Below, one piece after another: positions 1 to 64,000 of a stretch of 64,000 nt of DNA; positions within the stretch are counted from its first letter, which is position 1; each line of letters starts with the position of its first letter. Below the pieces are notes generated by a model, which saw only the letters and a program-made list of their open reading frames with translations, did no database searches and was not told the DNA's origin. Both the position numbers and the translations under genes were made by a program. This DNA comes from Hyphomicrobiales bacterium (GTDB lineage: Bacteria > Pseudomonadota > Alphaproteobacteria > Rhizobiales > Rhizobiaceae): the NCBI GenBank assembly GCA_900471815.1, contig UICE01000001.1, forward strand, positions 1 through 64,000. The letters run 5' to 3'.

Positions 1-77
1 GCCCACACGGATGTGGTCAGACCCAGCGCAAGCGTTGCGGTTAACAATATTGTTTTGATACCCATTATTTTCTCCAT
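1..77 (-). CDS. N-terminus of a secreted protein (partial, runs off window start)
   Basis: The complement strand from an ATG at 77 reads MEKIMGIKTILLTATLALGL and continues TTSVWA, which is a typical Sec signal peptide: a charged start, a hydrophobic core and an Ala-rich end. A purine-rich site (GAAGG) sits about 8 bases upstream of the ATG. An internal ATG at 65 is the alternative start. Only the leader is in the window, so the mature function cannot be told; periplasmic solute-binding proteins of ABC transporters often begin like this, but that is inference. Confidence 0.6.
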   Translation of the reverse strand, partial: MEKIMGIKTILLTATLALGLTTSVW

Positions 78-555
78 GCTGCCAGCACCTTCTACAATGC
101 CGCTCGTTCCCAGATCGACGCTTTACTGTATCTTTGTGCATCCGCGAAGGTGCACCGCACAGGTAAGTTTCCCCTACCTTTTTAGATTGCGATGACTTCG
201 TCAACTGGGATCGCGCAGGTCTTATGCAGAAAGTTGTTTGGGCATGAATTTTTTTGCATCAAACTCAGTGGTGTTACGCACCTTTGCCCCGGAAAAACAC
301 GGAACGTATCAATGTAAAAAAAGCGATTGAGCAACAGGGAAAGCCGGCTTGGTGGTCCACCGTACTTTTCATAAAACTCATCCTCCGACATCCGGCACCT
401 TTGATTCCGGCTTATTAGCTGATGGGCCGTGCCCCACAACAGGTAAAAATCGCCACCCATATTTATCTCCAGTAAAAAACCATTTGCACATGAGAGAAGA
501 ATGGGCAGATTAATGGCTGTTTTCTACGAGCAACGATGAAACAGATTTTTCAAAA
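78..555. other. Intergenic region with one weak ORF
   Basis: This gap separates the leftward secreted-protein gene from the rightward LysR gene and must hold both promoters. The only sizeable reading frame is the 92-codon one at 182-460 on the minus strand, listed separately. No tRNA, repeat or clear terminator was seen. Confidence 0.5.
182..460 (-). CDS. Possible small hypothetical protein
   Basis: This 92-residue frame starts with an ATG preceded by GGAG at a spacing of six bases, which is a good ribosome-binding site, and it lies divergent from the LysR gene at 556, the usual place for a LysR target. The protein (MGGDFYLLWGTAHQL...) matches no family I recognise, has no signal peptide or membrane segment and contains four cysteines spread without a motif. 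It may be a real orphan, the remnant of a LysR target or a chance frame. Confidence 0.3.
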   Translation of the reverse strand: MGGDFYLLWGTAHQLISRNQRCRMSEDEFYEKYGGPPSRLSLLLNRFFYIDTFRVFPGQRCVTPLSLMQKNSCPNNFLHKTCAIPVDEVIAI

Positions 556-1425
556 ATGAAAAACGAGAATTGGGATGACCTGAAACTTTTCCTGCATGTT
601 GCGCGCGAGGGTGGCTTAACCGGCGCATCGGAAAAAACCGGTGCAAGCCCGGCGACAATAGGACGGCGGCTATTGGCTTTGGAGCGCCAGATGGGGCGCA
701 ACTTTTTCATACGGCGGCAAACCGGTTATTCGCTGACCAAGGACGGACAAGCGCTGCTCACACATGTTCTGGCGATGAACGAAGCCGCCCGGTCTATCGG
801 CGCCTGGAATGAAGGCGTCAATGAGCTTCCAACGGTGCGTATTTCAGCTGGCAGCTGGATGTCGCATTTCATGGCGGTCAATCTGGCGCAGCTATGGACG
901 CCTGACGACCCATTCCGTCTTTGTTTCAAGACGGCGGAAATCCGTCTTGATCTGGCGCATCGCGAAGCGGAAATCGGCATTCGCAACAGCTTTCCGGAAA
1001 GCAGCAATCTGGCGGCGCGACCGATCGGCGATGTTGCTTATGCACCCTACTGCGCCAGCCATTTCAACATGGTGCGTGACTGCAACTGGGTGGGGATCGG
1101 GGCTGATGACGCGGTCGCACCTTCTGCGCGCTGGCTGCTTGCTCAGACAGACCTATGGGTGACGATCTGGGCAAATAATCCGCGCATGCTGCATGATCTT
1201 CTGCGTAGCGGAGCCGGACGGGGAGTGCTGCCGTGCTTTGTCGGCGATACCGACCCTTCGCTGGTGCGGGCCGGCGAGGAGATCAAGCCGCTTTATCACC
1301 GGCAATGGCTGGTAATGCATGATGATGACAGGCGGCGCCCGGAAATCCGCACCTTGGTCGAGCGGCTTGCGCAACTGATCGAAAAACAGCAGCCGCTGTT
1401 TCGTGGCCAAAGGCCGAGAGGATGA
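556..1425 (+). CDS. LysR-family transcriptional regulator
   Basis: The protein is a 289-residue LysR-type regulator. Residues about 6-65 form the winged helix-turn-helix (LKLFLHVAREGGLTGASEKT, then a recognition helix ending GRRLLALERQMG), followed by a linker helix and a shortened effector-binding domain. The arrangement resembles LysR proteins that act on a neighbouring divergent gene, but the only divergent candidate is the weak frame at 182-460. No strong ribosome-binding site precedes the ATG. Its stop is directly followed by the stop of the convergent acyl-CoA regulator gene. The ligand is unknown. Confidence 0.85.
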   Translation: MKNENWDDLKLFLHVAREGGLTGASEKTGASPATIGRRLLALERQMGRNFFIRRQTGYSLTKDGQALLTHVLAMNEAARSIGAWNEGVNELPTVRISAGSWMSHFMAVNLAQLWTPDDPFRLCFKTAEIRLDLAHREAEIGIRNSFPESSNLAARPIGDVAYAPYCASHFNMVRDCNWVGIGADDAVAPSARWLLAQTDLWVTIWANNPRMLHDLLRSGAGRGVLPCFVGDTDPSLVRAGEEIKPLYHRQWLVMHDDDRRRPEIRTLVERLAQLIEKQQPLFRGQRPRG

Positions 1426-2871
1426 TTACTGAAAATCAAACGCGCTCAAGCCTGTGACCATTTCATCAAGGCCGAGCGGGCGTGTAACCGGTGGTTCGGC
1501 ACGGGAAAGACAGGCCGAGCGCTCGCACAGGCGGCAGGCGGGCCCGACAGGCGTGAGGCCAACAAACTTGCCAAGAGGCGCGGCACTAATGCTGCGATTT
1601 CCCAGCGCGCTGCCATAGACTGTCTCATCGGCAAAGCTGATGTCACATCCCAGCAGAAGTGCAGTACGACGCGGACGCTCATTGAAAGCGCCTTGCGGAC
1701 CTTCGAGCGTGCGCGCGATGGTCAAAAACTCTGCACCATCCGGCATTTCCACCGCCTCAACCAATATTTGACCGGGCTGCGCAAAGGCCGAATGAATGGC
1801 AAGTTTGGGACAGTCGCCGCCAAAGCGCGATTGTGGAAAACCCTGCGCGCCCGCCCTGCGGAAACGGTTTCCCGCATGATCGACTTCGAGCATGAAAAAG
1901 GGAATGTTGTTACCGGGTGCGGCAAGCGTGGTGAGCCGGTTTGCCGCTTGTTCGAAGGAAACGGAGAAACGAGAGCGCAGCACATCAATGTCATATCTGG
2001 CGCGGGCAGCGGCGGTCTGGAACGCCTGATAGGGCATCATCAGCGCATGGGCGGCGTAGCGGCCAAATTCAAAGCGGGCGATACGGCGGGCTTCGTCGGA
2101 TGAGAATTTGAGATCCTGAATTTCGGCGGCAATGACCACCTGCATGCGGATCAGCGCCGCCTCCATGGCCAGTTCACGCAACTGGTCGAAAGGCGACAGG
2201 CGCTCTGACAGAAACAGGCGCTGCGAGTGACGATCATAACGGCGGCGCCAGTTGGGCATGGTCGCGACTGGCAGGATGCGAACTGTGGTGCCATATTCGC
2301 TTTTCAGCCACGCCTTCAGCGCTCCTGAAAGATCATCCCCGGGCTTTATCAGACTGAGGAAGCTATCTACCTCTCCTTCAATGCGCGGGAAATAATTGGC
2401 GCGGCGCTCCATCACCTCGCGCACTTCATTGAGCGGCAGGCGCGTGCCGGAAAGCGATGGCGCCTGCCCGTCCTTGGCCAGAAGCGCCGAAAGATCCGAC
2501 AGGCGCTCTTGCTGTTCACGATAGGCGCGGTAGAGCTTGATCATGCCGGTGGTAGCATTGGGCGCAGCGTTGGAAATCTCGATCAGTTCCTGATCACCCG
2601 GCAGTTCTCCATTCAACAGCGGATCAGAAAATACCTCTTTCAGCGACGCCATGGACGAGCCGGTTTCAAGCTGCAGCGTATCCAGCTCGATCTTATAGGT
2701 GGAGGATAGCTTGAGCAGGAGCTGCACGGTGAGCGGACGTTGATTGCGCTCGATCAGATTGAGATAGGAAGGCGAAATGCCGAGCGCCTCGGCCATGGAG
2801 GTCTGCGTTAAACCTTGCTCATTGCGGATGCGCCTGATGCGCGGACCTGCGAAGATTTTCCCCTCAGCCAT
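1426..2871 (-). CDS. XRE/IrrE-type short-chain fatty acyl-CoA regulator
   Basis: This is a cytoplasmic regulator with an N-terminal XRE helix-turn-helix (RIRNEQGLTQTSMAEALGIS, with SYLNLIERNQRP following), a middle IrrE/ImmA-like domain and a C-terminal DUF2083 domain containing a cysteine cluster (GPACRLCERSACLSRAEP). Proteins of this build (RamB of Corynebacterium, and the ScfR/MccR type of alphaproteobacteria) control acetate, propionate or glyoxylate genes in response to short-chain acyl-CoA. It is divergent from aceA, which fits directly. I chose the ATG at 2871 (481 residues) because GGGAG lies five bases upstream; an in-frame TTG at 2895 would add eight residues. Confidence 0.85.
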   Translation of the reverse strand: MAEGKIFAGPRIRRIRNEQGLTQTSMAEALGISPSYLNLIERNQRPLTVQLLLKLSSTYKIELDTLQLETGSSMASLKEVFSDPLLNGELPGDQELIEISNAAPNATTGMIKLYRAYREQQERLSDLSALLAKDGQAPSLSGTRLPLNEVREVMERRANYFPRIEGEVDSFLSLIKPGDDLSGALKAWLKSEYGTTVRILPVATMPNWRRRYDRHSQRLFLSERLSPFDQLRELAMEAALIRMQVVIAAEIQDLKFSSDEARRIARFEFGRYAAHALMMPYQAFQTAAARARYDIDVLRSRFSVSFEQAANRLTTLAAPGNNIPFFMLEVDHAGNRFRRAGAQGFPQSRFGGDCPKLAIHSAFAQPGQILVEAVEMPDGAEFLTIARTLEGPQGAFNERPRRTALLLGCDISFADETVYGSALGNRSISAAPLGKFVGLTPVGPACRLCERSACLSRAEPPVTRPLGLDEMVTGLSAFDFQ

Positions 2872-2889
2872 CACAACTCCCGCATTCTG

Positions 2890-3100
2890 TGACAATATTT
2901 ACATTAAAGCGCTGTTTGCAGCCTATTACAACATTTACAGATTTACAATCGCGATCTGTAAATCACATTACAAGATAACTCGATATGTTGGCATAAAATG
3001 GCGATATTTCTCGCTTTCATCGCAGTGCAATGTAAATTTAGTCAAACAGAAGCGGCTATCTTGCTTCCTGATTTGGTCGCCGTGAGTGTTTACATCTATT
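2890..3100. promoter_or_regulatory. aceA / regulator intergenic region with ATTTACA/TGTAAAT array
   Basis: ATTTACA or its complement TGTAAAT occurs at 2897-2903, 2933-2939, 2941-2947, 2957-2963 and 3031-3037, and a near copy (GTTTACA) at about 3088. The copies at 2941 and 2957 lie in an inverted repeat with 8-base arms (GATTTACA and TGTAAATC, 2940-2964) around a 9-base spacer. The array occupies the divergent promoter region of the acyl-CoA regulator and aceA, so it is the probable operator of that regulator. Confidence 0.65.
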
Positions 3101-3113
3101 TTTGGAGACGACA

Positions 3114-4403
3114 ATGACTGATTTTTACAACCTTGTACCGAATGCGCCCGCTGGCCGCTTTGACAATATTGAGCGTCCATATACCGCTGAAGACGTCAAG
3201 CGGCTGCGCGGTTCGGTTCAGATAAAGCACACGCTGGCGGAAAACGGCGCGAACCGGTTGTGGAAACTCATTCACGAGGAGGATTTCGTCAATGCGCTTG
3301 GCGCGCTCTCCGGCAATCAGGCCATGCAGATGGTTCGCGCCGGGCTGAAGGCGATCTATCTCTCGGGCTGGCAGGTTGCCGCAGATGCAAATACAGCCTC
3401 ATCCATGTATCCGGACCAGTCACTTTATCCGGCGAATGCGGCTCCCGAACTGGCAAAGCGCATCAACAAGACGTTGCAGCGTGCCGATCAAATCGAAACC
3501 GCCGAGGGTAAAGGTCTTTCGGTCGATACATGGTTTGCACCGATCATCGCCGATGCTGAAGCAGGTTTTGGTGGGCCCCTGAACGCTTTCGAGATTATGA
3601 AAGCCTTTATCGAGGCAGGCGCGGCGGGCGTTCATTATGAAGACCAGCTCGCTTCGGAAAAGAAGTGCGGCCATCTTGGCGGCAAGGTTCTGATCCCGAC
3701 AGCAGCGCATATTCGCAATCTCAATGCAGCGCGTCTGGCTGCGGACGTGATGGGTACGCCAACACTGGTTATTGCCCGCACGGATGCGGAAGCTGCAAAG
3801 CTGCTGACTTCAGATATTGACGAGCGCGATCAGCCTTTCGTTGATTATGATGCGGGGCGGACAACAGAAGGCTTCTATCAGGTCAAGAATGGCCTCGACT
3901 CCTGCATTGCCCGTGCTGTCGCCTATGCACCACATGCGGATCTTATCTGGTGCGAGACATCCAAGCCTGATCTGGAACAAGCACGACGTTTTGCCGAAGG
4001 CGTGCACAAGGAACATCCGGGCAAGCTACTGGCCTATAATTGTTCGCCTTCCTTCAACTGGAAGAAGCATCTGGATGAAGCAACAATTGCCAAATTCCAG
4101 CGCGAACTCGGTGCGATGGGCTATAAATTCCAGTTTATCACGCTGGCCGGCTTCCATCAGCTGAACTTCGGCATGTTTGAACTGGCACGTGGCTACAAGG
4201 ACCGGCAGATGTCCGCCTATTCGGAACTGCAAGAGGCTGAGTTTGCCGCTGAGGCAAATGGCTACACCGCCACCAAACACCAACGCGAAGTTGGCACAGG
4301 CTATTTTGATGCGGTTTCACTGGCGATCACAGGTGGCCAGTCTTCAACAACCGCAATGAAGGAATCAACGGAAACCGCGCAATTCCGCCCGGCTGCCGAA
4401 TAG
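3114..4403 (+). CDS. aceA: Isocitrate lyase
   Basis: Isocitrate lyase cleaves isocitrate to glyoxylate and succinate, the first step of the glyoxylate bypass, in the cytoplasm. The 429-residue protein has the normal length. The catalytic loop KKCGH is at residues about 183-187, the metal/substrate segment [15 protein letters not shown] at about 140-154, and the NCSPSFNW signature is present. The ATG at 3114 follows GGAG at nine bases; an in-frame TTG at 3102 is less likely. The divergent IrrE-type regulator and shared operator array suggest induction on acetate or fatty acids. Confidence 0.97.
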
Positions 4404-4425
4404 AGATAACAAGAGGAGAACGATC

Positions 4426-4659
4426 ATGGCTTCCATTTCACGCGTAAAAGAACGGGCTGAGGAACAGGCTTCCTCCATGAATACAGACCAGCAGGCTGTT
4501 ATTCGTATGGTTGCCAATGATCTCCATCGCCTCAACCAGTCTGTCATGAAGGCGGTTGATGCCGGAGTTTCGGTCGAGCTGGTCCGCTCTGCCCGTCATC
4601 ATGGCGGCGATGGAAACTGGGGAGACCTTTTGATCCCCGTCGTTGTAACCCGGCAGTAA
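4426..4659 (+). CDS. Small conserved hypothetical protein downstream of aceA
   Basis: The gene begins 22 bases after aceA, with AGAGGAG shortly before its ATG, so it is very probably cotranscribed. The 77-residue protein is soluble and mostly helical in appearance (MASISRVKERAEEQASSMNT...), ending in a short beta-like segment (GDLLIPVVVTRQ). Similar small proteins sit behind aceA in related genomes as I recall, but I know no function. It may be a modulator of the glyoxylate bypass; that is only positional inference. Confidence 0.75.
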   Translation: MASISRVKERAEEQASSMNTDQQAVIRMVANDLHRLNQSVMKAVDAGVSVELVRSARHHGGDGNWGDLLIPVVVTRQ

Positions 4660-4684
4660 AGATCAGGACCGTAATTCTGATCGG

Positions 4685-4772
4685 TAAACCGGTTCCCACT
4701 TTTCCTGGAAATAAGCTTTGTCTACGCAATTCCGGACGGAAAACCGGTTCCCACTTTTCCTGGAATTGCTCT
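4685..4772. repeat. Two RIME-like intergenic repeat copies
   Basis: The 20-base core ACCGGTTCCCACTTTTCCTG followed by GAA occurs at about 4688-4710 and again at about 4743-4765. The second copy is framed by GCAATTCC (from 4727) and GGAATTGC (ending about 4770), so that unit forms a palindrome. Such elements are common between genes of rhizobia and Brucellaceae (RIME-type mosaic elements). They are non-coding here. Confidence 0.75.
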
Positions 4773-4820
4773 GCTGTGGCCTTCTCTGGTTTCGGTCTGG
4801 GGACCAGCACGGCAGCGCAG

Positions 4821-4856
4821 AACCGCCCGCGAGAAATTGCGGGCGGTTTTGTTTTA
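4821..4856 (+). terminator. Rho-independent terminator
   Basis: A ten-base perfect stem, AACCGCCCGC (4821-4830) and GCGGGCGGTT (4839-4848), encloses an 8-base loop and is followed by a T-rich run (TTTTGTTTT). It probably ends the aceA transcript after the repeat cluster. Confidence 0.85.
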
Positions 4857-4932
4857 ACGGTTTCCAAAACGCCTCACCTCGCCCGTCATTCTCTGGCTTG
4901 ACCCGCGAACCCTAAGAACAGGAACGGCGCTA

Positions 4933-5312
4933 TCAATGTGTGGATCCTCGGATCTCCGCACCACTTGCCGTGAGAACGCCGAGAAAATTGAAGAAGCCGG
5001 ACCAGATGACGGCAATCTCGGCGGGAAGCGAGTTCGTATAGATGACTGTCGCGACGGCATTGGCAGTGTCGTGGAAGTCGTTGACGAACTCAAAGCCCAA
5101 TGCTGTGACCAGCGCCAGCCCAAAAGTATCCATGGCACAGCGACAGAGCTCGTCAGATCCCGCGTCAGCGACCAGCCCACGTAGAACATGCCGCCAATGA
5201 AAATGGCAACCACGGCATAATTGGGCAAATTTCCGAGCTTTCCGGGCTTTGCCAATGAGTGATCAACGCCCATTCCCATGTTGGTTGTATCGGGTCATTG
5301 TCATCATGAAAA
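4933..5312 (-). pseudogene. Remnant of a PiT-family inorganic phosphate transporter gene
   Basis: Two overlapping minus-strand frames carry successive pieces of a PitA-like N-terminus. The frame from 5279 gives DHSLAKPGKLGNLPNYAVVA, then IFIGGMFYVGWSLTRDL, a first membrane segment. The frame from 5133 gives ALVTALGFEFVNDFHDTANA and VATVIYTNSLPAEIAVIWSG, matching the PiT signature GFEFVNGFHDTANAVATVIYT with Asp in place of Gly. A frameshift lies between them near 5130-5160. An apparent start (ATG ATG ACA, near 5312) is in yet another frame. After the motif TASGA the similarity ends at about 4960, so some three-quarters of the transporter is absent. The gene cannot make a working permease. Confidence 0.85.
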
Positions 5313-5419
5313 TTCCTCATCGAAATGAAAAATCACTAGGACAATGGCATGAAGCTTTAATGACAATGGGTCTCATTTGCTCTATCGCTTTTTGAAGAAG
5401 AAAAACTCTGGAAACGTCC

Positions 5420-6544
5420 ATGCATAAAGTCGTCATCAGCGGTACAGGCGTTTTCACGCCGGACCAGTCCATCAGCAATGCCGAACTTGTTGAGGCGTTC
5501 AACACTTATGCAGCGCGGCAAAACGAGCTGCATGCGGGCGAAATCGCTGCTGGCACGCGCGATGCGATGACTATGTCAAATGAAGATTTCATCGTCCGCG
5601 CCTCGGGCATTGAAAATCGGTATGTGCTCAATAAATCGGGCATTCTGGATCCCGACATCATGCATCCCGTCCTGCCCGAACGCAGCGATGAAGATCTTTC
5701 CGTCATGGCGCAAATGGCCGTCCATGCTGCCACTCTGGCTTTAAAAAAGGCCGGGCGTGAAGCATCGGAAATTGACGCCGTCATTTGCGCGGCGTCGAAC
5801 CATGAACGCGCCTATCCGGCGATCGCCATCGAAGTGCAGCAGGCCCTTGGTATTGAAGGCTTCGGTTTCGATATGAATGTGGCTTGCTCATCGGCAACAT
5901 TCGGTATTCAGGCGGCCGCCGACATGATCCGCTCCGGCTCCGCTCGCGCAATTCTCATGGTCAATCCGGAAATTTGCTCGGCGCATCTAGAATGGCGCGA
6001 TCGTGACTGCCATTTTATCTTTGGCGATGTTTGTACGGCAGTATTGCTCGAACGCGACGATCTGGCCACCGCAGAAGATCGTTTTGAGATCGTCTCAACG
6101 CGCTGTCTGACGCAGTTCTCCAACAATATCCGCAACAATAATGGCTTTCTGCGCCGTACACGCGAAGGTCACATGAGCGATCGCCGCGATATGCTTTTCA
6201 AGCAGGAGGGCCGCAAGGTTTTCAAACAGGTCGTGCCTATTGTTTCCGATCTTATCCTGACACATCTCGCCGATGAGAATATCGCGCCTGCGCATCTTTC
6301 ACGCCTGTGGTTGCATCAGGCAAATAAGGGAATGAACGATTTGATCGGGGTGAAAGTGCTTGGCCGTGAGCCGGAACCTGGCGAACAGCCCAATATCTTG
6401 CAGGATTACGCCAATACATCATCGGCAGGCTCGATCATCGCATTTTCGAAATATTCCGATGACCTTGCGCCGGGAAGCCTTGGCGTTATCTGCTCATTTG
6501 GAGCGGGATATTCCGTGGGCAGCGTGATTGTACGGAAAGTTTAA
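5420..6544 (+). CDS. Beta-ketoacyl-ACP synthase III-like enzyme (FabH family)
   Basis: This thiolase-fold condensing enzyme has the complete KAS III triad: Cys156 in NVACSSATF, His299 in LWLHQANKG and Asn332 in YANTSSAGS. At 374 residues it is some 50 longer than housekeeping FabH, with extra sequence around residues 30-90 (two segments rich in charged residues), as in FabH-like enzymes of secondary lipid or alkylresorcinol pathways. No acyl carrier protein or other fatty acid gene is beside it, so the acyl acceptor is unknown. The gene stands alone between the phosphate transporter remnant and the convergent oxidase gene. Confidence 0.85.
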   Translation: MHKVVISGTGVFTPDQSISNAELVEAFNTYAARQNELHAGEIAAGTRDAMTMSNEDFIVRASGIENRYVLNKSGILDPDIMHPVLPERSDEDLSVMAQMAVHAATLALKKAGREASEIDAVICAASNHERAYPAIAIEVQQALGIEGFGFDMNVACSSATFGIQAAADMIRSGSARAILMVNPEICSAHLEWRDRDCHFIFGDVCTAVLLERDDLATAEDRFEIVSTRCLTQFSNNIRNNNGFLRRTREGHMSDRRDMLFKQEGRKVFKQVVPIVSDLILTHLADENIAPAHLSRLWLHQANKGMNDLIGVKVLGREPEPGEQPNILQDYANTSSAGSIIAFSKYSDDLAPGSLGVICSFGAGYSVGSVIVRKV

Positions 6545-6569
6545 AGTTACTCTTATTGCAAGAAAGGCT

Positions 6570-7856
6570 CTAAATCCGGTCCACTAGCGCGTACCAGCTG
6601 AGCGCCAGAAACAGCATGGGCGAACGGAATGTGCGCCCTCCCGGAAATGCCGGAACTTTGAGGTCTTCCAGAAGCTTCAGCCGGTCGCGATTGCCAGCAA
6701 CAGTTTCCGCATAGAGCTTGCCGACGAAATTGGACAGCATCACGCCATGTCCCGAATAACCGCCGGCGGAAATCACATTGGGCATGACCTCCCGCACAAA
6801 AGGCTGGCGTGGCATGGTGATACCGACCGATCCGCCCCAGGCTTGAGTCATCTCCACATTGGCAAGCGCCGGATAGATCTCGGCGATCTGGCGGCGAATA
6901 TGGGTGCTTATATCTAGCGGATTGTCGGCTGTATAAGCCTCACGCCCGCCGAACAGCAGGCGTCCATCTTTTGAGCGGCGGAAATAACGTACGACGAAGC
7001 GCGAGTCATCGACGCTTTCACCACCCGGCAGCACCGGGCTATCGTCACCCAATGGCACTGTTGCGCCTATGAAGGAGCGTATCGGCATGACATGCGACGC
7101 GCTGATGGGTTCAAGGTTACCGCCATAGGCATTGACCGCGATCAAGGCCTTTGCCGCAGTGACGGTACCGGTCGCAGTGGTGACACGCACCTTGCCGTTC
7201 TCGGATTTAATGCCGGTGACCTTGGTGTTCTCATAGAGATGAGCGCCTGCCCTTGCCGCTGCGCTGGCGGTGCCGACGACAAGTTTCATCGGCTGGATAT
7301 GCCCGGTTCCTTTGTCGTAAAGGCCGCCGAAATAGCAGTTGGAGCCCAGCCGTTCGGCAGTCTCATCGGCTTCCATATAGTGAATATGCGGATAATTGAA
7401 TCGCGTCGTCATAAGCTCCGCATGTTCGCGGTAGCTCTTGAGGTAACGCTTCTTGTGCACAACGGACATCTGGCCGGGCACATATTCAATATCGATCTGA
7501 TGGGTTTCAGCAAATTCCAGCAAATGGCTCTTTGCCTCTTCGGCAAGCTCGAACAGGGCTTTGGCGCGTTCAAAACCATATTGAGCCTCGAGCTCTTCCG
7601 CCCATGCGCGCTGACCCGTACCAAGCTGGCCGCCATTACGCCCCGACGCCCCGTCGCCAAACCGGAACGCTTCCAGCAGAACAACATCAACACCTGAAGA
7701 CGCCAGATGCACGGCTGCCGACAGGCCGGTGAATCCGCCGCCAATAATCACAACGTCAGCCGTGCGAGAGCCATCCAGAGGTGGATATTCCGTACGATCA
7801 GAAATCGTCGTTTCGTACCACGATATACCGGGCGAGATGGGAGACTGGTAAGCCAT
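6570..7856 (-). CDS. FAD-dependent amine oxidase (gamma-glutamylputrescine oxidase-like)
   Basis: The protein (428 residues from the ATG at 7856; a TTG at 7868 is also in frame) belongs to the DAO family. The dinucleotide-binding motif VVIIGGGFTGLSAAVHLA lies at about residues 36-53, followed by the FAD contact ASGRNGGQ, and the C-terminus has the usual GGYSGHGVMLSNFVGKL closing motif. Such enzymes (PuuB, OrdL) oxidise N-glutamylated or secondary amines in polyamine breakdown. The PuuA-like ligase gene lies just upstream on the same strand, which supports that role, though the substrate is inferred. Confidence 0.85.
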   Translation of the reverse strand: MAYQSPISPGISWYETTISDRTEYPPLDGSRTADVVIIGGGFTGLSAAVHLASSGVDVVLLEAFRFGDGASGRNGGQLGTGQRAWAEELEAQYGFERAKALFELAEEAKSHLLEFAETHQIDIEYVPGQMSVVHKKRYLKSYREHAELMTTRFNYPHIHYMEADETAERLGSNCYFGGLYDKGTGHIQPMKLVVGTASAAARAGAHLYENTKVTGIKSENGKVRVTTATGTVTAAKALIAVNAYGGNLEPISASHVMPIRSFIGATVPLGDDSPVLPGGESVDDSRFVVRYFRRSKDGRLLFGGREAYTADNPLDISTHIRRQIAEIYPALANVEMTQAWGGSVGITMPRQPFVREVMPNVISAGGYSGHGVMLSNFVGKLYAETVAGNRDRLKLLEDLKVPAFPGGRTFRSPMLFLALSWYALVDRI

Positions 7857-7895
7857 ATATTGATGCAATCTTGTTCACTCTTGAGGCAAAAACGC

Positions 7896-8031
7896 CGTGC
7901 GTGGTTCGACGGGACTCACCATGAGGAAGGTATTGCCCTGCAAGTTAATTGCCGAACAGTTTCAGCACCGCAATCAATCACTTCCCTCATGGTGGCCCCT
8001 CCCCAGCTTGTCGAATGGCGAACCACGCACG
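7896..8031. repeat. Bru-RS-like palindromic repeat element
   Basis: The element begins CGTGCGTGGTTCG and ends CGAACCACGCACG, a perfect 13-base terminal inverted repeat. Inside it, ACTCACCATGAGG on the left faces CCTCATGGTGG on the right, so most of the 136 bases can pair. Ends and internal CACCATGAGG motif resemble the Bru-RS elements of Brucella, which are known insertion targets for IS711. It fills the space between the oxidase gene and the glutamine synthetase-like gene. Confidence 0.8.
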
Positions 8032-8049
8032 AAAATGCTGCCGCCAAAC

Positions 8050-9486
8050 TCAAACGTTCAGCAGCAGAAATTCACGTTCCCAAGGACTGATAACCTCCAT
8101 GAAGGTTTCGAACTCTGCACGTTTGATGGCGGCATAGGTGATCGCGAAAGACTCACCCAGCATGGCAATCAAATCCTTGTCCTGCTCGAACAGCAAGGTG
8201 GCCTCGATCAATCCGCGAGGCAGCTCGATCAAATTGTCATTAACCGTCGTGGAAGCGGGTGCGTCGGGCTCAATCCGGTTGTTCATACCGAGCAACCCGC
8301 AGGCAAGCGATGCTGCCAGCGCCAGATAGGGATTGGCATCCGAGGACGGAATACGATTTTCCACTCGACGCGCCGCCGGGTCGGAGCGCGGCACACGGAA
8401 TGCCGTGGTGCGATTGTCATAGCCCCATTTGACGTTGACCGGTGCCGAAGCAGCCGGTGTCAGGCGGCGATAGGAATTCACATAGGGAGCAAACATGACC
8501 AGCGAAGCCGGAACGTGCTTCTGCATACCACCGATGAAATGCCTGAATGCTTCGCTTTCCGTGCCATCCGGATTGGAGAAGACATTGCGTCCGGTCTTCT
8601 TGTCGACGATGGACTGGTGGATATGCATGGCAGACCCCGGTTGTCCCTGAATGGGCTTGGCCATGAAAGTCGCATACATATCGTGCTTCAGCGCCGCTTC
8701 TCTGATCGTGCGCTTAAACAGGAAAACCTGATCGGCAAGTTCGACCGGATCACCATGACGCAGGTTGATTTCCAGCTGCGCTGCACCTTCTTCATGGATC
8801 AATGTATCGATCTCAAGGCCCTGACTCTCGGAGAAATGGTAGATGTCATCGATCAGTTCGTCGAATTCATTGACGCCCGCAATTGAATAGCCCTGTCCGC
8901 CGCCGATAGCGCGGCCCGACCTGCCAACTGGCGGTGTCAGGGGATAGTCAGGATCGGGGTTTTTCTTGACGAGATAAAATTCGATTTCAGGCGCAACGAC
9001 GGGCTTCAGCCCCTTCTTGTGATATGCCGCCACCACGCGCTTCAATACGTTGCGCGGCGTAAACTCGACCGCATGCCCATCCTTGTTTACCAGATCACAA
9101 ATGACCTGAGCAGTAGGGTCGCTTTCCCATGGCACCTCCGACAGGGTGGAAAGGTCTGGCATCAGTTTGAGATCGCCATCATCTTCAGGATAGGCGAACC
9201 CATGGCCATCTTCCGGATAAGAACCGGAAATCGTCGCCATGAAAACAGCCGATGGCAGTGCAAGCGATGTGTTTGAAGTGAATTTCTTCGAGGGCATCAT
9301 CTTGCCCCGCGCCACGCCAGCTTGATCGGGCGTGATGCATTCTATGTCTTCGATATCCCGCCAGGCCAGCCATTCGGCAGCTTCACGCCAGTTTTTTACT
9401 CCGCGTGTGGCTTTGACATAGGCAGGCGTACGCGGCCGCTTCGCTGAGGTTCGCGCGGATTTCTTTTCGGGAGTTTCGGAAGGCAT
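8050..9486 (-). CDS. puuA: Glutamine synthetase-like gamma-glutamylamine ligase (PuuA type)
   Basis: This glutamine synthetase family protein (478 residues from the ATG at 9486) carries the metal-binding segment APEIEFYL, the ATP-binding segment KPIQGQPGSAMHIHQS, and the arginine-rich substrate region NRTTAFRVPRSDPAARRVEN. The divergent N-terminus with a lysine/arginine-rich start and the lack of an adenylylation-loop match mark it as a catabolic ligase rather than GlnA. PuuA-type enzymes couple glutamate to putrescine or other amines. The oxidase immediately downstream and the SDR and aldehyde dehydrogenase genes upstream fit one amine-degradation locus. The exact amine is not known. Confidence 0.85.
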   Translation of the reverse strand: MPSETPEKKSARTSAKRPRTPAYVKATRGVKNWREAAEWLAWRDIEDIECITPDQAGVARGKMMPSKKFTSNTSLALPSAVFMATISGSYPEDGHGFAYPEDDGDLKLMPDLSTLSEVPWESDPTAQVICDLVNKDGHAVEFTPRNVLKRVVAAYHKKGLKPVVAPEIEFYLVKKNPDPDYPLTPPVGRSGRAIGGGQGYSIAGVNEFDELIDDIYHFSESQGLEIDTLIHEEGAAQLEINLRHGDPVELADQVFLFKRTIREAALKHDMYATFMAKPIQGQPGSAMHIHQSIVDKKTGRNVFSNPDGTESEAFRHFIGGMQKHVPASLVMFAPYVNSYRRLTPAASAPVNVKWGYDNRTTAFRVPRSDPAARRVENRIPSSDANPYLALAASLACGLLGMNNRIEPDAPASTTVNDNLIELPRGLIEATLLFEQDKDLIAMLGESFAITYAAIKRAEFETFMEVISPWEREFLLLNV

Positions 9487-9586
9487 CAATCACCAGGATT
9501 AGTTTCGGTGACAGGATGATAGCGCATAAAACAGGCCGATGGGAGGCTGGGCCCGAAAATTGTTTTAGCAAACTCGTGAAGGATGC

Positions 9587-9624
9587 GGCCACGCGAATAT
9601 CTCGTCCGAAATGCGCGCGTGGCC
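9587..9624 (-). terminator. Hairpin after the first SDR gene
   Basis: GGCCACGCG (9587-9595) pairs with CGCGTGGCC (9616-9624) directly after the stop of the leftward SDR gene. There is no T-run, so it may be a weak terminator, an attenuating structure or an mRNA 3' end stabiliser. Confidence 0.4.
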
Positions 9625-9631
9625 CTTCTAA

Positions 9632-10474
9632 CTATTGCTTTGGCGCGTCCGCGCCTATGCTCACTTCAGCCCAAGCATCGAAATCGCGTTGCATTTCCGT
9701 GATTTTTTCGCGAGCGCCATCAAGGGCGATCTTGCCAAGCAACAGACGCAGCGGCGGATCGTTCGCCTCAACCGCCTTGACGATTGCCTGCACGGCTTTC
9801 ACCGGATCGCCCGGCTGATTGCCGCTCGCTTCCCTGATCTGGCGCATACGCTCCCCGGCAGAGGGGCGATAATCTTCGATGGTTTCCGACGCTTCATTGG
9901 CAGAACGACCGGCCCAATCGGTACGGAATCCGCTCGGCTCTACGATCAGCACCTTGATGCCAAGATGCGCGACTTCCTTGGAGAGCGCCTCCGACAATCC
10001 CTCGACAGCAAACTTTGTCGCATTATAAAAACCGACCGCCGGAAAGCCCCTTAATCCGCCAATCGAGGAGATATTGACCACGGTGCCGGAGCGTTGCTTG
10101 CGCATGCCCGGCAGAGCCGCCCGGGTCATGTCCATAAGACCCCAGATATTGATGTCGAACATCTTGCGCGCTTCGGCCAGATCGCTTTCTTCGAGAGAGC
10201 CAAAATAGCCGATGCCCGCATTGTTCACCAACACATCTATGCGTCCGAAGCGCGCTTCGGCAGCCTTGACTGCAGCGGCGACTTCTTCCGGCTTGGTGAC
10301 ATCAAGCTTCAGGACAAGAGCATTGTCCTCGTGACCCTTGGCGATATCTTCGACCTGCGCGGGGTTGCGGGCGGTGACAACAGTCGGATAACCGAGCGAC
10401 AATGTATATTGGGCGAGCTCGCGGCCAAAGCCGGTTGAACAACCAGTGATGAACCAGACAGGTTTCGATGTCAT
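9632..10474 (-). CDS. Short-chain dehydrogenase/reductase
   Basis: This 280-residue classical SDR has the NAD(P)-binding motif TGCSTGFG at about residues 10-17, the structural NNAG, the active-site serine region NISSIGG and the catalytic YNATK. The ATG follows AAGGATATC at good spacing. The sequence resembles the oxidoreductases of unknown substrate that are often found beside catabolic genes. It lies on the same strand as the PuuA-like gene with about 145 bases between, so cotranscription is possible but not certain. Confidence 0.85.
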   Translation of the reverse strand: MTSKPVWFITGCSTGFGRELAQYTLSLGYPTVVTARNPAQVEDIAKGHEDNALVLKLDVTKPEEVAAAVKAAEARFGRIDVLVNNAGIGYFGSLEESDLAEARKMFDINIWGLMDMTRAALPGMRKQRSGTVVNISSIGGLRGFPAVGFYNATKFAVEGLSEALSKEVAHLGIKVLIVEPSGFRTDWAGRSANEASETIEDYRPSAGERMRQIREASGNQPGDPVKAVQAIVKAVEANDPPLRLLLGKIALDGAREKITEMQRDFDAWAEVSIGADAPKQ

Positions 10475-10595
10475 GATGATATCCTTGAAAAAGCATAACG
10501 CCAGAGCGGCAGCTTGGCCGGGCAGCGCTTATTAAAGGGGGAATACATCAAAGATGTAGACCCCTATCTCATTGATTCAAGGGTAAACCCCACTT

Positions 10596-11345
10596 TTATA
10601 TGCAACGCCCGCCGTCGACCTCGAGCGCAACGCCTGTGATGAACTGGGCTTCGTCGGAAGCCAGATAGAGCGCTGCATTGGCAACATCGAGAGGTACAGA
10701 CAGACGGCCGAGAGGAATGGTGGCCTTGAATTGCGCCCGGCGTTCTGGCGTATCCTCACCGAGAAACAGCCCGAGCATGGGTGTTTCGCCTGCCGCAGGG
10801 CAGAGGCAATTGACGCGAATATTCTTCGGGCCAAGCTCGACGGCCATGGATTTTGTAACGCTGATGGCCCAGCCTTTTGAGGCATTGTACCAGGTTAGAC
10901 CCGGACGCGGGCGCAAGCCAGCAGTCGAAGCTGTCGTGATGATCGATCCACTGCCCTGCCGCTCCATGATCGGCACAACAGCAAGAGCGGTATAATAAAT
11001 GGCCTTCATGTTGATCGCGGCGATGAGATCATATGTATCTTCATCTACGCCAAGCATGGAACCGTTTCGGTGGGAATAACCGGCATTATTGACCATGATG
11101 TCAATGCGACCGAATTTGTCCATGGTGGTCTGCACCATGGCGTCAATTTCTTCCTTGCGCGTCACATCCGTATGCACGGCAAGAGCGTTTTCACCGAGGG
11201 ATTGAGCGACGGCCTCCGCTCCGACAAGATTTAAATCAGCAACAACGACATTGGCGCCCTCCTCGGCAAAACGGCGCGCCATTGCCTCGCCAAATCCTGA
11301 TGCCGCACCGGTAATGATCGCTGTTTTGCCTGCCAAACGGGCCAT
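10596..11345 (-). CDS. Short-chain dehydrogenase (3-oxoacyl-ACP/glucose dehydrogenase-like)
   Basis: The 249-residue protein is a classical SDR: cofactor motif TGAASGFG near residue 12, NNAG near residue 88, the active-site YNASK, and a C-terminal FITGVALEVDGGRCI typical of this subfamily. It is 38 bases downstream of the aldehyde dehydrogenase gene on the same strand, so the two are likely one operon, oxidising an alcohol to an aldehyde or a hydroxy acid and then to the acid. Substrate unknown. Confidence 0.88.
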   Translation of the reverse strand: MARLAGKTAIITGAASGFGEAMARRFAEEGANVVVADLNLVGAEAVAQSLGENALAVHTDVTRKEEIDAMVQTTMDKFGRIDIMVNNAGYSHRNGSMLGVDEDTYDLIAAINMKAIYYTALAVVPIMERQGSGSIITTASTAGLRPRPGLTWYNASKGWAISVTKSMAVELGPKNIRVNCLCPAAGETPMLGLFLGEDTPERRAQFKATIPLGRLSVPLDVANAALYLASDEAQFITGVALEVDGGRCI

Positions 11346-11383
11346 GTTCTATCCTCCATCTACTGTGATTTGTTTTATGGGAT

Positions 11384-12859
11384 TCAATCGTGGCGGAAAA
11401 CGATCGTCTTGGTTGCAGACATATCGTAAAGCGCCTCAAACCCCTTTTCGCGGCCATGGCCGGAACGCTTGAAACCGCCGAAAGGCAGCTCCACGCCACC
11501 GCCAGCGCCATAGGAATTGACATAGACTTGCCCTGCACGCACGCGCTTGGCCACACGATGCTGACGCGCACCGTCACTGGTCCAGACCCCCGCGACAAGC
11601 CCATATTCAGTGCTGTTGGCGAGGCGAATTGCTTCCTCCTCATCATTGAAGGAAAAAAGCGAAAGTACGGGGCCGAATACCTCTTCTTGCGCCAGAACTG
11701 CCGCCGGATCGACCGCACCGAACAGAACCGGCGCGACGTAGAAACCGGAGAGAGGCGCATCCACATGGATTGAGCCGCGCGCCACGACCTCAATCCCGGC
11801 TTCGGCAGCGGCTGTTATATAATTTTCCACGCGGCGCTTTTGCGCTGCATTGATCATGGGTCCAAGGTCGAGATCCGCGTCATGTGGCCCGGCGACAAGA
11901 TTGTTGAACCTTGCCGCCAACTCTCCCGCAACTTCGTTATATATAGAATGCTCAATGAGAATGCGGCTTCCTGCCGAGCACGTCTGGCCGCCATTCTGAA
12001 TGATGGCATTGACGAGGACCGGAAGGGCCTTGCCAATATCGGCATCGGCGAAAACAATTTGCGGTGATTTACCACCAAGCTCCATCGTTACGCCGCGATT
12101 ATTGGTTGCTGCTGCTTGCTGGATCGCAGTGCCAGTGACGGGTGAGCCGGTGAAAGTGACGTAATCAACGCCGGGATGCGCAGACAATGCCGCTCCTGCT
12201 TCACCCCCAAACCCGGTGATGATATTGAGCACGCCATCTGGAAACCCCGCTTCAATGGCGAGTTCGCCGATGCGGATGGTGGATAGCGAGGCATCTTCGG
12301 CGGGTTTGATGACCAAAGTATTGCCCATGGCAAGCGCTGCGCCAACAACGCGCGCCATGATTTGCATCGGATAGTTCCATGGGGTGATACCGGCAACAAC
12401 GCCGTGCGGCTCGCGTAATGTCAGGGCCGTGTAGCCATCCAAAAAAGGTATCGTATCGCCGTGAATCTTGTCAGCTGCACCGCCATAAAACTCGTAATAG
12501 CGTATCGTTGCAGCAACGTCAGCCTTGCCCTGTCTTATCGGTTTTCCGGTATCGCGCGCCTCAAGGGCAGCGAGTTCGTCACCATGTTCTTCTACGAGCT
12601 GCCCAAGACGCGTCAGCAAGCGCCCGCGCTCAAAGGCAGGCATATGCGACCAGGCTCCCTCTTCAAAAGCCAGCCGGGCCGCGCTGACAGCGCGATCCAC
12701 ATCGGTTGCGTCGCAGGCGGGGATAGTGGCGAAATCCGACCCCTCCGAAGGGCATGCCACAGCTATGGTTTTTCCCGTGACTGCGCCGACACGTCTGCCA
12801 TTGATGATGTTCAGGAAATTCTTATCCTGTGCGATAATTCGCGAGAGATTCTGTAACAT
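11384..12859 (-). CDS. Aldehyde dehydrogenase family protein
   Basis: The NAD(P)-dependent aldehyde dehydrogenase has the catalytic cysteine in NGGQTCSAGSR and the general-base glutamate in VTMELGGKSP, plus the cofactor-binding TFTGSPVTG. Starting at the ATG at 12859 (preceded by GGGAAA) gives 491 residues, the usual length; the frame continues upstream to 12946 but lacks a good start. Within this locus it could oxidise the aldehydes made by the amine oxidase, or a betaine-type aldehyde. It is divergent from zwf. Confidence 0.92.
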   Translation of the reverse strand: MLQNLSRIIAQDKNFLNIINGRRVGAVTGKTIAVACPSEGSDFATIPACDATDVDRAVSAARLAFEEGAWSHMPAFERGRLLTRLGQLVEEHGDELAALEARDTGKPIRQGKADVAATIRYYEFYGGAADKIHGDTIPFLDGYTALTLREPHGVVAGITPWNYPMQIMARVVGAALAMGNTLVIKPAEDASLSTIRIGELAIEAGFPDGVLNIITGFGGEAGAALSAHPGVDYVTFTGSPVTGTAIQQAAATNNRGVTMELGGKSPQIVFADADIGKALPVLVNAIIQNGGQTCSAGSRILIEHSIYNEVAGELAARFNNLVAGPHDADLDLGPMINAAQKRRVENYITAAAEAGIEVVARGSIHVDAPLSGFYVAPVLFGAVDPAAVLAQEEVFGPVLSLFSFNDEEEAIRLANSTEYGLVAGVWTSDGARQHRVAKRVRAGQVYVNSYGAGGGVELPFGGFKRSGHGREKGFEALYDMSATKTIVFRHD

Positions 12860-13029
12860 GGCTGTTTCCCGTTCGTGATAGTCGTACCGGAACTTCAGCG
12901 GATTGGAAATGCAATTTGACGCAGTTTGCGCTAAAGGACTGGTCATTTTAAATCGATTAGATTATAGAAACCATGCGCTTCGGAGCTACACTTTGTGTTG
13001 CGCAATTCAGGCATAGCGAGACTCTATTC

Positions 13030-14502
13030 ATGACAAGTCAGATTATCCCGGTTGAACCATTTGATTGCATTGTTTTTGGCGGAACCGGCGATCTTGCCGA
13101 ACGCAAGCTGATCCCGGCGCTTTATCAGCGCCAGCGGGATGGCCAGCTTTCCGAACCAACCCGTATTATCGGTGCGTCACGTTCAGCCATGTCGACTGAG
13201 GATTATCGCAAGTTTGCCCAGGCTGCGATCAAGGAATTCGTCAAGGCTGATGAATATGACAAAGCGCAGGTGGAGCAATTTCTCCAGCGCATCAGCTATG
13301 TCGCGGTTGACGCGACCTCGGATGCCGGATGGGAAGAGCTGAAGAACGAAATCGGCAATGACTCCAAGCGCATCCGCGCTTTCTACCTCGCGGTCAGCCC
13401 TTCGCTTTTCGGTGATATCGCCAGCCGTTTGAAGAGCTACAAGCTCGTTACCGACCACACGCGCATCATCGTTGAAAAGCCTATCGGCCGCGACCTCGAT
13501 AGCGCCATCGCGCTCAATGACACAATCGGCCATGTGTTCAGCGAACAGCAAATCTTCCGTATCGATCATTATCTCGGCAAGGAAACCGTGCAGAACCTCA
13601 TGGCGCTGCGCTTTGCCAATGCGTTTTACGAGCCGCTATGGAATTCCGCCCATATTGATCACGTTCAGATCACTGTTGCCGAGCAGGTGGGTCTTGAAGG
13701 CCGTGCCGGTTACTATGACAAGGCCGGTGCGCTGCGCGACATGGTGCAGAACCACATCATGCAGCTCCTGTGTCTTGTCGCAATGGAACCGCCCGCATCC
13801 ATGGATGCCGATGCCGTTCGCGATGAAAAGCTGAAAGTGCTGCGCTCGCTGAGCCCCATCACCTCGAAAAACGCCGAAGAACTAACCGTACGCGGCCAAT
13901 ACCGTGCCGGTGCTTCATCGGGCGGCGCCGTCAAAGGCTATCTCGACGAACTTGGCTCTCCAAGCAGCACGGAAACATTTGTCGCCATCAAAGCGGAAAT
14001 TGCCAATTGGCGCTGGGCTGGTGTGCCGTTCTACCTTCGCACCGGCAAGCGTCTCGGCGCGCGCGCATCGGAGATCGTCGTTTCGTTCAAGCCAATTCCT
14101 CATTCCATTTTTGGCGAGACAGCCGGACGCATTGTTGCCAACCAGCTCGTCATCCGCCTGCAGCCGGATGAAGGCGTGAAGCAGTGGATGATGATCAAGG
14201 ATCCGGGTCCGGGCGGCATGCGCCTGCGTCACGTTCCGCTGGATATGAGTTTTGCCGAATCGTTCAAGGTTCGCAGCCCTGACGCATATGAGCGGCTGCT
14301 GATGGATGTTGTTCGCGGCAATCAGACATTGTTCATGCGGCGCGACGAAGTGGTTGCGGCATGGCGCTGGATCGACCCTATTCTCAAAGCCTGGGCCGAG
14401 ACCGAGCAGGTGCCTTCTGGCTATACCGCCGGAACATGGGGCCCCTCATCCGCTATTGCACTTATTGAGCGTGATGGCCGCACATGGCACGAGCCGGAAT
14501 AG
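13030..14502 (+). CDS. zwf: Glucose-6-phosphate 1-dehydrogenase
   Basis: The enzyme oxidises glucose-6-phosphate to 6-phosphoglucono-lactone and feeds the Entner-Doudoroff and pentose phosphate routes. The cofactor motif FGGTGDLAERK is at residues 16-26, the IVEKPIGRDL segment follows, and the substrate-binding signature RIDHYLGKE is present. The ATG at 13030 gives 490 residues, the normal length; the frame is open back to 12973. It is the first gene of zwf-pgl-edd. Confidence 0.97.
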   Translation: MTSQIIPVEPFDCIVFGGTGDLAERKLIPALYQRQRDGQLSEPTRIIGASRSAMSTEDYRKFAQAAIKEFVKADEYDKAQVEQFLQRISYVAVDATSDAGWEELKNEIGNDSKRIRAFYLAVSPSLFGDIASRLKSYKLVTDHTRIIVEKPIGRDLDSAIALNDTIGHVFSEQQIFRIDHYLGKETVQNLMALRFANAFYEPLWNSAHIDHVQITVAEQVGLEGRAGYYDKAGALRDMVQNHIMQLLCLVAMEPPASMDADAVRDEKLKVLRSLSPITSKNAEELTVRGQYRAGASSGGAVKGYLDELGSPSSTETFVAIKAEIANWRWAGVPFYLRTGKRLGARASEIVVSFKPIPHSIFGETAGRIVANQLVIRLQPDEGVKQWMMIKDPGPGGMRLRHVPLDMSFAESFKVRSPDAYERLLMDVVRGNQTLFMRRDEVVAAWRWIDPILKAWAETEQVPSGYTAGTWGPSSAIALIERDGRTWHEPE

Positions 14503-14513
14503 GGCGCAATTCC

Positions 14514-15218
14514 ATGGCGACAGACGAACGATTGAACAGTTTTGAGAATGGCGACGCTCTGGCCGAGGCTTTGGCAACGACTGTTGCGGGCCACCTGCTG
14601 GCGGGCTGCGAGGCAAATGGCAAGGCCGTGCTGGCTGTCTCTGGCGGGACGACACCTGCCCGCTTTTTCAAGGCTTTATCGCTCAAGGATTTGCCGTGGA
14701 ACACGATCACGATAACGTTGGTGGACGAGCGCTTTGTGCCGCCCACCAGCGAGCGCTCGAACGAACGTCTGGTGCGCGAAGCGCTTTTGCAAAATGCGGC
14801 AGCTGGCGCAAATTTTGTCGGGCTGTATCACGAAGCTGTTGACGCGGATCAAGGCGCGAAAATGGCGGCCGCTGAAATTGCCAGGCTCGGACAACCTTTC
14901 GATGTGGTGGTGCTTGGCATGGGCGGTGATGGCCATACGGCGTCATTTTTTCCCGGCGGCGACAATTTGAAAGCAGCAATTTCCAAAGATGAGAAAGCTT
15001 TGGTTTTGCCAATGTCCGCAGAAAATGCAGGCGAGCCGAGATTGACGCTGACACTGCCTGTCATCATAGCCGCGCGTTTCATCGCGTTGCACATTGAAGG
15101 TGCCGGCAAGATGACCACGCTGGAAGCAGCACTTGGCGAGGGTGAGGTCGAGGACATGCCTATCCGCGCCGTGCTATCCTCTCAGCCGATTGATCTTGAG
15201 ATTTTCTGGGCGCCGTAA
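14514..15218 (+). CDS. pgl: 6-phosphogluconolactonase
   Basis: The enzyme hydrolyses the lactone made by Zwf to 6-phosphogluconate. The protein has the sugar-phosphate isomerase-like fold with VSGGTTPARFFKAL near the N-terminus, the family motif VDERFVPPTSERSNERL and the GMGGDGHTASFFPG signature. I used the ATG at 14514 (234 residues), eleven bases after the zwf stop with AGGG in front; an ATG at 14484 would overlap zwf. Second gene of the Entner-Doudoroff operon. Confidence 0.95.
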   Translation: MATDERLNSFENGDALAEALATTVAGHLLAGCEANGKAVLAVSGGTTPARFFKALSLKDLPWNTITITLVDERFVPPTSERSNERLVREALLQNAAAGANFVGLYHEAVDADQGAKMAAAEIARLGQPFDVVVLGMGGDGHTASFFPGGDNLKAAISKDEKALVLPMSAENAGEPRLTLTLPVIIAARFIALHIEGAGKMTTLEAALGEGEVEDMPIRAVLSSQPIDLEIFWAP

Positions 15219-15284
15219 ACGCCCGGATGCGTGATCGCCGGGAGGCTCCCAAACTCACCGGCAGACGCTACAAGGAGAGAACAC

Positions 15285-17111
15285 ATGACCGTCATGCAAC
15301 GGGTGAAAAGCATTACAAATCGCATCCGCGAACAGTCAAAGCCAACGCGTGATGTGTATCTCGATCATTTGCGCGAGGCCGCATCGCGCAAGCCAAAACG
15401 CTCCGCTCTTGCCTGCGCCAATCTCGCCCATGGTTTTGCCGCATGCAGCCCTTCCGACAAGGCGGCGCTTGCGGGCGATGTGGTGCCAAACTTAGGCATT
15501 ATCACTTCCTATAATGATATGCTTTCCGCGCATCAGCCATTCGAGACTTATCCGAACCTGATCAAGCAGGCAGCAAAGGAAGCAGGCGGCGTGGCGCAGG
15601 TTGCCGGTGGCGTGCCTGCCATGTGCGATGGCGTGACACAGGGCCAGCCCGGCATGGAATTGTCGCTGTTCTCCCGCGATGTCATCGCCATGGCGACAGC
15701 CATCGGCCTATCGCATGATATGTTCGATGCGGCGGTATATCTTGGCGTTTGCGACAAGATTGTTCCGGGTCTGGTCATCGGTGCGCTGACTTTCGGTCAT
15801 TTGCCAGCCGTGTTCATACCTGCGGGCCCAATGACCACTGGACTGCCGAATGATGAGAAGGCCAAAACACGCCAGCTCTACGCGGAAGGCAAGGTCGGGC
15901 GAGACGAATTGCTTGAATCGGAGTCAAAATCTTATCATGGTCCCGGCACCTGCACCTTCTATGGCACTGCAAATTCCAACCAGATGCTGATGGAGATCAT
16001 GGGCCTGCATATGCCCGGCTCATCTTTCATCAATCCGGGCACGCCCTTGCGTGATGCGCTGACGCGTGAAGCCGCCAAGCGCGCACTTGCAATCACCGCG
16101 CTCGGCAACGAATTCACGCCTGTCGGCGAAATGATCGACGAGCGTACTATCGTCAATGGCGTTGTCGGTCTGCATGCAACCGGCGGCTCAACCAACCACA
16201 CGATGCATCTGGTCGCAATGGCGGCCGCCGCTGGCATCAAACTCACATGGCAGGACATTTCCGACCTTTCCGATGTGGTGCCACTCTTGGCACGCGTCTA
16301 TCCGAATGGTCTTGCCGATGTAAACCATTTCCACGCGGCGGGCGGCATGGGCTACATCATCCGCGAATTGCTTGATGGCGGATTGCTGCATGAGGATGTC
16401 AAGACGGTCTGGGGCGGCAGCGATGGCTTGCGCGCTTATACAATCGAACCCGCGCTTGGCGAAAACGGTACTGTGGTTCGCAATCCTACGCCAGCCGAAA
16501 GCGCCGACAAAAAAGTCCTCTCGACCTGCGTGGAACCGTTTCAGGTGACTGGCGGACTGAAGATGCTCAAGGGCAATCTTGGCACTGCCGTTATCAAAAC
16601 TTCCGCAGTCAAAGCCGACCGCCATATTATTGAAGCACCGGCTTTGGTCTTTGACAGTCAGGCGGCGCTGCAGGATGCCTTCAAGGCTGGAAAACTTAAT
16701 CGCGATTTCGTAGCCATTGTGCGTTTCCAGGGTCCGCGTGCCAATGGCATGCCGGAACTGCATAAATTGACCCCTGCCCTTGGCGTATTGCAAGATCGCG
16801 GTCACATGGTTGCGCTTGTTACCGATGGCCGTATGTCCGGTGCATCGGGCAAGGTGCCAGCCGCTATTCATGTCACGCCAGAGGCTCTGGACGGCGGCAC
16901 CATCGGCAAAATACGCGATGGCGACATTGTGCGGCTAGACGCTGAGATCGGCACGCTTGACGTGTTGGAAGACCCGGCAGTGCTGGCGGCGCGTCCGGAG
17001 CCGGTCGTCGATATCAGCCATAACAGCTATGGAATGGGACGGGAACTCTTTGCTTCCTTCCGCAATGTCGTAGGCCGCGCGGATGCAGGCGCATCGGTGT
17101 TTGGACTTTAG
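15285..17111 (+). CDS. edd: 6-phosphogluconate dehydratase
   Basis: Edd converts 6-phosphogluconate to 2-keto-3-deoxy-6-phosphogluconate, the committed Entner-Doudoroff step. The 608-residue protein belongs to the IlvD/Edd family; cluster-ligand cysteines are visible in [15 protein letters not shown] and [11 protein letters not shown], and the C-terminal [15 protein letters not shown] is characteristic. AAGGAGAG lies just before the ATG at 15285; the frame is open from 15231. The aldolase gene (eda) is not in the window. Confidence 0.97.
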
Positions 17112-17188
17112 GGTCAGCACGTGCCTATCCTGACCAAGGATGCTGGTTTCGCACTTACCGATATCGAAACAATCGGGCCGGCGAAAAA

Positions 17189-18151
17189 TCAGTAATTGGT
17201 ACGGCGCTCGTCGGAAGGTGAGCGCCCGAATTGCGCGCGATAGCTTTGGGCAAAATAAGAATGTGATGTGAAGCCGGTGGCCAGCGCTACATCCAGAATG
17301 GGCGAGTGGGTTTGCCGCAAAAGCTCGCGCGCGCGCTCAAGGCGCAGGCTCATATAGTAGCGTCCGGGCGTCATATTGAGGTGACGCAGGAAGAGCCGCT
17401 CTACCTGACGAACGGACAATCCAACGGCCTTGGCCAACCGCACGGCAGATTTCGGCTGCTCCAGATTATCGGCCATAATCTCGACGATCTTGCGCAATTT
17501 CTCCGATTTGCCGGTGAGATCGCGCTCAGGGCCGATGCGCTGTCGGTCTGTTTGAGAGCGAATACGCTCATGATGAAACTGGTTGGCCACCTCATTGGCA
17601 AGGGCCGGGCTGAAATCCTGCTTGATGATTTCCAGCATCAGATCGATCGATGTTGTGCCGCCTGCACATGTATAGCGCTTGCGGTCAATCTCGAAGACAT
17701 TTCCCGTGCATTCAATCTGCGGAAAACGCTCCTGAAAACCAGCCCGGTTTTCCCAGTGAATGGTGCAACGATGCCCTTCCAATTGGCCCGCCTCAGCAAG
17801 GATATAGCTGCCAATATTCAAACCGCCCAATGAGGCGCCGCGTCGTCCAAGATTGCGTAATGTCGCGATGACTTTCGGCTTGTCTTCAAATTCGGTCGTC
17901 AATCCGGCACAGATGAAAAATATGTCGGCCGAGGGCAGATCAGCAAGCGCATATTCCACATTGATCTGAAGACCATTGGATGCAGTTACAGCTGCTCCGG
18001 TCGCCGATACAGTGATCCACGAATAAAAGGTCTCTTCGGACATGCGATTGGCCGTGCGCATTGTATCGATAGCAGCCGCAAGGCTGAACATCGGAAATTT
18101 GTCGACGAGCAGAAAGGCGAAGGTTCTGCCGACCTTGATTGTTTCGGCCAT
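17189..18151 (-). CDS. GlxA-type AraC-family regulator with a DJ-1/PfpI domain
   Basis: Residues about 8-190 form a DJ-1/PfpI-like (class I amidotransferase fold) sensor domain, including the GLNIGSYILAEAG elbow in which the usual nucleophile cysteine is replaced (I-G-S). Residues about 220-315 form two AraC helix-turn-helix motifs (LAKAVGLSVRQVERLFLRHL and DVALATGFTSHSYFAQSYRA). GlxA-family proteins such as GbdR, ArgR and CdhR control choline, glycine betaine and amino acid breakdown. It lies 38 bases behind folD, near a sarcosine oxidase gene, so it may regulate methylamine or betaine catabolism here. Confidence 0.88.
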   Translation of the reverse strand: MAETIKVGRTFAFLLVDKFPMFSLAAAIDTMRTANRMSEETFYSWITVSATGAAVTASNGLQINVEYALADLPSADIFFICAGLTTEFEDKPKVIATLRNLGRRGASLGGLNIGSYILAEAGQLEGHRCTIHWENRAGFQERFPQIECTGNVFEIDRKRYTCAGGTTSIDLMLEIIKQDFSPALANEVANQFHHERIRSQTDRQRIGPERDLTGKSEKLRKIVEIMADNLEQPKSAVRLAKAVGLSVRQVERLFLRHLNMTPGRYYMSLRLERARELLRQTHSPILDVALATGFTSHSYFAQSYRAQFGRSPSDERRTNY

Positions 18152-18189
18152 ACGGTGTTGTAACGAGATTCCCTATTTGAGCAAATGGA

Positions 18190-19089
18190 TCAGAAGCGCG
18201 GCGGCGTTTTTCCAGCGGAGCGATAGGCGGCGACAAGCGTATTTGCCATAAGCATGGCGATTGTCATGGGACCAACGCCACCGGGCACAGGGGTGACCGC
18301 CGCAGCAACCGTCGCAGCATCGGCAAAATCCACATCGCCCACAAGCCGTGTCTTTCCTTCGCCTCGCTCAGGAGCTGGAATACGATTGATGCCAACGTCA
18401 ATGATCGTCGCTCCGGGCTTTACCCAATCGGCCTTGATCATTTGCGGCCTGCCCACTGCGGCCACCAGGATATCAGCTGTGCGGCAGAGTGCGGCCAGAT
18501 CTTTCGTTTTGCTATGGGCGATAGTGACTGTCGCATTATGTGCAAGAAGCAAATTGAACATGGGCTTGCCAACAATATTGGAACGACCAACCACCACAGC
18601 ATTCAAGCCGGAAAGATCGCGCCCGAGAACCCGATCGATCAACAGCATCGAGCCAGCAGGCGTGCAGGGAACAAACGCAGTGTCTAGTTCGCCGGTGCCC
18701 AATTTTCCGACATTGATAAAATGGAAACCATCGACATCCTTGTCCGGCGATATCGTCTGGATAATGCGGCCCGAATCAATGTGCTTGGGCAAAGGGAGCT
18801 GAACCAGAATGCCGTGGATCAGCGGATCGGCATTGAGCTTCTCTACCAGCGTAACAAGGTCTTCCTCGGAGGTTTCCGCAGGCAAGGTATGTTGCTCGGA
18901 ATGAAACCCGCATTCGCGCGCCTTTTTGCCCTTGGATGCAACATAAACCTGACTGGCAGGATCTTCGCCGACGATGACAACGGCGATCCCCGGTGTGATA
19001 CCCGTGCCCTCAATCAGCTTGGCGGCAGATAGCTTGACCTTCGAAACCACATCCTCGGCAATCTCCTTGCCATTGATTGTCACTGCCAT
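18190..19089 (-). CDS. folD: Bifunctional methylene-THF dehydrogenase/cyclohydrolase
   Basis: FolD oxidises 5,10-methylene-tetrahydrofolate and hydrolyses the product to 10-formyl-THF in the cytoplasm. The 299-residue protein shows the catalytic lysine region [13 protein letters not shown], the cofactor segment [12 protein letters not shown] and the closing signature [15 protein letters not shown]. It is divergent from soxB across 200 bases. Sarcosine oxidation yields methylene-THF, so FolD here would handle the product; folD is commonly found with sarcosine oxidase genes. Confidence 0.96.
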
Positions 19090-19289
19090 GTGCTGCTCCT
19101 GAAACTCTTACTTCGCGGATTGAGCGTCATTCTCTTGATTTTACGCCCAAACAATACCGTCAGAACGGCGTTCCCTGACGCAATAGCGAAAGCGATACAG
19201 AACCGCAATGCGATGATACGTTGCAGGGCTTGGCTAACGCAGCAAATCCAAGCATGATTGTGAACACCTTACCGATTCCGGGAATTCAA

Positions 19290-20543
19290 ATGCGCTATTC
19301 AGCCTTCAGCCTGCTTAAAAATGCCCTTAACGGCAACAAGGACTGGAAGCCTGCATGGCGTAAACCTGATCCGAAACCTGCCTATGATGTGGTTATAATC
19401 GGGGGCGGCCACGGACTTGCGACGGCCTATTATCTTGCCAAGGAACATGGCATCCGCAACATAGCCGTGGTGGAAAAAGGCTGGCTTGGATCGGGCAATA
19501 TCGGCCGCAACACCACCGCTATCCGCTCCAATTACCTCCTTTCTGAAAATCAGCATTTCTATGAAGCGTCGATGAAGTTGTGGGAAACCATGTCCCATGA
19601 CCTCAACTATAATGTGATGTTTTCGCAGCGCGGCGTTGTTAATCTCGCTCACTCCCTGCCGCAGCTCGACGTCTATGCAAGGCGCGGCAACCAGATGCGG
19701 CTGAACGGTATAGACGCAGAACTGGTGACTCCGGTCCAGATCAAGAAATTGATACCGGGCCTCGATATCGGCAGTTCGGCGCGCTTTCCCATTATTGGCG
19801 GCTTGATGCAGCGCAGCGCGGGTACGGCGCGGCACGATGCCGTGGTTTGGGGCTATGCGCGGGCTGCCGATCAACTTGGCGTCGATATTATCGAGAACTG
19901 CGAAGTGACCAGTTTTCTGAAAGACGGCGATCAGGTTACCGGCGTCATGACGACCCGCGGACCGATCAATGCCAAAAAGGTTGGCTGTGCGGTGGCGGGC
20001 AATACGAGTGAACTCATGCGCCGTGCAGGCATTGATCGTTTGCCGCTTGAATCACATGTGCTGCAAGCGTTTGTTTCGGAAGCGCTGAAGCCCGTCGTCG
20101 ATACGGTTGCAACTTTTGGCGGGGGGCATCTTTATTTCAGTCAGTCCGACAAGGGCGGGCTGGTTTTTGGCGGCGACATTGACGGTTACAATTCCTATGC
20201 GCAACGTGGCAATCTTCCGGTTGTTGAAGATGTCATGAGCGAATTCGTCGCGCTTATCCCGGCTCTGGCGCGGGTTAAGTTGCTGCGCTCGTGGGGCGGT
20301 ATCATGGATATGAGCATGGACGGCTCACCCATCATTACCACGGGACCACTCCCTGGCATGTATCTGAACACCGGCTGGTGCTATGGCGGCTTCAAGGCAA
20401 CGCCGATTTCCGGCAAATGTTTTGCCTGGACAATTGCCCGGGATGAGCCGCACCCTCTCTCCGCGCCCTTTACGCTGGATCGTTTCTATCGTGGCTATGT
20501 TGTAGACGATAAGGGGCAAGGCCCCACGCCAAGGCTGCACTAG
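19290..20543 (+). CDS. soxB: Sarcosine oxidase beta subunit-like protein
   Basis: The FAD-dependent subunit of heterotetrameric sarcosine oxidase demethylates sarcosine. The start MRYSAFSLLKNALNGNKDWK is typical of SoxB, the FAD motif DVVIIGGGHGLATAYYLAKEHG follows (one glycine fewer than the usual GGGGHG), and the closing GWCYGGFKATPISGK is present. The ATG at 19290 gives 417 residues. The partner genes soxD, soxA and soxG are not beside it: the next gene is the convergent Wzz-like gene. Either the other subunits are elsewhere or this copy works alone. Confidence 0.9.
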   Translation: MRYSAFSLLKNALNGNKDWKPAWRKPDPKPAYDVVIIGGGHGLATAYYLAKEHGIRNIAVVEKGWLGSGNIGRNTTAIRSNYLLSENQHFYEASMKLWETMSHDLNYNVMFSQRGVVNLAHSLPQLDVYARRGNQMRLNGIDAELVTPVQIKKLIPGLDIGSSARFPIIGGLMQRSAGTARHDAVVWGYARAADQLGVDIIENCEVTSFLKDGDQVTGVMTTRGPINAKKVGCAVAGNTSELMRRAGIDRLPLESHVLQAFVSEALKPVVDTVATFGGGHLYFSQSDKGGLVFGGDIDGYNSYAQRGNLPVVEDVMSEFVALIPALARVKLLRSWGGIMDMSMDGSPIITTGPLPGMYLNTGWCYGGFKATPISGKCFAWTIARDEPHPLSAPFTLDRFYRGYVVDDKGQGPTPRLH

Positions 20544-20567
20544 AGCAGATCGGAACGCTGGAACTAC

Positions 20568-22742
20568 CTAAGAAGCCTGCCGCTCGGCTTCTTCACGCAA
20601 TATCTCGCGCAATGCTGCAATCTCGTCCAGCATCTCTTCGATATTGGAATTGTCGTGTTCACGGGGGGCAATATGGGCGTCGGCATAGGCATAAAGGAAC
20701 TCGGCGATTGCCACTTCATCCTCAAGCTCGGATGAGGTTCCGCTGCTATGCACACGTTCAATGGCAGCACCCAATCGCGACTTCTCCGGCGAGGTAGCCT
20801 CATCACTGGGCGAAGGTTTGGTCCGCTTGCCATTTCCTGTTGGGCGAGGCTCCGTTGGCGAATTTCCCGCACGAAAACTTTCGATCATACCAAGCAGGAT
20901 CGCGATACCAAGGCCTGCGAAAAGCCCCCCGAGCAAACCTGCGACAGCCACGAGCTTGCGCGACCCGCCTGTGCTTTCGAGTGCAGGCCGTGCAGGAGAA
21001 ATCACGCGTATATTGGTGGTGTTGACGCCTTCAAGCTCACCGGTTTCCTTGGCACGCAGGAGAAACGCTTCATAGACTGCACGCTTGGCCGCAACTTCGC
21101 GCTCAAGTTCACGTAGTTTGACCATCTCCTCATTGTTGGAGGCGGTGCGCGCCTTTAACTGGTTCAGGCGTGTCATCAACTCCTGTTCCTGCTGTTGAGA
21201 GCGCTTGAGTTCCGTTTGCACCGATGAGGCGATGCGCTGCAATTCATTGCGGATTTCACTGCGGATACCGCTGACTTGCGATTGCGCCTGAATGAGCTGC
21301 GGGTGGCGCGGTCCAAGCTTGGTGGCAAGGCCATCGGCCTGCTGCTTTAACGCACCATATTGCGAGCGCAGGGCGACAATGACGCCTGAGCGAAATTCTT
21401 CCGGCAGAGTATTGCCAAGCACACCCTCAACAGAGGTACTGCGAATAGATGCTGCCTGCGCGTTCAGCCGGATTGTCTGGTTGCGCGCGGCTGTCAATTC
21501 ATCATTGGTGCGCGTGATTTCGTCGTCGCTGATCAGCCGTCCCTGAACATCAACGAGATCATTTTCAGCCTTGAACTTTTGAACGGCGTTTTCAGCCTCT
21601 TCGACCCCTGCCCGCAGGTCATTCAGCCGGGCTGTCAGTGCCTCTGTGGCCTGTCTTGCCGTATCGGACTGAATATCGCCCTGCTCTTCACGGAAGACTT
21701 CCGACACGGTATTGGCGATGAGTGCGGATTTATCCGGATCGCGTGAATCGACCGTGATGTTGAAAATGTAGTTCTTAGTGCTGCGCTCGACGTTCAAATG
21801 CTCATAAAGATTGCGAAGGAGCAGAGTCTCTCGTGTCGTGGCATCAGGCGTGCTGTCAGTGGAAAACAATTCCCTTATCGTAGCAACCAGCCCGCGCTCT
21901 TTCAGATCACCATTAAACTCCGGATCTTTGGCAAGACCGGCCCGGTCTATCACTTTCGTCAACACGCTGCTCGACTGGATGACACGCAATTGACTTTCAG
22001 CAACGGCAAGCGAGGCGTCGAGAGGAAGTTGGGTTGACGAAATCTCTTTGTCGACGATTTTGAGGTCACGAGGGTCAACAAGCAATTCAACCGTGGAGGA
22101 ATACAGCTTGGGCAGGGTCATGGCGTAACCGACGCCCAGCAAAGTCCCAATGAGCGTCGTCGCCACGATCAATGATTTAGACCGGCCAACTCTGTTTATG
22201 ACAATACGCGGATCGACCAGAGGCCGCCATTCATCATCCTGATAACTGGTATTTTGAGGTTCTGACCGGGCTGGTTCCGGCCGCCGCAAAGGAGAAAATA
22301 CCGGCTTCTCAAACGGCACCGGCTCTTCAATTACCGGCTCGGTAATTGGGGGAATGGGGACTCGAGGCACGTCCGCAGGCTTGTTGTTCGGCAGCAGGTC
22401 GTCATAGGTCGCATCGGGCATGCGAACTTCGCTTTCGGCAGCATCAACGCGGCGATTGAGCTCGGCCTTGATCGCCGCCATATCGGCGCGCATACGGTTT
22501 ATGGCATCCTGCTCAGCTGCCTCATCACTAAGATTTTCAGGGATATCATTGAGCGGCGGCTGGATAGATTCGGACTCAGCGGCAAGGCGCAAATTGCGCA
22601 TTCTGTGATAATGATCGAGATTGGTCTCGTTGCGCACGGATGATGCAGGCCCAGCTGGCAATGGCTGTGCCTCCAAGCCCTCCTCGCTGGCAAACGAGAG
22701 CAGCGAGCGCCGCTTTACCGTCTCGTTTTCACGACTAGTCAT
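20568..22742 (-). CDS. Wzz/GumC-type polysaccharide chain-length and export protein
   Basis: This inner-membrane polysaccharide co-polymerase (about 724 residues) has a long Pro-rich cytoplasmic N-terminus, a first membrane segment near residue 195 (LIVATTLIGTLLGVGYAMTL), a periplasmic Wzz domain with a long coiled coil (about 360-580), the GNVR-like segment and a second membrane segment (LVAVAGLLGGLFAGLGIAIL). The tyrosine-kinase domain usual in ExoP-type proteins is missing; the tail is a short charged helical region. The ATG at 22742 is used; TTG at 22748 with GGAG five bases upstream is nearly as good. Confidence 0.88.
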   Translation of the reverse strand: MTSRENETVKRRSLLSFASEEGLEAQPLPAGPASSVRNETNLDHYHRMRNLRLAAESESIQPPLNDIPENLSDEAAEQDAINRMRADMAAIKAELNRRVDAAESEVRMPDATYDDLLPNNKPADVPRVPIPPITEPVIEEPVPFEKPVFSPLRRPEPARSEPQNTSYQDDEWRPLVDPRIVINRVGRSKSLIVATTLIGTLLGVGYAMTLPKLYSSTVELLVDPRDLKIVDKEISSTQLPLDASLAVAESQLRVIQSSSVLTKVIDRAGLAKDPEFNGDLKERGLVATIRELFSTDSTPDATTRETLLLRNLYEHLNVERSTKNYIFNITVDSRDPDKSALIANTVSEVFREEQGDIQSDTARQATEALTARLNDLRAGVEEAENAVQKFKAENDLVDVQGRLISDDEITRTNDELTAARNQTIRLNAQAASIRSTSVEGVLGNTLPEEFRSGVIVALRSQYGALKQQADGLATKLGPRHPQLIQAQSQVSGIRSEIRNELQRIASSVQTELKRSQQQEQELMTRLNQLKARTASNNEEMVKLRELEREVAAKRAVYEAFLLRAKETGELEGVNTTNIRVISPARPALESTGGSRKLVAVAGLLGGLFAGLGIAILLGMIESFRAGNSPTEPRPTGNGKRTKPSPSDEATSPEKSRLGAAIERVHSSGTSSELEDEVAIAEFLYAYADAHIAPREHDNSNIEEMLDEIAALREILREEAERQAS

Positions 22743-22942
22743 CCGCAACTGAACTCCAACATCTCAACCCAAATGCGATCAATCGCGGATGCTGAGATCC
22801 ACGGTTAATCCACACTAAAGTTCTATGGAAAATAAAACGTTAATGATAGGTCGTGCAAGACGGTTCAACCACATGATCCACTAGGGAAGGCAACGCAATA
22901 CGAGCCGTTAAGCCTTTTACGCTAAATCATTGAAACATTGTT

Positions 22943-24211
22943 ATGCAGGATATGAAATTGGTCGTTCGGCACGTGAAAGCCAATGCGGGGCTCATCCGCG
23001 ACTATTTCTCGGTGATCAGCGGATCGGCGGGGCGGCTGGTTATATCGCTGGCCTATTTTGTCGCGCTGGCCAACACGCTGACAATTGCAGAGTTTGGACT
23101 GTTCGCCACAGCATCGGCGACCGGCGTGGTACTTTCACGCCTTGTCTCTTTCGGTTTTGTCTCGCCGCTTTACCGTATCTCGACGGTGAAACCGCAGTTA
23201 ATCGGTGCATATACGGGCGGGTTTCTGGCGGCCGTCATCATATCTCTACCGATCTTCATACTCGCTGCCTATCTGGCTCATCTGGTATTTTTCGGTGCCG
23301 ATCTTGCGCTTGGAACTTTTGCCGTCATTGTCGGCACTGAGGCCCTGCTCTGGCGCTCCATGGAAGTTGTCGTCATTGTCAATAATGGCCTCAACCGATT
23401 TGGCCGGGCAGCGCTGCTTGTCATTATCGGCACGGCATTACGAGCCGGTGCAGCGGTATTATTTGCATTTTCCAGCATTGCCAATCTTGCCATCTGGAGC
23501 TGGTGGTATGCAGGCGCCAATGGCATTGCCCTGATCATTGCCATCCTGTTTTTCTACCCGAGAGTGCGGTTGCGGCTGGTGCCGAAACTTTATCGCCGCA
23601 GGCTAAGTGACTCATTTGCGGTCACCGGCGCGGAAGTATTGTTCTATGTTCAGTCAGAACTGGACAAATTGCTGGTTCTGGCTGTTGGCGGACCGCAGAC
23701 AGCCGGTGTGTACACGATCATCATGCGTCTCGTTGATTTGACCGCGCTGCCGGTGCGCTCTTTCAATATGATGCTGGTTCAAAAGCTGATGCGCACGCCC
23801 GATATGCTCAAGTCGATGAAAATCCGTGGCGGGTTGGAACTGGGCGTGTTTCTGGTCTCGACTCTGGGCTTGGCCGCGCTAGCGCTTTTCCTGCATATTT
23901 TTCCACGGGCCCTGGGCGACAATGTTGCGTCAGTGGTTGCCCTGCTGCCCTTGGTCATCCTCGTACCGGGCCTGCGCAATCTCGTTGAATACCAAGCGGA
24001 AATACTCTATGCGCGCGGCCAATCGGGTTTGAGGGCAGTCAATCTTGCCGTGCTCGGTATTATCAAAGCGGGGCTGCTGTCCTGGCTTTTGGTGACATTC
24101 CTTGAGGTCAATGACTGGCTTGTCTGGCTCAACGCAATGTTCGTAGTGATCTATATCGCTTCTACCGCGCTCACCTACAGCGCGATCAAGAAACCGGCGC
24201 GCCGCGTCTAA
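22943..24211 (+). CDS. Wzx-type polysaccharide flippase (MOP superfamily)
   Basis: The 422-residue protein is hydrophobic throughout, with about 12 predicted membrane segments, and has the spacing and sequence feel of O-antigen or exopolysaccharide translocases (IAEFGLFATASATGVVLSRL, TGAEVLFYVQSELDKLLVLA). It would move lipid-linked oligosaccharide across the inner membrane. It is divergent from the Wzz-like gene, and its stop overlaps by four bases the end of the convergent DUF6492 gene. Confidence 0.85.
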   Translation: MQDMKLVVRHVKANAGLIRDYFSVISGSAGRLVISLAYFVALANTLTIAEFGLFATASATGVVLSRLVSFGFVSPLYRISTVKPQLIGAYTGGFLAAVIISLPIFILAAYLAHLVFFGADLALGTFAVIVGTEALLWRSMEVVVIVNNGLNRFGRAALLVIIGTALRAGAAVLFAFSSIANLAIWSWWYAGANGIALIIAILFFYPRVRLRLVPKLYRRRLSDSFAVTGAEVLFYVQSELDKLLVLAVGGPQTAGVYTIIMRLVDLTALPVRSFNMMLVQKLMRTPDMLKSMKIRGGLELGVFLVSTLGLAALALFLHIFPRALGDNVASVVALLPLVILVPGLRNLVEYQAEILYARGQSGLRAVNLAVLGIIKAGLLSWLLVTFLEVNDWLVWLNAMFVVIYIASTALTYSAIKKPARRV

Positions 24212-25068
24212 AAGAACAGTTTGCGAATGCGATCGGTGCCATCACCAAGAAATGACTGAATGCCGATTGCCACCTGATAAGGTGCCATTTCCTCAACGAA
24301 TTTCACCAGTTCGGCATCGGTTGGCGCGGGTGCCGACCAATGAATCCGGCAGAATTCGCGGCCATCATGGTAATGGCCCCTGGCGTTCAAAACTTCATCG
24401 ACATAGCGGCCATAGATCATGCATTCTGAAAACTTGCGTGTGCGGCCAATAGCTGCCACCCAGTGCTTGCCGCTGCGCTTCTCTATGAGATTGCACATGC
24501 CGATCACCGCATCGCGCCGCCATGCAATGAGGGTTCCAATGTAATCATGCCCCGCAATACTAACCGGCGTCACGCCGAGCAGATTTCCCGCATTTTCCGA
24601 CCAGATGAGCTGATCGCCCGGGACTGGCCGCAACAGATCACCATCGCGCCGGAACAGCCGCATAGTGTTACCGCGCCAGAACGAAGCACAGTCAAACGGT
24701 TTGAGAAAAGTCACGTCTGAATCAATGTAGATCAGCGCATCATCATCTGTATATTTGGCAATAGCGATGCGCCGCAACTGCTGCATATGCCAGCCACGCA
24801 ACGGCATGGTTTTTGGCGACAGCCAGATACGGCGCCTGCCAAAATTCGTGGGATCAGGAAAAGGCCTTATCCAGCCGGGTAAAAGATCGTTTTCATCGAT
24901 GATGATGCGGTTGGGCGTTTCGAGCTGCTTGAACAAAGCAATATCGCGGTGCTCTACCAGGATATAATGCTTGGTATAGCCCGTCACAAAACGGTCAATG
25001 GTCTCGCATAGAAGTTGGCAACGCCGGAAATCCGGCGCGTAACTCGCGGTAACCAGTGCGTTCTTCAA
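24208..25068 (-). CDS. DUF6492-family glycosyltransferase-like protein
   Basis: The protein resembles nucleotide-sugar transferases with a GT-A-like fold: DDALIYIDSDVTFLKPFD contains a DxD motif (YIDSD) and is followed by sequence rich in Trp and Arg. I place the start at TTG 25068, where TTGA overlaps the stop of the WecG-like gene and AAGGGG lies seven bases upstream, giving about 287 residues (MKNALVTASYAPDFRRCQ); the longer open frame to 25176 lies inside the previous gene. The overlap implies translational coupling. Function in polysaccharide assembly is inferred from context. Confidence 0.78.
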   Translation of the reverse strand: MKNALVTASYAPDFRRCQLLCETIDRFVTGYTKHYILVEHRDIALFKQLETPNRIIIDENDLLPGWIRPFPDPTNFGRRRIWLSPKTMPLRGWHMQQLRRIAIAKYTDDDALIYIDSDVTFLKPFDCASFWRGNTMRLFRRDGDLLRPVPGDQLIWSENAGNLLGVTPVSIAGHDYIGTLIAWRRDAVIGMCNLIEKRSGKHWVAAIGRTRKFSECMIYGRYVDEVLNARGHYHDGREFCRIHWSAPAPTDAELVKFVEEMAPYQVAIGIQSFLGDGTDRIRKLFF

Positions 25069-25817
25069 TTGCGACCCCTTAATTTTGCTCGCACGACGCG
25101 TAGCAGAAAAAGCGGGTTGCCGACAACATAGCGGCGCCACAAACGTCCCGGTTCCTGGGCTAGACGATAAAGCCACTCAAAACGCATTTTTTGTATGAGC
25201 AGCGGAGCGCGAGGCACGGCGCCCGCCATGAAATCGAACAATGCGCCGACGCCTAATGCCACGGTGCAATGCTGTGCCGTCAATTTTTGCGCCATGAATA
25301 TTTCCTGGCGCGGAACGCCCATCGCGACAAGAAGAATATGCGGCGAGAAGTCGTTCAATGATTCCAGGATACGCGGTTCATCTGCCGCGTTAAAAAACCC
25401 GTCGCTGATCACGCGAATCTCGTGCTGAGGAGCGATCTGCCGGAACTTGCCCGCCGCTTTTTCAACGACATCCGGCCTTGCGCCAATCAGGCCGATGCGC
25501 AGCGGATTGATTTCGGCTTGCAACAGAGCGGGCGTAAAGTCTGTTCCATTCAAATTGGCGGGAAACGGTGAGCCATGCAGAATCTTTGCGGCGATATCTA
25601 CGCCGATGCCATCGGGTAGAACCAGAAAATTATCCAGCGCTGCGCGAAATCCGGCGTCTGTTTGTGCAACATTGGCATTGTGAGCATTGAGCCAAGTGAT
25701 GAGCGTAAAATCATGCGTGGCAATGCACTGGCGCAGCAGATCAATCGCTTCCTGCCATGGCAAAGCAATAACAGACACGCCGAGAATAGAGCGGCTGGGT
25801 AAAGCGCTCATGCTCAT
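25065..25817 (-). CDS. WecG/TagA/CpsF-family glycosyltransferase
   Basis: The 250-residue protein shows the family pattern: TWLNAHNANVAQTDAGFRAA near the N-terminus, the LPDGIGVDIAAKILHG motif, and the C-terminal VGALFDFMAGAVPRAPLLIQ with RFEWLYRLAQEPGRLWRRY. Such GT26 enzymes transfer N-acetylmannosaminuronate or related sugars to a lipid-linked acceptor. Its ATG overlaps the stop of the upstream glycosyltransferase gene (ATGA). Confidence 0.93.
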   Translation of the reverse strand: MSMSALPSRSILGVSVIALPWQEAIDLLRQCIATHDFTLITWLNAHNANVAQTDAGFRAALDNFLVLPDGIGVDIAAKILHGSPFPANLNGTDFTPALLQAEINPLRIGLIGARPDVVEKAAGKFRQIAPQHEIRVISDGFFNAADEPRILESLNDFSPHILLVAMGVPRQEIFMAQKLTAQHCTVALGVGALFDFMAGAVPRAPLLIQKMRFEWLYRLAQEPGRLWRRYVVGNPLFLLRVVRAKLRGRN

Positions 25818-26983
25818 TTCACCGCTTCAATTCGGCCAAGGCCGAGCTTTAGCTGGCGATCAAAGCGGGCCTGTTGCGCTTGCCGGAAAACTTTACCGGA
25901 GCGGATCATATCTTCGCCGGACCGTACCTTGCGAACCATTTGGCTGACAGCCTTGGCGAACACTACCGGATCGTCCGCCACCACGCAGTTGTCCGGTATA
26001 TCGGCAATGCCCCGTATAGACAGCGCTGTAGCGACACTCGGTAAGCCCAGCTCAAACGTTTCGATCGTTTTCAGCTGAACGCCTGTTCCCGCCCGGCTGA
26101 TCAATGGAATCACCGCGCAGCTGCGAACAAAATCCGTTGCGTCCGGCACGCGCCCAGCAAAATTTACCTTTGGCCATGCCGCTTTGAGATCAGCCGGGAT
26201 GCTGCCAGCAACTGTAATACCAATATCATTGTCCAGATGGGGCGCTACTTCGCGCAGAAACCATTCAAGGCCAATACGATTGGGCTGCCATGTCCACGTG
26301 CCTATCAGGCCCAAATCATGTTCAATCGTGCGGCTGGACATTTTCGCCGGGTCCGCTTCAGTTACCAAAGGCAAGGCGGCGGCCCGATCAGTTGTATTAA
26401 GTTGCAATGCGGCTATGTCTTCATCAGCCAATGTAAAGACGAATACAGCACTATCGCAAAGGCGCTTTTCCAATCCTGCCAACAGCCGGGATTCGCGATA
26501 GAACAGATATTTTTGTATCGGGCTCGTCGCGGCCTCTGCGTTTTCGCGAGCGGAGCGGTGCTCGACATTATGGGCGATGAATATTTGCGGCTTGCCGGTA
26601 AAACAATCTTCGAAAGCACCCGCAAGCGCCACACCATTCAATATATAGGCGTCGAATGGTTCCGCAGAAGCAAGTGCGGCTCGAAACTTTGCCCTGGTAA
26701 TGATGCGCAGTTTTACTGAGGATACGGTTAGTCCTGTGAGCACGGCCTTGCCCAGCCAACGCAATTTGCGGCTAAAGCTCGCCGTATCGTTTCTAACATC
26801 CACCTCGCCGAGCAATATTGTATTTTCCGGATCAAGCGGCGTGCTGCCCGGCCAGACAAAGCCGATTACCGTGACCTTTACGCCAGCGCGCTTCAGCCCA
26901 TCGATAATTGCCTTATTGGCTATTTCATAGCCGGTGGCCGGTTTACCGTCCGGGACGATAGATGTGACGAAAACTACATGCAT
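25814..26983 (-). CDS. Glycosyltransferase, GT4-like (GT-B fold)
   Basis: The 389-residue protein starts MHVVFVTSIVPDGKPATGYE and has the donor-binding half of family 4 enzymes (IGTWTWQPNRIGLEWFL, later AGTGVQLKTIETFELGLPSV, the E-x7-E region). It is the first of three tightly overlapping leftward genes (GT4, WecG-like, DUF6492), which should form a single mRNA for repeat-unit assembly. Donor and acceptor sugars cannot be told. Confidence 0.9.
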   Translation of the reverse strand: MHVVFVTSIVPDGKPATGYEIANKAIIDGLKRAGVKVTVIGFVWPGSTPLDPENTILLGEVDVRNDTASFSRKLRWLGKAVLTGLTVSSVKLRIITRAKFRAALASAEPFDAYILNGVALAGAFEDCFTGKPQIFIAHNVEHRSARENAEAATSPIQKYLFYRESRLLAGLEKRLCDSAVFVFTLADEDIAALQLNTTDRAAALPLVTEADPAKMSSRTIEHDLGLIGTWTWQPNRIGLEWFLREVAPHLDNDIGITVAGSIPADLKAAWPKVNFAGRVPDATDFVRSCAVIPLISRAGTGVQLKTIETFELGLPSVATALSIRGIADIPDNCVVADDPVVFAKAVSQMVRKVRSGEDMIRSGKVFRQAQQARFDRQLKLGLGRIEAVK

Positions 26984-27063
26984 TGCGGCTCGAACGTAAT
27001 GAAATATTGAACAAGTGTCTTCTATATCCTCATATAGATAAATAACGGATAAATAGCCCCGTG

Positions 27064-28059
27064 ATGAAACTGAACGGCCACGACAATATAAGTATCGTCA
27101 TGCAGTCGCCCGGCCTTTCGCCGGAAACGATTGACGTTGTTGTTACTCTGCCAACCTTCAAGCGGCCCGATCACCTGCTGAGGACCCTCGCCTCGCTCAA
27201 GGAACAGGCGACAGACCGGTCATTTGCAATTATTGTCATGGAGAATGAGGCGGAGAAACGCGAGGGCGCGGCTGTCGCTTCACCGCTGTTCGAAAGCGGC
27301 GACTATAGTGGCTTGGTAATCGTCGCGCATGATCGCGGCAATTGTAATGCCTATAATGCCGGTTGGCAGACAGCGCTGGAAATCTTCCCGAACTTCACAT
27401 CCTTGGTGGTGATCGACGATGATGAGATTGCGGCCCCCGATTGGCTCGAAAATCTTTGCAGAACGCGCGAAGCCTATAATGTCGATTTTGTCGGCGGCCC
27501 TCAAATCCCGATATTTGCAAAGCCGGAACACCAAATATGGGCAAAGCATCCTGTATTCAGCCCGCATTATGATACAACCGGACGCGTGCCGATTATTTAC
27601 TCCTCGGGCAATCTGCTGATTGGGCGAAATGTGCTTGAGGCGATGCCTTTCCCGTTTCTCGACCTCACCTTCAATTTTATGGGTGGCGGAGATTCTGATT
27701 TTATCAGCAGGAGCGTGGTCAAAGGCTTTACCATTGCGTGGTGTGCAGAAGCGCCCGTCTATGAAACCGTGCCTGCCCGGCGCGTAGAAGCTGGCTGGAT
27801 CAGAGCACGCGCTTTGCGCAATGGCGTCATCTCAAGCCTCATCGAAAAACGCAAACGCGCTGACGAACCTTTGGGCAAGGTAAAGACCGTTTTGAAAAGC
27901 CTTGCGCTGCTTGCAATTTCGCCTTTTCGCGCCGCGCTGAAAACAGCGCAAACCGGCTCGCTATCTATCGGTGTCTATCAAATTTATATTGGGCTTGGCC
28001 GCGTCTTGGCAGAATTCGGATATTCGAATGAGCAATATCGGCAACCTGAAAAGAACTGA
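27064..28059 (+). CDS. Family 2 glycosyltransferase
   Basis: A GT-A enzyme of about 331 residues: VVVTLPTFKRPDHLLRTLAS at the start, the metal-binding VVIDDDEIAAPDWL (DDD) near residue 120 and the acceptor region GGGDSDFISRSVVKG. Divergent from the GT4 gene across 80 bases. An in-frame GTG at 27061 directly precedes the ATG; there is no clear ribosome-binding site. Confidence 0.9.
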   Translation: MKLNGHDNISIVMQSPGLSPETIDVVVTLPTFKRPDHLLRTLASLKEQATDRSFAIIVMENEAEKREGAAVASPLFESGDYSGLVIVAHDRGNCNAYNAGWQTALEIFPNFTSLVVIDDDEIAAPDWLENLCRTREAYNVDFVGGPQIPIFAKPEHQIWAKHPVFSPHYDTTGRVPIIYSSGNLLIGRNVLEAMPFPFLDLTFNFMGGGDSDFISRSVVKGFTIAWCAEAPVYETVPARRVEAGWIRARALRNGVISSLIEKRKRADEPLGKVKTVLKSLALLAISPFRAALKTAQTGSLSIGVYQIYIGLGRVLAEFGYSNEQYRQPEKN

Positions 28060-29332
28060 CGCGCCTATGGCGATACCGATGCGGCTTGTCGCCAGCCTTC
28101 TTGCCGGGCTGATTTTGTGTGTTCTGCTTGTGTCATTCCGGCCATTTCAACCGGCGAGCACTGCCATTGCCGGGGGCGGCGGTGATCTGGTCAACCAGCT
28201 GGGTTTTGGCGCCCTTGGCGGCGTTTCAATTCTTGCGATGATTGTGTTGGCTGATCCACGCCGTCTGCTTTCTCTTGCAAGCCCGCTGTGGGTCGTCATG
28301 TTCGGGTTTGTTTTCCTTTCAACGTTTGTTGCTGTCGATCCCGGTGCGGCACAACGTGCGGTCATCTTCACCATTATCGGGGTATTATGCGTCGTTGCTG
28401 TTCTGGCGCTTCCACCCGAAATGGACGGCTTCTCGCTTGCTCTGATTATTGCTGCAACGGCAGTACTTGTTCTGTCCTATGTCGGATTGGTCGTCGTACC
28501 CGATCTCGCCAAGCATACGGCGGGTGAAATAGAGTCTGAACATGCCGGACTTTGGCGCGGTATTTTTGCCCATAAGAATGTTGCCGGGCCCGTCATGGCC
28601 TCCTTCGCCTTTGCAGGCATTTATCTCATTCGCCGTGACTGGCGAAAAAGCGGGGCAGCAATTTTGATATTTGCGCTGGTCTTTGTTGCGCATACTGGCT
28701 CCAAAACATCCACTGCCCTGGTCCCCATGGTGATCCTGCTTGTCATGGTTCCAGGTCTATTCGGATTACGAATACTGACTGCGCTGCTCATCGTGGCTGC
28801 GCTTGCAGGCTTTTTCTGTTTCACCATTGGCACGCTTTTCTTTCCTCCCCTACACGATCTACTGGTTCAAATGGGAGCCGATGCGACCTTTACGGGCCGA
28901 ACATCAATATGGCAGTTTGGTCTTGAAAAGCTCCGCGAAACGCCATGGCGAGGCTATGGACTGGAAAGCTTTTGGGAGGCGGCAGTTGTCCGGCAAGCGG
29001 AAAACCCATATTATCTGGACTGGGATGTCCGAGGCATAGTTCATGCGCATAATGGCTATCTGGATATTGCCATTGCTATGGGCGTTCCCGCGTTGATTTG
29101 CGCGATGGTCGTTCTGGTCGTTCTTCCGCTTGTGGACTATGTGCGAACTTTGAAGAAACGCGAGAATATATTTCTCTCCGATTTTCTTATGATGTGCCTG
29201 ACCTTCTCGCTTATGAATGCCTTTCTTGAGAGCTTTTTCTTTCGCCGGGCGGATCCTGTCTGGTTGATTGTCGTCATGGCCTGTTTCGGATTGCGCATGA
29301 CGGCCCGGGTTCCATTGCAATCGCGTTCCTGA
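28028..29332 (+). CDS. O-antigen ligase/polymerase-like membrane protein
   Basis: About 434 residues with 10-12 membrane segments. A long periplasmic loop carries the Wzy_C features: GIFAHKNVAGP, ATFTGRTSIWQFGLEKLRE, and VHAHNGYLDIAIAMG, where the His-Asn pair is typical of O-antigen ligases and EPS polymerases (ExoQ-like). The start at ATG 28028 overlaps the preceding glycosyltransferase gene by 32 bases; ATG 28067 just after it is an alternative. As polymerase it would complete the flippase/Wzz system. Confidence 0.87.
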   Translation: MSNIGNLKRTDAPMAIPMRLVASLLAGLILCVLLVSFRPFQPASTAIAGGGGDLVNQLGFGALGGVSILAMIVLADPRRLLSLASPLWVVMFGFVFLSTFVAVDPGAAQRAVIFTIIGVLCVVAVLALPPEMDGFSLALIIAATAVLVLSYVGLVVVPDLAKHTAGEIESEHAGLWRGIFAHKNVAGPVMASFAFAGIYLIRRDWRKSGAAILIFALVFVAHTGSKTSTALVPMVILLVMVPGLFGLRILTALLIVAALAGFFCFTIGTLFFPPLHDLLVQMGADATFTGRTSIWQFGLEKLRETPWRGYGLESFWEAAVVRQAENPYYLDWDVRGIVHAHNGYLDIAIAMGVPALICAMVVLVVLPLVDYVRTLKKRENIFLSDFLMMCLTFSLMNAFLESFFFRRADPVWLIVVMACFGLRMTARVPLQSRS

Positions 29333-29404
29333 TTTTGACGGAAGCCAGTTGACCGAAGCACCCGGACCGGATCAAAGTGCCGCCCATTCAAATGGAGAGA
29401 AAAA

Positions 29405-30223
29405 ATGTCCGATAATGTGGTTCTGGTTGGATGCGGCAATATGGGTTTTGCCATGCTTAAAGGCTGGCTGGACGCCGGGATATTGCAGCCTGACCAAGTC
29501 ACTGTTGTCGAGCCAACCCCTGCCCTTCTCGAACGCGCTGCAAGTTTGGGCGTGAATGCTGTTGATGACGCATCAAAGGTTGAGGACGATCTCGCACCGC
29601 GTGTCATACTTGTCGCGGTGAAGCCTCAGGTGATGCGCGACGTGCTTCCTGCCTATGCGCGATTTGCAGGAACATCGACATTTGTCAGTGTGGCAGCGGG
29701 AATAAAAGTAGCATTCTTTGAAGAACATCTCGGTGCAAGCGCAGCGATCATCCGCACCATTCCCAATACGCCGGCAGCAATCGGCAAGGGCATGATCGTG
29801 ACATTTCGCAATGCCCATGTCGCAGATGATAATGCAGCATTTGTTGACCGGCTGCTTGAAACCAGCGGCGCCGTGGCCGCAGTGGATGATGAAAGTCTGA
29901 TTGATGTTGCAACAGCCGTTTCAGGATCGGGACCGGCTTATGTATTTCATTTCATAGAAGCGCTGACAGAGGCTGGTGTCCATGCAGGGCTTGAACGGAA
30001 GACCGCAGAAATACTGGCCATGCAGACAGTGTTTGGAGCAGGCGCATTGGCCGCTTCAAGCGAGGATACGCCGACAAAGCTGCGGGAACAGGTAACCAGC
30101 CCGAAGGGAACAACGGCCGCCGCCCTCGATGTCTTGATGGGTGCAGACAGGCTTAAAAACCTCGTGATCGAAGCGGTTTCCGCTGCACATAAGCGTGCTG
30201 TCGAATTGGGTAATCAGGCATAG
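29405..30223 (+). CDS. proC: Pyrroline-5-carboxylate reductase
   Basis: ProC makes proline from pyrroline-5-carboxylate with NAD(P)H. The 272-residue protein has the cofactor motif VGCGNMGFAMLKGW, the RTIPNTPAAIGKGM segment and the closing signature ATAVSGSGPAYVFHFIEAL followed by REQVTSPKGTTAAAL. GGAGAGAAAA lies before the ATG. Normal length. Confidence 0.97.
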   Translation: MSDNVVLVGCGNMGFAMLKGWLDAGILQPDQVTVVEPTPALLERAASLGVNAVDDASKVEDDLAPRVILVAVKPQVMRDVLPAYARFAGTSTFVSVAAGIKVAFFEEHLGASAAIIRTIPNTPAAIGKGMIVTFRNAHVADDNAAFVDRLLETSGAVAAVDDESLIDVATAVSGSGPAYVFHFIEALTEAGVHAGLERKTAEILAMQTVFGAGALAASSEDTPTKLREQVTSPKGTTAAALDVLMGADRLKNLVIEAVSAAHKRAVELGNQA

Positions 30224-30224
30224 A

Positions 30225-30252
30225 AATACGACCGGAAGTTTCCGGTCGTATT
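30225..30252 (+). terminator. Perfect hairpin after proC
   Basis: AATACGACCGGAA (30225-30237) and TTCCGGTCGTATT (30240-30252) form a 13-base perfect palindrome two bases after the proC stop. There is only a short T-run, but the position fits a terminator for proC and possibly for the convergent gene at 30285. Confidence 0.7.
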
Positions 30253-30284
30253 CACTGACTTTGCTGGAGGCAAAGAAATTTGGA

Positions 30285-30662
30285 TTAGCTCGGCTTTTTG
30301 GTGACGAGCGTCAGCAGCCCTTTTGAATCGAGGCTGGCTATCACAACTGCTTCGGATGTGAGGCCTTTTTCCTTCAACGCGGATGTTACTTCCGGCGATT
30401 TATCGATGGAAGAACGCAGTTTCTTTACGTCTTCGTCGCTGCGCTGAGCAACGGCATCATTGACCTGCGTTTTGGTGGCATCCGGCAATTCATTGATATC
30501 GACAATATTGATGGTCGTGATCTGCGGTGCCCCTGTTTGAGCTGGCGCTTCAGGTGATGGAGCAGCAGCGTTTGGAGCGGTCTGCGTAGCTGTCTGGGCA
30601 TAAGCGGCCGAAGTGGCCAAGGGGAATGCCGCGCAGAGCGCGAGCACTATCATCTTTCGCAT
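30285..30662 (-). CDS. Small secreted protein of unknown function
   Basis: The 125-residue protein has a clear signal peptide (MRKMIVLALCAAFPLATSAA with cleavage near AYA-Q), a Pro/Ala/Thr-rich linker (about 23-48) and a compact C-terminal domain (about 50-125, INIVDINELPDATKTQVNDA to LLTLVTKKPS). AAGGAAAAACG precedes the ATG. I do not recognise the domain. It would act in the periplasm. Confidence 0.82.
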   Translation of the reverse strand: MRKMIVLALCAAFPLATSAAYAQTATQTAPNAAAPSPEAPAQTGAPQITTINIVDINELPDATKTQVNDAVAQRSDEDVKKLRSSIDKSPEVTSALKEKGLTSEAVVIASLDSKGLLTLVTKKPS

Positions 30663-30796
30663 CGTTTTTCCTTTCAGATGATTGGCGAACGATCATCTAT
30701 TGATGATGCCCGCCACTTCACCTGCGAAATTCGATCTCAACCAGTCGATGGCCGGGTTTTTTCAAGGCAATATTACGGCAAAAATGTGTCCGCCAT

Positions 30797-31819
30797 TTAT
30801 GCCAACAGACCAACCGGCGCGGGCGTCCTATCATGTCCAATCATTGTTTTGGCCAGAATTTCATATGACCGCACCCGCGCCTTATGCTCGAAAATATGGC
30901 CCGTAACCATGATCTCATCGGCGCCGGTACGATGGATAAACTCTTCGACACCGGTCTTGATGGCAGGCGCGGCACCGACGACAGAACAGGATAGAGCTTG
31001 GCGCAGAATCGCCTTTGCATGCAGATCAAGCGTTTCTTCATAGCCCTGAACAGGCGCTGGAAGCGGTCCGGGATTTCCGGTACGCAAATTTACAAAGGCC
31101 TGTTGCTGGGATGTTTGCAAAAGTTGGGCTTCTTCATCGCTCTCAGCGGCAAATACGTTGAGACCAAGCATCACATAGGGTTTGTCGAGATAGCGAGACG
31201 GCTCGAAACGCGCGCGATAAATTTCGATTGCGCGCTCCATTTCCGCTGGCGCGAAATGGGATGCAAAAGCATAAGGCAGCCCCAATGCGGCAGCGAGCTG
31301 AGCGCCGAAAAGGCTGGAGCCCAAAATCCACACGGGAACATCAAGTCCCGCACCAGGAACGGCTATGACGTGCTGGCCGGGTTGAGGCTCGCCAAAATAA
31401 CTCAGCAATTCGACGACATCTTGCGGGAACCCATTAATATCCTGATTGAGATTACGGCGAAGCGCCTGAGCCGTGATCTGATCCGTACCCGGAGCGCGGC
31501 CAACGCCAAGGTCAATGCGGCCAGGGTGAAGAGAGGCAAGCGTGCCAAAAGCTTCGGCGACCATCAAAGGCGAGTGGTTGGGCAGCATGATACCGCCCGC
31601 ACCAAGGCGAATTTTGGAGGTCCCCGCTGCAACATGCGCGATCACAACGGCTGTCGCCGCACTCGCAATGCCGCGCATACTGTGATGCTCGGCAAGCCAA
31701 AGACGATGATAGCCAAGGCGCTCGGCATTCTGCGCGAGATCCAGTGAGTTACGAAGAGACTGCGCGGCAGTGCTGCCTGCTGCAATCGGTGAAAGGTCGA
31801 GGACTGATAATGGGATCAT
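30797..31819 (-). CDS. Luciferase-like (LLM class) flavin-dependent oxidoreductase
   Basis: From the ATG at 31819 the protein is about 340 residues and starts [20 protein letters not shown], as in the YhbW-like LLM proteins. [20 protein letters not shown] and [20 protein letters not shown] are the family's flavin-proximal segments, and [17 protein letters not shown] follows. Such proteins use FMNH2 and O2 on an organic substrate; this one is unassigned. The open frame continues to 31879 without a better start. Confidence 0.92.
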
Positions 31820-31924
31820 GAGCTGAATATAGGCCGCGACAAACGCTACACAATGAGGCCACGCGATTTCATGATTCACAAAAATTGAACGTCGATTAAA
31901 TCGGGATCTTGTTAAATCCTGTTC

Positions 31925-32131
31925 TTATCCGACTGTGCCGCTGCGGGAGGAAGCCAAGCGCAACTCCATGCCAACAACGGGGCGTCTTTCCTGTGAAAGC
32001 TGTTCATCGGATTCGCGAATGGCGGTTTCAATGAAATAGGCAATCATTTCAAAACCCTCATCATCTGCAAGAGCGCATAACCGGGAAAGCTCTGCTTTCA
32101 GAACTTCCAATGTCTCGGTCCTCTTATTCAT
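31925..32131 (-). CDS. Small conserved hypothetical protein
   Basis: The 68-residue protein from the ATG at 32131 (MNKRTETLEVLKAELSRLCA...) is mostly helical and acidic, with no signal peptide or membrane segment. GGGAG and AGG lie within 15 bases upstream. Similar small proteins occur in related Hyphomicrobiales as I recall, without a known role. Confidence 0.7.
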   Translation of the reverse strand: MNKRTETLEVLKAELSRLCALADDEGFEMIAYFIETAIRESDEQLSQERRPVVGMELRLASSRSGTVG

Positions 32132-32306
32132 GCCTGCCGCTCCCACAACCCAAAGTTGCGGGACCCTAATACCACATTTGACATTTTGAAAAGACTAAAT
32201 CTTGCACGGACCACAGGTTTCGTTAGTAATTTACAGTAAAATTAATTTCAAATTTTATCATGTTGCATGCAACCCTATGAGATCATTCAGCAACGTACTT
32301 TCTCAA

Positions 32307-32666
32307 CTAAAAGCTAGACATTTGCACTTCAGGAGTTTCACACATCTTTTTTGATCCGGTCTTGGTGGCATTATCAATAATACCAGAGGCGAGGTCGGAA
32401 ACGACTTCAACAGCGATATCTTCCGGCAAACCGGTCTCCGCCATGCCGGCCCGCATAGCTGCCTCACTTGCTTCAGTACCAGTACCGCAAATATAGGCCT
32501 TGGCTTCCAATACAGCCGCCCTTTGGAACTTCTTATTACTAATATCGCCGCCCTCACCTTCGGTTTCCAGAGACCCCTTGATGCTGAAAGCATGACTTGT
32601 CATAACAGGGGCAAATGCCAGAAACCCTGTCGTAAACAATATCATTGATGATCTTAAAAGGTGCAT
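32307..32666 (-). CDS. Small secreted cysteine-pair protein, unknown function
   Basis: Starting at ATG 32666, preceded by AAAGGG, the 119-residue protein has a signal peptide (MHLLRSSMILFTTGFLAFAP, cleavage near SHA-F) and a mature domain with two cysteines (AYICGTG and KKMCETPE) that could form a periplasmic disulfide. No family recognised. The frame is open upstream to 32774 but without a good start. Confidence 0.72.
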   Translation of the reverse strand: MHLLRSSMILFTTGFLAFAPVMTSHAFSIKGSLETEGEGGDISNKKFQRAAVLEAKAYICGTGTEASEAAMRAGMAETGLPEDIAVEVVSDLASGIIDNATKTGSKKMCETPEVQMSSF

Positions 32667-32884
32667 GATTCGCCCTTTCCAGCCATAGTCCAAAGCGCGG
32701 CAGTTTGCCGTTTTCAACCTCGTTAACCCATTATAAACGATGCGGAGCCGTTTGCGTTCCCCGGACCTCTTCAACTGGCTGTGATGTCTCGCTTAAAACC
32801 AAGCGAAAATGTTGCATTGCACCAACTGCAATGCTGCTATGCAATATTGTCTGTATTAAATCACGGTGATTGAGTTATTTTCAG

Positions 32885-33012
32885 ATCAGGAATTTTCGAC
32901 AGCGTCACCTCCTCCCGACCCTGTCGAAACGGACGGTCTCTTCTCCTCCCAGAAGACCCTCCATAACCAACGAAACCCACCGCACCTCCTCCCGCGGTGG
33001 GTTTTGTTGTTT
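32885..33012 (+). ncRNA. Alpha-r14/cuckoo-type small RNA with three anti-Shine-Dalgarno hairpin loops
   Basis: Three consecutive hairpins each expose the same CCTCC-containing loop. Hairpin 1: TTTCGACAG (32894-32902) with CTGTCGAAA (32921-32929), an inner GTC/GAC pair and loop ACCTCCTCCC (32907-32916). Hairpin 2: GGTC/TTCT with AGAA/GACC (32935-32958) and loop CCTCCC (32945-32950). Hairpin 3: AACCCACCGC (32974-32983) with GCGGTGGGTT (32994-33003), loop ACCTCCTCCC, followed by TTTGTTGTTT, so it is also the terminator. Conserved CUCCUCCC loops define the alpha-r14 (Smr14C) and cuckoo (CcsR) RNA families of alphaproteobacteria, which bind ribosome-binding sites of mRNAs. The 5' end is not fixed; no confident promoter was found. 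Confidence 0.85.
32974..33012 (+). terminator. Terminator of the small RNA
   Basis: A ten-base perfect stem (AACCCACCGC/GCGGTGGGTT) with a ten-base loop is followed by TTTGTTGTTT. It is the third hairpin of the small RNA. Confidence 0.88.
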
Positions 33013-33172
33013 CTAGGCCTCAGGCTGCGCGGGCGCAGAACGGCCATCCAACTGCTAGCTTCCCATGGAATTGTTCAAAACCTTGCTTCTACAGTGGATT
33101 GTGCCAGTCAGGTCATTGCGGGATAGCAGCCACAATCGAAATTTCATTCTCGGATGCTCGCCCGGCTCTCAT

Positions 33173-33217
33173 TCAAATAAAAATGCCGTTTCAGTTCTTG
33201 CGAAATGAAACGGCATT
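33173..33217 (-). terminator. Rho-independent terminator of the lipoprotein gene
   Basis: AATGCCGTTTCA (33182-33193) and TGAAACGGCATT (33206-33217) form a twelve-base perfect stem; on the minus strand it is followed by TTTTATTTG. It lies 28 bases after the leftward lipoprotein gene. Confidence 0.88.
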
Positions 33218-33245
33218 GTAATCAGGCCATAAAACGTATCAGGGC

Positions 33246-33458
33246 TTATAGCTTGCCCGTCTCCAGTTTGCGCCTTGCGACGCTCTCTTCGAGGGTCAAT
33301 TTCTTTTCAGGCTTTGCACGTTCGGTAAGAGACTTCGGCGGCGGGACAAACGAGACGTCCTTGACCGGCGAATTGGCGGGAACGCCACCAGTCGAACCGG
33401 TTGTGCAACCAGCAACGACGATTGCCGAAAGAATAATCAAGGTAGGTGCAACTCGCAT
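33246..33458 (-). CDS. Small lipoprotein
   Basis: The 70-residue protein starts MRVAPTLIILSAIVVAGCTT, a lipoprotein signal peptide with lipobox VVAGC (Cys18). The short mature part is rich in Pro and Lys and has no known domain. AAGGAAAG precedes the ATG, and a strong terminator follows the gene. It would be anchored to the inner or outer membrane. Confidence 0.82.
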   Translation of the reverse strand: MRVAPTLIILSAIVVAGCTTGSTGGVPANSPVKDVSFVPPPKSLTERAKPEKKLTLEESVARRKLETGKL

Positions 33459-33612
33459 TCAACTTTCCTTTTGCATAAAACGCCATTGAGTGGCGCAGGC
33501 CTCAAGCGCTGCGAATTTGACATTTGCGTCCCATCCGGTCGCAAACTCTTATGCAAATGTCAAACCCGTAAACGCGGACCACGGTTGACCATCGAATAAT
33601 GGCGATAGCGCG

Positions 33613-34884
33613 TCAACGAACAAGAATTGCCCGCAAATCGTTTACATTTGTTCCAGTGGGTCCGGGTACAAAAAGATCCCCAATGGCATCGAATGCCGTC
33701 CACGCATTATTGCCATTGAGATAGGCCGATGCGTCCTGTCCCTTTGCCAGCAAACGCGCCACCGTTGTGCTATCGGCAAATGCACCTGCATTGTCTTCGG
33801 AACCATCAATGCCGTCCGTATCGGCGGCAAAAGCACTGATGCCATTGGCGCCATCAATATCCATGGCGAGCGACAACAGGAATTCGGTATTGCGACCCCC
33901 TTTGCCCTTTCCGCGCACTGTGACTGTGGTTTCGCCGCCGGAGAGGATCACAACGGGTTTCGTAAAAGGCTGTCCTTTTGCAAGCACGTGTTTTGCAAGA
34001 GCCGCATGCACATGAGCAACCTCCCTCGCCTCGCCTTCTATTGCGTCAGAGAGAATGACGGCCTCGATGCCATTTTCCCGCGCAACTTTGGCAGCAGCTT
34101 CGAGGGAAACGCCAGCCGATGCTATGACATGGTGTTCGTGACTCTTGAAAACAGCATCACCTGGTTTTGGAGCATCCGCAGCATGTGATTGAAGATGCGC
34201 AAGAGCTGCGGCCGGCAAGTCGAGACTGTAGCGGTCCACAATTGCCAGCGCCTCTTCCCGCGTTGTTTCGTCCGGAACCGTAGGCCCGGAAGCGACAAAT
34301 GCAGGATTGTCTCCGGGAATATCCGACACGACAAGCGAATATACCCGGGCCGGAAATGCCGCTGCAGCAAGACGTCCGCCCTTGATGGTGGATAAGTGCT
34401 TGCGAACCGCATTCATTGCCGAAATTGGTGCTCCTGAAGCCAGAAGAACCTTGTTCACTGCAATCTCGTCCTCAATGGTCATGCCGTCCGGCGGCGATGG
34501 CAGCAATGCAGAGCCCCCACCCGACACAAGGGCGATGACAAGATCATCCGCCGTCAAACCAGACACGGTTTCCAGAAGACGTTTCGAGGCGACGAGACCC
34601 GCCGCATCGGGCACTGGATGGGACGCTTCGATAATTTCTATGTGCTCGCAGGCCACGCCAAAACCATAACGGGTCACGACCAGTCCTTCGATGGATGAAT
34701 CAGGATATTTGGCCGTCCATGCTTTTTCAAACGCGCTCGCCATTTGCGCCGAACCTTTGCCTGCGCCGATTACAATCGTCCGGCCTTTTGGCCTTGGTGG
34801 CAGGTGAGATGCAATCACGCGCTCAGGATTGGCGGCGTCCACAGCAGCGCGGAACAGTTTGGTGAAAAACTCCTTGTCTCCCAT
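33613..34884 (-). CDS. Glycerate 2-kinase (GckA/TtuD, MOFRL family)
   Basis: The protein of about 423 residues has the DUF4147 N-terminal half (VIGAGKGSAQMASAFEKAW, ALVSGGGSALLPSPPDGMT) and the MOFRL C-terminal domain (ILSGGETTVTVRGKGKGGRN). These enzymes phosphorylate glycerate to 2-phosphoglycerate in serine-cycle, tartrate or glyoxylate metabolism; older annotations call them hydroxypyruvate reductases. The ATG at 34884 lies four bases after the stop of the Dabb-domain gene, so the two are probably coupled. Confidence 0.92.
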   Translation of the reverse strand: MGDKEFFTKLFRAAVDAANPERVIASHLPPRPKGRTIVIGAGKGSAQMASAFEKAWTAKYPDSSIEGLVVTRYGFGVACEHIEIIEASHPVPDAAGLVASKRLLETVSGLTADDLVIALVSGGGSALLPSPPDGMTIEDEIAVNKVLLASGAPISAMNAVRKHLSTIKGGRLAAAAFPARVYSLVVSDIPGDNPAFVASGPTVPDETTREEALAIVDRYSLDLPAAALAHLQSHAADAPKPGDAVFKSHEHHVIASAGVSLEAAAKVARENGIEAVILSDAIEGEAREVAHVHAALAKHVLAKGQPFTKPVVILSGGETTVTVRGKGKGGRNTEFLLSLAMDIDGANGISAFAADTDGIDGSEDNAGAFADSTTVARLLAKGQDASAYLNGNNAWTAFDAIGDLFVPGPTGTNVNDLRAILVR

Positions 34885-34889
34885 GGGTG

Positions 34890-35201
34890 TCAAACTTCCA
34901 GATCGAACACAAAGACGCCGTCCGGTCCGCCAATGGCTGAAGAGACGATGCGCCCGCCAATGGCTTGATGTTCCGGATGAATGAGATAGGCATCCCGCGC
35001 CGCGGCGTCAGCGAAATCAATCAGAAAGCCTTCGGTAAATCCTTTATCCATGCCCACCTCCGGGCTGACATTGACACCGGACCGGAAGGTCAAGGCGCCC
35101 GGCAGTTTCGCGCAGAGTATGGCGAGATCATCATAACAAGCCTGTCTATCCGACGTGGGAACCCCATCACGAAAACGGATAAAAACACAGTGACGGATCA
35201 T
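34890..35201 (-). CDS. Dabb (stress-responsive A/B barrel) domain protein
   Basis: The 103-residue protein is a single dimeric alpha+beta barrel domain: MIRHCVFIRFRDGVPTSDRQ at the start, GVNVSPEVGMDKGFTEGFLI in the middle and HPEHQAIGGRI near the end. Substrates of such proteins vary widely. It lies directly upstream of the glycerate kinase gene on the same strand. Confidence 0.88.
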   Translation of the reverse strand: MIRHCVFIRFRDGVPTSDRQACYDDLAILCAKLPGALTFRSGVNVSPEVGMDKGFTEGFLIDFADAAARDAYLIHPEHQAIGGRIVSSAIGGPDGVFVFDLEV

Positions 35202-35285
35202 GAAAACCTTCCTTCTGAATATTGGATGCGCATCCTGACGGGATTGCTGAAAATTGCGAGCAATATTTCACCCCTCAACAAAACG

Positions 35286-36677
35286 TCAGGTCAAAATGCG
35301 CTCTACGGCCATTGCCATAGCAAGCAACCTGCGGTCGGTACCGTGCTGCGCCATGAGCATTAGCCCCGCTGGCAGTGCCATATCCGGCATCGGCAGGCTG
35401 ATCGCGGTCAGATCAAACTGGTTGGCCACCTGCGTATTGCGCAGCAGCAGCGATTCTGTTTCCCGGTAGAAATTTTCATCGCTGACCGCCTCGATCGAAG
35501 GAGCCATAATTGGCACAGTCGGCAAGGCCAAAAAATTATAGACTCTCAATCGCTGATCCATTTCATGCATCAAAGACTGACGTTTCAACATGAGGTCGAT
35601 GTAATCGGATTCGGACGTCTCCAACCTACGCAAGAGCGGACGCTGCACACGCTGGTCTACGTCCAGGCTTTCATCTCGCAACCATCCCGCGTGAATCCTG
35701 CTGGCTTCGATACCTGCAATCGATCCGACCAAGGTTGCTCGCGCCATGGCCTCAATCAGGTCATCTATCGAACAGTCGACAATCGTCGCACCGGCTTTTT
35801 CGCAGGCTTGAAGACTTAAATCGAATGCCTTTTCAATTTCCGATTCGATATTGCTGAATAATATACCGCGCGGCACGCCAATATGCAGGCCGGACAATGA
35901 GAACTGATCGAGGGGCTGCGGACGCTCCCCCGCCAAGACCGAGTCGGTAAATGCGCAGTCTGCTACGTTTCGCGCCAAAGGCCCAATGGAATCCAGACTG
36001 GGCGAAAGGGGAAACGCGCCTTGCCGAGGAACGCGCCTGGCGGTTGGTTTAAAACCGGTCACGCCATTCAAAGCCGCTGGAATCCGTATCGAACCGCCCG
36101 TGTCCGAGCCGATTGAAATTTCGCTCGTGCCTTCCGCTATCGAAATTCCAGCTCCGATAGATGAGCCGCCAGCCACGCGCGAAGAATCCATGGCATTGCC
36201 TGCTGTCGGATAGTGCGGATTCAAGCCTACTGCGGTGAATGCAAACTCGGTCATGAGTGTTTTGCCGATGATGACCGCACCCGCTGCGCGCAATCGCTGC
36301 ACGATGAGCGCATCATTGGTCGCTGCCGCAGCCGTTTTCCGTATCACCGAGCCAGCCAAGGTGACCTCCCCGGCAACGTCGAACAGATCCTTGATGGAGA
36401 CTATTCGCCCATCGAGCGGCCCAAGCGTTTCGTTCTTGCGGAAGCGACTGTCCGAGGCCTGCGCCTCCTGGCGCGCTGAACCGGCATAGAGGCGGGTAAA
36501 AACCCGCTCGTCTGCCTCACGCTCCATCAAGCGCGCAAGAATATGTTCAAGCCTTTGGGAGGCCGACGGATTTGGATTTGGCAAGAAAATATCCCGCTGG
36601 AAATGTTGCGTCACGCTTTCTATAGCGCGAAGACCTTGCGGGTTAAAGTCCGGTAACTTGCCATGCACCGAGTGCAA
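35286..36677 (-). CDS. Amidase signature family hydrolase
   Basis: The 463-residue protein belongs to the amidase signature family with a Ser-Ser-Lys triad: Lys in VSIKDLFDVAG, the cis-serine in GSDTGGSIRIPA and the Gly/Ser-rich VAGGSSIGAGISIAEG (the usual second GG is IG here). It hydrolyses an amide, substrate unknown; similar proteins are annotated as glutamyl-tRNA amidotransferase A-like. The start is uncertain: TTG 36677 and GTG 36668 are both possible and no ATG is near. Confidence 0.88.
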   Translation of the reverse strand: MHSVHGKLPDFNPQGLRAIESVTQHFQRDIFLPNPNPSASQRLEHILARLMEREADERVFTRLYAGSARQEAQASDSRFRKNETLGPLDGRIVSIKDLFDVAGEVTLAGSVIRKTAAAATNDALIVQRLRAAGAVIIGKTLMTEFAFTAVGLNPHYPTAGNAMDSSRVAGGSSIGAGISIAEGTSEISIGSDTGGSIRIPAALNGVTGFKPTARRVPRQGAFPLSPSLDSIGPLARNVADCAFTDSVLAGERPQPLDQFSLSGLHIGVPRGILFSNIESEIEKAFDLSLQACEKAGATIVDCSIDDLIEAMARATLVGSIAGIEASRIHAGWLRDESLDVDQRVQRPLLRRLETSESDYIDLMLKRQSLMHEMDQRLRVYNFLALPTVPIMAPSIEAVSDENFYRETESLLLRNTQVANQFDLTAISLPMPDMALPAGLMLMAQHGTDRRLLAMAMAVERILT

Positions 36678-36766
36678 GGGTGCGTTGCAACATTCATAGT
36701 TTTAAATCGATATTATTTGAAGCAATCTACGCAACAGGGAGGGCAACAATAAAAGGGGTAAGAGCC

Positions 36767-36910
36767 ATGAGCCTTCGCAATCGCATTCAGAAATATCGTC
36801 AATATCGCCAGAATCTCCATGAGCTGCGCCTGTGCAGCGATCGCAATCTTGCTGATCTTGGAATTTCCCGCGCCGACATCCGCCAGATTGCCTGGATGGC
36901 GTGCAACTAA
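36767..36910 (+). CDS. DUF1127-domain small protein
   Basis: The 47-residue basic protein MSLRNRIQKYRQYRQNLHEL... contains the DUF1127 core (LRLCSDRNLADLGISRADIR). Members of this family in alphaproteobacteria, such as CcaF1 of Rhodobacter, bind RNA and take part in RNA turnover and stress response. The ATG at 36767 follows AAGGGG at eight bases; the open frame to 36680 is upstream read-through. A terminator follows directly. Confidence 0.88.
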   Translation: MSLRNRIQKYRQYRQNLHELRLCSDRNLADLGISRADIRQIAWMACN

Positions 36911-36928
36911 TCAAACCCGTAAAGCTTT

Positions 36929-36966
36929 AAAAAGGCGCCGTGGGCTTTGCTCCGGCGCTTTTTGTT
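36929..36966 (+). terminator. Rho-independent terminator after the DUF1127 gene
   Basis: AAAAAGGCGCCG pairs with CGGCGCTTTTT (one G bulged) around a loop at about 36941-36952, followed by T-rich sequence. Confidence 0.75.
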
Positions 36967-37081
36967 GAGTGTTTGGTGGCACGACATCCGATGCATCGCA
37001 TTGCACGGCGCACATCAAACCGGTACTAAGAAGCTCGTGGGACAATATCCGATGATCGGAGCCCGGGGTGAGCATTCTACA

Positions 37082-37807
37082 GTGATCAAAGCATTCATCA
37101 TACATCTGGCACGGTCTACAGACAGACAGCAACAGGTAGATTTGCTTAGCCAAACGCTCCCTGTTTCGACCGATGTCGTCGACGCTGTCGATGCCAGAAA
37201 ACTGACCGATGAAGATGTCCGCCGGGTCTACAAAGCCGGACTGCATGCTCCGCGCTATCCCTTTGATCTCAATATCAGGGAAGTCGCCTGTTTCCTGTCG
37301 CACCGGAAAGCATGGCAAGCGATCGTCGACCAAAATCTCACAGCAGGGCTGGTGCTTGAGGATGATGTTGCCCTGACGCCCGAATTTGCCGCGGCATATT
37401 CCGCAGCCGCCCGATTTGCAGGCCCGACGGATTTTATCCGCTTTCCATTCCGGCCTCATCGCGAACAGGGGCCGGAGGTTTTTGCCGCTGACAACGCCCG
37501 CATTCTGCGCGCCAAACCGGTTGGGCTGGGAATGGTGACGCAACTCATCGGCCATGAAGCGGCCAAACAATTACTGGCTGTCACCGAAACCTTTGACCGT
37601 CCGGTTGATACGATGTTGCAGATGAACTGGATAACAGGACTGTCGCCGCTCGCAGTCGTTCCTGGCGGCGTCAGGGAAGTTTCTTCGCAACTTGGCGGCA
37701 GCACAATTCAACAGAAGAAACCTTTGCTGGAAAAATTAAGGCGCGAAATATTACGGCCGATTTACCGAATGCGGGTCAACGCCTATTCTCGCGGCAAGGA
37801 GAGCTGA
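37082..37807 (+). CDS. Family 25 glycosyltransferase (LPS biosynthesis)
   Basis: The GT25 domain begins at VIKAFIIHLARSTDRQQQVD, includes VACFLSHRKAWQAIVDQN and the metal-binding region GLVLEDDVALTPEF. I use GTG 37082, which puts the conserved KAFIIHL at the usual N-terminal position (about 241 residues); an ATG at 37052 would add ten residues and the frame is open to 36947. Such enzymes add sugars to LPS core or O-chain. The deacetylase gene follows after two bases. Confidence 0.85.
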   Translation: MIKAFIIHLARSTDRQQQVDLLSQTLPVSTDVVDAVDARKLTDEDVRRVYKAGLHAPRYPFDLNIREVACFLSHRKAWQAIVDQNLTAGLVLEDDVALTPEFAAAYSAAARFAGPTDFIRFPFRPHREQGPEVFAADNARILRAKPVGLGMVTQLIGHEAAKQLLAVTETFDRPVDTMLQMNWITGLSPLAVVPGGVREVSSQLGGSTIQQKKPLLEKLRREILRPIYRMRVNAYSRGKES

Positions 37808-37809
37808 CC

Positions 37810-38511
37810 GTGCCTGTACCAATTCTCCTATATCATCAGATCGCCACGCCACCGTTTCGCAAGACGCCCTTTAGAAGCATGATTGTAAGCCCGGAATCCT
37901 TTCGGCGGCAGATGGGCTGGCTCAAGCGATTGGGTTATCAAGGGCTCTCGCTGCGCGAAAGCTTGCCTTACATTTCCGGTCAGAAAACCGGAAAAGTGGC
38001 CGCTATCACCTTCGATGATGGCTTTACCAATGTTTATCAAAATGCCATGCCGATCCTGCAGGAATTCGGTTTCACCGCGACCAATTTTTTCGTCAGCAAC
38101 CAGATTGGCGGCTCGAATGAATGGGATCGTCCGCTCGGTGTTTTACCAGCAACCTGCATGGATATCAGCCAGATAAAACAATGGCTTTCTTCCGGTCACG
38201 AAGTTGGTGCGCATACAATGGATCATGTGCATCTCAGTCAGATTCCCGAGACGCAGGCTTTCGAGCAGCTCTCCCTTTGTAAGGAAAAGCTGCAGGAGAT
38301 CATCGGCGAGAGCGTCGACACTTTTGCCTATCCCTATGGCGACCACAATGACAAGGTACGCGAGCTCGTAAGGCAGGCTGGCTATATAGTGGCGGCAGGC
38401 ACAGAACGGCGCCGCTCGACCGGCAATGACGATCTGATGAACCTGCCAAGGCTGACAATCCGCCGCGATGATACCTGGTTACACTTCGTCGCAAAGTGCC
38501 TGCTGCGCTAA
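37810..38511 (+). CDS. Polysaccharide deacetylase (CE4)
   Basis: The 233-residue protein is a NodB-type deacetylase: ITFDDGFTNVY carries the catalytic Asp pair, GHEVGAHTMDHVHLSQ the metal-binding His-x3-His, and FAYPYGDHNDK the following family motif. There is no signal peptide, so it probably works on a cytoplasmic or lipid-linked sugar. Translation starts at GTG 37810 after AAGGAGAG. It is an operon partner of the GT25 gene; its end overlaps the end of the convergent gene by four bases. Confidence 0.9.
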   Translation: MPVPILLYHQIATPPFRKTPFRSMIVSPESFRRQMGWLKRLGYQGLSLRESLPYISGQKTGKVAAITFDDGFTNVYQNAMPILQEFGFTATNFFVSNQIGGSNEWDRPLGVLPATCMDISQIKQWLSSGHEVGAHTMDHVHLSQIPETQAFEQLSLCKEKLQEIIGESVDTFAYPYGDHNDKVRELVRQAGYIVAAGTERRRSTGNDDLMNLPRLTIRRDDTWLHFVAKCLLR

Positions 38512-39233
38512 GAACCCAGAGTCCAGTTATCCGCTTTCCAGAGCGGCAATCCCGTTGATTGCGCAACGTCCGGATCAGCGGTGTAAACAGGATGGCCAGC
38601 CCGAAGAAGTGCAACCAGCACATCATGATCAGTCTGACTGTGCTGACGACCCAGATTGAGATTGTTGTAAATGTGCCCTTGGGACGCAGGATTGATGCCG
38701 GTGATGATAACGGCGCGAGCCCCACTGGCCAGCGCGTAAAGCACGGCAGTCACACCATTTGAGAATCTTGTTTCAAGATCGTCTTCAGTGTTCAGATAGC
38801 CCATAATGCGCTTGAACAATGCCATGCGTTGCAGCCTGTTCACGATATGCAGGTAGCGATAGCTGTAATTGAACGCAGCCAGCCCGTCTTCAAGCTCTTT
38901 CCTGCTCTGGGTCCAGCGCATCACATAAAGATGCCCTGTCGACTGGTCTTTCAATGCCTTGCGTACCGCCACGGCATTGTCATTGGTGCCATAGACCTGC
39001 CTGTATTGAAGGAAAGTCACATCGGGATCGGCCAGCCCCCAACCGGTCGACACCGATTGCGACCCGTTGATCGTAAGAAGGTGGTAATTGGATTGATAAC
39101 CTTCCGGCAGATTTGAAACAGGCGCAGATCCCACAATCAAAACAGGATTGGGAAAGGGCGAAGGATAGTGAGGCGGGTGCGGGCGAAGCGCATAATAACC
39201 GACCCGGCGAATGAGTGATTTATAAGCTTTCAA
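38508..39233 (-). CDS. GT42 sialyltransferase-like protein (tentative)
   Basis: The 241-residue protein has no signal peptide. Near its N-terminus VLIVGSAPVSNLPEGYQSNY resembles the nucleotide-sugar loop of GT42 enzymes (VIxAGNGPSL), LLTINGSQ the following RCNQF position, and NGVTAVLYALASGARAVIIT with GINPASQ the conserved TGxxALxxAxxxGxxxIxxxGID element. This suggests a GT42-like fold, but overall identity must be low. It lies convergent to GT25 and deacetylase genes, fitting LPS modification. It may equally be an uncharacterised Rossmann-type transferase. Confidence 0.6.
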   Translation of the reverse strand: MKAYKSLIRRVGYYALRPHPPHYPSPFPNPVLIVGSAPVSNLPEGYQSNYHLLTINGSQSVSTGWGLADPDVTFLQYRQVYGTNDNAVAVRKALKDQSTGHLYVMRWTQSRKELEDGLAAFNYSYRYLHIVNRLQRMALFKRIMGYLNTEDDLETRFSNGVTAVLYALASGARAVIITGINPASQGHIYNNLNLGRQHSQTDHDVLVALLRAGHPVYTADPDVAQSTGLPLWKADNWTLGS

Positions 39234-39362
39234 TTTTCAAACCCGATGCAAGAGACCGAATGGTACATAGGCTATTTGCAGGGTTCTGCCCATCCTCAGT
39301 CTGCATAAGTTTGAACAGGACGGCCGCTACACGCGCTATCTCATGGAAGCCCCAAGGTGTTG

Positions 39363-40091
39363 TTAAACCGCTTCGTTCAGTTTCACACGCTTTTCCAGCA
39401 TCGCGATGCTCTCCTTTCGCTCGCTATAGCGATCTGTCAAATAACCGGAAACATCGCGAGTCAGCAGTGTGAATTTGACCAGCTCCTCCATCACATCCAC
39501 CACCCGATCATAATAGGCGGAGGGTTTCATGCGACCGTTTTCATCAAACTCCTGATAGGCCTTCGCCACAGAGGACTGATTGGGGATAGTGATCATTCGC
39601 ATCCAGCGTCCAAGCACCCGCATCTGATTGACCGCGTTGAAAGACTGGGAGCCGCCCGAGACCTGCATGAGGGCAAGCGTGCGGCCCTGCGTCGGACGGA
39701 TTGCTCCCATTGCGAGCGGTATCCAATCAATCTGCGATTTCATGACGCCTGTCATTGCGCCGTGGCGTTCTGGACTGGTCCAGACCTGGCCTTCGGACCA
39801 GAGTGATAATTCCCGCAATTCCTGAACTTTTGGATGATCGACCGGTGCGTCGTCCGGCAGTGGCAGACCGGAAGGATCATAGATCCGCGTTTCGGCACCA
39901 AAATGCTCAAGCAACCGGGCTGCTTCCTGCGTCAGGAGACGACTATAGGCGACTTTGCGCAATGAGCCATACAGCAGAAGAATGCGTGGACGATGCGTCG
40001 ACATCGGAGCACTGAGCTTTGCGGACTCTGGGAGACGCAGAGCCTCCGGATTTGTGTTCGGCAGATCAGACAAGGCGATTTCCTTCCGCAT
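39363..40091 (-). CDS. arsH: ArsH NADPH-dependent flavoprotein (organoarsenical oxidase)
   Basis: The 242-residue protein is Ars[21 protein letters not shown] is the flavodoxin-like phosphate-binding loop, and [20 protein letters not shown] and [20 protein letters not shown] are typical of the family. ArsH oxidises trivalent methylated arsenicals and can reduce quinones, using FMN and NADPH in the cytoplasm. It is the last gene of the leftward ars operon and overlaps arsC by 26 bases. Confidence 0.95.
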
Positions 40092-40488
40092 CTATAACGA
40101 CTTCACCGTCTTCCTTGGTGAAGGGGCCTTGTTGTGCAGCAGGTAAAATATCCAGCACCCGTTCAGATGGCCGCGCCAAACGCACGCCGAGATCCGTTAC
40201 AACGAAAGGGCGGTTGATCAGGATCGGATGTGCTTCCATTGCATCTAATAATTGCTCATCCGTCAGGGATGGATCGTCAAGACCAAGCTCGGCGTAAGGC
40301 GTTCCCTTCTCGCGAATAGCCTCACGCACCGTCAAACCGGCTCGCTTGATCATGTCTTTGAGTTCTTTGCGGCTCGGCGGTGACTTCAAATATTCAATCA
40401 CGACAGGTTCAATGCCCGCATTGCGAATGAGTGCCAGCGTATTGCGCGACGTGCCGCAGGATGGATTGTGGTAGATGGTGACGGTCAT
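40066..40488 (-). CDS. arsC: Glutaredoxin-linked arsenate reductase
   Basis: ArsC reduces arsenate to arsenite with glutathione and glutaredoxin. The 140-residue protein starts [20 protein letters not shown], with catalytic Cys11, and the substrate-binding arginines are in [17 protein letters not shown]. Its ATG overlaps the acr3 stop (ATGA), so the two are translationally coupled. Confidence 0.96.
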
Positions 40489-41546
40489 CCGACTGTCCTT
40501 TCAATTTTCTTGAGATTTTGAACGGCGGCACCGCTTTCGTACCAGCCCTTGCTGCGATTTACGATCCACACGACAGACAGCATGACGGGCACTTCGATTA
40601 ACACGCCCACAACTGTGGCAAGCGCCGCACCGGAATTAAAGCCAAACAAACTAATGGCGGCTGCAACGGCGAGTTCGAAGAAATTGCTGGCGCCGATCAG
40701 CGCGGATGGCCCTGCAACGCAATGCTGTTCCCCGCTTATGCGATTGAGCAGATAGGCAAGTCCCGAATTGAAATAGACCTGAATGAGGATCGGCACTGCC
40801 AGCAAGGCAATGATCAACGGCTGGGCTATGATCTGCTCACCTTGAAAGCCGAAGAGCATGATGAGGGTTGCTAAAAGCGAGACCAACGAAATTGGTTGCA
40901 AGATACCAAGAAGGCGTTCAAACGCAGCATTGCCCCGTCCCAGCAACTGGCGGCGGGCAAACTGCGCAATAATCACCGGAATAACAATATAAAGCACCAC
41001 TGACAGGACAAGCGTATCCCAAGGCACGGTAATTGCCGAAAGGCCGAGCAGGAGGCCGACAATGGGAGCAAAAGCCACGATCATGATCGCGTCGTTCAAG
41101 GCAACCTGCGACAGGGTGAAATGCGGCTCGCCTTTTGTAAGGTTAGACCAGACGAATACCATTGCTGTGCATGGAGCCGCTGCCAGAATGATCAGACCGG
41201 CAATATACGAGTCGATCTGCATTTCAGGCAAATATGGCCGAAACAGCCAGCCGATGAATAGCCAACCGAGCAATGCCATGGAAAACGGCTTGACCGCCCA
41301 GTTGATAAATAGCGTGACGCCGATACCACGCCAGAACTGTCCTACATGGCCAAGCGAAGCAAAATCAATGCGCAGCAGCATGGGGATGATCATCAACCAG
41401 ATCAGTACCGCCATCGGAATATTGACCTTGGCATATTCCGCCGAACCTATGGCGTGGAAAACGACTGGAATGAAATGACCAAGCGCAATGCCGACGACAA
41501 TGCACAGGGCAACCCACACGGTGAGGTAGCGCTCGAAGATAGACAT
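40485..41546 (-). CDS. acr3: Acr3-family arsenite efflux permease
   Basis: The 353-residue inner-membrane protein has ten predicted membrane segments and the Acr3 signature APCTAMVFVWSNLTKGEPHF with its essential cysteine, plus ALNDAIMIVAFAPIVGLLLG. It exports arsenite. The ATG at 41546 follows AAGGAAAAG; the frame is open to 41603. It lies between arsN2 and arsC in one operon. Confidence 0.96.
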   Translation of the reverse strand: MSIFERYLTVWVALCIVVGIALGHFIPVVFHAIGSAEYAKVNIPMAVLIWLMIIPMLLRIDFASLGHVGQFWRGIGVTLFINWAVKPFSMALLGWLFIGWLFRPYLPEMQIDSYIAGLIILAAAPCTAMVFVWSNLTKGEPHFTLSQVALNDAIMIVAFAPIVGLLLGLSAITVPWDTLVLSVVLYIVIPVIIAQFARRQLLGRGNAAFERLLGILQPISLVSLLATLIMLFGFQGEQIIAQPLIIALLAVPILIQVYFNSGLAYLLNRISGEQHCVAGPSALIGASNFFELAVAAAISLFGFNSGAALATVVGVLIEVPVMLSVVWIVNRSKGWYESGAAVQNLKKIERTVG

Positions 41547-41557
41547 TCTGCTTTTCC

Positions 41558-42049
41558 TTAAAGAGAGACCGAGCGCACCATCAAGGTAGCGGTTGAAGGG
41601 CAAAGACCAGAGGCTTGCGGTGTCGCCAGAATCTCGGGGGGCGCTTCGCTTTTGGCGATGGTCTTGAAACCGAGCTTGTTGAAAAATGGCGCGGCTCCCA
41701 TTGTCAGCAAATATCCAGATTCTGCACCCGCCATCTCGGCGTAGCGCAACAGCGAGCGAGTAATGGCAGTGCCGTAACCGGACTTCTGCATGCCTTGCGG
41801 GACTGTTATTGAACGTAACAGAGCACTCTTGCCATGCAATTCGATTCCACCAAACCCGGCAGGCTCACCCTTATCATCCGTGAAGCGAAAGAATGTGCCT
41901 CCGGACTGCAACAGATCGTCAATCGGCAGCGAGGCTTCCTGCAGCGCTTTTGCCAATTCCTCATCGGACGACAGAATCGGTTCGGCAATGACGGAGCGGG
42001 CGGAGTTTCCGCTGCACTGGATCGAGACATTGGAGATACGGTCAGCCAT
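41558..42049 (-). CDS. arsN2: ArsN2-type GNAT acetyltransferase
   Basis: The 163-residue GNAT protein shows the acetyl-CoA loop SITVPQGMQKSGYGTAITRS and the typical ArsN2 end AAPFFNKLGFKTIAKSEAPP. ArsN-type enzymes acetylate organoarsenical antibiotics such as arsinothricin; the true substrate here is unknown. AAGGAG precedes the ATG at 42049, and the start overlaps the arsR end by eight bases. Confidence 0.9.
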   Translation of the reverse strand: MADRISNVSIQCSGNSARSVIAEPILSSDEELAKALQEASLPIDDLLQSGGTFFRFTDDKGEPAGFGGIELHGKSALLRSITVPQGMQKSGYGTAITRSLLRYAEMAGAESGYLLTMGAAPFFNKLGFKTIAKSEAPPEILATPQASGLCPSTATLMVRSVSL

Positions 42050-42398
42050 TGAAGGTCTCCTTGGGCGGGCAACAGGGAACGATATCCGCAAGCAGTGGCG
42101 CGCAAATGTCCGGATGTCCGGCACAGCAATCTTTCAGAAGATAATTGATCGCTCCGCGCAGGCTTTCGAAGTCCGCACGATAGATGATGGATCGACTTTG
42201 CCGTTCGGAGGAAATCAAGCCGGCCCGGGAAAGAATGCCAAGATGAGTGGACATGGTGTTTTGCGGCACATTGAGTATCCGTGAAATTTCACCCGCCGGA
42301 ATGCCGTCAGGCTCATGCATAACGATAAGCTTGAACGCATCCATCCGCGTGGTCTGGGCCAAGGCGGCGAAGGCATCGATTGTGCTTTCTTTTTCCAT
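42042..42398 (-). CDS. arsR: ArsR-family arsenite-responsive repressor
   Basis: The 118-residue winged-helix repressor has the recognition helix region ISRILNVPQNTMSTHLGILSRAG. A C-terminal cysteine set (KDCCAGHPDICAP and VPCCPP) replaces the classical ELCVCDL motif and is likely to bind As(III), as in C-terminal-cysteine ArsR types. First gene of the operon arsR-arsN2-acr3-arsC-arsH. No ribosome-binding site precedes the ATG at 42398, so the message may be leaderless; a TTG at 42434 is also in frame. Confidence 0.93.
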   Translation of the reverse strand: MEKESTIDAFAALAQTTRMDAFKLIVMHEPDGIPAGEISRILNVPQNTMSTHLGILSRAGLISSERQSRSIIYRADFESLRGAINYLLKDCCAGHPDICAPLLADIVPCCPPKETFNG

Positions 42399-42418
42399 AT
42401 ATCGAGATATACGGATAT
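42399..42418. promoter_or_regulatory. Probable ars operon operator
   Basis: Directly upstream of the arsR ATG the words ATATC (42399-42403), GATAT (42406-42410) and GATAT (42414-42418) form overlapping inverted repeats. The position at the promoter suits an ArsR binding site. Confidence 0.5.
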
Positions 42419-42467
42419 AATTACTTGCAGTCAATTGATTTTGCTGATCAACGAGAGCAAACTTGCT

Positions 42468-42998
42468 CTAGTTGCAGCATGTGGACGATGCACTGCTCGA
42501 GCCACAACAGCTGGTGGCAGCGGCTTGCGCTGCACGATGTCTCGGCTTGCAGATCGCCGGACGAGCAACCAGGTTCAACACAAGCCGTTCAGCCTCAAGG
42601 ATCAACGTGCTCGCGTCGAATATTTGCATGGGCATATCTGGCAGCCCTACTTCGAACGTCAGGCGAGCATCGGCACGAAGCTCAACCTTCTTTCCTACCA
42701 GGCTGAGGATGCTGCTGAATTTTTCCACGGTCATAAAGTCTCTACCCTGTTCCGACGGCAAGTCTTCTACCTGCAGGACCGATTCATGCCAGCTATCGGG
42801 ATTGCCACCGCAGTCCAGCGTTACAAACGAACCTGCCTTCACCTCTGTAACATGATATCCGGCCTGGATGGTCCTCCCTGCATATTCAATAACAAGAGGG
42901 CGTTCGTGATAGGGTTCGAGCGCTGACAGCAATGCATGAAGTGAAGCATCGCCATGAAAATCTATGAGTATAGGGCTGGTAACGGAGTTCATGATCAT
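42468..42998 (-). CDS. DUF6428-family protein with a cysteine-rich tail
   Basis: The 176-residue soluble protein (LIDFHGDASLHALLSALEPY..., VTEVKAGSFVTLDCGGNPDS) is of the type found beside ArsR genes in metal-resistance clusters, annotated DUF6428 as I recall. It ends in ATSCCGSSSASSTCCN, two cysteine pairs in a flexible tail that could bind a soft metal or metalloid. GAGG lies four bases before ATG 42998; ATG 42992 is an alternative. It shares a 40-base divergent promoter region with the second arsR gene. Function unknown. Confidence 0.75.
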   Translation of the reverse strand: MIMNSVTSPILIDFHGDASLHALLSALEPYHERPLVIEYAGRTIQAGYHVTEVKAGSFVTLDCGGNPDSWHESVLQVEDLPSEQGRDFMTVEKFSSILSLVGKKVELRADARLTFEVGLPDMPMQIFDASTLILEAERLVLNLVARPAICKPRHRAAQAAATSCCGSSSASSTCCN

Positions 42999-43001
42999 AT
43001 A

Positions 43002-43034
43002 ACCTCATTTCAACATCTTTTGAGATATTGAGGT
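43002..43034. promoter_or_regulatory. Dyad operator between the DUF6428 gene and the second arsR
   Basis: CAACATCT (43011-43018) and AGATATTG (43023-43030) form an inverted repeat matching at seven of eight positions around TTTG. It is flanked by ACCTCA (43002) and TGAGGT (43029), which are also the ribosome-binding sites of the two divergent genes. The dyad lies midway between the start codons, so a repressor there would block both. Confidence 0.6.
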
Positions 43035-43038
43035 AATT

Positions 43039-43368
43039 ATGAATGAATTGCAAGCCCTTGACGCTTTTGCGTCGCTCTCACAAGAAACCCGGTTGAGGAT
43101 TGTGCGCCTGCTGGTCAAGGCTGGCCCGGAGGGAATGCCTGCCGGAGGGGTAGGCGACGCTATGGGAGCATCATCGTCCAAGATCTCGTTTCACTTGAGC
43201 CATCTGGAGCGCTCTGGCCTGATCCAGTCACGGCGCGAGGCGCGTTCCATCATTTACAGCGCCGTCTATCCCGCGCTCTCCGGGTTAATTGAATTCCTGA
43301 TGAAAGATTGCTGTCAAGGACGGTGCGACCCAGTCGAGAAAAATTGCGCTGATACCTGCACCGACTGA
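43039..43368 (+). CDS. Second ArsR-family regulator
   Basis: The 109-residue winged-helix protein has GGVGDAMGASSSKISFHLSH as helix-turn-helix and a C-terminal cysteine cluster (KDCCQGRCDPVEKNCADTCT) that could sense As(III) or another metal. GAGG precedes the ATG. It is divergent from the DUF6428 gene and 32 bases upstream of the disrupted MFS gene, its likely targets. It is clearly a different paralogue from the arsR at 42042. Confidence 0.92.
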   Translation: MNELQALDAFASLSQETRLRIVRLLVKAGPEGMPAGGVGDAMGASSSKISFHLSHLERSGLIQSRREARSIIYSAVYPALSGLIEFLMKDCCQGRCDPVEKNCADTCTD

Positions 43369-43400
43369 GCCGCGTACCCGTTTGATCCAAGAGGTCCAGA

Positions 43401-44661
43401 ATGTCCGCTTCCTCCCATCGGGACTACCTCGTCGTTGCCGTTCTCGGCCTAACGCAAATTATCGGCTATGGCACGCTGTATTATAGTTTCAGTGTACTTG
43501 CCCAAGCTATGGCGGAAGATTTTGGCTGGCCACCGGAATGGGTTTTTGGCGTTTTCTCAATTTCGCTTCTTGCAGGTGGATTGGCCGCTCCAGTGGCGGG
43601 CGGCTGGATAGATCGCCACGGAGCAGGCAAAGTCATGAGCTGGGGCACCATTGGCGCGGTGACGGCATTGATCGCCTGCGCGATTGCCCCAAGCCCCATG
43701 ACCTTTACTGCTGGATTGATAACGATAGAGCTTGCCTCCACCTTCGTTCTCTACAATGCCGCCTTTGCTGTATTGGTACAGATCAACCCTGTCACCGCAC
43801 CACGGGCGATCACTTATCTCACGCTTATCGCAGGCTTCGCTTCGACAATATTCTGGCCCTTGACCTCAGCGCTCCACGCGTCTTTGTCGTGGCGAGAGGT
43901 CTATATCGTCTTTGCCGCGCTCCATATAACTCTCTGCCTTCCAATACATGTCTGGCTGTCCTGTCTACCCGCCAGATCGAGGGCAGATATGTCTGGTGAG
44001 GCACCGGCAACGCCCTCCGTCGAGGGCAGCCTTGCTCAAGACCGGAGACGATCAGGCTTTATCCTGATGTCCATGGGACTCGCCCTTGTAAGCTTCGTTG
44101 ACGCAGCAATTCTTATCCACATGTTGCCGATGTTGACCTCATTGGGAATTGGAAGCACAGCGTCCTGATCGGAACATTGTTTGGCCCCGCTCAAGTTGCC
44201 AGTCGACTATTCAGCATGTTCAGCGGCAATCATATCCACCATTGGGTCTGGCGCTGATCTCAGCACTGCTCGTGCCTGTGTCCGTTTTCATCCTGCTGTT
44301 GAGCGGCTCATGGGTTCCCGGGTCCCTTGCATTTGCTATCATTTTTGGTTTGGGAGCTGGGCTTGCCAGCATCCTACAGGGAACGCTGCCACTCGCTCTC
44401 TTTGGCAGCCACGGTTACGGACAACGCGTGGGAAAGGCCACCGCAATTCGCTTGGTTGCGACTGCCGCGGCGCCTTTCGCATTCGCATTTATCATGCAAC
44501 ATTTTGGTGTTCGAGCCGGCTTGATAGCCTTTGCGGTATTTGGATTAATGGCCGTCATATCGTTCGCCGCTCTCGGCAGGCAGGGCCATGGCGTTTTTGC
44601 CAAGAAATCAGCCCGCAGACCTCTGTCTGATTTGGCTGAGTTGACCAGTATTCCCGATTGA
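43401..44661 (+). pseudogene. MFS transporter with two frameshifts
   Basis: The frame from 43401 encodes the first two-thirds of an MFS permease (GLTQIIGYGTLYYSFSVLAQ, GGLAAPVAGGWIDRHGAGKV) and stops at 44168. Moving one frame after the GCG at about 44161 restores VLIGTLFGPAQVASRLFSMF, and a second shift near 44239 (CACCATTGG where CACCCATTGG is expected) restores LGLALISALLVPVSVFILLL to the end at 44661. Each lesion equals one missing base. The restored protein would be about 420 residues. Similar permeases sit in ars clusters of related bacteria. It is a recent pseudogene, or the result of two sequencing errors. Confidence 0.85.
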
Positions 44662-44738
44662 CGACCGGGTTCTTCTCCCTATAGATTGACGATATCGAAA
44701 ATCGCTATTGTGAGCCGAATAACTATAGCCGGGCAAAC

Positions 44739-45038
44739 ATGGAACATCAGGATTTACTCAGCGGCCTCATCCGGCTCCACGTCTTGCATCACGCAGTCGA
44801 AGGGGAACTTTACGGCCAATGGATGATCGATGAGCTTGCCCATCATGGGTATAGGCTAAGTGCGGGCACGCTTTATCCAATGCTCAAGACCATGGAAAAG
44901 AAGGGCTATCTTGTGTCAGAAAATCGGCGCGACGGACGTACGGCCCGTAAATTTTACCGTGCCACCCCTTTGGGACGCGAGGCATTGGAAATCGCCCGTC
45001 TCAAAGTAAAGGAACTCTTTGGAGAAATGATTTCTTAG
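44739..45038 (+). CDS. PadR-family transcriptional regulator
   Basis: The 99-residue protein is a winged-helix PadR: LLSGLIRLHVLHHAVEGELY, then YRLSAGTLYPMLKTMEKKGY and the wing ENRRDGRTARKFYRATPLG. It lies 46 bases upstream of chrA and probably controls it; PadR-type genes next to chrA are known in proteobacteria. Confidence 0.93.
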   Translation: MEHQDLLSGLIRLHVLHHAVEGELYGQWMIDELAHHGYRLSAGTLYPMLKTMEKKGYLVSENRRDGRTARKFYRATPLGREALEIARLKVKELFGEMIS

Positions 45039-45084
45039 AGCTCTGGAAAAGAGCGCCCGTCCATCCGCAATAAGGAACTGCTGA

Positions 45085-46305
45085 GTGACCATGGTCGAAC
45101 CCACCCCCATCGCTTCCGCCATGAACCGGATTGTCGAAGTATTCATTGTGTTCCTGAAACTCGGCCTTACCTCCTTTGGCGGGCCCATTGCCCATCTTGG
45201 CTATTTTCGAGAGGAATTTGTAAATCGCCGCAAATGGTTGACCGATGAAGCCTTTGCCGACGTGGTGGCCCTATGTCAGTTTCTGCCCGGCCCTGCTTCC
45301 AGTCAGGTTGGCTTCGCTATCGGAATATTCCGGGGTGGCGGGGTATTGGGAGGAATCGCAGCCTGGACAGCTTTTACCCTTCCTTCCGCGATTTTGCTGA
45401 TCGCATTTGCTTATGGAGCAGCAAATTTTGCGGGACCAATCGGTCAGGGCATTGTCCATGGATTGAAACTTGTCGCCGTCGCCGTTGTGGCACAGGCAAT
45501 CTGGGGTATGGCTCGTACGCTGACACCTGATAAAACCAGAATCGCCATTGCGCTGGCCGCAATAGCTGCCGCAGTTTTCCTTAGTAGCACACTCGGACAG
45601 ATAGGCGCGATTGCAGGTGGCGCATTGGCCGGTCTGTTCTTTTGCCGCAATACCGATACTCAAGACACACATCGTCTCGGCTTTTCCGTTACCAGGCGCA
45701 GCGCCATCCTGGCCCTCATTCTGTTTGCGGCTTTGTTTGCTCTTCCTGTGATATTGCCAGATAGCTTGCACAGCCAAGCGATCTCGCTGTTTGACGCGTT
45801 CTACCGTTCTGGCGCGCTCGTCTTTGGTGGCGGCCATGTGGTTTTGCCACTGCTCGAAACAGCGGTCGTGGCTCCCGGCTGGGTGAGCCACGAGGCGTTC
45901 CTTGCAGGTTATGGGGCAGCACAGGCGGTTCCCGGGCCGCTTTTTACGTTTGGTGCCTATCTTGGCGCAATTGTGAGTTCACCGCCCAACGGGCTGCTCG
46001 GCGCGCTTATTGCAGTGATTGCATTGTCTCTGCCGGGATTGCTTCTTGCCTATGGAACCTTGCCGTTCTGGGACGACCTCAGACGCCTCCCCTTAGCGCA
46101 AGCAGCCATGAGAGGCGCCAATGCCGCTGTGGTGGGGATTCTTGCAGCTGCATTCTATAATCCTGTTTGGACGAGCGCAGTTTTCAAGCCATCGGACTTC
46201 CTGCTGGTGACAGCCGGATTCCTGTTTCTGACAATATGGAAGATCCCGCCTTGGATTGTCGTAGTCGCTCTTGCCATTGCTGGCGCGATCATGGGCGCTG
46301 CGTAG
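45085..46305 (+). CDS. chrA: Chromate efflux transporter ChrA
   Basis: The 406-residue CHR protein has two homologous halves: KLGLTSFGGPIAHLGYFREE with LCQFLPGPASSQVGFAIG in the first and RSGALVFGGGHVVLPLLETA with GYGAAQAVPGPLFTFGAYLG in the second. Ten or more membrane segments are predicted. It exports chromate. AAGGAA precedes the GTG at 45085 by eight bases; ATG 45091 is a second possibility. Confidence 0.95.
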   Translation: MTMVEPTPIASAMNRIVEVFIVFLKLGLTSFGGPIAHLGYFREEFVNRRKWLTDEAFADVVALCQFLPGPASSQVGFAIGIFRGGGVLGGIAAWTAFTLPSAILLIAFAYGAANFAGPIGQGIVHGLKLVAVAVVAQAIWGMARTLTPDKTRIAIALAAIAAAVFLSSTLGQIGAIAGGALAGLFFCRNTDTQDTHRLGFSVTRRSAILALILFAALFALPVILPDSLHSQAISLFDAFYRSGALVFGGGHVVLPLLETAVVAPGWVSHEAFLAGYGAAQAVPGPLFTFGAYLGAIVSSPPNGLLGALIAVIALSLPGLLLAYGTLPFWDDLRRLPLAQAAMRGANAAVVGILAAAFYNPVWTSAVFKPSDFLLVTAGFLFLTIWKIPPWIVVVALAIAGAIMGAA

Positions 46306-46319
46306 GCTTCAGTCGTTAC

Positions 46320-46350
46320 AAGAAAAGTGGCCCCCATTTGGGGCCACCTA
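46320..46350 (-). terminator. Terminator between chrA and the glycine-rich gene
   Basis: GTGGCCCC (46327-46334) and GGGGCCAC (46340-46347) form a perfect stem. On the minus strand it is followed by TTTTCTTG, so it ends the leftward glycine-rich gene and may also help end chrA. Confidence 0.8.
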
Positions 46351-46368
46351 ACATTAATTTGACGTGGA

Positions 46369-47118
46369 TCAGATACCGCGCAGCATCTTGCAAAGAGCGA
46401 CAAGCCCGCCGTCATAGTTCATTGCATTAGCGGAAATATCGCGGCAACGCACCTTCAACTTCGTGCGCTCGGTTGCACTCAAGCTGGCGAACCGGGCGGA
46501 TACCACACGGGAATTCAGGCGCGTACCGGGACTGACAGAAGTTCCCCTGGGAGTCACTCCAGCAGTGGTCCTGGTGCCGGGATTTATGCCACTGCCAGGA
46601 TTAGTGATGGTGTTACCAATGCCGACGCCGACGCCGGCATTTATGCCACCTGCCCCACCAACGCTTAAGCCCGCCCCTGCACGAACCCCGCCAGTGACAC
46701 TGGCGCCCACTCCGGCCGTAACACCACTGGTGCCGCCAACATTCGCTCCCGCGCCGACCGCCGTTCCTCCGGATCCGCCGATCGAAGCACCCGCGCCTGC
46801 ATTTACGCCGCTTGCCCCGCCAACGTTTAAGCCTGCACCTGCATTGACCCCGTTATTGACAGAAGCTCCCACTCCGGTCGAAATACCGCTCGTGCCGCCG
46901 ACATTTGCTCCAGCGCCGACCGTCGTTCCTCTGGATCCGCCGATTGAAGCGTCCACTCCAGCCTTGATGCCGCCGAGATCTGCACCGACGCTCGCACCGA
47001 GGCCGCCATTGCGCGAGCCACCGACGGAGATACCGCCTGCAAATGCTGGAACAGTAAGTGCTGTTATGATGACAGAATATGAGAGTAACTTGGTAACATT
47101 GGTTATAATTCTAGTCAT
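46369..47118 (-). CDS. Secreted glycine-rich repeat protein
   Basis: Starting at ATG 47118 after a strong site (GGGAGGACATA), the 249-residue protein has a signal peptide (TKLLSYSVIITALTVPAFAG), a long Gly/Ala/Val region of short alternating repeats (GVGASV, GAGLNVGG, GAGANVGGTSG) and a C-terminal domain with two cysteines (VRCRDISANAMNYDGGLVAL followed by CKM). Two full 54-residue units are visible, plus a decayed third. A C-terminal domain with CR...YD..LV.LC is seen in secreted glycine-rich proteins of rhizobia as I recall. Probably surface-exposed or periplasmic; function unknown. Confidence 0.8.
   Translation of the reverse strand: MTRIITNVTKLLSYSVIITALTVPAFAGGISVGGSRNGGLGASVGADLGGIKAGVDASIGGSRGTTVGAGANVGGTSGISTGVGASVNNGVNAGAGLNVGGASGVNAGAGASIGGSGGTAVGAGANVGGTSGVTAGVGASVTGGVRAGAGLSVGGAGGINAGVGVGIGNTITNPGSGINPGTRTTAGVTPRGTSVSPGTRLNSRVVSARFASLSATERTKLKVRCRDISANAMNYDGGLVALCKMLRGI
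46637..46960 (-). repeat. Two 162-base tandem repeats in the glycine-rich gene
   Basis: Units 46637-46798 and 46799-46960 align along their whole length (both start GCATTTA on the plus strand and share GCTCCCGCGCCGACC-like and GATCCGCCGAT segments), each coding for 54 residues. A third, more diverged copy begins at about 46961. Confidence 0.75.
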
Positions 47119-47628
47119 TATGTCCTCCCTTATCCCAATTTTCAAACCAATGTGAAATACAATGGCAGCTTGGGTTGGAGAATAGTATTCATTATTTATT
47201 TCAAAATTACAAGTAAATCTAATACTAAGCTAATTACTATTCATAATACTATTAAAAATTCAAACAAAACTCTAACTCATCCAACGAGATGCGAAAACAA
47301 ACAACACACTACTCAAGCATTCGTTACAATTTTATCAAAGTTGAAATGGCCCTCCATTCTTTTATACCCATTCTATACTATTTTTTAACTTGCGCTTGAA
47401 AATATTTGCAATCATCTATCCACGAGAGCTTCACCACAATTCGCACGCCATTGGTTCGATTGTGGGTCACTGGAGTCGCAATGATCTGACGGACTTTGAG
47501 TGGCACGTGATCGAGCCGCCGCAAACGCACTAAAAAAGGAACAACAGTGTTTAGCTTTTGCGGTTGGCATGCGTTTTAAGGCCACTTGGGCGAAAATAAT
47601 CATCAACAACAATGGGTAAAATGAGAAG
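47119..47628. other. AT-rich intergenic region with an IS remnant
   Basis: From 47150 to about 47400 the sequence is strikingly AT-rich for this genome and carries no frame that I trust. It includes the promoter of the glycine-rich gene. From 47400 the composition returns to normal and an IS5-type transposase fragment lies at 47462-47533. tRNA-Phe follows. Confidence 0.65.
47462..47533 (+). mobile_element. N-terminal fragment of an IS5-family transposase
   Basis: The plus strand reads VGHWSRNDLTDFEWHVIEPP then QTH and stop. SRNDLTDFEWxVIEPLLP is the usual N-terminus of IS5-family transposases. Only about 23 codons remain; terminal inverted repeats were not found. It is a relic of a former insertion beside tRNA-Phe. 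Confidence 0.6.
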
Positions 47629-47704
47629 TGGTGCCCAGACGCGGATTCGAACCACGGACACGCGGATTTTCAATCCGCTGCTCTACCAACTGAGCTATCT
47701 GGGC
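47629..47704 (-). tRNA. tRNA-Phe (GAA)
   Basis: The minus strand gives a complete 76-base cloverleaf: acceptor GCCCAGA with TCTGGGC, D-arm AGCTCAGTTGGTAGAGC, anticodon loop TTGAAAATC (anticodon GAA), T-arm GTGGTTCGAATCCGC, and an encoded CCA end. Confidence 0.97.
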
Positions 47705-47889
47705 ACTTTTGGCTGCCAAAGTTGGCAGGCCATTCCGACGCGTTGGTTTTCGTTGGAAGCGGGTGGGTTATAACACTAAAAATCCTGCTGTCCAGCATCA
47801 ACTAAGGATTTTTTCGCCGTTTTTCTGCCTCTTGCAAAGGGCATAGATCGATGCGTTCTTGATGGGGTTACAGACAGGATTCGTTTTAT

Positions 47890-48975
47890 ATGATTGATAC
47901 GGGGGATAAAACCGCCAAAGCGACGCCTTTTGGCTGGGGCATTCTTGGCAGCGGTCAAACTGCTGGACAATTTGCCGCTGATCTGGCGCTGGTGCCCGGC
48001 GCGTCGCTTGTGGGTAATTTTTCGCGGACAACAGCCAATGCAAAACGGTTTCAAGAAAACTTTGGCAGCAAGCGTGCCTATTCCGACATTGATGCATTTG
48101 TAGCCGATCCCGAGATTGATGCGGTTTACATTGCAACGCCAAATTCGGTCCACGTGGCGCAGGCTCTCAAATCCATCCGCTCAGGCAAAGCGATTCTGAC
48201 GGAAAAGCCGCTCGCGCCTTCCCACACGGAAGCCTCCGTCATCGAACGGGAAGCCAACCGCGCCAATGTATTCGCCATGGAAGCGATGGGGACAAGATTC
48301 CTGCCAGCAATCGCGGCCGCGAAAGCCAAAGTGGATGCCGGAGAAATCGGAGCAATCCGCAAAATAACCGCCGAGTTATCCTATGAACATCCATATGATC
48401 CCAAGACGCGCTATTTCAGCAGATCATTGGGCGGCGGCGCCAGCCGGGATCTCGGGATCTCTTGTGTTTCCTTGGCAATGTTTTTCCTTGGTCAACCACA
48501 AAAGGTTTCGGGGCTGTGGCATGCGGCCCCAAACGGCATCGACATGAGTTCTGAAATCGTGCTGCATTATGATCATGTGAAAGCAGAACTTTCCTGCGGT
48601 TTCGACCGAAATGGCAAGAATCATTTTATCATCGAGGGCACAACCGGCACGATTCGGCTGAATGCTCCGTTCACCGAGGCAAGGGAACTGACGATCTACC
48701 AAGGGTTTTCCCGGCAAGCGCTGTTCAGCCCTCTATCAGGCCCAGGCGGAACTATCGGAAAAATACTGGATCGCCTTCCTGTGCCGGGCCGGACTGTTGA
48801 GGAATACGATTTTGACGGCAATGGCCGCCAGTTTGAAGCAATTGCATTGATGGATGCGATGAGGCAGGGCAAAACCGGCTCTGCTATCATGCCGATAGCA
48901 GATAGCATAAGTGCATTGCGGGCTATCAATATTGTATTGTCGCAGCCTGCAACGCAGCGGGTGATAAGACTTTAG
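47890..48975 (+). CDS. Gfo/Idh/MocA-family oxidoreductase
   Basis: The 361-residue NAD(P)-dependent oxidoreductase has the Rossmann motif GWGILGSGQTAGQFAADLAL at residues about 15-34, VYIATPNSVHVAQALKSIRS and the EKPLAPS lysine (catalytic Lys). The C-terminal half is the usual beta-sheet substrate domain. It is of the dihydrodiol or sugar dehydrogenase type; substrate unknown. Stands alone after tRNA-Phe. Confidence 0.92.
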   Translation: MIDTGDKTAKATPFGWGILGSGQTAGQFAADLALVPGASLVGNFSRTTANAKRFQENFGSKRAYSDIDAFVADPEIDAVYIATPNSVHVAQALKSIRSGKAILTEKPLAPSHTEASVIEREANRANVFAMEAMGTRFLPAIAAAKAKVDAGEIGAIRKITAELSYEHPYDPKTRYFSRSLGGGASRDLGISCVSLAMFFLGQPQKVSGLWHAAPNGIDMSSEIVLHYDHVKAELSCGFDRNGKNHFIIEGTTGTIRLNAPFTEARELTIYQGFSRQALFSPLSGPGGTIGKILDRLPVPGRTVEEYDFDGNGRQFEAIALMDAMRQGKTGSAIMPIADSISALRAINIVLSQPATQRVIRL

Positions 48976-49002
48976 AGCTCGTCAGCCCCCCCGGGCCGAC
49001 AG

Positions 49003-49191
49003 CTACATGTCTTCTTCGCCGTCGCTGTCTTCCGAGCTTTCGACGGCGGGCAATACATAGGCGCCCGTCAGCCAACGATTAAGGTCTACATTGCGGCAAC
49101 GTGACGAGCAGAATGGATAGTGTTCACGTTGGGATGGCCGCTTGCATTCGGGGCAAGGACGTGTCGGTCGCAGGGGCGTAACATTCGCCAT
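49003..49191 (-). CDS. yacG: DNA gyrase inhibitor YacG (zinc-binding)
   Basis: The 62-residue protein has the zinc site C-x2-C-x15-C-x3-C in RPCPECKRPSQREHYPFCSS plus RCRNVDLNRWL, and an acidic tail. YacG binds gyrase B and inhibits it. ATG 49191 is used; GTG 49212 would add seven residues. It follows maf on the same strand, as in many alphaproteobacteria. Confidence 0.92.
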   Translation of the reverse strand: MANVTPLRPTRPCPECKRPSQREHYPFCSSRCRNVDLNRWLTGAYVLPAVESSEDSDGEEDM

Positions 49192-49241
49192 ACTGTTTTT
49201 GTTGTCAGTCACTATTGCAGTCCATTGGAAACATATAGTTG

Positions 49242-49868
49242 CTAGTGGCCTGAGGCCTGCCAATTGGCATAAACGGGAAACCCCTCACCCTGCAAAAGGT
49301 TCATGGTTTCGTAAAGCGGCAAGCCAACAACATTGGTGTATGAGCCGACCAGCTTGATAACGAAGCTGCCCGCCAAACCCTGAATTGCATAGCCGCCTGC
49401 CTTGCCGCGCCATTCGCCTGACGCAAGATAGCTTTCCAGCTCCTCCCGCGAAAGCCTTTTGAAGCGAACGCGGGTTTCAATGAGGTCCTGACGCAATTTT
49501 CCTGCCGGCGTTATCAGGCAAAGGCCCGTATAGACGCGGTGGGAGCGACCGGACAGCAGACGTAGGCATGCGGTCGCATCATCAAGTATTTCCGCCTTCG
49601 GCAAAATGCGCCGCCCGACAGCGACAACCGTGTCAGCGCTAAGGATATAGGCCTTGCCAAGCTCGGCACTTCCCTTCAGTTCTGCGGCAACTTTTTCCGC
49701 CTTCAAACGGGAAAGCCGACGCGCCAGTGAACGCGGGTGCTCCGCCCGTAGCGGCGTCTCGTCCACGTCGGCGGGCAGCAGACTATCCGGCTCAATACCG
49801 ATCTGACCGAGCAGCGACAGGCGGCGCGGTGAACCGGAGGCAAGAACGAATTTGTGCTGATCGCTCAT
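49242..49868 (-). CDS. maf: Maf-like nucleotide pyrophosphatase
   Basis: The 208-residue protein has the Maf N-terminus [20 protein letters not shown], the catalytic [15 protein letters not shown] segment and [13 protein letters not shown]. Maf proteins hydrolyse non-canonical nucleoside triphosphates. It lies between infA and yacG in one leftward run. Confidence 0.94.
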
Positions 49869-49901
49869 AAAGAGAATTCCTGCGGACAGGCTGAAGGACG
49901 T

Positions 49902-50120
49902 TTACTTGAAACGGTAGGTGATGCGACCCTTGGTGAGGTCATAGGGGGTCATTTCAACCAGAACCTTGTCGCCTGCCAGAACGCGAATACGGTTCTTGCG
50001 CATGCGCCCAGCCGTATGAGCAATGATTTCATGATCGTTTTCGAGCTTTACCCGGAACATCGCGTTGGGCAACAGCTCCGTCACGAGGCCAGGAAACTCC
50101 AGTACTTCTTCTTTCGCCAT
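49902..50120 (-). CDS. infA: Translation initiation factor IF-1
   Basis: The 72-residue OB-fold protein ([20 protein letters not shown], with [20 protein letters not shown]) is IF-1, which fills the ribosomal A site during initiation. The ATG at 50120 gives the standard length; the open frame extends to 50240 without meaning. Confidence 0.98.
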
Positions 50121-50247
50121 GCGTAGTTCTATCTCCAGAAATTGAATTTGCGGCCGTGTTCGACCGCAATTTTGCGCGGAACCTATAGTATTGCGTAGCA
50201 TTTGTGAACAAGGGAGTTCGATCCAATTGTACGGACGCACAAGAGTA

Positions 50248-50715
50248 TCAAGTCAATGGACCGAAACGATCCTCAATATGTTGTTTCAAATGATCCCGAA
50301 CATCACGATAAGCGTCCAGAATCTGATCCCTGCGACCGCGCACCAATGTCGGGTCAGGCGTGGGCCAATATTCCACATGCACCGACGTCGTCCGGGTCAG
50401 CTCCAGAGCCATATGGTGCGCCTTGGGTGATAATGTAATAATCAGATCGAAATAATCGTCTTCAAGCTCCTTGAAGGTGCGCGGCGCTACGGACAGCCGC
50501 TTCAATCCGATTTCTTCGAGCACGGCATCCACAAAGGGATCGGGATCGCCCTTTTCAACGCCCGCTGATGCCACATAGACCTTTGACGGCAGTATTTTTC
50601 GAGCCAGCGCCTCGGCCATGGGAGAGCGAATGGCATTCATGCCGCATATGAAAAGAACGGCGCCCGGAATCCTCGGTTTGCCACCTGCCGCATCATCCGG
50701 CAGATGGTCGGGCAT
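50248..50715 (-). CDS. Low-molecular-weight protein phosphatase family protein
   Basis: The protein carries the phosphatase loop C-x5-R-S in [20 protein letters not shown] and the acid loop [11 protein letters not shown] (Asp-Pro). Length is about 155 residues from ATG 50715; a longer start at 50757 would overlap the UPF0262 gene and has no ribosome-binding site. It resembles the arsenate-reductase/tyrosine-phosphatase fold, but it belongs to the conserved infA neighbourhood rather than to the ars locus. Substrate unknown. Confidence 0.87.
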
Positions 50716-50732
50716 TCCCGGCACGGGTGCGC

Positions 50733-51209
50733 CTATCCCCGCCAATGGAGCACACATACCAGTGTAAAAAGCCGGCGGGCAGTGTCGAAATCGACATCTA
50801 TCTTGCCGCCAAGTCGATCCATCAGAGCCTGCGATCCCTCGTTGTGCAGCCCTCGCCGACCCATATCGATGGCTTCGATCTTGCTCGGGCTGGATGCGCG
50901 AATGGCATCATAATAGCTTTCGCAGATAAGGAAGTAGTCCTTGATGACCTTGCGTAAAGGCGTGAGCGAAAGGATGTGCGTGACAACATCGTCGCCGCTT
51001 TCCCGTGAAATCGCAAAAATCAGACGTGATTCGACCAAAGAAATCTTCAGCTTGTAGGGCCCAGTCCCCTCATCGCTGACAGGACGGAAACTATTCTCTT
51101 CGATAAGGTCAAAAATTGCGACCGCTCGTTCATGCTCGACGTCGGGTGTTGAACGGCCGATCGTGTCGTCCAGTTCCACATCGATCAATCTCGCATCACT
51201 TGCCGTCAT
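50733..51209 (-). CDS. UPF0262 family protein
   Basis: The 158-residue conserved alphaproteobacterial protein ([20 protein letters not shown]..., [20 protein letters not shown]) is of unknown function. AGGAATCTG precedes its ATG. It lies eight bases after hisD on the same strand in an order conserved in Brucella and rhizobia. Confidence 0.92.
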
Positions 51210-51216
51210 CAGATTC

Positions 51217-52509
51217 CTAAAGGTTCAACCGGATTGCAACCGAATTGCCATGCGCATCAAGCCCCTCCGCACGCGCCAGTTCAATCGCTGCCGGTCCCAA
51301 GGCACGCAGTTGCTCAACGCCAAGCCTCAGAATGGAGGTTCGCTTGACATAGTCAAGCACGGAAAGCCCCGAAGAAAAACGGGCTGAACGGGCTGTGGGC
51401 AAAACATGGTTGGAACCACCAACATAGTCACCGATGACTTCCGGGGTATAACGGCCAAGAAAGATCGCGCCTGCATTGCGGACGCCGGCCAAAAGCTCTT
51501 CTGTATCGGCGGCTGCAATCTCCAGATGCTCCGGCGCGATGCGGTTGACCAGAGGCAAAGCTGACGGCAAATCATTGACCAAAATGACCGCGCCATAATC
51601 CCGCCAGCTCTCGCTCGCGGTCTGGCCGCGCGGCAATGTCTTGAGTTGATGCTCGACAGCGGCCATGACCGCCTCACCGAAAGTCTCATCATCCGTTATG
51701 AGAATTGATTGCGCGGCGCTGTCATGCTCGGCCTGAGCCAGCAAGTCAGCAGCGATCCAATCCGGATTGTTATCAGCATCGGCTAAAATGAGAACTTCGG
51801 ATGGGCCGGCAATCATGTCGATACCGACGGTGCCGAAAACTCGGCGTTTGGCAGCAGCCACATAGGCGTTTCCGGGGCCGACAATCTTGGCGACCGGCGC
51901 AATGGTTTCCGTGCCGTAGGCAAGTGCCGCAACCGCCTGCGCGCCGCCCACACGGTAAATCTCGGAGACGCCAGCAAGACGCGCTGCAACCAGAACCAGC
52001 GGGTTGAGCTTGCCGTCTGGTGAGGGAACCACCATGACAATGCGCTCAACACCCGCCACTTGTGCCGGAACAGCATTCATCAAGACAGAACTTGGATAGC
52101 TCGCAGTACCGCCTGGAACATAGAGCCCGACTGAATCAATTGCGGTCCAGCGCGAGCCAAGTTCAACGCCCAATGCATCCGTATAACGGTCATCCTTGGG
52201 CATTTGCCTTGCGTGGTGGGAATGGATGCGATCGCGCGCAAGCTTGAGTGCCTCGACCGTTGCTTGCGGCGCCGATTCCATAGCGGCATTAACCTCGTCC
52301 GCAGAAATGGCGATACCATGTTGCGCCAAATCTATACGGTCGAATTGCTTCGAGTAGTCAATCAGCGCCGCATCACCATTGGTGCGAACATTCTTGATAA
52401 TCGTCTCGACCACGCGGTCAACATCTTCGGAGACCTCGCGCTTAGTCGAAAGAAATGCGGAAAAACTCTCGTTAAAGTCAGAGTCAGACTGTTTCAGCAC
52501 AATTGCCAC
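51217..52509 (-). CDS. hisD: Histidinol dehydrogenase
   Basis: HisD carries out the last two oxidations of histidine synthesis (histidinol to histidine) with zinc and NAD. The 430-residue protein shows [20 protein letters not shown], the signature [20 protein letters not shown] with [11 protein letters not shown], and the C-terminal [20 protein letters not shown]. Translation starts at GTG 52509 after AAGGA. Confidence 0.97.
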
Positions 52510-52534
52510 GATACATATTCCTTAGGGTCAGAAG

Positions 52535-52972
52535 CTAGACTTCATGCTCTGGACGCGATTGTGTTTCCCAGGCCGGGCCCAAATCCGCCATTTGGGCTTC
52601 AATAGCTTCAACTTCGAGACGCAAGGCTTTATTGGCGGCAAAAACTAGCTCGATAAACCCGGATGGAGCCTCGGTAACGATGAAACGAATTGCCAATACG
52701 GAAAGAACGTCATCCGGATAATGGCGGTCGATGCCCGTGGCTTTGAGACTCAAGACCTGACCAAAATGGAGTGCTGTGCGCCGACGCTCGAAACTGCGAT
52801 GGCGCTTGCCATCATCGGCCAGTTCCCAGACGAAGCGATTGACGCCAAGTACCAGCTTCTTTTCCGCTGCCAGATAGTCGATATCGCTGACTTTAAGCAC
52901 GGAATCCTGCAGGTGCGCAGATAGGATTTGCAGATCTTCCTCATCAAGCGCGATGAGTTTGAGAGTGTCCAT
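52535..52972 (-). CDS. DUF2948 family protein
   Basis: The 145-residue protein (MDTLKLIALDEEDLQILSAH..., HFGQVLSLKATGIDRHYPDD) matches the DUF2948 family that lies between murA and hisD in alphaproteobacteria. Function unknown; no membrane segment. Confidence 0.9.
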   Translation of the reverse strand: MDTLKLIALDEEDLQILSAHLQDSVLKVSDIDYLAAEKKLVLGVNRFVWELADDGKRHRSFERRRTALHFGQVLSLKATGIDRHYPDDVLSVLAIRFIVTEAPSGFIELVFAANKALRLEVEAIEAQMADLGPAWETQSRPEHEV

Positions 52973-53101
52973 GTCTACCCTTTGCCTTAATTTGCGGGAT
53001 CAGGGCTTCCGGTGAGGAAGCCTGCTCTCTTCCCTGTTAGAGGAAAGCGAAGGCAAAGGGAATTATGCAAGATGCATAATCGACGTGGAAATTCCGGATG
53101 A

Positions 53102-54391
53102 TCAGTCGCTGATGCGCTCAACCACCGCACCGCAACGTGTCAGCTTTTCTTCGAGACGCTCAAAACCGCGGTCGAGATGATAGACGCGATTGACCGTCGT
53201 CTCCCCTTCGGCCGCAAGACCGGCAATAACCAGCGAAACAGATGCACGCAGATCTGTCGCCATGACCGGGGCACCACGCAGGCGCTCGACACCCTCGATC
53301 TTCGCGGTCTGACCTGACAGTGAAATTTTGGCACCGAGCCGAGCCAATTCCTGCACATGCATGAAGCGGTTTTCAAAGATGGTCTCGGTAATATGGGACG
53401 TGCCCTTGGCCTTGGTCATCAGGCCCATGAACTGCGCCTGCAAGTCGGTTGGAAAGCCCGGGAATGGCTGCGTTGTCACATCGACGGGCATGATGCCGTG
53501 GCCATTACGCACAACGCGCAAGCCGGAATTGGTTTCTGAAATTTCAACGCCGACCTGGCCAAGCGTTGCGAGGGCAGCAGTCAAAAGATTGGCATCGGCG
53601 CCTTCCAGGATGACATCGCCACCCGTCATGGCGACAGCCATGGCATAGGTTCCTGTCTCGATACGGTCAGGAATGACGCGGACGCGCGCGCCGGAAAGAC
53701 TTGTTACGCCCTCGATTGTGATCGTCGCCGTGCCAGCGCCGCTGACCTTTGCACCCATGGCATTCAGGCAGTCAGCCAGATTGACGACTTCGGGCTCCTG
53801 TGCGGCATTCTCAATGATTGTTTCGCCTTTGGCGAGCGTTGCTGCCATCATCAAAACATGGGTTGCACCGACCGATACTTTCGGGAACACGTAGCGCGCG
53901 CCGACAAGACCGCCCTTCGCGCTGGCTTTGACATAGCCGTTTTCAATCTCGATATCGGCACCGAGAGCGCGCAGGCCATCAATGAACAGATCAACCGGCC
54001 TGGTACCGATTGCGCAACCGCCCGGCAAAGAAACGGTTGCAACGCCCATACGGGCGAGAAGCGGCCCGATAACCCAGAAACTTGCCCGCATCTTGGAGAC
54101 AAGCTCATAGGGTGCTACGGTATCGACGATATTGCGTGCAGTAAAATGGATCGTGCGTGAATAAGCGCCGTCCTGACGCTCGCGGCGTCCATTGACGGAA
54201 TAATCAACCCCGTGATTGCCAAGGATGCGGATAAGCTGCTCGACATCCGCCAGATGCGGCACGTTTTCCAGCGTCAGCGTGTCATCGGTCAAAAGAGAAG
54301 CAATCATCAACGGCAGGGCCGCATTCTTGGCGCCCGAAATAGGAATGATGCCGTTGAGCTTGTTACCGCCAACAATCTTGATGCGATCCAT
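53102..54391 (-). CDS. murA: UDP-N-acetylglucosamine 1-carboxyvinyltransferase
   Basis: MurA makes the first committed peptidoglycan precursor from UDP-GlcNAc and PEP. The 429-residue protein has [20 protein letters not shown] at the N-terminus and the active-site loop [18 protein letters not shown] with the PEP/fosfomycin-binding cysteine. Normal length. First gene of the leftward housekeeping run. Confidence 0.98.
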
Positions 54392-54604
54392 AATTTGTCA
54401 CTTTCGCGGGGGAAATACCCGTCCTGTCGTTAAAGGCCCTTTGCAGAGCGGGTTCATTTAAACCATCACGTGTGCTGGTTCAAGAAAGGCTTGTCATTCC
54501 TGTGCATAACGCTGATCTTCGAATCGGCCTTACACAGATCTTTCGATCTTGATTGTGAGTGCGTCGTTTCTGCGTCAAAGAAGGAGAGGCAGAAAAATAA
54601 TGCT

Positions 54605-54796
54605 CTATTTTTCGCTATCGGCTGACTCATTTTGCGACGCCGCGGCTTTCAAACCTTCATCGCGCCCATCTTCAGCGCCTGAGCGGCGCGATCTCGTCTG
54701 CTGTTTGCGCCGCGCAAGATTTGCGCGCAGTTGTTCCGAGCGGCGTTTTTCCCGCTCCTCTTGTTCGCGGCTCGGGTTTTTGGGCAATAAGGACAT
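54605..54796 (-). CDS. Small basic conserved protein upstream of murA
   Basis: The 63-residue protein (MSLLPKNPSREQEEREKRRS..., EQLRANLARRKQQTRSRRSG) is highly charged and helical, of the kind found just upstream of murA in rhizobial and Brucella genomes. Function unknown. About 210 bases separate it from murA. Confidence 0.7.
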   Translation of the reverse strand: MSLLPKNPSREQEEREKRRSEQLRANLARRKQQTRSRRSGAEDGRDEGLKAAASQNESADSEK

Positions 54797-54951
54797 TGGT
54801 TTTATCCGGTATTTTGACCAGTGCCGACAGCAATCTGCCGGTAGCCAGCCTATGTTTTTTGCTCTCTATGGATATTTTACCCAAGAGATTACGATTGCTT
54901 GCTTGCGATTTCAGCAATGATATGCCAGAAGTCCGCCGCGTTCGCAAATCG

Positions 54952-55026
54952 GCTGCGGTAGCTCAGTGGTAGAGCACTCCATTGGTAATGGAGAGGTCGA
55001 GAGTTCAATCCTCTCTCGCAGCACCA
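54952..55026 (+). tRNA. tRNA-Thr (GGT)
   Basis: A full cloverleaf: acceptor GCTGCGG with TCGCAGC (one G-T pair), D-arm AGCTCAGTGGTAGAGC, anticodon loop TTGGTAATG (anticodon GGT), T-arm GAGAGTTCAATCCTCTC, encoded CCA. Confidence 0.96.
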
Positions 55027-55048
55027 GTTTTCCAAGCAGACAATATGG

Positions 55049-55177
55049 CTATTCCTTATTGTCGGTTTTGCCCGGAACAAGGCCAATTGCGATGCCTATG
55101 ACAATTCCCATTCCTATATTGCCGAAGACAGTTCCGATCGCAGTACAAGGCGATATTGAGTGGCTTGTATTGGTCAT
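55049..55177 (-). CDS. Possible glycine-zipper small membrane protein
   Basis: Six bases downstream of the LysR gene, on the same strand, an ATG opens a 42-residue frame: MTNTSHSISPCTAIGTVFGN then IGMGIVIGIAIGLVPGK and a charged end. The G-x3-G pattern in one hydrophobic stretch with a charged tail resembles small glycine-zipper membrane proteins. No good ribosome-binding site was seen. It could be a real small gene or the decayed end of one. Confidence 0.4.
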   Translation of the reverse strand: MTNTSHSISPCTAIGTVFGNIGMGIVIGIAIGLVPGKTDNKE

Positions 55178-55183
55178 CTGGCT

Positions 55184-56086
55184 TTAATCGAACTTTGCCA
55201 GCTCTTGTTTGAATCGTTCAACCATCCACGTCGTTGCGGGGCCCATTGCTGCATCAACAGGATGAAGAACAACTAAATTATAAGGCAGTTCCGGATAGGG
55301 CTCCAGATCAAGGGGAACAAGCCTGCCTTCGGCAATATCATCCTTGACCATCCATTTAGGCAAACCACCCCAGCCAAGGCCAGCCAACATGAGCGAATGC
55401 TTTGTCGCGACATCAGTCAGGCGCCATGTCTTATAGGCAAACACGCCAAAGTCCTTACCCTTTGTATGTTCGCTCAAATCTGTCACCACCAATTGGATGT
55501 GGTTGCGGATAACAGCCAATGGCACCGGCCCTTCATATAGTGCCAGCGGGTGATCAGGCGCTGCCACAGGCATCATCGTTGTTTGCCCCAAGCGGCCAAT
55601 GGCCAACTCGTCGTAAAGCTCCAATGGCTGCCCGCCAAATCCGATATCCGCCTGCTTCTTGAGAACCAGATCCCAGACAACACCCAGTGCGCCGACGTGC
55701 AAACGCAGGCTGACCGTGGGAAACTGCGTTTGAAATGCAGTCAACACAGCAATGAGCACAGGCGACGGCAGAGTGACATCCACCGCCACTGCAATTTCCG
55801 CTTCCAGCCCCTGTTTTAAACCCTCGGCCCGCGAGCGCAGGTTTTGAAGCACCGAAATCATGCGCCGCGCATCCTCAAGCATGGCTGTGCCAGCATCAGT
55901 CAATCGCGGTTCCCGTACTCCGCCGCGCTCGAAAAGCTGCAATTCGAGCTGTGCTTCCAGATTGGCGATTGTATAGCTGATTACTGACTGCGAACGATTG
56001 AGCCGTCTTGCGGCGGACGAGAAACTCCCGGTTTCGGCAACTGCTACAAAGACTTGCAACTGATCAAGTGTAGGATTGGGCAGCAT
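55184..56086 (-). CDS. LysR-family regulator divergent from the azoreductase gene
   Basis: The 300-residue protein has a typical LysR helix-turn-helix (LQVFVAVAETGSFSSAARRL, SQSVISYTIANLEAQL) and an effector domain from about residue 90. It is divergent from azoR with 108 bases between, including a ten-base inverted repeat, so it very likely controls azoR. Ligand unknown, perhaps a quinone or azo compound. Confidence 0.92.
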   Translation of the reverse strand: MLPNPTLDQLQVFVAVAETGSFSSAARRLNRSQSVISYTIANLEAQLELQLFERGGVREPRLTDAGTAMLEDARRMISVLQNLRSRAEGLKQGLEAEIAVAVDVTLPSPVLIAVLTAFQTQFPTVSLRLHVGALGVVWDLVLKKQADIGFGGQPLELYDELAIGRLGQTTMMPVAAPDHPLALYEGPVPLAVIRNHIQLVVTDLSEHTKGKDFGVFAYKTWRLTDVATKHSLMLAGLGWGGLPKWMVKDDIAEGRLVPLDLEPYPELPYNLVVLHPVDAAMGPATTWMVERFKQELAKFD

Positions 56087-56088
56087 TT

Positions 56089-56124
56089 AAATATCTATCT
56101 TATCGATGGGTTCAATAGATATTT
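56089..56124. promoter_or_regulatory. Inverted repeat in the LysR/azoR promoter region
   Basis: AAATATCTAT (56089-56098) and ATAGATATTT (56115-56124) are perfect ten-base complements; a further ATAGATAGAT follows at about 56135. The left arm begins three bases upstream of the LysR start codon. Probable LysR-binding site. Confidence 0.6.
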
Positions 56125-56194
56125 TCCCAGTTTTATAGATAGATGTCCAGTGCCAAATATTGCCTATCAGTTTCGTTCCTGAAAGGACAATACG

Positions 56195-56812
56195 ATGTCA
56201 TCCATTCTTCTCGTTACTTCGAGCCCACGCGGTGAAGCATCTCACTCAACCCGTGTTGCAACCGAATTTGCAAAAAAGCTGGCTTCGGCAAAGCTTGGCA
56301 ATACACTCGTCACACGTGACCTCGCCACCACTCCCCTTCCCCATATCGATTCCGATTTTGCGGCAGGCATCTACACACCCGAGGAAACACGTACAGCCCC
56401 ACAAGCAAAGGTGGTGGGTGTCTCTGATGTGGTTGTCGATGAGCTTATGGCGGCCGACACCATCGTTCTGGCAACCGGCATGATCAATTTCAACATCTCG
56501 TCGACGCTTAAGTCGTGGCTCGACCACGTTATGCGTTCCGGCAAAACCTTCAGCTACGGTGCAGAGGGTCCCAAAGGTCTTGTAACCGGCAAAAAGGTTT
56601 ATGTCATTCTCGCCTCCGGCGGCGTTTACTCCAATGGTCCGGGCGCATCATTTGACCATGCCACACCCTATCTGAAGACAGCGCTTGGTTTTATCGGCAT
56701 GACTGACGTGGAATTTATTCGCATCGAAGGCGTTGCCATGGGAGCGGATGCAGAAGCGAAAGCCGTTTCATCGGCCATCGAACTGACCAACGGTCTTGCA
56801 CTCGCGGCCTGA
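56195..56812 (+). CDS. azoR: FMN-dependent NADH-azoreductase
   Basis: The 205-residue flavodoxin-fold enzyme has the FMN phosphate loop LLVTSSPRGEASHSTRVATE, TGMINFNISSTLKSWLDHVM and the ASGGVYSNGPG segment. It reduces azo dyes and quinones with NADH in the cytoplasm. GAAAGGAC lies before the ATG, and a strong terminator follows. Confidence 0.95.
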   Translation: MSSILLVTSSPRGEASHSTRVATEFAKKLASAKLGNTLVTRDLATTPLPHIDSDFAAGIYTPEETRTAPQAKVVGVSDVVVDELMAADTIVLATGMINFNISSTLKSWLDHVMRSGKTFSYGAEGPKGLVTGKKVYVILASGGVYSNGPGASFDHATPYLKTALGFIGMTDVEFIRIEGVAMGADAEAKAVSSAIELTNGLALAA

Positions 56813-56831
56813 ATTGAGCGGCATGAAAAAC

Positions 56832-56862
56832 AAAAGCGGGCTTAACGGCCCGCTTTTTGTTT
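56832..56862 (+). terminator. Rho-independent terminator of azoR
   Basis: AAAAGCGGGC (56832-56841) and GCCCGCTTTT (56848-56857) form a perfect stem with a short loop followed by TGTTTGG. Confidence 0.9.
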
Positions 56863-56884
56863 GGTCTGCAATAAAATTGATAGT

Positions 56885-57070
56885 CTATCCTTGGCGATTC
56901 CGTTCTGCATCATCAAGCCGCTTCAATTGATCCAGCAGGCTTTCAGGCACGGTTTCTTCTATTTTATATATTCCGGCAGCTCTAATTGCCGACCGGTAAC
57001 AAGACTGCGATATATGTCGTCGCAATATTTGAGAGAGTTGTTTTTCGTAGGTCCGGTTGCTGCCGTCCAT
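56885..57070 (-). CDS. Small hypothetical protein
   Basis: A 61-residue protein (MDGSNRTYEKQLSQILRRHI...) from ATG 57070, preceded by GGAG at nine bases. It is charged and helical with one Cys, no signal or membrane segment, and not recognised. Its right neighbour, the MgtC-like gene, is divergent. Confidence 0.55.
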   Translation of the reverse strand: MDGSNRTYEKQLSQILRRHISQSCYRSAIRAAGIYKIEETVPESLLDQLKRLDDAERNRQG

Positions 57071-57264
57071 TGTTTTAGACTCCAACTTTCTTGTCCTTTA
57101 AACCCGTTCGCTACGACGAAGGTTCCCCTTTTCCTACATTGCAAGGTCTTAACGCAATGTGTCGCTGCGCCGCAGCCTAAAGTCTCTCCCCGGTTTTCAA
57201 CAGCTTGGTGGAACGTCTGGTCGTGCCAAACGTTAACCGCCAAATCATTTCAGGGGAAAATTCA

Positions 57265-57708
57265 TTGATCGAGACGTTCCATTATCTCAATTCCTTGCCT
57301 GTCGTTCCGCACGTGATTGCCCTCTTTATAGCCTATGCGCTTGCCGTCCCGATTGGCATTGAGCGCGAGGCGGAAGAGCGTAGCGCCGGCGTGCGGACTT
57401 TCCCGCTGGTGGCGCTTGCCAGTTGCGGTGTCATCCAAGGGACGGAGCATTTGACCACTGATAATCCCGAGGCAATGGCCCGCATTGTTGAGGGCCTGAT
57501 TACCGGTGTCGGTTTCATTGGCGGCGGCGCCATCCTCCAATTGAAGAATTCCGTGCGCGGGACGGCTACGGCGGCAAGCATATGGGCAACAGGCGCCATT
57601 GGCATTTCGGCTGGGCTGGCAAGCTATGATGTCGCGATCATCATTTCACTGTTCACATTCCTGACGCTGCGGCTGATGCTGCCCTTCAAAAAAGAGCCAA
57701 AGGAATAG
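57265..57708 (+). CDS. MgtC/SapB-family inner-membrane protein
   Basis: The protein of 147 residues has four predicted membrane segments and the MgtC-type core: LAVPIGIEREAEERSAGVRT, then EGLITGVGFIGGGAILQLKN and TAASIWATGAIGISAGL. MgtC proteins take part in magnesium limitation and intracellular survival, and inhibit the F1Fo ATPase in Salmonella; this one lacks the C-terminal ACT-like domain of full MgtC. I choose TTG 57265, which follows AGGGGA; the frame is open to GTG 57205. Confidence 0.83.
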   Translation: MIETFHYLNSLPVVPHVIALFIAYALAVPIGIEREAEERSAGVRTFPLVALASCGVIQGTEHLTTDNPEAMARIVEGLITGVGFIGGGAILQLKNSVRGTATAASIWATGAIGISAGLASYDVAIIISLFTFLTLRLMLPFKKEPKE

Positions 57709-57722
57709 CCTGTCCCCCTGAC

Positions 57723-58712
57723 CTATCGTTGATTGCGGAATTGCAACGCCGCCTCCCACTTCAGCGCGGACTCAACGATCTTGTCCAGATCATCCAGCTG
57801 CGGCACCCAGCCCAGCTCATTGCGGGCCTTGCTGCTGTCGGCCACAACCGAGGCGGCATCGCCCGGTCGCGCACTGGTGGGGCGGGCATCGATCGGCGCA
57901 CCGTGTACGCGCTCAACACTGGCAATGACCTCCTTGACAGAATAACCACGGCCATAGCCGCAATTGGCTACCATGCTGCTGCCCCCCGAACGCAACCGCT
58001 CCAGCGCGAGACGGTGCGCTGCAACCAGGTCAGAGACATGTATGTAATCTCTTACGCAGGTGCCGTCGGGCGTGGAATAATTATTGCCAAAGACTTCCAT
58101 GAACCGGCGTTTGCCAAGCGCGGTTTCACAGGCGATCTTTATCAAATGTGTTGCGCCACGGGTTGACTGGCCCGTGCGGCCCTTTGGATCAGCGCCCGCT
58201 ACGTTGAAATAACGCAGGGCCGTGTAGTGAAAATTATGGGCGGCGGCGGTATCGCGTAACATCCATTCGGTCATCAGCTTCGACAGGCCATAGGGCGATT
58301 CCGGACGGGGGGGATGTTCCTCATCTACCGGCAGCAGACCAGCATCGCCATATACAGCGGCGGTTGACGAAAAGATGAAATTCTTGACCTCAGACTTAAC
58401 TGCGGCGTCAATAAGCGTGCGGGATTTTGACGTGTTGTTTTCATAATAGGCGAGCGGGTCGCGGACAGAGTCGGGCACAACGACGGAACCCGCAAAATGG
58501 ATGATGGCGTCGACATAATTGCGCTCAATAGTCTGACGCATTAGTGCCTGATCGGCAATGTCCCCGACGACCAGCTTTGCCTCAGGCGGCACCGCCCATT
58601 TGAAACCGGTGGAAAGAGCATCAACGACGACGACAGATTCGCCAGCCTCAAGCAGGTCCCAAACCATGTGACTGCCTATATATCCAGCACCACCCGTCAC
58701 AAGTACAGTCAT
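57723..58712 (-). CDS. galE: UDP-glucose 4-epimerase
   Basis: GalE interconverts UDP-glucose and UDP-galactose. The 329-residue SDR-type protein begins MTVLVTGGAGYIGSHMVWDL (NAD motif GGAGYIG) and contains the catalytic YGLSK in RPESPYGLSKLMTEW. It would supply galactose for surface polysaccharides. Convergent with the MgtC-like gene. Confidence 0.96.
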   Translation of the reverse strand: MTVLVTGGAGYIGSHMVWDLLEAGESVVVVDALSTGFKWAVPPEAKLVVGDIADQALMRQTIERNYVDAIIHFAGSVVVPDSVRDPLAYYENNTSKSRTLIDAAVKSEVKNFIFSSTAAVYGDAGLLPVDEEHPPRPESPYGLSKLMTEWMLRDTAAAHNFHYTALRYFNVAGADPKGRTGQSTRGATHLIKIACETALGKRRFMEVFGNNYSTPDGTCVRDYIHVSDLVAAHRLALERLRSGGSSMVANCGYGRGYSVKEVIASVERVHGAPIDARPTSARPGDAASVVADSSKARNELGWVPQLDDLDKIVESALKWEAALQFRNQR

Positions 58713-59236
58713 TGCGATCGCCTATCCTTTATGTCCTCACTCCAACCTATATTGCAGCATCTGGCGCAACGGAAAAGCCTTGTGACTGCCTCGGAACGCA
58801 TTTCTATCCGGTTTCCGGTCATTTATACGTCCAATTGCTGAGATACTTACCGGCCCATTCCTTCAACCGAACCTTGCTGCTGAATGCTCGCCGAAAAACT
58901 AGAGTGAAGATCAACCATCCGCAACTTACAGTAGCTTGACGTCATTTGCCAAATAACGTTTATATGAAGGATATTACTTCATATAAATTTGGGATGATTT
59001 ATTATGAATCGCGTTTCTACAAAAATATTTTTTTGTATTATTCTAAGCTTATAATGCGATCAGTTGAAAATTTCTGACGTTGTCACCGATATATACTAAA
59101 GAACAATTGATTTAGGCCGGAGTGTTATCCAGCCAAAGAAATCATCTGCGATTCTTGCTTCATACTGACATGCCGTCCGCGTGTCTGCGCACAGCTCGAG
59201 TTTCATTGCGTATTTTTTATACTGGGAGGATTTAAA
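58713..59236. other. Intergenic region with AT-rich stretch and inverted repeat
   Basis: The gap between galE and the autotransporter gene holds no convincing protein gene. From about 58930 to 59140 it is AT-rich. It contains the palindrome at 58959-58987 and the ribosome-binding site GGGAGG just before the TTG at 59237. Confidence 0.6.
58959..58987. promoter_or_regulatory. Perfect inverted repeat upstream of the autotransporter gene
   Basis: TTTATATGAAG (58959-58969) and CTTCATATAAA (58977-58987) are perfect eleven-base complements around GATATTA. It may be an operator for a dimeric regulator or an RNA hairpin; no T-run follows that would make it an ordinary terminator. Confidence 0.5.
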
Positions 59237-62200
59237 TTGAGCATTTTACGGAAGTTCAACAGGGTAAGCACTCTGGCAATTGTTGCGGCGGCTTTGTGCA
59301 TTACGCAGGCCAAGGCAGAAGAATTTGTAAGCAAGCCCTTTCCCTTTAAGCGAATGGTTACATTTGGCGACAGCCTTTCGGATATAGGGGCGCTCAAACC
59401 ACCACTGGACCTCATTAGGCAAAACCAGCAAAAAATAACGCAGACGCTCAGAGATATTTCTGGTTTGATTGAGTCTCCTCCTGCGGACACTCCAGATTTC
59501 GACTGGTGGAAATCACATGAGTATTCTAATGCTCTTCGTGCATTTTCCGAGCCTCCATACTCTGTTCCCAGGCAAACTTTAGCTACGCTCGGCAAGTCTC
59601 TGTCTTCTGAGACCAAGAAAGCGATTGTTGCTACCCTGAAAGACGTTGAGAACAAAATCAAAGACATGGCAGAGTATGGCGCTAATATGCCGTTTGGCAG
59701 GTTTAGCAACGGCCCGGTCTGGAACCAGTATCTTGCGGGTGATCAGGTCCAAGCAACAAGCTATCCCGACAATGTCGACAAGCTTATATCAAGAGCGCTC
59801 ATTGAGGCTGTTTACCAACAAAATGATGTTGGACTTAAATACCTCCTGAGCACCCTTGCACAGGCTACGGGACACCTTTGGGAATATCCAGCGCAGCCTG
59901 CTTCTGACAGCTCGTCGATGAATTATGCCGTCGGGGGCGCGCGCGTGGGGCGTAAGGGTGATGACCTTATTTCAACACTGCTCATCCCCGGCTTACTCGA
60001 TCAGCTGGAAGAATTGGATTACGCTCACATCGAAAAGGATACGCTTATTGTCAGCTGGTTCGGCGGCAATGATTTGTTTGCGCTGAGCAAGCTCCTCGCG
60101 TCTGGTGCAAATCCTGCCCCCTTGGTGAAGGAAGTGAAAGACAATCTGGAGCAAGGGCTGGAGACGCTCTATTCTGCCAATGGGCGCATTTTCCTGCTGC
60201 CAAATGTGCCGGATGCCTCCCTGACTCCCGAGTTCAAAAACAATGGTGATACAGCTCGCGCCCTGACAAAGGTAATAAACGATACGATCGCATCGGTTGC
60301 AGCCAATTTCGAGGCAAAGCACTCCGGCGAGGTGACGATCTATAAGCCTGACATGCTGAAGCTTATGGGTGTTGTTACGCGGTACCCGAGCGCCTTCGGC
60401 TTCTCAAATACAACCGATAAATGCATTGACGATGAAACCTGTCGGCTAAATCCAACGCCATTGGAAACTGGCTATCTCTTCTGGGACGGCGTTCATGCGA
60501 CAACGCGGGCGCATGGATATATCGCGAATTATTTCGCCACCCATTGGCAGCACCCTGACCTTGCCGGATCCTACTTCTCATCACCTGAAGGCTTTTACGA
60601 CACGAGGCGCCACTATTTCTTTCCGACAAACGACCTCACCTTCGGCGATCAGCTGAACGGCAACAATGCTCTATACAAATTGAATGATGCGACCCTCACG
60701 CTGACCGATGCCAATAATTATACGGGCGGAACCTTCATCGAGGGAGGAAAGCTTCAGCTTGGAAATGGCGGACTGAGCGGCTCTATCGTCGGGGATGTTG
60801 CGGTATCCAAAGGAGCCGAGCTCGGTTTCAACCGATCTAATAGTTATACTTTTGCCGGCTCGATCAGCGGCGAAGGCACTGTGGTGCAATTGGGAACGGG
60901 CGTGACCATTTTAACGGGTAACAGCACCTATACCGGTCCAACAACAATTTCGCATGGCGGATTGAGTGTTACCGGTTCACTGATTTCGGACGTTACCGCC
61001 CAAGGTAATACGTTCATAGACGGAAATGGGAGCGTCGGTTCGCTTCATGCGGAAACGGGCTCCAAGATTGCTCCTGGAACGAGGGATCGTATAGGTGATC
61101 TTCGCATCGCCCGTGACGCAACCATAGAAAAAGAGGCTCTGCTCGATATTGAGATTGCTGATGATCTATCCTCTGCCGATCGAATCGACATAGGTGGCAA
61201 GGCCATGTTGCGCGGCGGCCATGTTCAGCTCCGCATGCTTGGTCACCCCGAGTTACTCACCTCGGAGCAGGTCGATCAGCTATTTCTCAAACAATATGAG
61301 ATTTTACATGCGGATGGTGGAGTAGAGGGCCAATTTGAAGCGGTTTCTCCACAGTTCAACTTTATTAGCCCGTCTCTCATTCAGGATGCAAAAAGCGTCA
61401 ATGTCCATTTTGATCCGACCAAATCGGTTTTGGACAGGATGCTGGCGATGGAGGACCCCATTTACGCGAGTTCCAGTAACCACCGCAGCGTCTGGGGCGG
61501 GTTCAAGTCCTTTGGCACAAAAAGCCCGCTTTTCAATACTGTTCTATTCTCCACAAAGGACAGGCCTCTGGATTATGACACGTTGACCGGTGAGGTTCAT
61601 GCCTCCTTGAGCAATACCCTTGTGCAGAACAATCAGATGATAGGCGATGCTGCCGCAAGCCGTATCCGCAGTGCATTTGACGGCATTGCTGCCAAGGGGC
61701 AGTCGGCGCAGTCTGTCGGCGTGGCACCTCTTGCCTACGGACCGGACCGGACGAAAATCCCTGAAGCTTTCGCCCTCACCGAACCAGAAGCGACAACGCA
61801 GCTTTGGGGACAGGGCTACGGCTTCTGGGCGCGGCTTGATGGCAATGGCAATGCAAGCGGCGTCAGCAGCAAGACGGGCGGTCTGGTCACCGGCTTTGAC
61901 GGTATCATCGAAGATGATTTTCTCAGTGCACAGTGGCGTGCCGGTCTGCTGGGAGGCTATGGCAGCAGTTCCGTCAATAACACCTATGGCAAAGCCGATA
62001 TAGACAGCTACCAGATGGGCGTCTATGGCGGGGCAAACTGGGATGCGCTTGGCTTGCGCTTCGGCGTCAATCTGGCTCATCACGAGATCGAAACCGAGCG
62101 CGAAGTGCATTTCGGTAATATTAACGGCGATCATCATGCGGATTATGGCGCGAACTCGGTTCAGGTTTTCGGCGAACTCGGCTATGAGTTCAAACCTGCG

Positions 62201-62629
62201 CAGGGGCTTGTGGTCGAACCATTTGCCGGTATCAGGCATGCTTCGGTCAAAACTGAGGCATTTGAGGAAAGTGGTGCGGTCAGTCAGCTTGCGGCGCTCG
62301 CAAACAGAACGGACAGTACAAGCTCGACACTCGGTCTGCGCGCTTCCTACCAAATGGTCTTTAGTGGCGATATTTCAGCCATGTTGCGCGGTACGATAGG
62401 CTGGAATCATGGCTTCGGTGACCTGACACCGCAACAAAGATTGTCGTTTGCAGGAGCATCTCCCTTCACGGTTGAAGGGCTGCCCACGGCGCGCGATGCC
62501 GCCTTCATCGAGGCAGGAATGGACTTTAATGTCAGCCAACGGACGACACTGGGTGTAACTTATACAGGCCGATTCTCGCAATCGGGCCATGCCAATGGTG
62601 TCAACGCCGATATCGCCGTGCGTTTCTGA
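59237..62629 (+). CDS. Autotransporter with GDSL esterase and PATR passenger
   Basis: This 1130-residue type V secreted protein has a signal peptide (LAIVAAALCITQAKA, cut near residue 27), a GDSL/SGNH hydrolase domain to about residue 450 with Ser46 in VTFGDSLSD, Asn in FGGNDLFA (about 276) and Asp-x2-His in FWDGVHATT (about 418), PATR beta-helix repeats (NYTGGTFIEGGKLQLGNGG at about 494, GNSTYTGPTTISHGGLSVTG at about 565), an autochaperone-like region, and a C-terminal beta-barrel (about 856-1130) ending in Phe. It should be displayed on or released from the cell surface as a lipid esterase. Translation starts at TTG after GGGAGG. Confidence 0.93.
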   Translation: MSILRKFNRVSTLAIVAAALCITQAKAEEFVSKPFPFKRMVTFGDSLSDIGALKPPLDLIRQNQQKITQTLRDISGLIESPPADTPDFDWWKSHEYSNALRAFSEPPYSVPRQTLATLGKSLSSETKKAIVATLKDVENKIKDMAEYGANMPFGRFSNGPVWNQYLAGDQVQATSYPDNVDKLISRALIEAVYQQNDVGLKYLLSTLAQATGHLWEYPAQPASDSSSMNYAVGGARVGRKGDDLISTLLIPGLLDQLEELDYAHIEKDTLIVSWFGGNDLFALSKLLASGANPAPLVKEVKDNLEQGLETLYSANGRIFLLPNVPDASLTPEFKNNGDTARALTKVINDTIASVAANFEAKHSGEVTIYKPDMLKLMGVVTRYPSAFGFSNTTDKCIDDETCRLNPTPLETGYLFWDGVHATTRAHGYIANYFATHWQHPDLAGSYFSSPEGFYDTRRHYFFPTNDLTFGDQLNGNNALYKLNDATLTLTDANNYTGGTFIEGGKLQLGNGGLSGSIVGDVAVSKGAELGFNRSNSYTFAGSISGEGTVVQLGTGVTILTGNSTYTGPTTISHGGLSVTGSLISDVTAQGNTFIDGNGSVGSLHAETGSKIAPGTRDRIGDLRIARDATIEKEALLDIEIADDLSSADRIDIGGKAMLRGGHVQLRMLGHPELLTSEQVDQLFLKQYEILHADGGVEGQFEAVSPQFNFISPSLIQDAKSVNVHFDPTKSVLDRMLAMEDPIYASSSNHRSVWGGFKSFGTKSPLFNTVLFSTKDRPLDYDTLTGEVHASLSNTLVQNNQMIGDAAASRIRSAFDGIAAKGQSAQSVGVAPLAYGPDRTKIPEAFALTEPEATTQLWGQGYGFWARLDGNGNASGVSSKTGGLVTGFDGIIEDDFLSAQWRAGLLGGYGSSSVNNTYGKADIDSYQMGVYGGANWDALGLRFGVNLAHHEIETEREVHFGNINGDHHADYGANSVQVFGELGYEFKPAQGLVVEPFAGIRHASVKTEAFEESGAVSQLAALANRTDSTSSTLGLRASYQMVFSGDISAMLRGTIGWNHGFGDLTPQQRLSFAGASPFTVEGLPTARDAAFIEAGMDFNVSQRTTLGVTYTGRFSQSGHANGVNADIAVRF

Positions 62630-62641
62630 CGTAATAGCAAT

Positions 62642-62664
62642 CGCCGGGGGGATGCCCCCCGGCA
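62642..62664 (+). terminator. GC-rich hairpin after the autotransporter gene
   Basis: GCCGGGGG and CCCCCCGGC pair around GATG just downstream of the autotransporter stop. No T-run follows, so it is a weak or Rho-assisted terminator. Confidence 0.55.
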
Positions 62665-62827
62665 TTGTCCTGCGTAATTATCAAGCGCAGGCTGCTGATA
62701 GGCCAGCATTTCCATAAGGTTTCCACTGTCCATCGCGCATTATGCGAAGCGTGGCAAATTGCCCACCCCGCGGTCGTGGATTTTGGCGGGCAAAAACGGT
62801 AGTAAATGAAGCGTACAGGAGCACTTC

Positions 62828-64000
62828 ATGGACTATCGTCGTTTTTTCGAAGACGCTATTGACCAGCTGCATGCTGAAAAGCGCTATAGAGTCTTTGCCA
62901 ATCTGGAACGGATTGTGGGAAAGTTCCCGCGCGCGCTCTGGCGCTCGGCGGAGGACACGCGCGAGATTACTGTCTGGTGCTCCAATGATTATCTCGGCAT
63001 GGGCCAGCATCCCAAGGTGATTGCAGCGATGCATGACGCGTCGAGCCGCATGGGTTCGGGCGCTGGCGGCACCCGCAATATTTCAGGCAACAATCACCCG
63101 CTTGTCGAGCTTGAAGCTGAACTTGCCGATCTTCACGACAAGGAGGCCGGGCTTGTTTTCACGTCGGGCTTTGTTTCCAACGAAGCTTCGATTTCAACCA
63201 TTGCCCGGCTTCTGCCCAACTGCCTGATTTTTTCCGATGAGTTGAACCACGCTTCCATGATCGAGGGCGTCAAGCGTTCGGGTGCAGAGAAGCGCATTTT
63301 CCGTCACAATGATCTGGCGCATCTGGAAGAACTCCTGAAGGCTGCCGGACGCGAACGCGCCAAGCTGATTGTGTTCGAATCTGTCTATTCGATGGATGGC
63401 GATATCGCCCCCATTGATGCCATTGCCGATCTTGCCGAAAAATACAATGCCATGACCTATATTGATGAGGTTCATGCGGTCGGCATGTATGGCGAGCGGG
63501 GCGGTGGAATCACCGATCGCGAAGGCCTTTCGCATCGAATCGACATTATTGAGGGAACGCTGGCAAAGGCATTCGGCACCTTGGGCGGCTATATAACCGG
63601 GCCCAAAAGTGTCATCGATGCAGTTCGTTCCTATGCACCGGGCTTTATCTTCACAACGGCCTTGCCGCCGGTGATCGCCGCTGCCGCGACAGAATCCATC
63701 CGGCACCTGAAGGTGTCTCAGGAAGAGCGCCGATTGCACCAGCAACAGGCGCAATTGACCAAACATGTTCTTGCACAGGCCAATCTTCCGGTCATGCCCT
63801 CAGAAACCCATATTGTGCCGGTTCATGTGGGCGATCCGGAGTTGTGCAAGAAGGCCAGTGATCGCCTGCTTGAAAAGCATGGCATCTATATCCAGCCGAT
63901 CAACTATCCGACAGTTCCTCGCGGCACCGAACGGCTGCGCATTACGCCAACACCGTTCCACAGCAATGAGCTGATTGTTGAGCTGAAGGATGCCCTCGTG
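62828..64000 (+). CDS. hemA: 5-aminolevulinate synthase (3' end outside window)
   Basis: ALAS condenses glycine and succinyl-CoA to 5-aminolevulinate, the Shemin route of heme synthesis in alphaproteobacteria. The 391 codons present include [20 protein letters not shown], the glycine-rich [19 protein letters not shown], the PLP aspartate in [15 protein letters not shown] and the PLP lysine in [24 protein letters not shown] precedes the ATG. The window ends in frame some 30-35 codons before the expected stop. Confidence 0.97.

Follow-up and report, generated by a model that had tools for sequence, protein, structure and literature searches.

A small RNA of the αr14 family with three C-rich loops and a conserved LysR-type promoter box beside a glycerate-kinase-like gene, most likely in Phyllobacterium

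The stretch of DNA analyzed here (the window, 64,000 nucleotides) carries an ar14-family small RNA at 32890..33012 on the + strand. Its sequence and setting make it likely that the RNA is a trans-acting, base-pairing repressor of uptake genes, expressed from its own promoter and activated by a LysR-type regulator. The RNA is a further member of a known family, αr14, whose structure and mode of action have already been published (PMC10746234, PMC7143759). An earlier note on this DNA, written from the letters alone, was largely right in its reading, and that reading is largely known. A well-described RNA family is now placed in Phyllobacterium, and no paper naming both Phyllobacterium and NfeR1, a Sinorhizobium member of the family, was among the literature matches listed. 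The new points, as predicted from sequence, are a similar LysR-type box at a nearby DUF1127 gene and an apparent lack of the NtrC/ntrB wiring.

Family membership was established with covariance models. The Rfam model ar14 (RF02344) matches the window at 32890-33009 (+) with 81.6 bits, above the curated cut-off of 58.8, and the match covers the whole model, positions 1-123. The covariance search proposed in the earlier note thus confirms its alpha-r14 assignment. Our own covariance model gives 153.3 bits at 32890-33012, the window itself being among the sequences that built it. Beyond two tRNAs, the 64-kb window has no other Rfam match at the gathering level. We infer a transcript that is most likely about 120 nt long and made from its own promoter, with its start placed by the family model and by the distance to the box upstream. 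Shared with RF02344 are three hairpins, C-rich loops, and a terminator-like third hairpin. The window RNA differs in having CUCCUCCC instead of CCUCCUCCC in hairpin 2, and it scores below the best copy of its genome (81.6 versus 105.9 bits). That top-scoring copy follows a DUF1127 gene on contig C19. Five ar14 copies in the genome exceed the cut-off, the window copy included: two lie behind DUF1127 genes, one lies behind a phasin-like gene, and the remaining two, the window copy among them, are intergenic. Among 59 relatives, 43 have an ar14 match at E 0.001 and 35 a match over the cut-off; 15 of the 16 without a match belong to other families of the order. Ten named genomes were searched through their loci, and all have copies over the cut-off.

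The RNA is strongly folded. The 128-nt stretch that contains it reaches -54 kcal/mol, compared with -27.7 (sd 3.0) for shuffled sequences (z -8.66; 0 of 200 as good). Hairpin 1 (32894..32929, +) presents the loop ACCUCCUCCC at 32907-32916. In hairpin 2 (32931..32962, +), CUCCUCCC occupies 32943-32950 and is partly taken up by the stem in the minimum-energy fold. Hairpin 3 (32968..33009, +), which is also the probable terminator, again presents ACCUCCUCCC, at 32984-32993. The loops had been described as identical. This is true of loops 1 and 3, which both contain the full family 9-mer CCUCCUCCC, and an 8-base core is found in all three; loop 2 is one base short. The sequence around loop 2 is UUCUCCUCCCA, missing the first C of the family 9-mer (8 of 9 bases), and hairpin 2 is tighter than the others, with only CCUCCC open in the minimum-energy fold. 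CTCCTCCC occurs on the + strand at 32909-32916, 32943-32950, and 32986-32993. Four sites are found on both strands of the window, where shuffles average 1.16; this count is modest by itself since 4 of 100 shuffles equal it, and three of the four sites fall inside 85 bases. Hairpin 3 has a 16-bp stem that continues into GGTTTTGTTGTTT. A terminator scan did not list this hairpin on the + strand; its loop is 10 and the limit of the scan is 8. Two other sites were listed by the scan, compared with 0.3 in shuffles.

The gene next to the RNA is glycerate-kinase-like (gck, 33613-34893). Among the 80 named gck loci listed, the 15 closest to the window gene share 82-90% identity with it: 14 carry the label Phyllobacterium, with Phyllobacterium sp. 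YR531 the best match, and one, L047, is labelled Rhizobiales bacterium. Judged by gck similarity, this soil bacterium is most likely a Phyllobacterium. All 15 of these loci have the RNA. At the other 65, which include P. salinisoli, Brucella, Mesorhizobium, Ensifer, and Rhizobium, our own model gave no match at E 0.1 within flanks of up to 6 kb (on the expected RNA side, coverage is only 135 bases at L052 and 205 at L108). The same model does detect ar14 copies of other genera at other places. The gck gene also adjoins the RNA in four further aligned copies of the genus and in L187 of genome G010, giving 21 sequences in total, window included. The ortholog alignment consists of 20 sequences (17 distinct), without L187; L127 was excluded because it aligns only piecemeal and its 4.1 kb contain no gck.

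We used this alignment, together with copies from other genera, to examine selection on the structure. Across the 20 orthologs 98.8% of cells are paired, a value that none of 500 shuffles matches. Both-side changes are found at 2 of 39 pairs, in hairpins 2 and 3, and 15 of 500 shuffles reach two; further pair types are ordinary (238 of 500 shuffles as high). One change is a U-A/C-G exchange at columns 48/67 of hairpin 2. The other is a C-G/G-C exchange at columns 91/108 of hairpin 3, carried by one row (L129). Columns 44/71 of hairpin 2 are unpaired in 6 of the 17 distinct rows. Because the RNA is nearly invariant within the genus, pairing there is modest evidence alone. The stems hardly vary within the genus, but they differ between copies. 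Of all ar14 matches, a subset of 39 copies has tabulated flanks; the fold test used the 34 of these with at least 58.8 bits, and the conservation test used the 33 distinct copies among the 34.

Between genera the loops are held constant. Conservation across the 33 distinct copies averages 93-99% for the three CUCCUCCC cores and 69% for the 18 paired columns of hairpin 3. At the nine pairs of hairpin 3, 90.5% of cells hold standard pairs, where shuffles average 66% and reach 71% at most. Both-side changes occur at all nine, with a shuffled mean of 6.7 and some shuffles reaching nine, and the 19 pair types do not exceed the shuffled maximum of 21. Of 102 motif instances in the 34 copies, 87% are fully unpaired, compared with 35% when the remaining sequence is shuffled. 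An RNAalifold consensus of the 33 mixed copies recovers hairpin 3 alone (9 pairs), since the MAFFT alignment cannot cope with the variability of stems 1 and 2. Open loops on differing stems are therefore supported, while compensation pair by pair is only moderately supported. The earlier contrast of constant loops with variable stems holds across copies; within the genus the stems are near-constant.

Several open frames run through the RNA and could suggest that it encodes a short peptide, or a peptide in addition to a regulator. In all 20 orthologs four frames stay open across it, +0 and +1 plus two on the - strand. The ORFs that cross it include 86 aa (GTG) and 48 aa (TTG) on the + strand and 53 aa (ATG) on the - strand. 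Stops are rare in any case in such C-rich sequence. The + strand has no ATG-started ORF of at least 25 aa, L043 has a one-base gap within the RNA, and the changes that do occur keep base pairs. A coding role is highly improbable on these grounds. The claim that no protein gene overlaps the RNA is sound in so far as no known gene was seen, and should be amended to say that ORFs without family support cross it.

A conserved LysR-type box precedes the RNA. The box, TGCA-N6-GCAW-N3-TG-N3-T, is found at 32818..32840 (+), at -72 relative to the inferred start. Its pattern joins two published ones that overlap at GCAT, here relaxed to GCAW: that of LsrB at NfeR1 (TGCA-N6-GCAT at -72 to -60; PMC10746234) and that of VtlR (GCAT-N3-TG-N3-T; PMC7486931). 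All 20 aligned orthologs have the joined box at -72, as does L187. The whole genome has 17 such sites and none of the reversed control pattern. Three of the 17 precede, respectively, the window RNA, the DUF1127 gene at 36.77 kb, and the DUF1127-ar14 pair on C19, and 10 of the remaining 14 fall within long open frames. Within 300 nt the joined box is found in 8 of the 39 tabulated copies. It occurs at -71 in copies of S. medicae and S. fredii, which we call NfeR1-type because they uniquely combine this box with an NtrC box at -114/-115.

The box overlaps a second motif. The 15-mer CAATGCTGCTATGCA at 32829..32843 (+) has 2 mismatches from the VtlR motif CAATGCAGCCATGCA printed for Brucella (PMC12595884). 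If up to 3 mismatches are allowed, 19 of 20 RNA promoters carry the VtlR motif (9 with 2), compared with 9 of 1020 block-shuffled sequences, and 16 of 16 DUF1127 promoters carry it (9 with 2), compared with 15 of 1008; these counts call for caution, as orthologous promoters are not independent. In the window's own DUF1127 promoter the motif has 3 mismatches and lies on the other strand. It is within 300 nt of 12 of the 39 tabulated copies (10 of 1014 shuffled), and P. salinisoli has a perfect VtlR motif before a DUF1127-ar14 pair. The whole window holds 5 sites at up to 3 mismatches where 4.7 are expected, so the weight of the motif lies in position and conservation alone. Downstream of the box, the putative core-promoter region TATTAAATCA ... 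GAGTTATT (32854..32879, +) consists of invariant or near-invariant blocks in the 20-ortholog alignment. Its exact -35 and -10 are not fixed, and a sigma-70 consensus scan listed nothing on the + strand of this region. Conserved blocks alternate with poorly conserved stretches upstream of the RNA.

The regulator that binds the -72 box is probably a LysR-type activator of the LsrB/VtlR kind, as judged from the pattern of the box. LsrB is reported to activate NfeR1 (PMC10746234), and VtlR to raise three DUF1127 genes in Brucella (PMC12595884). A common switch is therefore plausible. AbcR RNAs, DUF1127 genes, and NfeR1 have each been linked to the LsrB/VtlR switch in separate publications, and this switch may be an input that the family has in common.

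Promoter conservation also bears on whether this copy is used at all. In S. meliloti only one of six copies was reported as reliably detected by Northern blot (PMC7143759), so the window copy could be a silent or near-silent paralog in a genome with five copies, the working RNA being another, such as the 105.9-bit copy on C19. However, both the promoter blocks and the RNA are strongly conserved in the 20 sequences of the genus while the upstream spacer diverges, and such conservation is not expected of a silent copy. We consider a silent copy unlikely and an active, LysR-controlled RNA the better reading.

The DUF1127 gene that shares the box encodes 47 aa (36767..36910, +; PF06568, 44.5 bits) and lies 3.8 kb downstream of the RNA, with other genes between. 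Its joined box (36664..36686, +) is outside the RNA and overlaps the open frame of a divergent amidase ORF. The gene is present in all 15 gck loci searched for it, the 14 labelled Phyllobacterium and L047, and is likely a co-regulated neighbor of the RNA. By eye, a terminator-like hairpin follows it. The earlier note had likened the RNA to CcsR. The likeness is that the CcsR1-4/CIN1 loci of Rhodobacter sphaeroides and the window each have a C-rich RNA and a DUF1127 gene in one neighborhood. A CcsR-like order is seen at two other copies of the genome, which directly follow DUF1127 genes. The CcsRs are reported to share a transcript with ccaF1 that starts at an RpoHI/RpoHII promoter (PMC10253847), whereas the DUF1127 gene of the window is downstream and has its own box. 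Because no DUF1127 ORF is found within 300 nt upstream of the window RNA, the comparison becomes looser.

Smr14C, also named as a relative, does belong to the same family, and its copy C2 is now called NfeR1. NfeR1 (Smr14C2, SmelC397) of Sinorhizobium meliloti and the window RNA have in common the family, an own promoter, anti-Shine-Dalgarno loops, a LysR-type box TGCA-N6-GCAW at -72, and transporter genes among predicted targets. NfeR1 is reported to pair its loop motifs with ribosome-binding regions (PMC10746234, PMC7143759). Unlike AbcR1/2, it is reported not to interact with Hfq (PMC8844928), so the Hfq co-precipitation suggested earlier as a check may well be negative.

The two RNAs differ in place, input, and output. 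The place beside gck is found only in Phyllobacterium and L047. An NtrC box is lacking at about -115: TGC-N11-GCA at about -116 to -101 occurs in 0 of 20 orthologs (150 nt upstream), while the NfeR1-type copy of S. medicae has an NtrC box near -115. A TGC-N11-GCA at -63 was rejected as an NtrC box, as it overlaps the LysR box and is present in 9 of 20 orthologs only. The ntrB mRNA is a poor predicted target in the window genome. With hand-chosen ATGs, and with the window RNA supplying the loops for all species, the duplex at the ntrB start is -3.1 to -7.8 kcal/mol in the window genome. It is stronger in S. medicae (-17.7 to -20.4), S. fredii (-16.8 to -18.1), and Rhizobium sp. BK376 (-13.5 to -18.6). 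In 13 other Phyllobacterium genomes four duplexes are near -14, one is near -12.8, and eight are -8.7 or weaker; P. salinisoli gives -8.1, B. tritici -10.8, and a Mesorhizobium -10.1. Given the weak ntrB pairing and the absent NtrC box, the Sinorhizobium nitrogen loop is not predicted in this strain, and it is doubtful in most of Phyllobacterium. This suggests that the NtrC input and ntrB output may be lineage-specific and the LsrB/VtlR input common.

The NfeR1-type locus of S. medicae and the window ORFs at 28-38 kb have a single similarity, the DUF1127 region (41% over 88 aa), which is directly 3' of the RNA in S. medicae and 3.8 kb downstream in the window. L001 and L004 have DUF1127 genes with a closer similarity to that of S. 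medicae (62-64%). In S. medicae and S. fredii (L165, L177) a DUF1127-like frame directly follows the NfeR1-type copy on the same strand. A tentative scenario, which we hold to be possible rather than likely, is that in Phyllobacterium the DUF1127 gene and the C-rich RNA are separately transcribed neighbors under one LsrB/VtlR-type switch, the RNA having been rewired from the NtrC-ntrB loop to a different input and different targets.

Candidate targets were sought by complementarity to the loops. The 9-base complement GGGAGGAGG has 21 sites in the genome, compared with 22 for the reversed control, and 9 of the 21 are in ar14 copies. The 12 sites outside these copies include no convincing start: the starts in reach at L219 and L220 read like internal codons, and L212 has an ATG with a 32-aa ORF. 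The shorter pattern GGAGGAG-N2-9-ATG gave 76 sites compared with 12 for the reversed pattern, 2 of the 76 inside ar14 copies. Keeping sites with an ORF of at least 60 aa left 44 proteins; these and the control proteins below were each scanned singly for their family. Of these, 17 are transport proteins: 7 ABC ATPases and 10 solute-binding proteins of ABC, TRAP, and tripartite systems. The control AAGGAGG (64 sites, 31 reversed) gave 27 proteins, or 21 without the 6 common to the GGAGGAG set, and the 21 include 3 transport proteins, one each of ATPase, solute-binding protein, and permease. The enrichment has a one-sided Fisher p of 0.04, or 0.06 when the six common sites are counted in both sets, and the test is weak because GGAGGAG is itself a ribosome site (Shine-Dalgarno). 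A GGGAGG pattern (265 sites, 52 reversed) was viewed at 30 loci, outside this tally. NfeR1 is reported to silence transporter mRNAs (PMC7143759, PMC8844928), and its validated targets are given as two solute-binding-protein mRNAs (PMC8844928) and ntrB (PMC10746234). The over-representation of transporters among predicted complementary starts agrees weakly with this account.

The seed is short and generic, each transcript would have three copies of it, and the genome has five copies of the RNA, all of which would suit a general decoy that ties up ribosome-binding sites and has no defined mRNA set. The weak over-representation of transporter genes speaks against such a decoy, as do the validated targets reported for NfeR1 (PMC8844928, PMC10746234), and we regard it as quite improbable. 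In the preferred reading, repression of uptake genes, an activator of the LsrB/VtlR kind would bind the -72 box and switch on the RNA. The three C-rich loops, redundant copies of one seed, would then base-pair with mRNAs at their purine-rich Shine-Dalgarno regions, and many of these mRNAs would encode uptake systems. This pairing would block ribosome entry and so damp the uptake genes.

Other anti-Shine-Dalgarno RNAs offer parallels. AbcR1/AbcR2 (Rfam suhB; alpha-r15) likewise combine anti-Shine-Dalgarno motifs acting on transporter mRNAs with LysR control (PMC8844928, PMC7486931), but they are a different RNA family, with matches elsewhere in the genome. There the suhB model has 4 matches at E 0.001 or less, 2 of them over the cut-off. 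The AbcR homologs were also tried as a route to lsrB and set aside: by eye, no LysR gene lies beside the two matches that pass the cut-off. SisA-D of Caulobacter crescentus are described as sibling RNAs with a common anti-Shine-Dalgarno 10-mer (PMC12559287). Neither the Caulobacter sponge paper nor the paper on DUF1127 attenuation in S. meliloti uses the name NfeR1 in its main text.

Further observations concern the surroundings of the window RNA and of other ar14 copies. A divergent small gene at 32307-32666 shares the intergenic region; it encodes 119 aa from its ATG, with a signal-peptide-like start by eye, and a Pfam search of the longer ORF there found no family. The same intergenic region has a reverse-strand TGCNNTGCAAYATT site at 32808-32821. 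Pairs of ar14 matches, tens to a few hundred bases apart on the same strand, are seen at L165, L177, L006, L030, L032, L033, L034, and L149. Other copies lie directly 3' of cold-shock-like genes in S. fredii (L172, L173), and the copy L005 of the window's own genome lies directly 3' of a phasin-like gene, all named by eye. A second TGCNNTGCAAYATT site (G000:C18:157932-157945, L415) stands 87 bases before a divergent 151-aa phasin-like gene, which is probably the gene that the fifth ar14 copy follows.
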